From assembly GCF_949628265.1 (NCBI RefSeq), contig NC_088789.1:21631883-21695882 (forward strand): 64,000 nucleotides of DNA, in the 5' to 3' direction. Made by a program: the position numbers and the translations under genes. Under the pieces are notes generated by a model, which did not search any database, had not been told where the DNA came from, and worked only from the letters and a program-made list of their open reading frames with translations. Positions 1 through 64,000 of this stretch are shown here, in pieces; positions within the stretch are counted from its first letter, which is position 1; the number at the start of each line of letters is the position of its first letter. Origin of the DNA: Cloeon dipterum (taxonomy: Eukaryota; Arthropoda; Insecta; Ephemeroptera; Baetidae).

Positions 1-210
1 GCCAACTTGCACACTTGCTGGATTTCGTACCTTTCCAACGGATTTAGAGACAAACATTTGTCTGGCATATCAATCAAAGAGTGCGGGAAGGCGTATAGTA
101 AGATGGCCGCAATTGGCCCAACATTTCTGCGGCCAATCGGGCCCCATGTTATCCACTCGAAGGTGCCGTTGGCACCCGGTGAGGTCATAACCCACCCCGG
201 GATGTGCTGA
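1..210. other. Unassigned coding-like fragment at the window edge
   Basis: This GC-richer stretch is open in one plus frame from base 1 to a TGA at 208-210, with an AATAAA at about 336-341. That would fit the 3' end of a plus-strand gene truncated by the window. The minus strand is also open to the edge, and on that strand a pyrimidine-rich tract followed by CAG (about 240-215) looks like a splice acceptor, so a minus-strand internal exon is equally possible. I recognise no family in any of these readings. The strand is left undecided. Confidence 0.35.
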
Positions 211-1097
211 GCTGACAATGAGGTTCAAGAAAAAGCATTTTTCGACTAACTAAAAATTATTCACTATGGACACAACAACAATATACAGGGTCAAAGTTTT
301 TTAATCGTTCACGTCTTTGTAATGCTGTGTTCCTCAATAAAAATTTATTTAACTCATTCTTAAAAAATAAACTTTCATAGGCAGGGTTCCCAATATGTTG
401 TTTGCATTGCCAGAAATGAAAACAAAAATTCAATTTTAAACTGTAACATATCGAAATAATATATATTGACTTCAGAGCTACACTTTTACAGCAATTTGCT
501 TTTGCGGAGTAAGTGTGAAAATTTCTCGTAGGCTAGGAGCCCTTGAATTAAAGGCCTTAAAACTGGTGCAGAGAGCGGTAAATATTCTATTTAGCCTGCG
601 CCTCAACTATAATAGCTGTGGTTTTTCTGGTAATTCACACGATATTTTTCTCAAAGCCAGTCGTGCTTGAATTATTTCTGAGCAGAGGGGGACTGGAAAG
701 TTACTTATATTAAATATTATTTTTATACAATGGCTCCAGCAAGTGACCAATCAAGCCCTGCAGCAATTTTATCTCAACCATAAACACAAACTAAATTAGT
801 ATAGATATCATTTATTGCTGATTTTCTCAACCATTAATTTTGTCATTTCTCATTTAAGTGTGGCTAAAAGGTTTTTTATACGAGCCAAACATAAAACAGG
901 TTTCCGAGTGCAGGAAATGCAATTTTAATTCTAGATAGAGTTTCACTGGAAAAATAAAGTTCTCTCCCAACTTATAACGGATTATTCCAGGTTAAGGGAA
1001 AAATTGTTCCACTTTGAAATCATATTTTAAAAAACCATTAAAGGTATATTTTTATTGGTTATAAGACAGCTAATTTCATAAATTAATGCTCCACAAA
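211..1097. other. Intergenic or UTR, AT-rich
   Basis: AT-rich sequence with no credible exon. It probably holds 3' UTR and spacer between the edge fragment and Trub2. On the minus strand an AATAAA (plus-strand TTTATT at 1051-1056) lies about 45 bp beyond the Trub2 stop and is the likely Trub2 polyadenylation signal. Confidence 0.5.
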
Positions 1098-2360
1098 CTA
1101 ATTATTGGCTGCTTTATCTTGGTAAATATTCCTCCCAGTCACGTCAAGCCTTTCCTCGTCTAGATTGGGCACAATGTCACTGTTTTCCTTCACCAGTTTA
1201 CTACACAGCTTCATATTTTTCAGGATATGCTGCAGGTCCCAATCAGCGCTGCTGAGGGCATGCTCGACGCCAAAGTTCCCGATTTGCACACACTTTATTG
1301 AAGTAGTAGTTGCGGCGCTGCGGAGTTTTATCCCTAGCAATTCAACCATGGATAAAAAGTAGTCTTCAGTCTCATTCAGGGTGTGCAATTCTAAGCAGGG
1401 TAAAAAATCAGGCATGAAATAGGAAAAAACACTTGAAAAACAAACCTATAGTAAAATCCGGAAGTCTGAAGTCCAAGAGACGGGCGCTGTAAATTACACA
1501 GCCCCCTGTGGTTTTTGGTTTGATGGCTCCCTGCAACGCCAATTCATAGGCTTCCTGGCTGTCTGGCAGAACTCCAGCCAAACTATGATTAAAATATATA
1601 TAGGAGTAACAAAAATATTGTCTTATTTTAAGAAATTATACTCAAAAGCACATTTTGTATGCGCGGCTTGCATTGATGCTAAAACTGTTGTAACTGCATG
1701 TGGAGGCACATGCTTGAAACTGGCCTTGGCTTTTCCTCTTCCTTCATCAAACCATCCAGAATCGGTTTCCAGGCCAAGCCGCACACCCACTTGATAACAT
1801 CGAACTAACTGGTGGAAGGTCTTGTTTTTCACTTCGTTGCACCCTCCGTTAATGCCCAGTACTGCGTGGAAGATTCAAAATTATTTCAGGAGGATTTAAT
1901 TATATTTTTAAACTGACGCAAGAGTCCAGAAGACCTGTAACCGAGTTCATGAACCATCCGGCCCCTTATTTCTTCAGTAACATAGCGAGGTCCAGTGACA
2001 AGAACGTTGTCCGCGTAGCTTGGGATGACTTTGATTACGCTTTTAGACTTAGTCTTTTCCGCAGGTACATCCTTTAGCTCACTTTCAATCATAATATATG
2101 GAGTAGGAGGCCGGACCTTCATTTGATTTAGATCTGTAATGTGAATATTATTTTATGGTGCTGGTCTTAATCCATTCATTTCTTATTCACATACCTCTGC
2201 ATAAGTGACTTTTTATTGTGTGTTTGACTACTGCAACTGACTTTCTTGGTGGCTTGTACAGACACACGATACCCGTCAGATGTTTCCAAACCAAGCTTGC
2301 ATCTCGGGTAAGTTTCATTTTAAAATATTCAGCTTCGTACCTCAAGAAATCAGCAAAATC
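1098..2360 (-). CDS. Trub2: TruB-family pseudouridine synthase, Trub2-like (mitochondrial)
   Basis: Five exons on the minus strand: 2360-2195, 2133-1918, 1861-1642, 1582-1446 and 1390-1098. From the ATG at 2318 they give 329 residues, close to the human TRUB2 length of about 331. Recognisable landmarks are the N-terminal GIVCLYKPP (compare LFAVYKPP), VTGPRYV, the SSGLLLLG strand created by joining exons 2 and 3, YQVGVRLGLETD, and QEAYELALQGAIKP (compare QEAYEMAVRGLIRP). The C-terminal part has ALSSADWDL. TRUB2 acts on mitochondrial mRNA. The frame stays open upstream of 2318 to an acceptor at 2361, so a further 5' exon and an earlier start are possible. The residue aligned with the catalytic Asp (HRLDAQ in human) reads HELGYR here. 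The exon 2 donor is a weaker GTCAGT. The gene is divergent from Sik3. Confidence 0.85.
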
Positions 2361-9955
<7,595 letters not shown>

Positions 9956-10526
9956 ACCGTGGCCGCAGAGGATTTTTCGTGTAAATTTGGCTGTTTTTCG
10001 AGAGCATTCCAACCAAGCGCTGCGCTTTTTGTATGATACCAACCATTCTCTAGTTTTGCTGGGAAAAATTCAGTGCTGCTGCCGCCGATGTGATTTGATG
10101 TTTTACTTTCAATGTTTGTGCAATTTGTGAATGGTGATACACTAGTGATCCTTATTCATTCCAGATGGCTGGACAATCCAGCCTGTATTGTGTTGCCTAG
10201 ATTCATTAATTCAGAGTTTGCGTTGTTCGTGCATTGTTTCCGTTATCAGTGCATTTATCAAGGGGCATTTTGCAATTTGTAGGTGCCAATCTTTGAATCT
10301 TTTGACGAGATTCGCATAACAACAAAAGAATTGATTGAGCATCTAATTCCACATTTTTTTCATGTTAAGATTATCTTTGAGGCCTCATTTGCCGGTAAAT
10401 GAGTTTTTTAAGAGCTCTAGTCAACTACTAAGTAGGCTTGCAAATACTTCTAAATTCTTGACTTCTTCCAAAATCATTTTGGAGTTTTAACAACCCTTTT
10501 TTATATCACTTATCAATTAACCTCTG

Positions 10527-10558
<32 letters not shown>

Positions 10559-12060
10559 TCCTCTATCAATTCTCAACGATAGTGATTGGTTTTGTTTTTG
10601 TTAATATTTTCCTCTTGTTTGTTCAACTCTAATCAAAAAATATTTTTATACTTTATTGTTTATGCTTCAGTGCAGGGGACGTTTTACAAGGCAGTTGAGT
10701 GTCAGAGAGATGTGAATGAAATGTACGCTAGCTACATTTTGTAAACTTTTATGCACAATTCCAAATATATTTTTAACTTAAACACTGCATTTCCGTGTGT
10801 TATTTTTTGCTCCTAACCTTTGAAGTTTCGTCGAAAAAACTTCAGTATAAATAAATTTGAAATCTAGTAAAGAAATTCAATATTTTATATATTTTTCTTA
10901 TAACAAAAATACTTTATTTAATGATTATTGCAAGGGCGTTAGTGTTTAGTTAATTCATCAGTTTCTGGACGACGCAATATAGTAATGAGTACGAATCGTG
11001 GAATTTCACCTTGATCATTCTCTTGGTGGTGAAAAGTATGAAAAAACTTAACTATGGTTCACAGAAATTACTTTAGCTGTTAAAAATGCTTTTTAATCAA
11101 ACTCGAAAGTAAAGGAAAATTGTGTCGTGTTTCATTTGATAAAATTTTTCACTTTACGTGGTTAGACAAAATAACTAATTTGTTTTTATATTTTTGGATA
11201 AACAATAAATCTTCAGGTCGGTTAACAACATTTATTTTTTGCCTGGTCAAAACTAGTTCCATAAATACAGATCAGAGTTTAAGAGTCATTCTGGGATATT
11301 ATTAAAAATCATGAAAGCGTAAAAACCCTTGAGATGTTTTTCTCACTTCGAAACATTTAAAGAGGATTGATTAATGGCAAAAACCTGGAAAATCCTTGTC
11401 AATAAAATATGAATTGATCGCTTAGGATTCAGTTAAAGCCAAAATTTACCTAATTGTAAGAGTAGCACTGTATATTTTTGAGAAAAGTCGGCATGCTTTT
11501 AAATGGTGAGGACAGTCGCTTTACTTGAAATTTTATTTTTATTTCACTACGAAGAGTTTCCCTAAAAAGTGTCACACACACATTTGGATAGATCTCGACG
11601 AGAGGAATCGAAATTTTCAAAGAAAAAAAGGTGGTCAAGCGTTGTAAATTTTGGAGAAAATTTGAAAATTTTGAGTTTTTACTGTAGCAAGGTTCTTGAC
11701 TGATTGTTGCCAAATTTTTATCGACCAACTGCTTTTATTGCATCCAATAATTCAAATAATGTTAAATTGTCACCCTGTATAAATCCAACCAAAACAATTT
11801 CCTAAAACGTCCTGGTGACGGCAAAATTTCGCATAGCTCTAAAATCAAACTTAACTTTTCTTGATGCAAGAAATAATGGTCAACTATCATTTCAACAAAA
11901 AAAAACAAGAATAAAAAATAAAAGACGAAATGAAGGTTAAAAAACACCAACATGTGTCATATCAAAAAAAGGAATTTTCTCATGAAAAATATTCGTGTAA
12001 ACTGTTTCACTTTTTGTAATCTCTTGGAGAAAGTCAGGTGTTTTGCCACCGTAAAAATCC
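9956..12060. other. Sik3 3' UTR and spacer
   Basis: No exon could be supported. The first 900 bp is probably Sik3 3' UTR, ending near the AATAAA at 10850-10855. The remainder is AT-rich spacer. Short open frames on both strands have no family resemblance. Confidence 0.5.
10528..10557. repeat. (CA)n microsatellite
   Basis: About 14-15 uninterrupted CA units inside the presumed Sik3 3' UTR, about 570 bp after the stop codon. Confidence 0.95.
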
Positions 12061-12332
12061 GAATTCGCACAGTCGCAAATTCAGTGAGCGCGCCAGAGGA
12101 ATTTAAATAAAAAATGGCGCAGTCGCAGTGCGCCTGGTGCCTCTAATCAGTCGACATTCGCAATCAGCGGTCGGGAAGTAAACAAGTGGGAGCTGTCTCG
12201 GTGTGTCGTGTCCGCCAGGCCAACCTGCCCAGCTCGGACGCGCCTCGGGACGCACCCACCTTTACGGACCGTCCGTACCAACCGATTTAGTCGTGAAATA
12301 TTGTGATAGTAGGGATAGTAGACGTAATTAAG

Positions 12333-15300
12333 ATGAACGCGGGCGCGGACAATGGCTCCGTGCGCTGGTCGGACAGGGAGGTGGTCGAGCTGCTCAACAT
12401 TTGGGGCGACCGCAACGTGCAGCACCACCTGAAGAGGACGTTCCGCAACCACAACATCTTCGAGGACATCTCGGAGGCCCTGCGGGAGAAGGGAATCCGT
12501 AAGACGGCCGAGCAGTGCCGGTTGAAAATCAAGAAGTTCAAGAGCAAGTACAGGTCGCTTAAAGACCAGTACGAGAACTGTCCGAAGAGTTTTGCCCGCA
12601 ATTCCTGGCAGTACTACTCCCTCATGGACTCCATCATGGGCGACCAGACCACCGGCCCGGACGATGGTGCAATTCTCAGAGGTGAGAAATCTTTGGAGTG
12701 AATTTATATATTTCGTCCTGGTCCCGGTAAAATTGCGCAACTTTCAACAAACACCCAAGTTTGCATTGTCGAATTGATTGTTGACCTTTTCTTGCAACAA
12801 GGAAATTCGCGTTTGGTTGTTGAAAGTTGCGCAATTTTACCGGGACCAGGACTATTATTTGTTATTTTTTCTTCGTGTTTTTCCTTCGAGAAATAATTTT
12901 GCTGATTGTGGTATGTCATCTCATGATAATGATATTTTTTTTTATATCTCCATTCAGTTACACTTAGATGTAAGAAGACCAACAGTTAAAATGATGTTTA
13001 CAATGAAAATTAAAATTAATATAAATCTTAATTATTTGAAAATAAATAACTCCTAAAAAGAGGTGGGAAAATAAAAAATTTGTTTTGCTTTCAACCACCT
13101 GTTAACTGTTTGAATGTTTCCCTATTTTATTTTTAAATGTTTTGCCATTTCTGTTGTCATTATTTAATTTTGGAACTATCATTTTTGTGTTGCAGCTAGT
13201 CTTTTGAAACGGAGCCACCTCCAGTCACAGGATTCAGATAACGCTGAACACTTTCTTTCCGGTCTCCTTTCAAGTGAGTTGTTAAACCTTTAGAAATTAT
13301 TCCAAGGAAGCAGGTGCGGGACACGTTGATTTTGTGGGAGTGTAATCAGAGACGTTCACAATTTTCTCCCCTATTGTGCAACAAGAGTGATTCATTACTA
13401 AACTTATTTATTTCTACCATAAAATGAACAAAAATTTTTCGAAACGATAGATTAAAATATTTCCTGTCAATGAGATCGTAGCTAAAATTTTCGAAATTAA
13501 GAAGAGGTTTCTAAATTGTTTTTATATTATAGTTTTGTTTATTAAATGCCACAAATTTACCAATTTCTAATTTTTAAAATTAAATTCAAGCCCAAAAACT
13601 CGTAATTTTTAATAAAAACTGGTGCAGGCGAGGGGTAAACGTGAAACACATTATGGAGGTTCGCAAGCCACAAACGCGTTTCGAATTACATTTCGATTTC
13701 GACTAGCAGCAGCAGGAAAGAAAGAAAGAATGGAGTGACCGGCGGCTGCTGCTGCTGCTGCCGACCGCGTGTTGGCTCGAGCTGGCGTGGCGGTGGTGGG
13801 GAGAGCGAGTCGAGAGCCGGTATTCGGCTTGAAGGCGGGCCGAGAGTCGCCATGTCGGCACTCGGCAGTTTTCGCCGTTCGACTTCGGGTCGATACACGC
13901 TTGCCGAGACCGAGAGCGCAGCGAGTGTCGAAGAAAATGTCGGCCGTCAAAGACGATGCGTTCGACCTGTTCGATGGGCAGGACACGGAGATGGGCGAGT
14001 ACGATGCGTCCGACCCGCTGACCCACGGCCTCTTCGTGCAGAGTGCCCGCGGTGTGATCCGGCTGGTCGACTCGCTCGGCTACATCTACCACAAGGACAG
14101 GCACTGTCCGGACAACAACAAGACCTACTGGCGATGCCAGCGGCGCAACCTCAACTGCAAGTGCCGTGCCGTCACGCTCGGCAACTTCATCGTCGGCATC
14201 AACGGCCAGCACTTTCACGGATGTGAGTTTTCGGACGCATGAGTCTCGGATTTGAGTATTTTGGCCAAATTAAATGTATAATATAATTCAGCCAGCCCCG
14301 TTTGTTGTCGCGTGTGCGTCCAACGAGCGCTGCCCGCTGCACGGCGCATGTGCCGAACCGACCGTTGATATTATTATTTTTTTTATCTCGCGACCCACCG
14401 ACCGAGCAGAGCAGGCCGTCCGGCAGGCGCCCCACTTTTGCGGCCCACACCAGCCCCGCGCGGCACATTCGATTGGGAATTCGTCCATTTTCCCAGCTAC
14501 TCGCGTTCGGTTCAGACCCGTCCGCGTTCGATAAATTAATACATAATTCGGCTTGACTTACAGACCTACTTGCACGAGGCACAATTGCTTTTACTTGACG
14601 GTAGGTCAGGAAGAAATTCCTCCGAGACAATTGCTAGCTCAATTCGCTCACCAATTCATTGGAGTGAATATGTACTTGAAATTACATGCCTCGAAAAAAT
14701 ATTGAATTCTGACGGATCTTAATAAAATTAAGTAATTTTGTATTCCCGCGCCTTCTGTATTTTGACAGGTGGTAGGCAAAACATGGCCTCCAAGCAATTC
14801 AGCGATAACCTTACTTTTCTTTCAAGTTTCTCAGAGCCTTGAAATAAAGAAAAAAGTTGGCAGCTTGAACAGAGGATAATTATCATAAATTTAAACTATA
14901 TTTTTTATGAAAAACCTTCTGAAATAATCCGACATAAATCAGACAGAAGCGATATTTATTTAGAAACTCTAACTGGCGCTGAAGACAGCTTTTATGTCAA
15001 AACAATCTTATTCACTTTACAAAATCGAGTCGGGGACAACTTGTTTTATCACGAAACGGAATACAGCAGGAAATTCTCTCTGATAAAACGACAAAATATC
15101 AGTTTCCTCGGCCACAACTTGCTTTCCTGCCTCCTGCCTACAGAAAACTGATGAATTTAACCTCAAATAAATTCTGAAAAAATAAATACAATTTAAATTA
15201 CTAGGGAAAGGCATTCACATGCTACACTAACTAATTTGAAGTATTTTAGCCAGAGTCAAGATATTGGAGGTTCAATACCCGTTAGTGTGGGCATAATAGC

Positions 15301-18300
15301 AAAATTCATAGTTTTTACGGTTCACTCCAGTGCTTGCCGGATTTAAGTTATTCTAAATTTTATAATTTATCATACAAGTTTGTGTTGCTTTCCCTATTAT
15401 TAGTGCTAGTAAATTAAATTTATTTATTATTTGTCTAATAAAAATTTATTTCTCATAATTACAGGGAATTGATAGTTTTGATAATAATTATCGATTTGTA
15501 TTCAAGTTTCCTAACGTCAGCTTTTATTTTTAATTAATATGCTCCAATCTGTCAAGAGAACCCTTGGGTTCGCAAATTGTTTCTCGAGCATATTATTATT
15601 TATTGTGATATTTGCATGGACCACCAGTGAAATTTTTAAATCTTGCATTGATTCCTAGCTATAGACTAGACAGTTGTCCAGTGTGTCTATTGTCAATTGT
15701 CAGATCCTAATCTCTGCTATTCTTAATTCTTACACAAAACCAAAAGTATAAAAAATATAAAGGTCTCTTAGTTAGCCCCCTTAACGATACACTTTTGCCA
15801 ACACTTCAAAATTTGAAAATGCTTGTTTGCAATTAACTGTCGGTAATCTACAATAATTAAACTCCAAAAAAAAATTTATGCTTAATAATCTGATCCTAAC
15901 AATTACTAAAAGGCAAAAAAGGTCACCATTAGAGACCCTAATTGTTAGCCAAATTTCCATTGACCGAATTTTGCAACCTCAAAGTTATGAATCTTAAAAA
16001 AATGTATTTTTTAATTTATTTTATCGCCTTTTGCTCTTCACTTTTTATCACATCTTAGTGAATGAATCGGGATAAAAAAGAAAGATATATAAAAATGAGC
16101 TCTTTATATTGGACTAGGATTGCCAACTCTCAATTATCTTGATTTGCCTGTATTTTTGTCCTACCATCGTCCTCTAGATTAAGTTGCTTTTTAAAATTCA
16201 ATGGATGGTATTTTTTTTTTTGGTTAATTAGCTGCTAAAATAATGACATTTGTTACAACTTTGATCTCCAAATCAGAATCAAAACTAAATTTGTATGCAC
16301 TTTTTAAATTTCAAATCCTGACGGCAAAAGCAAATTGGGAAATTTCCTCCTCCAACATGGAAATTTCTCCATTTTTTTTAAAATCGTTCAATTTTCAAGT
16401 TGAGATCGATGAAACTGCAGGGAATGATCGATTATATCTGTTAATTGGTAACCCTAAATCTGCTAATTGTATCGGCAACGCGAACTTGCTACCGACACTG
16501 TTTGCCAAACAACGGCCGCTGCTTTGGCGAACGACCTTGCCGCTTTTGCGGCTTTGGCGAAGAGAGCCCTCTCGCACTCGCAAACAGAAAGAACGCCGAG
16601 TCAAGAAGAAGGCGCGGCTGGGCAAATCTTGTTTTTATTATTTGTTTGGAAAATCGCGATCTTGCATGGAGTTCTCGCCGACCAAGCACGGCGGTGTGAA
16701 ACTGGCCTTTAAGGGTTTCGAGTACTCGGTGCACAGCGTCGGCGCCACGTTCATCCGCTGGCGTTGCGTAAGACGCGGCTGCGTCGCCAAGGTGTGCAGG
16801 GCGCACCTACGCACCGACATCGACAGACAGAGGGTGCTCTTGGAGCCCGGAGGAGCAAAAAACGCCCACAACCACCAGCCTTCCGCCGCGCTTTGCCCGT
16901 GGCCCCCGACCCGTGAGTTAACCTTGCGACTTGAATCGGTTGATTGACCCGTTTGAGGGCCGCTCAGCCTGTTGCATTCGTGCGTCATTTGTGTTCTAAC
17001 GCGCGCCGCGCTAATCCTGTCGAATTCCAAGGTATGCGGAAACAAAAATGACCTTTCAAGCTTCTCGAGAGACCAACGTCCTAAATCGCATGAATCAAAA
17101 GTCCTTGTTCTTCGCTCGGTCGTTGCACTGTTGTGAACAAGGAAGTCCACGGCAAGGGCCAAATTCGCACGAGAGACTTGATGCGATCCGAAACAGAAAC
17201 TTAGATATTGTTTCTACGCGGCCAAAATTTGTTACGTAATGGCTGGTAAACTTGCACTTAAAAAACAGCTGATTATTGTTTTTCTTTCCCTTCGCAAACT
17301 CCAAAAGACCATTTTTTTTAAAGTTTTTCGTCTTCAAATTAATTGAAATTATGCAATATTCCGATTAAATTTTATTTTTTCCAGCGCTATATGTTTTCCG
17401 ATTATTCTTTTCAAACCGAAGGATTATTTGAATATCGTTTTATTATTAAAAAGTGTTCCCAATTCCGTGACACTTTCAGGAATGGTAGGAATTTAATATC
17501 TAAATGCGTTTGGGGAAATTCATCTCGACATTCAAACAAAATTTTCAAGTGCCAATCGTGGCAATTCCTGTCAGTTTTTTCTGGCAAATTCATAATTATC
17601 CGAAGATTTATTCAAAAAAATTAATTTCAATTTTATTTATCTTGCGTGCCGGCGATTTTTCAACCTTTCAAGTTCCTTGAATTTAATTTATCATTTACAA
17701 ACTTATTTTCATTTATTAATATTTTTTATTTTGTGTTTCGGCTGTGTTTCAGTCTTATTTATTTGTTCTAGAACTTTTTGCTGCGGTGCCTCGTGTTTTT
17801 TTTCTCTCTCTCCGAAACCGCGACCGCTACGAACCACGCAGCTGCCATGCCGCCGCAAGTTGTTTGGCGTCCGGCCGACCGGAACACGCCAACACGCCCG
17901 TCCGGTTTAACCGACACAAACCGAGTGGATTCGTTCGTTTTCGGATCCGCTTCAGCTGGCGTGACCGACCGATCGCGACCGGACTGACGCGCTGGCGTTT
18001 GAGCGGGCCGGTTCGGATTAGTCTTTTTGTCGCCGCGATGGACAACGAGACGAAGTTGTACATGAAGCGGATGCTGCTGAGCGGCGACGCCGTGGTCACG
18101 CAGTTCAAGGGCGGGGGTGGCGGCAGCATGGTCAGCGACGTGTGGAAGAAATTCGGCCGGATTGCCATACGAGCCACGGGCAACCTGGTGGTAGGTGTGG
18201 TGGCCTGCAGCCTCTGCTTCAAGGTCTACTCGTACAAAGACAGCTCGCAGGGCACCAGCACCCTCCGCCTGCACGTATGCGGCAACGACGACGCACCCGT

Positions 18301-21300
18301 CCGAAAAGTCCGCAAGTCAGGAGGTACGGATAAGCCATCGTATATGAACCAAGCCACGCCGTTTGTACGGTCAAGGCTGTGTTTCGTAAAAAATTCGCGG
18401 AATAGAGCGGTGCGGCCATAATTCAGACTGATAAGGTTTTCGGAACGATAACAGAAAAAAATAATCACCAAAGTTAAAAAAAATAATTTGGCCTGCGTAG
18501 TTTTGAAATAGCCTGCGATTTAACCGGTTTCGGTAGCTAATTTATTTTTCTCTTTATTACGTTTACGTGTAGAATGCGCATATTGCGAATGCACGTCGCC
18601 CGATTTCCCTCTAAACCTGATGAAACCAGCTCTCTCAGTCAATTTGGCTAAAAAAGCTTTTAAGGTCGCAAACGTGCTCGACTCGACTAGGCGTCCCTGC
18701 CGGTCGAATGCGATTGTCAGGCGTAGGGGAAGGGGGAATCGCTTCCCGCAGGAGACGCAGCACGAGATGCTGACGAGAGTGCAATGCCACCAACGTGACA
18801 GGCCCCTATCCTTAGCCGCTTCCCTCCAAACACTGCGGACGTGCGATCAATAAACCCCGAAGCGTTTTTTTGGCGGCGCGTGGGCCCCCACTCGTGCGCC
18901 CTGGTCATCATTCGGTCGGTGAACACGCATAATTGCAACGACCTTTCCATTAGGTTGGAGGGCCTGCTGGCGAACGTGCAAAACATCAGCTGCCCATTGC
19001 GGATCGTTCCATTTTACTGCTGGTTGGAGTCGGCAGTCGCGTAGTGCGCGTCAGACAGGCTGCCAGTGAGACTGTTTATATTAGCATGTCTCAGCACTAC
19101 GTGCTGACCAAAAAGTCGACCAGGATGGGTCGCGTGCGTCGCAACTACAGCCGCAAGGACATGGAGGACGCGGTCAGGGCTGTACAGGAGAGGAGGATGA
19201 ACCTCAACTCGGCCGCCAATTATTTCTGCATCCCCAAATCCACCCTCCATTACGTCGTGACGGGCAAGTCGAAGATGGACTTCAACCGACCGCCGTTTAT
19301 CATGTCCAAGGGCCAGGAGAATGAATTAGTTCGCGTGTTGGCAAGCATGACCTACGAGGGGGTTGTTTTCAACTTCAATAACATCGAGGAAGTAGTCGAG
19401 CGCCGCCTCTCGGGAAACAAAAACCCCTTCGCGCACGGCCGGCCGGGCCGCTCGTGGTGGAACGACTTTCGACTCCGGCACCCAGAAATCGAGTTCGTTT
19501 TTCACGCGTTCGGTACGGTGTATTTATTTGTTTAAACTATTCGTGAAAATTTAGTGGACTATTTTTTTACCCCTGCCGCTTGGCGTGTTGCAGCTCCCAA
19601 AGATACTCCAGGCTCGGCCGAGGCGTCATGGCCGGCGGTAAACAGCCCCCAGGTGGTGCAGCGGCTCAAGTCTGGCGATCTCCTCAACGCGCCGCAGTCG
19701 ATGACCCAGCGCGAAATCAAACCAATCCTGCCGAAGCCGTCGACGTCGGCGGCGGCCGCCATGAGCCCGCCGTACCAGGACTCGTCGCAGCCGGCTCCGC
19801 AGGCGCGACCTCTACAGCCGAAGCAAACGCCAAAGGCCGCACCGAAACCAAAGTCGAGCGCCGCCGCGTCCCAGCCGCGCTCGGACAACGACGACTCGGA
19901 GCCGCAGCAGGTGTGCCTCCGCTGGAACTCATTCCACTCCAACATGGAGACCATGTTCCCTACGCTTTTGTACAAGGAGAAGTTTGTGGATGTCACCCTT
20001 GCCTGCGAAGGACGGCTCATAAAATGTCACAAGGTACCTTTTTTCTTTTTTTTCTTTTTTTCGGACTGGGTTGGTAAAAAGTTCAGATTTTGAGCATTGG
20101 AATGTTTTTCAATTTTATCGTAATTAAATTATTTTTAAACAATGCTACCTTTTTTGCCTATGACCTCGGTTTAAGTTATGGGTCGACACAATTTTATCAA
20201 AATCGCGAGGGCAGGAAGAAAATGAGCACATATCGTTCATTTTGTTTCTTATTATTCTTCTTATTATATTCCAAGAATTTTTAAAGGAATATTGTGCAAG
20301 TAGAGAAGGCAAATCGTAAAATGTAGAATATCTCAAGGCTTGAAACATTGAGGTAAGGTCGGCGATCGAACTTGTTTTTTTTAGTTTGCTCTATTTTTTA
20401 TCTAATGAAAGGCACTTTCTCTGAAGAAATTTTACTTGTAATTTTAATTTTTAAATATTAACAACTGGGAATTAAGTGGCCCTACTACACGTAAGAAATT
20501 TTCTAGTTTTGGAATGTTTCAATTGTAATATATATATGCTTTGACATTTTTGCAATTAAGTAATTTTTTTAAACATTGCTTCCTTTTTGCCTATGACCTC
20601 GGTTTAAGTTATGGGTCGACACAATTTTATCAAAATCGCGAGGGCAGGAAGAAAATGAGCACATATCGTTCATTTTGTTTCTTATTATTATTCTTCTTAT
20701 TATATTCCAAGAATTTTTAAAGGAATATTGTGCAAGTAGAGAAGGCAAATCGTAAAAATGTAGCATATCTCAAGGCTTGAAACATTGAGGTAAGGTCGCC
20801 GACCGAACTTGTTTTTTTTAGTTTGCTCTATTTTTTTCTAATGAAAGGCACTTTCTCTGAAGAAGTTTTACTTGTAATTTTAATTTTTAAATGTTAACAA
20901 CTGGGAATTAAGTGGCCCTACTACATGTAAGAAATTTTCTAGTTTTGGAATGTTTCAATTGTAACTTATACAATTATGCTTTGGCATTTTTGCAATTAAG
21001 TTCTTTTTTTAAACAATGTATCTTTTTGCCCATGACTTCAGTTTAAGTTATGGGTACACAAATTTTTATCAAAATCGCGAGGGTAGGAGTTGCATTTTGG
21101 AACTAATACTCTCCAACGCATAAATTTGTTTCACCTTAATCCGAAAATATTTGTTTTTTTTTACAAGAGAAAAAATTGAAAAATGTCCTCTTTGTGCGCA
21201 AGAAAGTAAACCTTTCAAATTTATTATGAAAAAGAGTGCAAAGAAAATGAGCACATATCGTTCATTTTGTTTCTTATCATTCTTCTTATTGTATTCCAAG

Positions 21301-22849
21301 AATTTATTAAGGAATATTGTGCAAGTAGAGAAAGCAAATTGTAAAAAAGTAGTATATCTCAAGGCAGGAAACATTGAGGTAAGGTCGGCGACCGAACCTC
21401 TTTTTTTAAATTTTCTCTATTTTATTTTTACAAATGAGGGCATGGCCACTTTCTCTTAAGAAAATTTTCTTGCATTTTAATTTTTAAATGCTAACAACTG
21501 GGAATTAAGTGGTCCTACTATACGTAAGAATATTCGAGACTGATATCCAATTGTGCCCAAAGCGTTATTGTTAATTTATTGTCCTCTGGGAAATTCATCA
21601 TTATGACCTTTTTTCTACTTGAATTCCCTCTTCCTTATTTGGTTAGTCTCTTTGAAAAAAAAAAACATTTTTTACTGACGTCTTAGGTGCTGAAAAAATA
21701 AGCAAAGTGCTATTCCTATTGTTTTAAAATTTAAAATATATAAAATATTAAATTCTCGACTTAATTTTAAATTTTGTGTGCAGGTTGTGCTTTCGTCATG
21801 TAGTCCTTACTTAGAACGCCTGCTCAGCGACAATCCATGCAAACACCCCATCGTGTTGATGCCAAAAGATGTTCCTTACTGGGCCCTGCGAGCCATCGTC
21901 GATTTCATGTACCGCGGCGAGGTCAACGTGGAGCACGAGCAGTTGGCGCCGTTGCTGGCCGCCGCCGAGTCATTGCAAATCAAAGGTTTGGCCGGATCTC
22001 CAGGAGACGCGGGGAGCAGAAAAGACGGAAGGCCAGGCGTGAAGAGAAAGCGGATAGAGTCACCAGCGCAGACGAACCAACAGCCTAAACCGCCCCAGCC
22101 GACCCCTCAAAACAACACGTCCTCCCAACAGTCTACCTCAAGTCCAGCGACCGCGACTGCCCAGTCATCATCAAAAAAAGAGGCGAAAGAATCTCCATCT
22201 CAGAAACATACCCAAATGGCACCGCACATCGCCGAGAGTCTGCGAGGCCTGTCCCCAGGCATTGAAATCACGCCACTTGTGTCATTTGAGGTAAATTTCA
22301 ACCGATTTGAAAATGTTAAACATTAATAACTTTTTTCTTCTGGTGCAGGAGATTAAAACGGAACCCATAGACAGTAATGACGATGGATCTCTCGAACCCC
22401 CTGACGATTATGGAATAGGAAAAGTAGGTTTATTTATTTTGTTATGTTGCTGTTTGCAACTTGTTTTCTCTTGAAGGTTTCACCGTTCAAAGGCTATGAC
22501 GACGGAGACGAATCTTTACCAGTCAGTCACGTTGAGAGCTTAATGGAAGAAGAAGACATGGGCGACGAAAGCGATACACTCAATGACCATTCCCAAATAC
22601 CCGATCCAAACGACTTGCTATCAACTGAAATGGAACCAATTGAAGGTAACAAATTTAAAATACATCAAGCATACGGGTTTCTCAACATAATACGTTTTTT
22701 TTGCAGAAGAAGACGATTCAGCAAATGTGTACAGTGAAAATGGCATGGACTTCCCCGATTGTGGCCTTTCTGAAGAAGCTTCAGACCTGGTCGAGTCGTA
22801 TGCTGAAGTGTGCATGCCAAGTGATCCTGGAGAACATCACGGGAGCTAA
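12333..22849 (+). CDS. Modular BTB transcription factor locus, Myb/SANT-like isoform
   Basis: The most 5' isoform joins 12333-12681, the optional small exon 13196-13273, and the shared exons 19594-20033, 21784-22290, 22349-22423, 22477-22645 and 22707-22849. It has 586 residues, or 560 without the small exon. The first cassette has a Myb/SANT-like (trihelix-type) fold: VRWSDREVVELLNIW, then a helix with KRTFRNHNIFEDI, then GIRKTAEQCRLKIKKFKSKY. The small exon adds a Ser/His-rich linker. The shared part encodes the BTB domain and acidic tail. The ATG at 12333 follows about 250 bp of GC-rich 5' UTR. Domain order and phases are seen in the sequence. Use as a transcription regulator is inferred from the families. 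I do not recognise a named orthologue. Confidence 0.8.
12715..12852. repeat. Perfect 36-bp inverted repeat in the first intron of the BTB locus
   Basis: The arms 12715-12750 and 12817-12852 are exact reverse complements separated by 66 bp. The left arm begins 34 bp after the Myb/SANT donor (exon end 12681). It could be a small transposon remnant (MITE-like) or a structural element in the pre-mRNA. Confidence 0.95.
13196..13273 (+). CDS. Small phase-1/phase-1 linker exon of the BTB locus
   Basis: A 78-nt exon with a clear TTGTGTTGCAG acceptor and a GTGAGT donor. It begins and ends in phase 1, so it can be kept or skipped without shifting the frame. It encodes a Ser/His-rich segment (SLLKRSHLQSQDSDN...). 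It can follow the Myb/SANT cassette and join the BTB exon directly. Confidence 0.65.
13741..13762. repeat. Short (CTG)n tract
   Basis: Five to six CTG/CGG-type triplets in the 5' UTR of the first FLYWCH cassette. Confidence 0.6.
13937..14222 (+). CDS. Alternative 5' cassette 2: FLYWCH zinc finger
   Basis: An ATG-initiated exon of 286 nt ending at a GTGAG donor in phase 1. After an acidic leader (DDAFDLFDGQDTEMGEYD) it encodes a FLYWCH-type zinc finger: GVIRLVDSLGYIYHKD, then TYWRCQRRNLNCKCRA, then a terminal GQHFHG supplying the His pair. FLYWCH fingers bind DNA or protein in regulators such as mod(mdg4). About 300 bp of GC-rich sequence before the ATG, with no convincing acceptor, suggests its own promoter and 5' UTR. 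Joined to the exon at 19594 it gives an open 539-residue protein. Confidence 0.75.
14223..16665. other. Long intron between FLYWCH cassettes, no exon seen
   Basis: The first 350 bp after the donor is GC-rich with short meaningless open frames. The rest is AT-rich and shows no zinc-ligand pattern or plausible exon with phase-1 donor. It may hold a promoter for the cassette at 16666. Confidence 0.5.
16666..16912 (+). CDS. Alternative 5' cassette 3: second FLYWCH zinc finger
   Basis: An ATG-initiated exon of 247 nt ending at CCC|GTGAGT in phase 1. It encodes a FLYWCH-like finger with GGVKLAFKGFEYSVHS, FIRWRCVRRGCVAKVCRA and a NAHNHQP His pair. It is not a recent copy of the cassette at 13937, since residue identity outside the zinc ligands is low. 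Joined to the BTB exons it gives 526 residues. The 150 bp before the ATG is GC-rich and may be 5' UTR. The upstream frame is open, but its composition looks non-coding. Confidence 0.7.
16913..18037. other. Intron and presumed 5' region of the BED cassette
   Basis: AT-rich intron sequence turning GC-rich from about 17770. I see no zinc-ligand motif. The GC-rich 250 bp just before 18038 is the likely 5' UTR or promoter of the BED cassette. Confidence 0.45.
18038..18323 (+). CDS. Alternative 5' cassette 4: BED-type zinc finger
   Basis: An ATG-initiated exon of 286 nt ending at CAGGAG|GTACGG in phase 1. It matches the BED finger plan: SDVWKKFGRIA, then ACSLCFKVYSYKD, then GTSTLRLHVC, so the zinc ligands are C-x2-C ... 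H-x-C. BED fingers come from hAT transposases and are common in chromatin regulators. A Gly-rich run (FKGGGGGSM) precedes the finger. About 200 bp of GC-rich sequence before the ATG looks like 5' UTR. Joined to the BTB exons it gives 539 residues. Confidence 0.75.
18324..19085. other. Intron and presumed 5' region of the psq cassette
   Basis: The GC content rises again from about 18600. Short open frames on both strands at 18620-19050 have no recognisable motif and are best read as 5' UTR or promoter of the psq cassette. Confidence 0.45.
19086..19512 (+). CDS. Alternative 5' cassette 5: psq HTH plus CENP-B/Tc5-like HTH
   Basis: An ATG-initiated exon of 427 nt ending at TTCG|GTACGG in phase 1, only 81 bp before the BTB exon. 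It encodes a pipsqueak-type helix-turn-helix (MEDAVRAVQERRMNLN..., IPKSTLHYVVTGKS). A second helical segment follows and ends in NPFAHGRPGRSWWNDF, which resembles the second DNA-binding half of pogo/Tigger-type transposases (compare GKPGKDWF). Both HTHs are retained, but there is no DDE catalytic domain. A GTG extension upstream is ignored because the ATG at 19086 is the first conventional start. Joined to the BTB exons it gives 586 residues. Confidence 0.78.
19594..22849 (+). CDS. Shared BTB/POZ (tramtrack-type) exons and acidic tail
   Basis: Shared exons: 19594-20033, 21784-22290, 22349-22423, 22477-22645 and 22707-22849 (stop 22847-22849). The first starts in phase 1 after TGTTGCAG. It encodes a Pro/Ala/Lys-rich linker, then QQVCLRWNSFHSNMETMF and FVDVTLACEGRLIKCHK. 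The second continues with VVLSSCSPYLERLL, FMYRGEVNV and AAESLQIKGL. These are the hallmarks of the tramtrack-type BTB dimerisation domain also found in lola and mod(mdg4). A basic KRKRIE stretch, a Ser/Gln/Pro-rich part, EIKTEPID (a SUMO-like IKTE) and an acidic tail follow. No zinc finger lies after the BTB in any frame up to the AATAAA at 22945-22950. DNA binding would therefore have to come from the upstream cassettes. Confidence 0.9.
20097..21540. repeat. Three tandem copies of a 0.41-0.59 kb unit inside the BTB intron
   Basis: Units begin near 20097, 20511 and 20946. Each contains a stretch reading GCCTATGACCTCGGTTTAAG or a close variant, then a GAGGGCAGGAAG-like segment, then TCAAGGC...GAAACATTGAGGTAAGG. 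Copy 3 carries about 150 extra bases around 21085-21245. Copies 1 and 2 are the most alike, which suggests recent unequal duplication. No coding potential is evident. Confidence 0.9.
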
Positions 22850-23882
22850 TTCATGGATGTTCTTGAATTGAGCAATTCAAATTTGATGGCATAGGAATTT
22901 ATTTTAGTTCCATCGTGTACATTTCCATTATCAGAATATTTTGCAATAAATGACGTTGCTATTAACTTTCTAAGAAATGGGGTGTTTCTGTTCGTGTCTT
23001 ATCACTAGATTTTTACAACTTGACCAATTAGTCTGAGAATTTAAGAGGCTGAATAGATAATAAACCTTGGAGATATACCGCTTTAAGAAAAAAAGTCTGA
23101 CAAGAAATCGCGCAACAGTGACCAGTCAAACAGGTACGTGAGGTTTTTAGTAATGGACCTGCTTTCCGAAATTTATGCACCCTTTTGAGTGAGTTAATAA
23201 CCTCTTGGATCCAGTTGGTAGGACACGTGCTCAACAGCTAACAAAATTAAAAAAAGTTTCATTTTAAGTTAATCACATTTTTGAATGATAATTTTGTGCA
23301 ACAGCTATTTACACATAAATATATTCATTATTCAAAAAGCTCAAAGACAAGTAATATTGAGATTTAGAACACCACTGTTCAATAAGCATGAGATGCATTT
23401 TATTAACTTGAGTGCGGGGAATTAATAAAAAAAAAAAACGAATTGTGCTAATCGTTTATTGAGCAGATGGAAATACAGGCGCCCATATTATTGTTTTAAA
23501 GGAACTAATAAATAAATCAAACCTGTCCTGTGACTTAAAAATTATAAAAATCAATATTAAACTTGTTCTATTAGTACTATTAGCATAGCTGCTATTTCCC
23601 TATTTCCCACACGGCACACGACTTTCGCCTTTGGAGTTTGGCATCGCGCGCGGAAAGTAGCATGAGCAGAGCATGAGGGCGCTGCAGACTTCATGCCAGT
23701 ACGACGTAAACAAAAACAAGCACGCCGCTCCCCCTTTTTATTATTGTGTGGCTTGAGGACTGTTTTGTGCCCCTCGTGCTTCTGGTTTCCCTCTGGATCG
23801 AACTGATTCTGTTCTGGTTGATTACCAAACATTTCTCAAACCACTTTGAACACCTAAAACTGTCAATAGGAATGTGTTTAAA
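22850..23882. other. BTB-locus 3' UTR and zinc-finger gene promoter
   Basis: The BTB locus ends near the AATAAA at 22945-22950. The segment 23590-23880 is GC-richer and probably forms the promoter and 5' UTR of the zinc-finger gene. A minus-strand open frame at 23234-23028 has a pyrimidine-rich acceptor before it, but no partner exon or family match was found. Confidence 0.45.
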
Positions 23883-28201
<4,319 letters not shown>

Positions 28202-28578
28202 TTCCTTAAATGAAAGTTAGATAAATCGTGCTTTAGTATTTAAACCCAACCCATTAAATTTAATGATGGATATTTTGGCTATCTTTTTTAAATCAGTAAT
28301 AGGAGGCGGAATAATAAAATTGGAAAACAAAAGAAGCCATTCCTGTTTTAGCCTGCGTGTTTTTTATGCGAGACAATAAAATTATGCAGGTGATGTCATG
28401 TGGAGTTATCAAATGATCTCATACAGTTCAAAAATTCGAATTTACGGCGTTTGCAGACTAAAGAAAAAAGGGAAAGTGCATTTTTATGCGAAACTCCATC
28501 AGCCAATGCGAATTTCAGGCGTTCAAGTGGTGGCGCCCAGTTACCCTCTCTCTTCTTTTGCCTGTTGGTGCTCGTCCC

Positions 28579-28655
28579 CTGATTGGCTACCAATGACGTA
28601 AAAATCCTGCGCTTTGATTGGCCGCCAGCAGGTTGACCTAGACAAATGACGTACA
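28579..28655 (+). promoter_or_regulatory. Duplicated CCAAT/CRE-like promoter module
   Basis: Two GATTGGC (inverted CCAAT) boxes at 28581 and 28616 are each followed by TGACGTA (CRE/ATF-like) at 28594-28600 and 28647-28653. They lie 95-170 bp upstream of the first ATG of the presumed first exon of the next gene. Confidence 0.5.
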
Positions 28656-28748
28656 AAATCAGACTCAGAAGATGTAAAAATATTGGAAGATAGTCTTTTA
28701 CCTGCGATACTACCTGACAGTGAATTTTGCTCGAATTCGGTGAAGAGC

Positions 28749-28832
28749 ATGTCCGCGAAGCACGACTGCCAGTCCAAGCGGGGAGTCAGCAGCAAGTTCA
28801 AGATGCAGCATCAGTCGACACAACGAGCCTAA
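28749..28832 (+). CDS. Upstream ORF in the presumed first exon of the EF-hand/NDT gene
   Basis: A 27-codon frame starting ATGTCCGCG and ending TAA lies just before a strong AGAA|GTAAGT donor at 28855. It cannot be in frame with the main protein because it stops within the exon, so it would act as a uORF if the exon is transcribed. The linkage of this exon to the next at 31843 is inferred from splice signals only. Confidence 0.35.
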   Translation: MSAKHDCQSKRGVSSKFKMQHQSTQRA

Positions 28833-28854
28833 GCTGGAATACAGCCACTCAGAA

Positions 28855-31842
28855 GTAAGTTGAATGAAATTTCACGTTGCTCAAATTGCATGTTGTGTGT
28901 GTGTGTACCGAATGTGGATTTGCGGGACGGGCAAACACTCATTGTTTTGTTTTTATTACGCTGGCGGTCAACACCGGCGCTTCACTTTTTTTTTACCGCG
29001 AGTGCAAAATGTGCGACTTTGTCTAAGCTTTGCGAAACATTTTTGTAAACAGATAATTTTAGCGATGATATGCAAATCGAAACATGCCCACCAACTGCGC
29101 CCACACGCTTTATGTGCTCTTTCAAAATAAATATATATGTGTTTTGGCCGGCCCTCGAGGTCGCACGGCCGCTTGCTTTTTCGCAGTGTTGCTTTTGCGA
29201 CAGAACTTGGCCGTCAATGAAATTGCTTTCATTCAGCAAACAATTAATTACAAACATTTCTGGTGATTAAGGCTTCCTCGTCGACTGAAAAAAATAAATA
29301 TTTACTTTCAACAGCGGCATGCTCTTCCGGAAATTATTCTGCATTGCGCCCAACTTCCCGACCGCCGCTCTTATTGATTTTCCTTCTCCGAGCTCTTGGT
29401 GGACTATGACTGGTGATGAGGACAACAAACACGCTTTTTTATCAATTTTGCCACTTGCTTCCATAAATAGTTGCCATGCTGTAATTTATTATCTCATAAC
29501 ACTTTTTAAAAATACTTTTTGTTTTTATAAATTTATCAAGGTTTTTATTGTTACGAGCTTGACTCATATGCAGTAAACTGCAGTTCAATGCTGAAGAAAA
29601 TTACAATAATTAATTGTATTTTAAACCAGTAGCACTGAACAGGTCAAGAGTAATTATCATTATAAGGTAACTAATTGTGTTCCCTTTTTAGTTTGAATTG
29701 TAATGAATACTTCCAAAGTCAAATTTATGGTCGCTGCCATTAGAATTTTCTTCAGCTTGGAAACTTATTTAATTAAACCTGCATTCCAGAAATAATCCAG
29801 GATCGAAAGTTGTGAGGTGAATCGGCACGCGATGAAAACAAAACATCCCCTGGCCTGGGGGTGAGGCGTTCGTAGCATGCCTGAGAGTTGCCCTTGGCAT
29901 ATAATTGGCTTTTGAGAAGCGCCAGTCGATCCGGGCACTTTTTCCCCTTTGTTTTGATTAATCCGCACGCGACGCGGGATCCGATTGTTGGGCTCGAGAG
30001 TGAGATGTTTGTTTTAGAGGCAGCACTTGCTCGGCTTCCACTTAACTTTTGGCACAAACATTTGGTTGCACACACACACACATGTTCCGCTCGCACGCTT
30101 TATTGCCTTCTTTCTCTTGCATGACCAATTTTCCCGGCGAATTCCGGCTCAATTGTTAATTAGAACGTGCGCGAATTAATCTCCGTCGCCTTGCGTTCCG
30201 CCACAATCGACAAATGCACGCGAGCAAACTGCTTGCATGTGCTGTTCACTTTTTCTCTGAATTTGTTTCGACATCAGAACGTAATTATCTTCATATGACA
30301 AATCGTCATCTCGGGATTTATACTTTATGATTATTTAAATGGCGAAATAATACCCAGTGCCGTGTGGAACTGTGGACTGGTCTGTTAATTTTTTTTAATA
30401 ACTTTTCACTTTAAATATGACAAGGAAAGTAAGGATTCGACGTTGCAGATTTTCGCGAAGTTATTGAAATCTTGAGTATCAAACGAGCTATGAGATCACC
30501 AGGGGAAATTTTTTGATTCGACGCAGTTTGCTAATGATGGAGCTACCACGTCATGTAGCTCCATTTTTGTTTAATTTGTCATAGAAAAAAATCCTGAATC
30601 GAAAAATCAGGAAAGGTTGAAAGAATTAATTATGTATTGATTGCGGAGCCCAGCTCCCATTCTTTTTTCATTTTTATTTTTGGTTCAGGGTATTGTTCGT
30701 TATTATTGTTAGGCATTATTTGTTAGAAAATTCGTTGCAACAGAGAAAGATTTTTAATTAAAATAAGTTTTCGCCGGAAACACAAGCAAACAAGACATAT
30801 CTCTAAGAGTTCCAAGCGTTTAATTGAGAAGGACCCGGCTCAATTGGGTAAATTCTTTTCTCACTTTAAATTGTTCTTCAGTCAATTCTTTAATTGTTTA
30901 TTCTAAAGTCGATTATGAATTTTGTTATTCTGTTAGTCATAGTCAACAAGAGACTCTCTGATTAAAAAGAAGAATTGTTCAAGATCCTGAGAGATTTATT
31001 TGTCACCTCCTAACCCCAAAAATAGCTTCCCTGATAACAAACCCTAAGAGTTTCCTTTTGAGTGGTATTTACAGATTTTTTCATTGAATTGAAAAACAGA
31101 TCGTTCTTTTTGTGCTTCGTTGACATGGATGCAGGACTTTGCTTTTCATTTTTTAATAGCTCCACATAAATGAAATTTAAAAAGAATGGCAATTATTTGA
31201 GAAATCCATTTTACCTATTTGGTTAGTATTTCAACAATCATTTTAGAAATCCGAGGGTAGCATCATCGTTCCGTTCTACAGCTGCTTTGGTTTCTTGGTA
31301 AAATTGCTGCTGTACCTGCGCAGAAATGGGTAAAATTCTTTACTTTCTCATTCTAAATTTATCTCGCGGTTGCGCAAATTAAATTTCTCTTTCGTATTAA
31401 ATCTGGAATTTTCACTGTTTTAAAATATTCGTCGCAAGGTTCAGGAAACTCTTTACTGCTTTGACAAAGAATTTCCACGCTACTTTTTACGGTGTTAATG
31501 CCCCATGGCACGCAGCCGCCAAACTTGTTGTGACGAAATGAAATTTCAACAACGTTAACAACACTTATTCTTGCTCGTTTCGAGGCAATTTTCTACTTAA
31601 AAATTTCTTCAGTAAAATAACACCTCATCTTGCACAACGCGATCAATTTCATTCTGCTGCAAAGGCAAAGCGAGCTATCCGAAAGCAATAACCGCACGCA
31701 CTGCTTTTTTCATGTTATTCCTGGCAAACGTGACTTCTCGTGCTCGCAGAACAAAGGCCGATCGTTGAACAGATTGGCCAAATTGGAATTACTCATCGCG
31801 TGGTTGTCGTGACATCAGCTAAAACAGCGTTGTGTTTTGCAG
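28855..31842. other. First intron of the EF-hand/NDT gene
   Basis: About 3 kb of intron with no supported exon. It ends in a TGTGTTTTGCAG acceptor before the exon carrying the start codon. A short perfect hairpin (10-bp arms) lies at 30537-30564. Confidence 0.5.
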
Positions 31843-31937
31843 AAATTGCGCCGCCACCCGCTCCGTGGCCTGCGAAGGCGGTCCGCTGGCTGCGCCTTAG
31901 GAGCACCCGACGCCCCGCTGTCGCGGGCTCCGCTTCA

Positions 31938-34900
31938 ATGTCCGCGCAAGTCTTTGGTCAAAACACGAGGTGAGTTTTCTTTTCTTAAGTTTACGAACTG
32001 TTTCGAGTTTTCACGCAAAAATAATTATATCACGGAGAAAACTGCTGACTGATAGAAAAAGAAACGTTTGATGAGTCTGTGTTAACCGCGCGGTTTTTTT
32101 ATTTCTGCGACTTAAAATTCAGCTAAAATGCTGAATAACCTGCTGTGTCTTGTAAATTAAAACTATCTTGCCGTTTTCAATATTTGATAAAAGTGGATAT
32201 TCACTGAAAATTCCTAAAAAATCAATTTGCTAAAAAAATCGAGAAATTGCTAAAATTTCCCAAGTTGTGTTTTAAATTTCTGAATAATTTGGCTCCATAG
32301 TTTGCATACTAATCAATCGGTGAGCACTGTCTCCTTCTGTAAATTCATGATTTTCAATTTTAATTTTTTCCCTGGATCAATCTACTTTTAAAAAAATGAT
32401 TGGAGTTTCTTCCTTATTGGTGTAAAAATTGAGCTTTGAAAAATTTGAGCAATTATCTCAACCTTACATTGAGCCATTCGTGATTTATCTGACCCACATA
32501 AAAACCCCAGACTTTAATTTGTCTCTAAATTGTTACGGCGCGAGTGCCGGAAATCCGAGGGAATATCGATCATACACATTTTAAAATCGTGAATTCGTGA
32601 ATGGCAATTAAAAAGGGCACACGCCAGCTGCTTTTCCGCATTGTGTGCTTGGATCGAGACGGCGTAAATGGCGCCATTAAATCCGTCTTGATTTGGGCAC
32701 CGCGGATTGGGGTCAATGTTGACCTGCTCGGCTCGGCTTTCGAAAACAGGCGTGTTCAGCAAGGACGATGCAAAAAGTCTCTGTTTTCGCGCGCGCACAC
32801 GATTCACTTTCAGCTTTGTGTCGACTCACACTGTCAGCGTCGTTGCGGTTTTTGATTATTAATGCGAGGGTGGAAACGCGAAAGGCTGCCCACGGGCGAA
32901 TCGACTGTCAATTACGGCCGCGCCGACAGTAACACACGTTTTTCTTTCATGCGAGCGAGCGCACAATATGCGCAAAATCGTGATTCGCACGTTATTTATT
33001 GTGTGCGGTTCAAAGTTCAAAGCCTCTTTTACAATGCAACTCCTTCAGGTGACGTGAGTACGTGTCGGCATCGTTCAGGGATGCGAAGGAATTGCGATTT
33101 AAACTTATTGCGCGTTGTGTGCAATAATATTCTCGTCGCCAATTGTCATTTTCATACGTGAGACGCGCTCTGGAACTGCTAAACAACAAATTTATTTCAA
33201 TCTCCTCGTAAAAGGCACGTTTCCTGTTTTGTCTGTTTGCTTAATATCGAGCTCTAATTGAGCAACTTCCCTATTAAAGGTATTTAGGGGTGACTCAATG
33301 TTTCCAGCCTTGGCCAGCTAGCAATGCGCTTTTACATTTCCAGACTGCATTCTTCAAGCTCAGCAGTTTTCATTCAATTTCCGCTCGACTCTCAGCGATT
33401 TGGAGGATAAACTGATGAGGCGGCTGAACTCATTGTTATAATTCGATAGACGCAGAGCTGCGCAGAATGCGGAGAACGCTGAAAATTTATCGTGGTGGTC
33501 GTCAGCAGTTAATTTCAATGCCAACCACAACAGTCATAGCGAGTGTACCCTCTCAAGGCCCGGTTGAAGGCATTTTCATCTCGCGGCAGCGGCCGGCGAC
33601 ACCGCCGGAGAAAGAGCGGTGCATCCATCTATCCATCTTTGTCGCCGCTGCGATTTGCACAATGGTGCATTGGCAAATATTGAGCCAGCATGACTCGCCC
33701 GACGGAATAATTTATGAATACGGGTTTGGCTTGAAAACGCAGGCAGCAGGCAAGGTTCGATCGCCTCGAGTGCAATGCAATAACTGCGTGAAAACTGAGA
33801 TCATACTTGCTTGCTATGCTGTACTCAGGCAGTGTCACGTCTAATTTAATTAGAAACGCTCAACCTTCAGCCTTCACAAGCATATATTGTGATCTTGTGC
33901 TCTGACGTTATCTTGTAACACGACCATATTGGGGGTTCGGATGACATGCCGAGATAGGGTATCTTGAAATGCATTATTTCGCCACAGAAATTGTTGTCTT
34001 TGACTTAACAAACTTTGTCTTTGTTTCACGTTCTGGTGAAATCGTTTCTCTCACAGCCAGAAATAAACCTTGCAATCTTCTATCGTGATTCATTTTGTTA
34101 ATTTTATCATGAGCACACTTGAAAAATAGTCGATATTCAATTTTGTAAACTGAATTGAGTTGACCACCTTTTTTAAAACTGTACAGTGACAATTTCGACA
34201 CATTTGTTTCCAAAGGAGGTTCGCAGCAAGGGTATGAAAGACTTGCTGGTCGATTTCGAAGAGTTTCAAAAGCTTCAAAACCGCTAGAAATCTCGCAATC
34301 GAAAAATGAGTAGTTAGCACCCTTTGAGATTATAATATTTACGAGTTTCACAAGAAACACACAAACTGTCTGTTTAATGAGCTGACAATCTTCGCAAACA
34401 AACTGTCCGTCTGACCCCAAATCGAGCCAAAAGGGTCTCCTGTTCGGTGCAATCATCCTTTCTGCAATCCGTTTATTATTGGACGTCGCAGAGGCAGAGA
34501 GCAAACCTTGTTGATCTCGCGCGTCTCGAGTGTGTGTATGCATGTTTGTTTCCTGGATGTGCAGTGATCTCATCGTCATCCATCAGGAGCACGAAGCCGT
34601 GCGTCGCTCGCTTGGGTTCACCGCCTCTCCTCTCCTCGTCCAAGACGGCTATTTTATAATTACACACCTCCGTCCCTTCAATTGCCTGCGCCTTAATTTG
34701 GAGATGCCCACCGCTAAAGCGCGACTGTAAATAATTTTGATTGGCCGTAAAATCTTTTTATCACTCGACTGACTGTTGATTTAAAACCAGTGAAAACACA
34801 CGTGCCGCTTTCGTGTTCCCTCTGGCGTTTTTAGGCGATTACGTTGGCGTTGTATCACCAGGATCTAAATTTGTTCAGCTTGGAAATGATCGGTGCCATA

Positions 34901-37900
34901 TATTTTATTTAATGGATTTAAAATCATTCATGGAAAATAAATAAAATTTTAATGTACCAAATATTTGTTGCCTATTTAAGCAATCGTTCACGTGATTTAT
35001 GAAACTGAATTTCCTTACGAATTAATTTTTAATCCTTTGAAGAACTTAAAGGAATTGTAAGGACCCTTAAATGCTGGATTTTTTTCGGCAAATGAAATTT
35101 TAAAACGCTTTTTGCCATCCAACTGTCTATAATCGCAAGTAATTTAATTCCAACAAGTGGTTATTACTAAAAAATCCATGCAAATTTATTTTTAAATGTT
35201 GGAAAGTTTACCTTAAGGGACTATTAAGATGTAAATACTTTCAACCGTGTTGACAATTTTCCCACTTGTTCAAATGTAATTAAACATTTAATATTTCTTT
35301 AATTAATATTTCCACTAATTTTGTTAAAAGAAATAAAAACATTAGCTCATTATTTTTACTTTTTGATGTTTCTGCGGAGCTTTATCTGGGAACCGTGACA
35401 AACCCCGAACAATAGGTAGGCGATCAGGCTGAAAATGGATGTGATTGTGCTTGGAAACGAATAATAAGCAATAAAAATCGAGAGTGTGTGTACGTTGATA
35501 TTTCACAAGGAAGGCAGGCAGGCAGGCGTGTCCCACGCACCCTCGAGGAATCTGTCTGCCCACAAAGGTCTGCTCCCACATGCGCTTTTCGGTCCTCTGC
35601 TTAGATGCCGATGGCACACACATCCAATCAAACTAGCCCTTCGCTGCTTCCTACTCGCTGCATAAATAACAGGTAAAAATGATACCGCTGCCCACAATGC
35701 CAACCGGGAGATCATCCCGTGCGACCATTTCCCTGCTAATTGGCTTCTTTTCAGCCGTCTGCCGCCGCCCATATTCAGCGCGCAATTACCAAATGACCAA
35801 CCGACCTTTTCGATTGCGACGCCTACCCGCCGTTTTGCCATTTTTAGCTAAATGCAGTCATTGGCGAACAGGTGTTTTCAATCTGTCGGACTGAATGAGG
35901 CGCTTTATTGGCACTTTGATAAAGGTGTCCTCTCAATTTGCGAAAGTGGACTTGACCAAAACTAAACATTCACTTTTTTTATTTCGCAGTTTCAATCAGA
36001 CACAGTCCAACGGACACTCCCGCTTTTTTTCCTGGCGAGGCTGTTAGCACATTGCATTCAGCATTTTGTTGTGTTTTTCCTCTCTAAGCAAATGACAAAT
36101 ATGCGTGTTTGAGAAATAAAGACGTGAACGCCGTTCGAGTATTGCGGTGCGTGTGTCTGCACGCTGCCTGCGCCGCTGAGGAAAATGTGACGTCACGTAT
36201 AAATAAGTAGCGAGACTGTTGTGAAGAAAAGTAGTATGGTTATTATTAGACGTTAGATCACCGAACGTTTACTTCCACCTCCCGGCACTACAAAAATTAT
36301 CTGCCGCGCCATCAGCGTGTTCGAAACTGTTCTCCGACTGATAGTGTCTCTCCGGCGGCTCGGACGTGGGGGCATATGAGCGCCTAATTGAATTGCAAAT
36401 GAGGTACACACACACATTCATTAACGCGCGCGCGAAATCGGGCTGCCGCGGAGCGAGACGCCAATTTGGTATACCTTTTTCATTCAGTCGTACCGTGCTG
36501 CTGCTGGATGCCGCTTTGGGCGTCGTTCTCAAAAAAAGTCGTGACACCGCTTTTGTCACGTATCGTGTCGCAAAATTGGCAGTCGCGCTGACGAAAAGAA
36601 ATTTATAGGAATCCAGCTTAAATTTTCGTCTGCGTCCCATTCACGAAAAAAACGATTCTCGGTGATTTTTCTTTCGCGGGGTCCGTGCTGTCTGAGGATG
36701 ATGACCATTTAAGGAACTTAGACCGCATCTCACTGTTGGCTGCGCGTCCTACGCGAGCCGAAGGTATACGCAGCGTAGAAGTGAGTTTTCTTTCGAATAC
36801 ACGCCTGGCCCGATGACATCATGCCGTCGTGTTTATGTATGTGATTATTATTTTATATACCTTTCTACACACACACGGGCGAGATCGGTGAACCAAGTTT
36901 CGCCGCTGCTTACGTATTTTCTCAATAATGCCCACTCGCTCTCGCTACACTCGTGTCCGGCAAGCGAGCAAAAGGGACCTTTCGAGACGGCCACGGTTAA
37001 TTATCGAGCGATAATGCGCGGCAAACCGTGCCGACGATATAAGCTTTGCAAAAGTTCCTCGCAATTTTTCCTGATCTGCGTGTTGTCGGAAGCGAGATGT
37101 ATCATTGATTCCTGGAAAATAATTAGCATAGTCACCCTTCGCAGTTAGTCAGCATTAATTGTGCAGTTTAAGGATGGACATTTCGCCTTTTATTAATACG
37201 ACGCACGACACGACGAAAATATCTGAAACAGTTTTCAAGGCGTCGGTGACGTCATATTTCCGTCCCAAAGCCAGAAAGAGCGGCTCACTCGACACGCGGG
37301 TTGCATAAAGGTTCGAGCCCAGCCGGCGGCACCTTCGCATTCGCAAAGAACACGCGGAAAGAAATAAAACAAAGCCGCGAAATCTCTACTCTCGTTTCTG
37401 GAGCTGTTTTCGTCCGCGATGCGATGAGGCGAGTTTTTATTCTGGTCGGTATCGCGCGCATCAGCGCGGCTCGAGCAGAGCGATCTATCTAGCCAATCCA
37501 CTTTGGCTGATCAAGTCAGCAGCACAATAATGGCTATGGCATCATGGGCCACGGCAAAATCATCGCAGATAATACAATTATGACCGACTGCGACTGGGAG
37601 AGAGATGCATCAAAGCCGCGTGACATCATCTGAAAATAGCGCCTCTTTTTGTGTCGGGCCAGGCCAACTCTCTCGCGCGCGCATCTGCGTGCGTGTGTGT
37701 ACAAGTAGAAAATGACGCTGTTTTGCAGATTGAATTTTGTTTAGCGCGGTGCCACATTCCGCTGATAGGATAATGACGATAAATAAGCCAGCTTGTGGCA
37801 CCAAACACTTTTCAGATGCATAATTGAGAGCCGACCCAGCAACTTTCAATGATAAAATTCGTTCGGAAATTATGTCATCGCGCGCGCGGCGTTTCGTCCA

Positions 37901-40900
37901 TTCCGAACGTCTGCCGTCATGCCCCGTGTGTCCATCCTTCGCTACGTGATCGAGCTGGCTAATGCGCTCTGATGCCGTAAAGCAGGCGTTGACAGCCGCC
38001 GTCCATCCGTCCGATTTGGCCAAAAGCGGCCGGAGCTGTCCACGCGCGCCGCGAACCTGTTTTGCAGAAAAAACGGCGGAATCCGCCAGCCAGTACTCAC
38101 GAGACTCGAGTGGGCCCCAGATAAATGCTGTAATTATTGCTTTTTAAACGCCTCCCCGCGCAAATATCAGGCCCGAATCAGGCCCACGCTGCTTTATTAA
38201 TCTTGGATTGTGTGTGTGTTTCAGAAAGGTGTACTCGGTGTGGTATGGCCGAGTGGGAACGACCAACTCAATCACGTCCGACCAGGTTCAGCAAGTCTTC
38301 AACGATATGGATCTCTACCCTTCCAAGTCGCAGGGTAACTGTCTTGTATCTTGTGCTTGATTCGGGTTTCCAAAACCTATTTAAACCATTCAAAAGTTTT
38401 GTTTCAATTCATCCATTTTTTATTTATCAGAATAAAATTTAGAAACAAACTTGTGCTACTGGTCAAAATTTTAATTTTAGTTCTTGAAAATGACTGCTCA
38501 AAACATTCGGGTTTAAGCTCGAATTAATTCAGGGCGTTGTTTAAATTCTCTGATGGAATCGGATCCTTAGTTTTCAGGCTTTAAAAGCACTGTCCACCTA
38601 CTGAAAATCAATTTTTATTTCGCCAAAGGAGAATTTCCCTCACAAACTACTCATATTTGAACATATCTCACCGATAAAAGTCAAAATAAATTCCAAAAAG
38701 TGGTAGTTTTCCAGAAAAAGCATATTTATTGACCGTTCTATTTTCATTGAGTTTTGATATTTGAAGTTAATGAAGTTGGCTATGCAGAATAAGTGTCTTG
38801 TTTAACTGTGTAATTGATGTACCGATCTCGTTCTTCTTCCTCCGTTCTCGGCAAAGCTTGATTTATAACACGGTTTATTTTTTCTCTCGCGCTCTCTGTT
38901 AATACGCGAGCAGAGCAATTAATATCAACACACACGGTCGGACCCACGCGCAATTGATATAGATATATCACTCGCAACGGTTAGCGGCTGGGTGGGCGAC
39001 TCGAAAAATAACGAGATGCAATAAGGGACTGGCGTTTTGTTATTTACACGAGACAGGTATTCAGGTGCGAGGCGTGGAGCGTGTGTGTGAGTGAGCGTGC
39101 ACCAACATGAAAATCGGGGATTTCAGCGGAGGAGTCAGACTCTTTTGCTCGTGTCACCAGCCCCCAAGATGGCAATTTTCTAGTTGGGAGCCAATCGGAG
39201 AAGGCTCGAGATTTGTCATTCGTCTATTTTGCACACATGGTGTGTGCGAGTGAGGGCGACCGCATCGACGCAGCCGCCGTGGCCGTGAGCGCGTGCTCTT
39301 TCGCGTGCGTTTGACCCGTTTGGATTCCCGATTAAAAAAGGAATCTGGACTTTTGTGTTGCAGTTTACGAGATGCTGCAGTGCGCGAAGGAGTGCGCCAA
39401 CCGCAGCACGGCAGCTTACCTCACGTTCGGCGAGTTCTGCGTATTCGCCACCGAACTCAAGCGCTGCTATGAAAAAGGGTGAGTTTGCGTCCCGTCTGTA
39501 TTTGCGGAGAGCAATAGACTGACTTTTGCCCTCAGCAGCATATCACGCCCGATGCAAATGTCGAGAAAAAACGGGGAGACCGAGGAGAAAAACAACAAAA
39601 GGAGAAATAACAAAAATTTGAGTGAGTTGAATGACATTTTTTTCTGAGCTATAATAAATTTTAACTTCTTTTTCACTGCTTACTCAAAAGGTGATGATTG
39701 TTATGATGGTGAGATATTAAAATTCTTTATCGTCGTTGCTTAAAATCCCATGTTTAAATTCCTTATTCGACAAGTTTCACCGTTATGGTAGCTCCTTATT
39801 TGACGATAAAATGCAAAATTAAACAGAGGTTCAGTTTTTATATTAAAATTTTTCTATTGAAAGGATAAATAAATTCGCACATGTCTTTATTTGGCATGGG
39901 TCTTCAGATTTTCATGAAATTTGATAGAGGGGCTATTCTAATAGACTCAAGGCCCACCTGATAATCTCAGGTCCCAGAATTGGATATTTTACAAGACTAT
40001 TTTAGAAGACTCAAAGTTGTCCCTTTTTCAAAATTGCAATTTCAGCAAACAAAAGTAACTTCTGTTCTGATCGTGGGAAATAATAAATGTCTAAAATATT
40101 ATGCGTATCATACCCAACAACTTTGCTTACTTTTTGGGGCAAAGGTCAAGTTCATACAAATCAGGTCGAAAACGTGTATGGAACCGATGCCCTTTCCGCG
40201 GGATCGGTTGACCCTGTTTTAAATACTTCAAAATTTACTGTGACGCTGAAACTTGAAAAAAGTAACTAAAACAAGGCTTAAAGCAACGATTGAATTTATT
40301 TTTGAAGAACCTTTTTATTAAATTACTACCGAAATTTTATTATTTAAATACAAACCAGTTTTGTTCTTTAAATTTCATTTTCCATGTTCGAAATTATGCA
40401 TATATGAATCATTTTTATCTATTTCGCGTAAATTTTACATAGCATTTTGGCGTTTTGCAGAGAGCGTGCCTAAATACGAGGTATTCCTCGGCGGCTCATG
40501 CAACCCGACAACCTGGCGACAGGACACAGCAATACCCATGCTGAAAAAACTGGGAATCACTTTCTACAACCCACAAGTGTCACACTGGGGCCCCGAACTG
40601 GTCGAGTTGGAGTGGAAAGCCAAGCAGCACGCCACCGTCCTCTTCTTTGTGATGGACAACGAGACGCGCTCAGTGGCGTCCCTGATCGAAGCAGCTCACA
40701 GCGCCGCGAAGCAGCGGAAGCTGATCCTGGTCATCAGCTCGTACAAAGGGCCGGGACAGGAAATCTGCGGCGAGTTCCTGTCGCAAAAGTGAGTTTGCTT
40801 GCTGCTGGACTAAGTCTGCAAACTGATTTTTCCGTCTCGATCTCGCAGGGAGTACGACGACCTGGCAGCAGGGCAAACGGTTTTACAAGACTTGGTCGAG

Positions 40901-43574
40901 CGACAAGGGATCCCTGTTTTTGACAGCATTCCTGTGGCGCTGAATTGCACAGCTAAAGTTAGTCCGCATATTATATTGTGACACGGCTTGTTAAAGTGAT
41001 TGTTTGTTGTTATTCGATCAGATATTGAGAGAAAACCTCAGCGTACAAGACTTGAGCCTGAAGGATTTTGCGCAGCCAGTGAAAATGGCGCATGTACAGC
41101 TTGGAGATAAGTTGATGTGAGTGCTCACGTAATTTGCGTGTGAATCGCGATCAATTTGATATATTTTTCCGCAGAAAATTAAGGGAAACGTTTGACGCGC
41201 TAGACCACAACAGCTCAGGGCAGCTGAACCTGGCCGACGTGAGTGCTCCTTTCCCTTTCAATGTAAATTCATTATTAAAAAATCTTCCGCTCTTCAGGTG
41301 TGCATGGCGTTCAGAATACTAACCGGCAAGAATCTTTCGATGAAAGACCTCCGGAGTATTGTCGCGAGTCAGAGAGGTATTTCATTTGTCATCACCTAAT
41401 GCCAAAATGCATCATTAATATTCGCAGGAGTTCTGGGAAAAGACGTAACCGACGTGCCTCTTGAGCAACAGTGCGTCACATTCGAGCAGTTCTGCTCTAT
41501 CATGGCTGAATTCAAGATGAGAGAAAGTGAGAATCAATATTCAGGTTCACATTTGTTACTGCGCCGCACGCAGCCCTCTACTTCCTCCTCTACAGGCTTT
41601 CATAACCAGGGAGGCAATTCCACCCCTACCACCACCAGCAGCAGCACGGCACTCGTGCCAGTCAGCTCGGGAATGTGGGGGTGGATGAATTCGCTTGCAA
41701 ATCAAACAGCTATGGTTCTGTCCGACTCTTTTTCTGGGCTCATAGGTACCTTTCAATAATGTAGCATAGATTGCCGTCTCTCTGCTCTCTCCAGCATCCC
41801 ACTAACAAGCATGACTCTTTTGCTCTCTGGTATTATTTTTGTTCGTTTTTTTCTGTTTTCTCTACCTCGATCTGGTTCTGGTGTTTGTCTATTTGTTTAC
41901 TGTTGGTTTTTTTCTTCTGCTCTGCCAACAGACGGATTAGATTTAAAACCGCGCTTTCAGCTTTTTTCTCAAGCATCAATGCGCCGTCACGCCGGCCTAG
42001 AAGCGCGACAAAGCGTAAACAAGTATGTCCGCTCCAGTGTTCTTTAGCGGTACTTAAGACAAGCGAAGCTGTTTATAATTCCTGGGGACTCATGTAGACT
42101 ATAAATCTAACTTGGAAATTTTTTTAATATGGGGGTTTTAAACGTTTGTTTGGGTCAAATTGCGAGCAAAAGGTTAACAAAAGAAATACTGTCAAAATAA
42201 AATCTAGGAAAAACTTGTAGTTTTCGTCACTTAAAAGGAAACCCTTAAGGTTTCAATGTTTTAGTTTTTGGCGAAATTATTGAACTCATGTAGCCTTTCC
42301 CAACATGAATCGAGTACAGTGGTGGAAATTGACGATTTAAACATATCTTTTTAAGGTTTTAATAAAATGGCTTCCCTTTCGTTTTGAGCAAATTGCTAAA
42401 AGAACCTGAGAGCAGACATGATGTGCGATCTTGGCGAGTGACGGCGCATTGCTTAGCTCTTTGCTTATTAGTCAGAGCAAAAAATTTTCTAACGCCCTTC
42501 CTGCAACTCTCCTCTAGAATGGGTAATTGGACCGGCGTCAAGGTCGCCCCTTTCGCGTTCTCCGTCGAGCACAAACAACATGTCCATGAGTCAACCACCC
42601 AGCTGCCTGCGAGACGTCTACCTGGGCGGCTCGGTCAGCGACTCAAACTGGCGAGACGAAATTGCCATTCCTATATTTAAGTGCGTTACCCCCGTTAGTC
42701 CCTCGTGCTATTTATTCACAGATTCCTTTTTGCTCTCTGCAGGAAAAACGGGCTCACCTACGTGAACCCGCAACGCAACTCTGGCAGCTGGGGTAGTCGG
42801 CTAGTTCCTATCGAGGCTGCTGCTATGGACGCCAGTTGGCTCCTCTTGTTCGTGATCACCAATAACTGCAGGGCCGTGGCATCAATGGCAATGGTGAGAT
42901 AAGTCAAAAAATAAGGCAAAAAGACTGTTCTGTGTTTTCCCCCTTAAATAACCACTCTATAACACAACAGATTTTGGATGAATGATTAAACAGAATCATA
43001 CTTTCATCAATTGTATGATTTAGCTGAATTTTAAATTTCGTTGAATATTTTGAATTTCAAATTTTATTAGTTATAAGCTTTGATTCTGACTTTTTAAAAT
43101 TAAATAAATATAAGCCATTTGAACAACCATTTTTAAATTTGATTTCTGTCCCTTCATTTCAATATTTATAGCTCATGTGAATAAACCAGACGTTTCAAAC
43201 TTTTTTGTTGGAAAAATTAGTTTCGGCAAAAAACCTGCCAACTGGACAAACTGCAAACGCTGAAAAACGTAACATTGTTGCATTATATTTGCTTTCAGGC
43301 ATCTCACTACATTGGCCTGGGTTGCAACATAATTCTGTGTGTACAATATCTTCCTGATGACTGTGTAATTGATGGCGAAAAAGTAATGCAAGCCGATTCA
43401 AGTGAATTTGCGTATCAGTAATCGCATTAATTTCAGCTGTCGAAGCAAGCGATAAAGGACTACAACAGGGGCCGCATGTATCTGTCCGATTTGGCCAACA
43501 GGGACGGAGTTCCCGTTTTTGAAAACATCACAGAGGCAGTTCAGTGTGCGGTGACTAAGTGCCTGAACCGATGA
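31938..43574 (+). CDS. EF-hand-like protein with two nucleoside 2-deoxyribosyltransferase-like domains
   Basis: Fourteen coding exons: 31938-31969, 38225-38334, 39364-39478, 39536-39621, 40461-40788, 40849-40957, 41022-41116, 41175-41238, 41298-41376, 41428-41745, 42518-42680, 42743-42893, 43299-43382 and 43437-43574, giving 623 residues. The N-terminus (VYSVWYGRVG..., FNDMDLYPSKSQ) and the segment FDALDHNSSGQLNLAD look like EF-hands. Only the second has a near-canonical loop, and it ends in Asp. Domain 1 (YEVFLGGSCNPTTWRQDTAIP) and domain 2 (RDVYLGGSVSDSNWRDEIAIP) share the GGS...W(R)xxxAIP start and the LLFxxxNxxRxVAS segment of nucleoside 2-deoxyribosyltransferase-like proteins. Whether either is an enzyme is unknown. 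An AATAAA at 43614 closely follows the stop. I do not recognise a gene name. Confidence 0.82.
31970..38224. other. Second intron of the EF-hand/NDT gene, 6.3 kb
   Basis: This is the longest intron in the window. It contains many GC-rich islands (32850-33060, 34440-34640, 36120-36700, 37250-38100) and AT-rich stretches between them. Open frames on both strands are short, show no family motif and lack consistent splice phases. The GC islands may be enhancers or alternative promoters. Confidence 0.45.
41932..42046 (+). CDS. Probable alternative last exon of the EF-hand/NDT gene
   Basis: After a strong TCTGCCAACAG acceptor the frame follows on from exon 41428-41745 in phase 1 and runs 38 codons to a TAG at 42044-42046. 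A donor inside it at 42023 would leave phase 2, which does not fit the next exon at 42518 (it needs phase 1). Used as a terminal exon, it would give a shorter protein with only the first transferase-like domain. Confidence 0.45.
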
Positions 43575-45619
43575 CTATTCGACATGCCGCCGTTGTTGAG
43601 CAAGAGTTGAAAAAATAAACGCACCGCCCACGTTTTTTTACCTGTTGAGAAAGTAACATTAACATCGGACTACGGATTTTGAAAAGGAGAGGATTTCCCA
43701 ACAAGTCACACATTTTGATGCCATATTTTTCATCATTTGCTATTAGTTTGTATTTGGATTTTGAATTTTTAACTGTACCTGACACCATTGTAATTTTACT
43801 TAAGATCAGCTGCTTGCTAAATTTGTCGCAACACCTCTGACTGTTTCATAAGTTAAGCAGCCGTACGCATAATAATTATTGTTTGTTACTCATTTACGAC
43901 TCTTCGGAAGGGAAAAAAGGTTTGTCAGCACTCTGTGGCATGATTCAACATTCCAACGATTTATTTCCTCCACACTGCGCGCACAGTCCGCGTCGATATG
44001 CAAGCGAGTGTATGCAAATTTACTTTAAATGTACTTATACCTCAGATTAGTTTGTCCTCATGCATAATTATTAATTAATCGTAGTGCCGATTTTCAAAAG
44101 GAATCCGCCGATCGGAACGAGCACGCAGAGGATAGGGTAGCTGGCCGAATGTATCTTAAAATAATTTCATAGGCGGGACATAACACTGTAGGAAAGTTAG
44201 CCTAAGCAGCAGCAGCAGCAGCAGCGTTAGTTGGGCCAGAGCTAGTGGGCCAATGTCAAAATCGAGCGATTGCTTTCACGTCCAACACATGCAGTTTTAT
44301 GCATCCTTGGCATCTTTCTTATTTCTGTATAACAATTTATATGACCAGTTTGTTGCTCTTAGAAAATAACCCAGAAAATGCATTTTTATCATTTTAAGCG
44401 TGTAACTCAAAAGGTTTTATTTTTCTCCACCATCAGCAGATTCAGATTTCTTTTTTTTAATATTGGCTCACACGTATTAATCGTATTAACCCAATTTTCG
44501 TGATTTAAACCCTGCGTTCGTTTAAGTGGTGGTTATGAAAGTTATAATTGGCTTTGACTAATGGTTTTGCTCCGTAAATTACGCCCTATAGTTGGCCAGA
44601 TTAGGATATTTATCGCATTTTTCTGCCACTGTTGGAGTTTAGCGCTGTTCAAAATTCTCTAGTAAACTGACAAGTAGCTAAGGTGAGCTATTAGTTTTAT
44701 TAAATTTCTGTTGAAATTAACTCAACATCTTCTGGGCGATTGATTGGATTGGAACACGACTTCGTTATAAAATTGTTTCCAAGTTTTGTGTGACTTTCAT
44801 CATTTTGTTGTCTTAAAAAAGGAACGGACGCAAAAAGATTTATGTATGTACATTGAAGCAATTTTTTGTTTTATTTATAATCACAATATTTTTATAATTG
44901 ATAAATCTTGCTGGCTGTTTTTTGATCAAGTGAAAAAAACACGTTGAAAACAAGGCTTTCAAAATAATTAAAAATTTCTGCTTCTATGCAAATGGACTCA
45001 TTTCTCATGACAAATAAACCTAATTTTCGTGAAATACGCTTTCCTCGTCTCTTTTCAACAGTAAAATTTAAAAATCCTTAAATTTGTGTGACATGGAAAC
45101 CCTGCATATCGACCTAAACAAGTATGTAGCAAGAATAATTTAGACACGTGTAGACTTTCTTGAAGTTGGAAAAAATTGCTATTGAAAACTTAAACATGTC
45201 CAATCTGTAGCTCAAAAGAAATATAAAAACTTTGACTGGTAGTTCATGTTTAAATTTATAGAAACCAACGTTTGATGCAAAACAATGTAAAGTTGTAAGG
45301 ACTGGGGTTTCCGTGTGAGAATTTCCAGAATTTCACACCACTTCGATTTTTCCCTTTGCGCCAATCAGCCCGAAACAGACTAACAAATTACAACATACTA
45401 CTGCAGCGCCTCTAGTGCCTCTACATTGACATTCACTTGTTTCTCTGCAGCTGGACTGATCCTGTTGTTTTTTTCTCTCAGGTAAAAATCGCTTTATTCG
45501 ATTTAATGTCACATTAACCCGACTTTTATCGCTTTTTATTCAACAAAATTTTAAGCAACCTTCGTTTTATGCTGTTTTTGTTTCGTATCTCCGCAGAATA
45601 ACCATCAAACAGACGAGAA
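43575..45619. other. Intergenic region and DAPIT 5' UTR
   Basis: AT-rich spacer. From about 45410 it becomes the likely 5' UTR of the DAPIT gene, with a donor at 45481 (GTAAAA) and an acceptor ending at 45596 that would remove a 5' UTR intron. A CAG repeat lies at 44206-44225. Confidence 0.5.
44206..44225. repeat. (CAG)n tract
   Basis: Six to seven CAG units in non-coding sequence. Confidence 0.85.
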
Positions 45620-46077
45620 ATGGCCGGCGCTGCTGTTGAAGATTCCCAGTTCAAGGGTCTTAGCAAGATTTTCAACTCGACCACCATGAAGGGCAGAGCG
45701 AATGTGAGTTCAGTTGCCAAAATTATTTGCTTAAAATGTAATCTTGTCGTAACTGAGCGCCTTGTAGCCATGCTCAGCGAGTATTAGCGTTGTAATTTTT
45801 ATGCTAATGATCTCACCTTGATCACTTGACAATTCAAAGTCATTATTTGTTTTCAATCATTACAGCCCCTTATTTTTTAGGTATTTAAAGAAAAATTAAT
45901 ATTTTACTTAAATTATAAAATCTGTCAAAACAATGAACTCAAAGTTTTAATTTTGGGCGACCGAAATAAAAAATATTTTTAATTTCACAGGTTGGAAAAG
46001 CGACATACGGTGTCGTCGGACTAATTATTCTCTACAATATGGTAAAACCCAGCAAGAAGCCCGCAGCTGCAAAGTAA
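45620..46077 (+). CDS. ATP5MK: ATP synthase membrane subunit DAPIT (subunit k)
   Basis: Two exons, 45620-45703 and 45991-46077, give a 56-residue protein. It matches human DAPIT (58 residues) along its length: FKGLSKIFNSTTMKGRAN against FTGIKKYFNSYTLTGRMN, then ATYGVVGLIILYNMV against ATYGSIALIVLYFKL, then a Lys/Pro/Ala tail. One transmembrane segment is centred on YGVVGLIILY. DAPIT sits in the mitochondrial inner membrane with the Fo part of ATP synthase and helps it form dimers. An AATAAA at 46168-46173 ends the transcript. A 5' UTR intron (about 45481-45596) is likely. Confidence 0.92.
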
Positions 46078-46558
46078 AGCATGTCCATACTTGTAAATTT
46101 TATTGTTTAGAATCCCTCAGAAAATATTTGCTGTCAAGATCTAAAACAGTAGAAAATAATGGTGTGGAATAAAATTGAAACGCCATAAATTATTCGTTCA
46201 GTTGTTTTATTGGATAAGTATGCATACAGGATTTGATTACGAAGTAAATGTGAACTAGGCATGCAATTACACTTCATGCATCTCTGTTTTCTAGCTCCGT
46301 TGATAAAATATTTCAAATAAAAAACCTATATCGATATACTTATATGAATGTAAAATTAAAGGAATCTGATTTCCGTTCGTCAATACGTCTTCAAATAAAC
46401 ACCGCACCCATCCAAGCTAAAATATTGCAACTAAACCATTGACTCTTGAGCTGTAAACAGTTTTTAACAATTGCAACAGTTAATTCAACAAGAGTGCGAA
46501 GTGCGAAAACATTCCCCTCAAAGTCGATCAAACTAATCTAGGAGTTGCTGGACCAGAA

Positions 46559-49500
46559 TCAATTGGTGCAACCATCGGCCAAGAACGGATGCTGCAGAGC
46601 TTCCTCGGCAGTGATTCTCGTGGCCGGATTGGGGTCCAGCATTTTTCTCAGGAGATCATACGCTTCAGAGGTGAAAGCGTCGGCCTTGGGATTTGCTCCA
46701 TAATATGGACAAAGGCAAGGCAACTCGCGCAAGCTCGTCTCCAAGGACGGCGAGCACTTGTCGCACAGAGTTTTGCTGCGCTTTGGAAGTTGCGAGGTGT
46801 CTTTGACGTCAATCCCGTTAACACGGTTTTTCCGCAGCGTGCAGCACAACTTCTGCAGGTCCAATGGTGGGCGCTCTTTGTCACAGACAAAAACCCGATC
46901 TGCATAAAATTTGAAAATTAAATTACTTAAGTGTGCGATTACCTGGTAAAATTTCAAAGTACAAAAAATAATCTATAATATTTGGGAAATAAGTTATTTC
47001 AATAACTTAAAGGCATTCATAAAAATTTAATCAAGGATTGGTATGCTAGAGAACGCCAGCAAACTGTCTCAGCCAGAATACATTTTTCTTTTGAAAACTT
47101 TTTTTTTGGGAACGTAACTTTTAAAAGAAATTTTCTGTAAAACCGATGAAAATTAATTAATTCAATAATTATCTGTAACAAATTAAATGCACTAGAAAAT
47201 GAATTGTGGCTCAGTGTGATGAGATATTGTCGTTGTAATTGATAACTGTTGCATTTAATTACATACTAGCATTGTTGCCATTTCTTTTTTTATTAAATTG
47301 TACAAAATTAACAAGTGTACGACCAAATAAAATTATCCCTTGTTTGTAAATATGGGATTCGTCATCTTGAAAATTTAAAGGTCAGAAATATCCAAGCCAG
47401 AAGAACAAAATTTAAGAATTTTTATCACCAGAATTAATTTTTTTTTCAAAACAATACCAATGAGTATTAAAAAAAGTAAAAATAATATTAATTCAATAAA
47501 AATAAAGAACATTTGCAAACCTTAACTAGGATTTAAATTAAAAATACCTAGTTTTAGAGCCACGTCAGTGATAGCCTTGGTGCCAAACAGAGTGGCAATC
47601 TCAGACAGGGCTGTCATGTCGTCAGGAGATCTGAAGAAGGGATAGGAGCCACTCAGGATGGACAAAAAGCACACGCCGGCAGCCCAAATGTCCACAGCTG
47701 AAACATTTAATAAGTTTTTTTTTGTCAGTTTTGGCGACTCGTATACCGTTAAAAAGGATTAACAATGTTATAATTTAATTAAAATCAGTTATGGTTTGAC
47801 ATCATTGGTCAAATTTTGACTCCCATCTTCTTCAAATGACATAAATCTTGATTTTTTAGTCAATTGCCCACATGGTATTCCCGAGAGGATAGATATTTTT
47901 TATTATTATCAAATCCATTAAAAATGACCGAAAAAGTGCAGGTAGAAATCTCAGAGAGTAACAAATCTTTCCAAGATATTTATATTAATTTTTTTCTAGA
48001 AATGAAAATGATGCGTTTTTGCCGTTTTGAAATGAATGAGATGATTAAATTCTAAGTCAACCTTTGATCAGTGATTTGAATTTTTTATTTTGCTACTTCG
48101 CAGTTGTTCAACAGTGAAAATCTTGAGCTCTAAAAAAGCTCTGGAAAAAAAAACAATTTAAACCTGAGAACGCCATTTTACAACGTTGAATTGATTTAGA
48201 ACTAAAATGCTCACCGTAATCAAAACAAACATCAGTATGAAACATTTACCCTGAATTAAGGCTAAGAGAAAGAAACAGTTCTGTTCAATGAAGGTGTTAT
48301 TATTTTGAGCTCTGGAACTGCCACAAAGCAAAATAAAAAAAAATGCAAATATTCTAGAAACTAAAGATTGTTTGATACTTTTTGCGCAGATTTAAGAATG
48401 AAGTGCCTAGTATAATTAATTTCGTTCTTTCCTACCTGTCGTTTGCTGCATGGTCTTGAGCAGCACCTCCGGCGGTCTGTAACCGGGGGTGCCTCCTCTG
48501 GGTGCGTGAAGCTGCTTCTTTCGGTTCAGGCACACTTCGCACAGCTGGGTTTTCATGTGGCACGGGCACTTCAAAGGTGGCAACGCGTTCGTGGTTGAAA
48601 GCCTCGAGCCAGGCAGCAGCGGAGCACTCATCATCTTGATGCGCGAGTTCTTGACGCGCACGAAACTGGTGTCCGAGTTGCTGGCGATGGACTGCTTGGA
48701 GAATTTCGTTGTCTTGGCACGCATCAGCGACTGGAACAGCGGGCTGGCCACCTTCGGCGCGGCCGGCTGACCAGAAATGATGTTCTTGCAAGTGTCCAGC
48801 TGCGCCTGCAGCACTGCTCTCTTCGTCGGGGAGCACAGTTTCTTGTTAGGCTGCACAAGGAGCAGAAAAAACACGTTAAATTTTTAATGATTAAATCAAA
48901 TTCATGCTTTTTCAAATATAGAAAAGGGATCATGAGATTTTTTTAAATAATACAAATTTTGTTTTATATTTTACTCAAACTTAGAAGCCAGTGTTTGTTC
49001 AGTCGCACGCATTTTTAATTTTAGAATATTAGGAAATCGGATGAGAATAAATTCAAGTTAAAAAATGATAATCAATAATTAAGAAGCAACAAAAGCTCAC
49101 TGAAAGGGCATTCTCAACATCAGCCTTCCTCTTCTTGGAAGGTTCATCGACCAGGTTTTTCTGGCGCTCCACCGCTTGTGGCATCATATACTGCGCCAAG
49201 CCAAAGTCGACCAACATAAACCTGAAGGAATTGAAATTGATTTGATCTTTCAAACCACTTTCAAGAACAAAAATTACTTTTTCGCCTCCCTATCGTAGAG
49301 GAAGTTGCCTGGCTTGACGTCCCTGTGTATAACGTTGAACTGGTGCACCCTCTTCAACGCAATCAGCAGGTTTTTCATGTACAGTTTTGTCTCCTCACAG
49401 TCCATGTCGAAAATGATATCCTGCAGCTTGACATGCTTCAGGTATGGCAGGATGAAGGCAACGTTTCCTTTATTCCGAATGCAAGCCTTGATTCCGCATA

Positions 49501-50100
49501 CATTCTCAGTCCCATCATAGCCGCTGAAAGTGAATTATAAATTGTAACCATGCAAACAAGATCCCATTTTTCAACTCACCCAATTCCTTTCAGGTACAGT
49601 GCTTCTCTTTTTACTCTTTTCGGATGGCACGTTGGAACTAGGTGTTTGATGGCGAATTGTTGAGAATGGTCGGTCCTCAGGGAAGCCAGGTACACCGAGG
49701 CGAATGTGCCCGAGCCGATTTTGCAGTGCAGTTCGAAGTGTTTGTGCAGATCCGGCATAAGCAGTTTGAATTGATTATTCACCTCATATTTTCCTGTAAA
49801 TAATTTCCATTAAAACTTCCCCACAATTTGTTTAATTGAGTCTTCACCTTCGGCAGAAGAACTGTCCTCGCTATTCGAGCTGGACACCTCGTCTTTGTGG
49901 AACGAATTAGCGTTGGAGAACGACGTCTCCAGCTGAGAGGACTCGAGGGTGGAATTATCTGCCGGCACTGCTCTGGCAAAGGGAGCTTTGAAACTCAGGT
50001 CCAAGGCATCGTCGGTACCCTTATCAGGGAACAGCAACGAGTTTACAGCCTTGGTGGCGATCTGGTACTGCAGCAGGTTGTTTAACGAAATTACCTCCAT
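46559..50100 (-). CDS. Cdc7: Cdc7-related kinase, catalytic subunit of DDK
   Basis: Seven exons on the minus strand: 50100-49848, 49793-49580, 49523-49278, 49221-49101, 48850-48436, 47697-47548 and 46899-46559, giving 579 residues. The acidic/Ser-rich N-terminus leads into the kinase at CKIGSGTFASVYLA. Motifs follow in order: FAIKHLV, VIHRDVKPGNFLYD, LVDFGLAQ, a kinase insert rich in Lys/Ser with a Cys cluster (CPCHMKTQLCEVCLNRKK), GTPGYRPPEVLL, AVDIWAAGVCFLSILSG, and the C-terminal RITAEEALQHPFL. The long insert between DFG and the APE-like motif is a Cdc7 hallmark. With its Dbf4 partner it phosphorylates MCM to fire origins. An acceptor at 50134 indicates a 5' UTR intron. The 3' end converges on DAPIT. 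Confidence 0.95.
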
Positions 50101-51038
50101 CTTCTGCTCTTGTTATGGTGCAATTTTCGGCATCTAGAAAAATAAAACGCTTCAAATAGAGGAAATATTGAAAGGATAATTAAATTAATGATTGATTTAC
50201 GTGCAGAGAGCGAATAGTTTTATAAAAAATATTGATCTCCGAGAGTTTTACACTATCGGAAAAAGGTATGATAGTGTAAACAAAATTTAGCGCCAACAAC
50301 CGATACCCTCCAGGAAATGTAATGGTTGTGAAATGATTACGAAATGTTTTTGAAACATTTCCCAATCACTGGAATGCCATGCAACATTTAAGCTAAATCC
50401 TCTTCATTATATTACAATATGTAATAAATTTAAGCAAGAAGTAGAAACAACTCCAACAACCCCAGGATAAAAGCCAAGCTAACTTAGCGCCAAAATCCCT
50501 TTCCGCTAAATTCATTTTCCAAGTCTTAATTAAATAAACAGCGGGCTAAATTTTTGCTGGGCCTCACCGTAAACTAATGCGGGTCCTTCCTCCACCTTGG
50601 TTGGGGTCTCATTCCCCCAATTTAAGGGCAATTATTCGAAAAATCCACACAGCAACAACTACACAGACGCTTGGTGATTCCCGCTCGGCTTGAATATGAT
50701 AAATGATATTATTAATTTTACCGCCTTTCTGCCTTAGTGAGAGTCCCCACTCCCAACAACTGATTCAAAAAGGGGCGTATGCAGTAAGGAGAAAAGATAC
50801 TCTCCTTATTGTTAGTCAGCAGCACGGAAACAAGGGGGCGTGGTCTTGTTATTGTAAATGAACAGAAAAGTAATCACAATCACAGCGATCGAGCGATCCA
50901 ATTAAGCAATTTTGTTTTCAAAGCATTGACACATTTTTAGTGTTTTTGGGGTTTCTGGCGTCCGTTTGCCGATCTGAAATTGAATTCGAGTGCAATTCAA
51001 CTGGATTCACCTCACCTAGAGTCGTTTGAGCTTCAGAG
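50101..51038. promoter_or_regulatory. Divergent Cdc7/EMC7 promoter region
   Basis: About 940 bp between oppositely oriented start codons. It contains the Cdc7 5' UTR intron (acceptor at 50134), the two E2F-like sites, and the EMC7 5' UTR close to 51039. No other exon is seen. Confidence 0.5.
50286..50495. promoter_or_regulatory. Two E2F-like sites between Cdc7 and EMC7
   Basis: TTTAGCGCCAA at 50286-50296 and TTAGCGCCAAAA at 50484-50495 read, on the minus strand, TTGGCGCTAAA and TTTTGGCGCTAA. Both match the E2F core TTTSGCGC or a close variant. They lie 190-400 bp upstream of the Cdc7 start codon. Confidence 0.5.
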
Positions 51039-52372
51039 ATGAAAAGTCTGATTGTCCTTGTGCTACTCAGCCTTGCTGCTTTCTCGCAGGCAGAGGGTGT
51101 TGTCGATAACGAAGAGTCGCTCTACGTCGTGGAGGGAAGGATTTACTCTGCAGAGGGAGAAAACTCCAACGGCTGGCAGAGGGAAACCAGGATTCTCGTG
51201 AATGGAGGAGAATACCTGGGATTCCTTAAGTAAGTTTTATTTTGGCTCTATCATACTTTAATTTTTAACATTAATTATTTAAGTTTAATTTTTCTGTTCA
51301 GTCGAAGAAGTAAGTTTGATTATTTGGATGTGACGCTAGTGACTTAATAATTATGCTAAAATTTAATTTTCCAGACAAGATGGATCTTTCATCGTCAGCA
51401 ACCTTCCATCTGGCTCCTACACGCTGGAGGTGGCCAATCCGAATTACTATTACGAGCCACTCAGGGTAGAGATCAGCAACAAAGGGAAGTTCAGGGCTCG
51501 CAAACTGAACCACCTGCAGCCGTCTGTCGTAAACCTAGTGGCGTACCCTCTGAAGATGAAGTCTCTTGGCAAGATAAGATATTTCCAGCAAAGAGAGCAG
51601 TGGAGGATCACTGACTTCCTCTTCAGCCCAATGGTAAAATAGGAAATTCAAATTTTTGCTTTGAAGTTGCTGTCACAATTCTTCTTGATATTAGTTAACG
51701 CCTAGAAAATGCAAAACAATAATATTGTGATCAACTTGTAACGAATTGTTTTTTAGCTTTTGAACTGAAAATTTTTGGCAGCTTTCATACATTTTAGAAT
51801 AGTTTAAATATAAACGTCTATAGATTGGAAAAACACTGGACATTTATTGCAGATTTTTTTTTCAGGAAAAAATAATAATTTAATTTACCAGCCGTTGAAA
51901 AAAAAAACGTTTGAAAGTTTGTGCGTACCCCGACTTTGAAGCAGCTTCTAAACTTAAATATGGACAGAACTTGCCAAATTTACTTCAGTTAATCATGTTT
52001 TTAAATTAATCAAGCCAACTAATATGAAATTTCTTTCCTAACAGGTTCTCATGATGGTTCTTCCTCTGCTTCTCATCATGGTTCTTCCAAAGATGATGAA
52101 CGACCCTGAAACCAAAAAGGTAGGACACCCATTTTCTTACTTAGAACTCTTAGATTTTATTTTCACTTTTGGCTTGCGCGTTTTTCGTTTCCGCTTTTCC
52201 CGCTTTTCCTGTTTCAAGCGAACTAAAGTGCTGACTTTTGTGACAGGAAATGGAACAACTGAATAACATGACTAAGTACGAACTGCCGGACGTGTCCGAA
52301 GTGGTTGCAAACCTCTTTTCCGATCGCGAAGAGCCGAAGCAAAAGTCCAAGGCGTCGAAGAAGAGACAGTGA
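51039..52372 (+). CDS. EMC7: ER membrane protein complex subunit 7
   Basis: Four exons, 51039-51229, 51375-51633, 52045-52119 and 52247-52372, give 216 residues. The protein has a cleavable-looking signal peptide (MKSLIVLVLLSLAAFSQAEG). A beta-sandwich domain follows with VEGRIYSAEG, TRILVNGGEYLGFLKQDGSF, SYTLEVANPNYYYEPLRVEI and YPLKMKSL. One transmembrane segment (VLMMVLPLLLIMVLP) leads to a charged tail (SKASKKRQ). This is the EMC7 layout. EMC inserts tail-anchored and multipass proteins into the ER membrane, and EMC7 contributes a luminal beta-sandwich domain. An AATAAA lies at 52419-52424. The gene converges on the 3' end of the calcium channel gene. Confidence 0.95.
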
Positions 52373-55300
52373 AAGACCGAAAGTGAAAATTAAGTTATTT
52401 CCGTTGAAGGTGTGATTGAATAAAAGCGAGTCTTGTTAAGCAGGGATTTTGAAAGAAAATACACCCGTTTTTAGTATAGAAGTATTTATTTAAAAACTTT
52501 TCAAGCAACATCCTGACACTAAATATAAATACTACAGTTGGGAAATTATTTCCAATATTTTTGTTTGATCTATAGATATATTCATTATTTTTTTGTCAAC
52601 TTTTATACCTTTTGTAAATCTTTAGTTTCACAGGTGTGATGAGAGAAAGAATGAATTCCATACAATTATTTTTAAAGCTGCAACAATATTTCCATTTTGT
52701 TCATATATACCGAAATACTGCAGTCAAACACACATTGCAGTAAATATGATATGATTTTATTTTATGTATTTTAATCAATCGTTTTGCTTTATATCCAAAT
52801 TAGAAAAGGCGTGTGTGTGCAAGTAAGAAAATGTTGCTTCCTCATCCATTCTTAAAAATTAAAAAATGCAGCAATTTCCACTGGGAAGTAAAGTGTCTCC
52901 ATACAGTTGGATGTGTGTGTCTGTCTGTGTGTGTGTGTGTGTCTTGTGTGAATGCGAAAACAAGTTATTCGTTTCTTGCTAAAAATTCCCACTGCTCGCA
53001 AAACAAGGACTGCTAGGGGAGCGGAAAGCAACAAACAAACCACACGCAATCAAATTCGACGCTGCTTGTGTGTGTGTGTACGTGTGTGTGTGTTGTGTGT
53101 GCAGTAAGGTTGAGATTGAGAGATAGAGAAGGGAATTAATTACAAAGCTAGAGTGAGTGTGTGGTGTGTGTGTGTGTCCGAGTCACAAAGGGCAAGAAAG
53201 CTTATTTTGACGTCCACAACTCATACCGATTTGTAAATTTTAGGCTGATAAGCGCGCATCCTTATATACACACTCTCTATTGATTTAAATCCGTTTGCCT
53301 CGGGTTTGTCCAATATTAATATTTAGGATTCGATTGTAATTCTCTCGGCGGCATTTTTCCTTCAATTTTATTACTCACCGCCACTTCATATAAGAAATTA
53401 TACAGCGTTATTTTATAATTATGCAGTGATTACCTGTTGGTTAAACGATACTTTTTGATTCTTTGCGATTTTCTGGCTCGTTTTATTTCGAAAAACTCTA
53501 CTGTTAGGCGCCTTTTTCAACCTTGGGGGAGCGCTGTTTATCACGTTCTCCCGAAATGCGTGATAGGCAAACATCTGGTCTCTCGTGTCGCACCGGTTGC
53601 ATACTCCGATTGGCTTTTTTTAGTTTGACACACATCGTTAACTATTATGAAATGCGGAAAGCACGTCTCAGCCAAGATAATTACATCGTCTTTGTGTGTG
53701 TGTGTGTGTTTGTGGAAGTGTGTGGTGTCTGTGTGTGTGAGAGAGAGAATGGATTTTAAAAATTCGAATATTGTGCAAAGTTTTCAACGTTGTTTTCTCT
53801 TCAAAAGAGGACACATGTTATTTGGCAGTTGACTTAGTTTGACGGCATATTTGCGAAAAGAGTCAAACGAACAATGGCGCTTCAACTACAATTTTATGCG
53901 TGTTTTTGCTAGCATGGGTCGCATGCACACCGTTTCGAGAGTATTCTGCCGGAGAAGTGACGAGAGTTTTGTGCCAGAAAATCAGGGATACAACTGTTTT
54001 GGAATGACACGACTTGCTAGATCAATATGCGTGGTAATTATATCGGAAACGTAGCAGCTATTTTTCGTCCTGCGCGAGCCGCGAGGATTTGCCGTCATTC
54101 AAAGCTAACAAGACTGATTTTTTATATATCAATTCGTTTGTTGACAAGCTAAAATTGAAGGGGATGCGGTAGTGATGAGTTTTTGTTTGCTCTCTCAATA
54201 TGTCAAGGATACTAACATGAAAATTGTCTTTTAATATCACAGACGAAAAAAATTTATATCATTTATTTACACACATTATGAATATTTCATAAGCAGTAAG
54301 TGTATTTTTCAATTTGTCAATATTAAAAGCACTTATCAGGAGAGATTCGGGGGTACAGTTAATATAATTATCTCGGTAATTTACACGCCTTGTAACTTTC
54401 ATTTGATGCATCAGAAACAATTACAGGGATGAGGAGGGCGTTGTGTAAGAAACATACAATATTATTTTCAGCGTCTCGAGATTATACGTAGCTCAAAGAA
54501 TCAATTGAATCGGGTGGTTCCGTGAGAGCAACTCATCAAGTCTCTATCGTTTACATCGTTTTATCCCAGCGAGTCCAATAGTTCAACAGCTATTATATTT
54601 TGTTCAGCATTATAGATTGCACAATACAGCAAACACAACGTAACATTAAAAAACGCAGATTCGCAACACAATAATTATTTCTTTTCATTTCATTTGGGTC
54701 CGATCTTTATTGTGCTTCTCGAATAATTACTAGATGCAAAAATTGTCAACGTTGATTAGAGAGGGGGAGAGATGTCACAGCTCATCAAAACCATCAGAGA
54801 CAGATAGAGTTTGAACGGAAAAATGCGACTCTCGATCGATAATTTCATATATATATATATATAATATTTATACAAATGCTAACCATCATGAAGTACGTGT
54901 TTGTTTTTTGATATAAATGTGTGTGTGTGAGTGTGTTAGTGTGTGTTAGTGTTTCTCATTTTGTAGTTTATTTACAACGGCATGCACCCTTTCGATAAGT
55001 TTTATCGTATGAAAACGGTCTCGTGTTTACACTGGATTCGCGAAATGTATACAGTTTGGTTCGACGCAACTTCACACGCGCACTCTCTGTCATCTTGGAC
55101 ATATTCATCAGAGTCATTTTCATCGCACCCACGCACAGAATGATGCCGCGCACAACTGTGACGCTTTCGTTTTGAACAGACGCGCGTACGCATATATGTA
55201 TTTTGGTTCTCAAGCGCGCTTGATTTCGATAGTCTATATATTATAGTTATTTACACGGTCTGTCTGCATGTGTTGGGGGGCAGGGCAGGGGCCGGGGGTC

Positions 55301-56335
55301 TGGGCCGAGGGCGAATGCTAAAAGAATTAATTGCGATCTCTGGGAGGCAGCCGCAACCAATAATTCTCAGAGATTGTTTTAAATACAAAGTGTGTACTTT
55401 TTGTAGTAGCGGTAGATATTCCTCTTTTTTCTTTTTCTTCTCGGTAGTAAGTAGTAATAATATAAATGTATTTAATAATGTTTTCTATACAATTAGCATC
55501 GTGATTAATTCGTCATATATTCATATAATATTGTTATGCAAAGATTTCTCGTATATTCTTCATCTTTCTGTAATTAATAAGGTATGAAATATCCTCCATG
55601 ATTCTCAGCATGTATGTGGCAGTTGTTTGAAGAAAAGAGATTTTCAATCCCTCCTCGTCGTCGTGTCTGTTTACATCATCAGCGCGTTTTTTTCCGTTTA
55701 ATATCCTTTACACCTCTTGCTCTTTTGTTTCGTTCGATGGGGCGTGTGTGACTGTCAGTGTGAGTGTGTGTGTGATAGAGAGAGAGAGAGATAGAGAGAA
55801 AGAGAGAGAGTGTATTATTTCGACCCCCAGAGCAGAGTTTTAATCGTATATAATGTCCCTATGCGCGGTCTGACTGCTCACTCGAGAGGTACTAGGATGC
55901 AATAAGAGGGTGTGTGTAATTCAACCGTGAGAGTTTGCATGTTTGTGTGTGTGAGAGTGTTAGTGTGTGAGTGAATCCACGCGGGCTACTATTTATCAAG
56001 GTAACAAGTAAGTAAGTTCGTAATTATCGTTTATAGGTAGGTTGTTGATCCCATATTATTTGAATTATTCACCTCAAATCAAGGAAACCTTTTATATGAA
56101 TCTGTCGTTTGTGTGTGTTTGTCTGCGTGAGGGGGCTGGGGCGGGGGCTGGAGGGCGTCGTGGTGAGTTGCGGTCAAACGAACGTGTGTGGATCACTTGC
56201 CGTCATTCGTTAGCTGGGGGGCGCGGGCAGGGCGTCGGGAGAGGGCGGAATGAGCGGCGCGAAGTCCGAGCAGCTCACTGCGGCGGCTCCCGCGTAAAAC
56301 GAGTCCGTGTCGGTTCCCTGCCCGCCGGCCATTGG
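52373..56335 (-). other. Presumed long 3' UTR of the CaV2 gene, microsatellite-rich
   Basis: No exon is seen on either strand. After the EMC7 signal at 52419, about 3.9 kb up to the channel stop codon carries many TG/GA tracts (CA/TC on the channel strand): 52911-52943, 53067-53100, 53161-53178, 53693-53748, 54917-54955 and 55743-55812, with an (AT)n run near 54847-54863. Assigning this as 3' UTR is an inference from position. The true cleavage site is not determined. Confidence 0.45.
55743..55812. repeat. Compound (TG)n/(GA)n microsatellite
   Basis: TG-rich sequence passing into a long GA run (GATAGAGAGAGAGAG...) within the presumed channel 3' UTR. Confidence 0.9.
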
Positions 56336-59300
56336 CTAGCACCAGTCGTCCTCGTCCGAGTCACTGTGGCGCGGCCCTGCACCGCCGCCGCCGGGGCCGC
56401 GGCGCTGGTCGCGGGGCGTGCCGGTCGCGTTCGGCGGCCGGCGCTGCTCCGAGGAGCCGGGCTTGTAGCCGTTGGGCACCGGCGACGGCAGCTGGCGGCC
56501 GCTGCCGCCGCTCAGCAGGCCGGGCCCGCCGCGGCCCATGGCCATGGCCTGCTCGAAGCTGAGGGGCTCCTCGAAGCGGCCCATGGTGGCCGAGACGATG
56601 CGGCGCCCGCTGCTGCCGATGCCGATGTAGGGTAGCTCCGGTTTGGGTCCGTGCGTCGGCGACGCGTTCAGCTTGGGAAAGTTGATGTTGGAGTTGGGCG
56701 GCACCACCCCCGCCGTCCCCGGCTTGAGGCCACCGGGCACCGGCAGGCTGCTGCCTGTCGGCGAGCGGTTGAGGTGCGGAAACTGCTGTTGCTGCGGCGA
56801 CAGGTGCAGCGTCGACGGCTTGTTAGGCGTGGCCGGTAGCCGTCGCCCGGCGCCGCGTCGCCCGCCGCTCGGCGTCAGCACCGGGTAAGAGTGGCCCGTG
56901 TGCGAGTGCGGATGCGGCGGCGCCTGGCTGCCATGTCGCCGGTGCGACGTCGGCGACGGGCTCCGCGACCGCTGCTCCAAGCTCGTCGTGCCGTACTGCT
57001 GCCGCGCTGGCGACGCACCCATTCTGAAAAAAAATGCAGGAGTTAATATTTTTCCAACCTGACTTGTTTCAAGGGCGTAATTCAAACTAATGACATATTA
57101 TATTTAAGTCGTGATCAGCATAATTTTCTGCTTGAATTTGATTACAGGATTTCAGTAGAAAGCGTTTTTTTGCCAATTAAATCAATAATAATTTTTAAGA
57201 ACGGTGTGAAAGCTTATATTTTAGAGTTTGGAAAATGGACCCAAGCCTTTTTTATATCTGGAAATATCCTAAAGAGATATTTTGAATATTTAAAAATAGA
57301 TGACCCACATATTTTCACGGTTGGAAAGTCTTTGCTTTAGCCTCCAAACCTTTCATTACTATTTTTAGGTAGGTTCTTTGAAAAATATGGATCATAATTC
57401 CAAATATATCTATAATTTGGAATAAGCTAGACTTTTTCTTGCCTTTTTCTCGAAAAAAAGGCGTGGAAAAACCGGACAGACAAAATAGGAAACCCTTGAA
57501 ATTCACCCAAGTAGCTAGACGAAGAAAATCGGCTTGAAAGTTTGACTGTTGACCTACTAACACTCGTGATCTTCTCCAAAACGAGTAAAACTCTCGAGAA
57601 GCTACACATTTTTTAACACGTCGTAACGAGTATAAATTTACAAGAAAACAACTTAATCTAATTATTTATGTTTCAAAAAAATTATAATAATAGAATAAAA
57701 GCGTACCTCATTCGAGCGGGGTAGACGAGTGGTCTGTGGTGGTGGAGGTGAGGTCCAGTTTTGTGTCCGGTGACCATGTGCGAGTGGCTGTGCACGTAGC
57801 GGCCGCCGTGGTGGCCTACAGGGCTCGGACTTCTCGAGTGCATTCCGTAGTGCTCTGGACTGTTGGACAACGACCACGATCCTGCCGAGAAAAATAAGGA
57901 TTACTCGCTGTCCACACGCAAAATACGAACAGAGGACAGACAAAGCCACATGGCTGCAGGCTCAGCCACTTTTCTATTTTCATTTTCACTAAAAGCTTAA
58001 AAGGTTGTTTTCCTATGATTTTTTTTCTTAAGTTAAAGCACCGAACGGTCTAGCGTATTTTTTCGGGAGCTATGAATGGTCAGGATGCATCGCTAGTGAT
58101 ATAAAATGGTGCGTACCCTCTTCATCGTGATACACTGAGAAAGTAATGGCACAATATATGTCACTTATTTAGTTGGTATCTTTTAATAACAATCAACTCA
58201 CCATGCCCTCTGGAGTGTCTGATGTCGTGCTTGACGAGGTCGACCACGTTGGACACGGTGTCACTGAAACCAGGATGGTGGTGTGGATGGTGATGACCTC
58301 TCGAGGAAGGAGAACGGTGCATTCCGTGCCTGTGGGCCAGACCAATCAAACCAGTCACGCGTGCAAAGTGCAAGCCTTGCCGGCTTTTAATCATGTTTTT
58401 TTATGAAGGAAGACAATCACAGAGCAAAGAGATTTGTGGCAAATTTTGTCAGTCAACACCTTCAAAAGCGAAGATTAACCATCGTCAATTACAGAAACAT
58501 GCTCACTGAGCCGAGATTCATATATATGTATAATTTAAGTCGGCAGGAGTGAGAAAAATTGCTGATATAATTGTTTTGAAAAGAAGTTATGCAACCAGTT
58601 GCGTGTATCAGTCACGCAGGTTGCCCAATTCAGCTTTTGTTAAATTTGCAACTTCAAATCAAATATTTTCCTCACTCAGCAGATAAATATTCAATGAAAT
58701 TGGGAATGCGTGCGAGCTGTTTAGTCGGAATGGTTGGCACCGCAGTATTTCTTTCAGAAATCACTCCCAATCATGACATGCTGAGTCTTTTTGATAAATG
58801 TCAGGACTTAATATGAGCTTTTAAGAGGTTTTGCAATCTTGCATGCGTTCAACATAACACCATTTTTTCCATTCTGCAGAGGGGGCAAGTGTGTAGAGAG
58901 TAGTAGTGTGTGTTGTGAAATATTTTCCTCGAATCTGACTAAAGCGGGTTTCGATGTCGAATGTGTGTGTGTGAGTGTTCGTGTGCCTGGCTGTGTGTCG
59001 TGGAATATGCATGCCGTGTGTGTATTGATTTATCGGTCAGCTCCGTCCTCTCCAGACAGACAACAATGATCGCATTCCATTTGACGGGGCCAAGCGTAGA
59101 TTATTGCTTTCGGTTTTCTGTTAGCACAAGCGGTCTCGTGTGTGTTCCAAGCCTATATTTTAAAGTAGCACTGGGAGTTCATACTTGATACTGCCAATCG
59201 ATTCCTGAGGGTCAAATCAGACTAAATAGTCGAATCACTTCGTCGAAAATTAAAAAAAAATGTGACGAAAATCGACGGAAACGGGAAAACGTTTCGTTGG

Positions 59301-62300
59301 CGGTTTTTGGTCAGAATATAGCAAAATCCGCTAAACTTGTACGTATTTCCATAGATTTTCGAAACTTTTGGTGGATTTGTTGCCCAAGCGATTCGGCTGC
59401 CTAACCTAATTCCCCCCTTAGGAATCGATTAGCACTGTAAAAATTGTTAGACCAGTGCTGCTTTAATTATGGAAGGTTGATGAAGCAGTGTTCGCATTGG
59501 GTCAAAACCGCGCAGATCATACGTATGAAGGAGAGAGTGAGACATTCGATGGAGCGGTCAATGGTTGCAGTGCATGCCATTCTGAGCTCCTCTCACCTTA
59601 CGTGGTGACCATCGACTTGTGTCGGGGAATGATAGCCACCTTGTTGGGGATGTGGCGGACTTCCCGCACACGAGTGCGGTGGAGATCCATACCTTTGTTC
59701 AGGACAATATTTGTTTGTGTTAGTTCAGCTTGGTGGGGAATATATAAATAAATATATTTTTAAAAGAATTCTTCGCTTTGAGTCGTTAGCATAGTTAGGA
59801 AAAAGGTTGAACGCACCTTCCGTGGCCGTAGTCTGGCTGGAGGTGTCCGTGCTCGCCGAGACTCTCCATCGAGGGGTGCGCCGAGAGGCCCCCAGCCACA
59901 GCCCCAGCGGTCGTGCCGGCGCCCACGACCACGTCAGTCAGCTCCATTGTCTGAAAATGCAGCTTTTTAGTGCGGTTCTACTCTTTGAATTCGGTGGGTT
60001 TGTGAGTGATGAGGCCTTGCCGTTTATAATTCGTGTTTCATTTGAGTTGATGAGAGAAAATCTGCCACTGAGAATGTTGGGGAAGTAGAGAGTTTTTACA
60101 GGCTAATATACTCACCGCAGAGGTAATCGATTAATTTCTATTGCAGAATTAAGAGAGATGCAACTTTTTTTATTTTACAGTGCATACCATAGTGAAATCA
60201 ATAGAAAAATATATAGTCATGTATGCAAATTAGCGTGCAACATGCAGAAGTAATGTAGAGATTTTTATAAGGAAGTAACCAGAAATTTTGGAATACGCAA
60301 AGCTTTCGATAGTAGTAAATCTGTGGATCTTACTAGTCTCAAATGAATATCTACCCACCGTTTGCCTAAAAGTTAAAGTAAATATAATTGGATAATTATT
60401 GTACACACATTTAAGTCCTAAGTCAGAAGTAATGAATGCCTAGTCTAAATTTGGTAAACTTATGTTGTCTAATTTCAATTGCGCTCATTACTTCCGTACA
60501 AGTAGTTCCTAAATAACTACAAACTAATGGTCGATTAGAGGAAGTTAAATTTAATTATCTTGACTCTCCAAATTTTTATAAGGTATACACTGCTTGAGAG
60601 ACAAACGCTATGGACCACAATATTTGACAGATTTCGGTTTCACTATACATTTGTGCTACGCAAAATATGAAAACTTTATCTTATCTAAAATGTGATCTCT
60701 TTTTTCTAAAATGACCAGAAAAATCTATTTATCACTCTTTCGTCTAAAATTTGTTCAAAAATAAAAACGGCAAATAGATGTTTTTTCAAACTACATATCG
60801 AGGAGTGTAGTCAGATGAACCTTCACCTTGTTTTTGTTCCCCCTGGAAAAACACAAGGACAGAAAAATCAGTTTCTGTTCGCGCCTGACGACAGTTTTGT
60901 TTTTGCGTATCCCGGAAAAGGAAGTGAACTTACCTGAAGCTAGGCTTCCGCTCCGTATTGGAGGTGAGGCCGACTTTCTCCTCGTCAGTTCCGTCCTCGT
61001 GCTTGTTCCAAGCCATGTCCATGAGGCAGTTGAAGAACGACGACTTCTGCAGAGGAACAAGTTTTTGCAGTTTCCCCTGAATTAACAGGCCAACCCAGAC
61101 GACAGCCTCTACTTCACAGACTGACCATTTATGAAGCATGCGAATACTCAGATGTATATGTTCAAAGAAGCATGCAGCGTGCGACACACTCACAAAGAGA
61201 CAACTAGAGTGGCTATTTGAATTGGAATTCGATTGGCAGGCTATAAAAAAGGTTAGCTTCCGCAGTTTTTAATAAATTGCCTAATGTGTGAGTCATGCGG
61301 TGTCCAAATTTTACTTTGGCACGCCTCTGGCTCAAACAAAAAGCAACTTTCTAAAGCATTCAATTTATTTATTTATTTGTTTTTATTTATCTAAATACTA
61401 TGCTATGGTTGAAATATTGTTTGGCAGTGCTCTAAATTTGAGATTAAAAGCTTAATCTCTCTATATAGAAAGTGGAAATTTGTAATTTATTGACTACCAC
61501 CTTGAAATGTACGCCTTCTACTGACGTTGTTTGAGAGGTACCATCCATTAATGAAATCAAACAACCACTAAAAGAAATAGTACAAATATAAAAACGATTA
61601 GGGTTTTAAAGAAGGAAAAACTTCTAAAACTAAATGAGAACTGGGCGGTTTTCTGCGTTTTTCCTTCTTTAAAGGAAAACACCTTGATACATTGTATAAT
61701 ATATATAACAGCAAAATATGAATCACTGGCAAATACACAACAGTTAGTTATCAAAGAGAGAGTTGAGGAGCATTTGGACGAAAATCTTTAGCAACTAGAT
61801 CAGCAAATCTGCAAGCCCATCTTTTCATATTTTTTTTGTTCGTTGCGACTGAGCCGGAAAGGATGTGAGTGCGAGTAATGAAAATTCACGCCACGAAAAT
61901 GTGGGAAAGAATGAAAAGAAACGCTTTGATTTGGCAGGCACGGCGCTTCCAAATTGTTATCTTTGGACGGGCCGTTGAGAGAAAAGAGAATCGAAAAGAA
62001 GAGCGAGAGGTGCTTAATAAGAGCAGAATATGAATGAGAATATATGGAGCAAGCTGAAATTTAGTTCTCAGATTTAGCTTATCACGCAGGATTGCATTTT
62101 GGCATGAAGATGCTGCGATTTGAAATTTTAAATTCCCTTGAGCGGGTTTTCGGCCGAAATCAGAGAGCATCTTCATACGCTTGAGTTTTCTCAAAGAAAG
62201 GGTGACGTATAGTGAAATTTTACCCCTTGAGGCGAGGGTGTTTGCTCCCCACTCTCATCCTGTTGGAAACATAAAACACCATCACTTAGTACACACTTGA

Positions 62301-63802
62301 AATAAATCTGCTGGCTTAAAAATCTCTTTCAAATAAACCGAAAATTCTTGCCAGCAAATAAAACTGTCAAATTTAAAAAGAGAGAAAGAGAGAGTTGCGC
62401 AAATAATGAGGAAAGGTTGGTTGTTTGTAATAATAAATTATCGGTCTAGAGTGTTGCGACGACCCAACTCCCTGTACTTATCTACAGTGGTGCATGCACA
62501 CAGTGACATAATATATTTGATAATAATAGCGTCTGCATCACGGCTTAATATTCTAAAAGGATGTGTTGGGCAGAAAATGTCATATTTTGTCTCGTTTCTT
62601 TGTCTCGTATATCAAAAGTAATCAATATAGTAACAGCGCTAACTCTATCCAGGTGTTGAAGTATATGATCGATTTTATCTGTATTCTATCACATGGAAGC
62701 TAGGACACATATTCAATAGTTGTGTAGTAACAGAGATAATATATCGAAATGTATGTCTGTCTCGACTCTTTTTATATATGGGACCTCCTCATTTCGCGCT
62801 TCATGGCTTCGAACAAGAAGGCCCAAGGCTTTTGCGGTACTTACAGGCACTGTAGCTCCTTCGATTTGGCCAAATCGCGTCATCCTCCAGTTCTCGAGGA
62901 TGAGAAGCCCAGCGTAGACCTTGCCCACCGTCAGCTTCCCTTTGTTCAGTTCTGCGGAGAGTGAGAAATCGGTGAAAACTCCAATTTTATCTAATCTGTT
63001 TGTTGTGCGAGTCATTTGATCGATCCAGCTTTGGAAACTAACCGTCGGTTTTCGGTATCAACAAGTCCAGCATCTTCTTCGCTTGAAGAGGCCAGATGTT
63101 TTGCACTGTTTCTCGCAACTCCGCATCGGCTTGGTCCATTTCTTCGGCTAGTGGGGGATTAGTTTGAAATATATATAGCTCGTTTTCTACTCACCACTGC
63201 GAACTTTTATGCTCAGATTCTCTCTGATGAGCGCGAATAAGGTCGTGGTAAAATGCACTTTCATATCTTTGTCTAAAGGCATGTTCATTCTTATTAATTT
63301 CTTGTACGCTAATCTGTTTGGACATTTTCCTCCAAAGCCAAGCGGTGGATCCATGTTTTTCAGCATATCGTACATTTCCGAGTACAATATTTTACCCCTG
63401 CCAACACACACACAACGTTAAGATTTGATTCCAATTAACCTGTCAGAGTTTAGAATTACGTTGCGTTTGGATCGTATTCTGCCCATATCCGCACGAATTC
63501 ATCCAGGTGATGGGCTCCGAGGATGGACGAGTCTCTTGTTAAGTAATCAAAGTTGTCCATAATGACAGCGACGAACAAGTTCAACATCTGCAGGTGAGAA
63601 GCGGGTGAGAAAGGTACGTTAAGCATTTATAAGGGCGGCGTTCGGTACCAAAAAGGAACAGAAGAAGATGAAAGAGACAAAATAGGCGTAAGCAAGGTTG
63701 GAGCCGCATCCCTCGCCTTCTGGCTTTTGTGCCCTCGGATCACAGGGTCTGCCTTTGATGCAAGACAGCATAATTGATGGCCACGCTTCGCCTGTTGCAC
63801 AC
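56336..63802 (-). CDS. cac: CaV2 calcium channel alpha-1 subunit (cacophony), 3' part
   Basis: The 3' twelve exons: 63802-63649, 63587-63460, 63397-63195, 63147-63043, 62951-62845, 61046-60934, 60842-60827, 59950-59817, 59692-59597, 58329-58202, 57881-57707 and 57023-56336, about 681 residues. The gene continues beyond the window. Seen in order: the domain IV pore helix region ([12 protein letters not shown]), S6 ([29 protein letters not shown]), the EF-hand/pre-IQ region ([27 protein letters not shown]) and an IQ-like region ([17 protein letters not shown]). A His/Ser/Pro-rich tail carries RRLPATP, and the end is DEDDWC. CaV2 channels trigger neurotransmitter release. The tail motifs bind RIM-BP and PDZ proteins. 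The exon at 59692-59597 has a weak acceptor and is the least certain. Confidence 0.92.
61047..62844. other. Intron of the CaV2 gene
   Basis: About 1.8 kb of AT-rich intron. The flanking exons join in phase 0, so an additional phase-0 exon is formally possible, but none was found. Confidence 0.5.
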
Positions 63803-64000
63803 CTAAAAGTTTTGCACTCGGTCAATCTCTGCGCTGTCTTCCGATCGGCCGGCATTAAAATGAGTGGAAAAGCAATTTAATCAATTCTCAGGAGGCTATG
63901 GGAAAATTTAATCTCTATAATGAGAGGAAAGTGAACTATTCTTTGAAGGAGTTTAATATCAGTTTAAAAACTAACTCAGTATCGTACTAAATTATTGCTT
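63803..64000. other. Intron of the CaV2 gene at the window edge
   Basis: Sequence upstream of a TTTTAG acceptor on the minus strand. No exon is seen before the window ends. Confidence 0.5.

Follow-up and report, generated by a model that had tools for sequence, protein, structure and literature searches.

The closest described systems are the Drosophila genes lola and mod(mdg4), in which common 5' BTB exons are joined to variable 3' DNA-binding exons through trans-splicing (PMC11426971, PMC4667647). The age of mod(mdg4) is given differently by its surveys. In passages of one (PMC5094011), mod(mdg4) transcripts were detected only in Neoptera, and mayfly and dragonfly draft genomes were also searched, with no mod(mdg4) ortholog named from them there; the other describes a cis-spliced mod(mdg4)-like gene in Daphnia and so differs on how old the gene is (PMC4667647). 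In the latter survey, genes from four added species were accepted as mod(mdg4)-like only if BTB lay upstream of FLYWCH, a rule that would pass over the order seen here.

Here we describe a mayfly locus, within a window of 64,000 nt (the whole stretch of DNA analysed), which resembles the Drosophila genes in that one set of BTB exons appears common to isoforms differing in their DNA-binding domain, and resembles mod(mdg4) in the FLYWCH fingers of its second and third cassettes. In contrast to lola and mod(mdg4), its DNA-binding exons are of several kinds and lie 5', and the BTB lies 3', so that the polarity as read from the sequence is opposite. We think it probable that this is a single gene for transcription factors, whose five first coding exons are used in mutually exclusive fashion and spliced to a common linker, BTB and acidic tail. 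Such a reversed plan (variable DNA-binding N-termini, common C-terminal BTB) had been put forward in an earlier note; it stands as the best reading of the sequence, short of proof, on the strength of exon phase, the donors taken jointly, the extent of coding sequence, the coding character of the BTB exon ahead of its first methionine, and the order of domains at other BTB–psq loci.

Exons and domains of the locus

Five consecutive ATG-led exons, each with one DNA-binding unit, precede one common BTB part on the plus strand (Table 1). Their boundaries in the earlier note are exact to the base, and recomputed lengths and phases confirm a phase-1 donor for every cassette: each exon length leaves a remainder of 1 when divided by three, and a GT comes directly after every exon. 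The claim that the BTB exon also begins in phase 1 and leaves each cassette join open holds as well, since all six joins (the five cassettes, plus SANT with its extra exon, whose length keeps the phase) reach one terminal stop and give products of 526–586 aa. The PSQ-to-BTB intron would measure 81 nt, the remaining introns of the gene being 53, 58, 61 and 1750 nt, and a poly(A) signal, AATAAA, occurs at 22945, 3' of the last shared exon. The last 150 aa of the product hold 43 D/E versus 4 K/R, an acidic tail that may serve in activation. The intron that splits the BTB also contains three direct copies of a unit of about 435 nt (20094–21426), the last spacing being longer for part of the unit.

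Table 1. Positions (in the window) and features of the cassette exons and the shared exons
Feature	Position	Strand	Description
Cassette 1 (SANT), first exon	12333-12681, 349 nt	+	Myb/SANT-like (Myb_DNA-bind_4); donor GAG/GTGAGA, phase 1
Optional exon of cassette 1 (or alternative second exon)	13196-13273, 78 nt	+	Acceptor top 2.2%, donor top 0.8%; frame stays open
Cassette 2 (FLY1), first exon	13937-14222, 286 nt	+	FLYWCH finger; donor GAT/GTGAGT, phase 1
Cassette 3 (FLY2), first exon	16666-16912, 247 nt	+	FLYWCH finger; donor CCC/GTGAGT, phase 1
Cassette 4 (BED), first exon	18038-18323, 286 nt	+	BED-like finger; donor GAG/GTACGG, phase 1
Cassette 5 (PSQ), first exon	19086-19512, 427 nt	+	psq HTH and Tc5/CENP-B-like second HTH; donor TCG/GTACGG, phase 1
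First shared exon	19594-20033	+	About 105-aa Pro/Ala/Ser/Gln-rich linker and first part of BTB (VCLRWN...CHK); phase-1 acceptor
Second shared exon	21784-22290	+	Remainder of BTB and beginning of low-complexity tail
Shared exon	22349-22423	+	Open frame and splice sites
Shared exon, acidic tail	22477-22645	+	Open frame
Last shared exon	22707-22849	+	Stop TAA 22847-22849

Profile searches with Pfam bear out the Myb/SANT-like domain of cassette 1 (Myb_DNA-bind_4, 1.1e-20; MADF falls under its cut-off, at 21.6 versus 22 bits) and the two FLYWCH fingers of cassettes 2 and 3 (6.4e-11 and 4e-8), all three named in the earlier note. The BED finger claimed for cassette 4 is BED-like by profile (zf-BED, 7e-4), with 20.0 bits falling slightly below the cut-off of 20.6; by eye, a cysteine pair and a histidine are there, and the final ligand is oddly positioned. 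Of the two units claimed for cassette 5, the psq part is recovered (HTH_psq, 1.1e-6). The second, CENP-B-like HTH is a weak point: it has no Pfam match of its own and is suggested through a relative at C4:1491561 in the same genome, to which the whole psq cassette aligns (28% over 121 aa), and which carries HTH_psq and, in its second half, a match to HTH_Tnp_Tc5 below cut-off. We rejected the idea that the cassettes are tandem duplicates, the only similarity among them being that of FLY1 to FLY2 (E 0.03, about 30% over 54 aa).

The shared domain itself is a clear BTB (PF00651, 1.7e-23), with 57% identity over 110 aa to another locus in this genome, one that we call tramtrack-like from its sequence. 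Among solved structures, 8rc6, the BTB of CG6765, is fourth of the 17 sequences matched (1e-9), behind two fused zinc-finger BTBs and one kelch-like BTB. The domain starts with VCLRWN, which departs in its first residue (V, not F) from FxLRWN, the motif given for the start of TTK-type BTBs in PMC11426971. This near-motif and the match to 8rc6 make it likely, though not proved, that the shared BTB is of the TTK type. According to the same paper, TTK-type BTBs form hexamers and can hetero-multimerise (PMC11426971). Thus the earlier statement that all isoforms can dimerise should be widened: for a TTK-type domain, mixed assemblies of more than two would be expected.

The same note had held that no DNA-binding domain follows the BTB, and indeed none was found by Pfam in the open joins between the BTB and the stop or poly(A) signal. 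The next gene downstream, a C2H2 zinc-finger gene (window 23883–28199), seems to have its own ATG exon at about 23883, beyond the poly(A) signal, and so does not supply the BTB gene with an alternative 3' end. The upstream neighbour (window 1–10130) encodes a protein kinase, one piece of an exon matching Pkinase at 6e-16, and reads like a salt-inducible kinase. Farther downstream, at 40322–40792, lies a nucleoside 2-deoxyribosyltransferase-like domain (PF15891, 4.5e-22) of a family better known from bacteria and phages. These observations come from three neighbour proteins scanned with Pfam.

Splice sites, coding extent and competing gene models

In each cassette we took as donor the GT with the highest score from the domain's end up to the stop, ignoring phase, with weights and segment bounds of our own setting. 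In all five segments this choice returned the claimed donor, and all five lie in phase 1, matching the BTB acceptor, a coincidence expected once in 243 if phases were random. Donor strength, combined over the five, gives a Fisher P of 0.0027 against random segments of the window, and taking phase into account as well lowers it to 4e-5. Singly, the donors of SANT (0.013) and FLY1 (0.018) are unusual in strength, and those of BED (0.14), FLY2 (0.19) and PSQ (0.25) are unremarkable. The SANT donor is within the top 0.4% of GTs in the window, and those of PSQ (top 8%) and FLY2 (top 5%) score only moderately. When the GTs of each open frame were ranked from 60 nt past the ATG onwards, the claimed donor came out on top in every cassette but FLY2; there it came second to a GT at 16791, use of which would split the finger.

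The ordinary strength of three donors counts against the five-cassette reading, as do poly(A)-like signals in four of the five stretches from a cassette to the next exon. These points would suit a gene in which only the psq cassette joins the BTB, the other four being separate small DNA-binding genes nearby, either intronless or with unseen 3' exons: the psq–BTB intron is the most ordinary, the stretch between PSQ and BTB is the one free of poly(A)-like signals, such signals follow each of the other four cassettes, and two of these, BED and FLY2, have ordinary donors. Small intronless genes are also formally possible because each cassette meets a stop 17–95 nt past its donor.

The extent of coding sequence argues otherwise. 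Third positions are G or C in 444/530 cases inside the cassettes. The share falls to 29/62 from donor to stop, where half of the letters come from BED (Fisher exact versus the inside, 6e-10), and to 177/374 in the open in-frame sequence leading up to the ATG (3e-31). The drop past the donor is also seen when only the final 60 nt of each cassette serve as the reference (0.0004). The coding signature thus fits the interval from ATG to donor, which argues both against intronless genes running to the stop and against coding sequence upstream of the ATG. In addition, a transposon-like element (12715–12852) begins about 33 nt past the SANT donor, in what would be the SANT-to-BTB intron, and marks the DNA there as non-coding; it has 39-nt inverted ends, 97% complementary, and recurs elsewhere in no fewer than 39 close copies (of 841 candidates, 40 were scored, the 40 main matches being 95–100% identical). 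With the strong SANT and FLY1 donors, and with all cassettes sharing the phase of the BTB acceptor, these features leave a psq-only junction unlikely in our judgement. The SANT exon and the sequence just 5' of it lie between two more diverged 65-nt inverted arms (11809–11873 and 12788–12852; 74% complementary, with a spacing of 914 nt), possibly an older copy of the transposon-like element.

Just 5' of the psq cassette is an 81-aa plus-strand open reading frame (18799–19041) with a coding-like codon score and no Pfam match; it could belong to the 5' UTR of the cassette or be an exon that escaped recognition. Its presence would favour separate genes in this interval, but among 205 open frames of at least 30 codons in 12000–22900 it is the sole plus-strand frame outside the gene to reach the lowest cassette score. 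Two minus-strand frames likewise reached that score, one of them antisense to FLY2. The training exons for this score came from the window itself, BTB exons included, and the frames were picked by openness alone.

The receiving exon gives a further line of evidence. Ahead of its first in-frame ATG, the stretch 19596–19700 has a codon score of +3.0 in the BTB frame (shuffle mean -15.8, P 0.0022), compared with -19.3 and -9.9 in the other forward frames, and one reverse frame reaches +1.4. This exon is therefore coding-like upstream of its first in-frame methionine and seems to need an upstream coding exon, the nearest candidate being 81 nt away. The in-frame methionines ahead of the BTB (19701 and 19761) lie 70 and 50 residues upstream of it, and in all six of the nearest BTB paralogs a methionine was found within about 21 residues of the domain (by eye, among the open frames listed).

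The acceptor at 19594 is weak (top 22% of AGs, fifth among the AGs of the open stretch), with a T run upstream of it that lies beyond the reach of the score used. Another AG, at 19612, is likewise in phase 1 and scores slightly higher. The best acceptor of the open stretch, at 19698, is in phase 0 and sits just before an in-frame ATG; this and the weak score of 19594 count against the joined gene. One could accordingly imagine the BTB as an independent gene with a non-coding first exon, entered at 19698 or translated from Met 19701 or 19761, to which no cassette is joined. Such a gene would leave the cassette donors with no partner and the coding character of 19596–19700 (confined, on the forward strand, to the BTB frame) without a use, and with the acceptor at 19594 an out-of-frame ATG (19628) would come first; we regard it as very unlikely.

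Base composition hints at separate promoters for the cassettes. The GC fraction in the 150 nt before the five cassette ATGs is 0.52–0.63, compared with 0.23–0.48 ahead of ten internal exons, which were drawn from this gene and its downstream neighbour and in part have roughly set starts. Observed/expected CpG is mostly about 1 or above in the cassette stretches, but the first shared exon and parts of the intron after it show the same, and as evidence for promoters the composition is suggestive only. An exactly spaced Inr and DPE pair occurs once in 11800–19600, at 18635, and the window as a whole has five on its two strands; we set the match aside because 18.6% of shuffles of 11800–19600 contain at least one. 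The same GC-rich stretches, resembling promoters or 5' UTRs, bear on whether cassettes might also be joined to each other, so that at least two DNA-binding domains would precede the BTB in one protein. In-phase AGs that rank in the top 2–10% as acceptors do occur 5' of FLY2 and BED, but since the pre-ATG stretches lack the coding signature we consider such splicing extremely improbable.

In the five-cassette gene that we favour, each cassette would be a separate first exon picked by its own promoter, and its phase-1 donor would be spliced over 81–6912 nt, along one strand, to the shared phase-1 acceptor at about 19594. The products would have the same flexible linker, TTK-like BTB and acidic tail, and would differ in their DNA reader, of which there are four kinds, FLYWCH occurring twice. 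With a common assembly domain and different readers, mixed oligomers could bridge different sites, and the locus might then work as the combinatorial factory imagined in the earlier note.

The locus in the mayfly genome

We searched the genome (190 Mb, ten contigs) with profiles that score the best candidates only, so that the match counts are lower bounds. At least two FLYWCH matches were found, and both of those listed are at this locus. The lack of a further FLYWCH match among the best candidates scored agrees with the detection of mod(mdg4) transcripts only in Neoptera in PMC5094011. Myb_DNA-bind_4 has at least four matches, the best of those listed being cassette 1, and zf-BED at least 149 at E up to 1, cassette 4 being absent among the matches listed. 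When the cassettes themselves were compared with the rest of the genome, SANT had no match at E<=0.001 and BED none at E<=10, and PSQ had two weak relatives; the FLYWCH cassettes were compared by family profile only.

The order of domains at this locus is unusual for the genome. Eight of the at least 14 psq matches lie within 10 kb of a BTB match, at five loci and on the same strand throughout. At all four of the other loci psq comes after the BTB (seven matches), and among the matches listed it comes before the BTB only here, in a comparison of all 61 BTB and all 14 psq matches listed, both numbers being lower bounds. At the six nearest BTB loci outside the window, read by eye among the open frames listed with parts of loci P4 and P5 left out, a DNA-binding unit is downstream in five and none is within range in one. 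We also considered whether other BTB paralogs carry like cassettes, and rejected this on six loci of about 19 kb, where the best outside match had an E of 0.036 over 25 aa. A BED match (C3:8122339) about 9 kb downstream of a BTB match (C3:8112699), on the same strand, may represent a BTB–BED gene in the usual order.

Pattern matches in viral contigs (to the psq cassette and BTB) and in contigs of prokaryote genomes (to BTB) yielded none confirmed by tblastn, in line with an animal gene.

Comparison with related systems

The readers gathered at this locus have a common flavour. PMC10027918 counts FLYWCH (Mutator), psq (pogo), Myb/SANT-MADF (PIF) and ZBED among the families derived from DNA transposons, and every cassette is thus of a transposon-related class, or close to one. 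A tentative suggestion, possible but in our view doubtful, is that the locus is a landing place at which DNA-binding domains of several DNA-transposon superfamilies (PIF-like Myb/SANT, Mutator-like FLYWCH twice, hAT-like BED and pogo-like psq) became interchangeable first exons before one oligomerising BTB, with mixed assemblies reading several transposon-type sites. The difference from transposase-derived transcription factors is that several such domains here share one host BTB, and Pfam finds no transposase catalytic domain in the cassettes. With real junctions, the locus would also make it possible to test how a single host gene recruits DNA-binding domains of the transposase type.

Among other BTB proteins, the nearest likeness is to the BTB–psq factors of the pipsqueak type, which also combine a TTK-like BTB and a psq HTH within one protein, but psq precedes the BTB here and follows it at the four other loci of this genome. 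Among the matches listed in open-licence PubMed Central, no title or opening of an abstract describes a BTB joined to alternative first exons for DNA binding. Should the junctions prove real, DNA-reader swapping of arthropod BTB genes exists in both polarities, and at this locus it would proceed by the choice of first exon, and hence of promoter, instead of by 3' or trans-splicing. Surveys that demand a BTB before the DNA-binding domain could miss such loci.

The plan itself has parallels outside transcription factors. The clustered protocadherin and UGT1A genes carry tandem variable first exons with their own promoters ahead of one constant 3' part, and their products are cell-surface proteins or enzymes. 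This locus shares with them, at the level of its sequence, a row of ATG-led exons whose donors all have the phase of a single constant part. Unlike them, the variable part here is a DNA-binding domain, and the exons come from several families. Were the junctions real, DNA-binding specificity would become a direct read-out of which promoter fires, delivered through one shared assembly domain.
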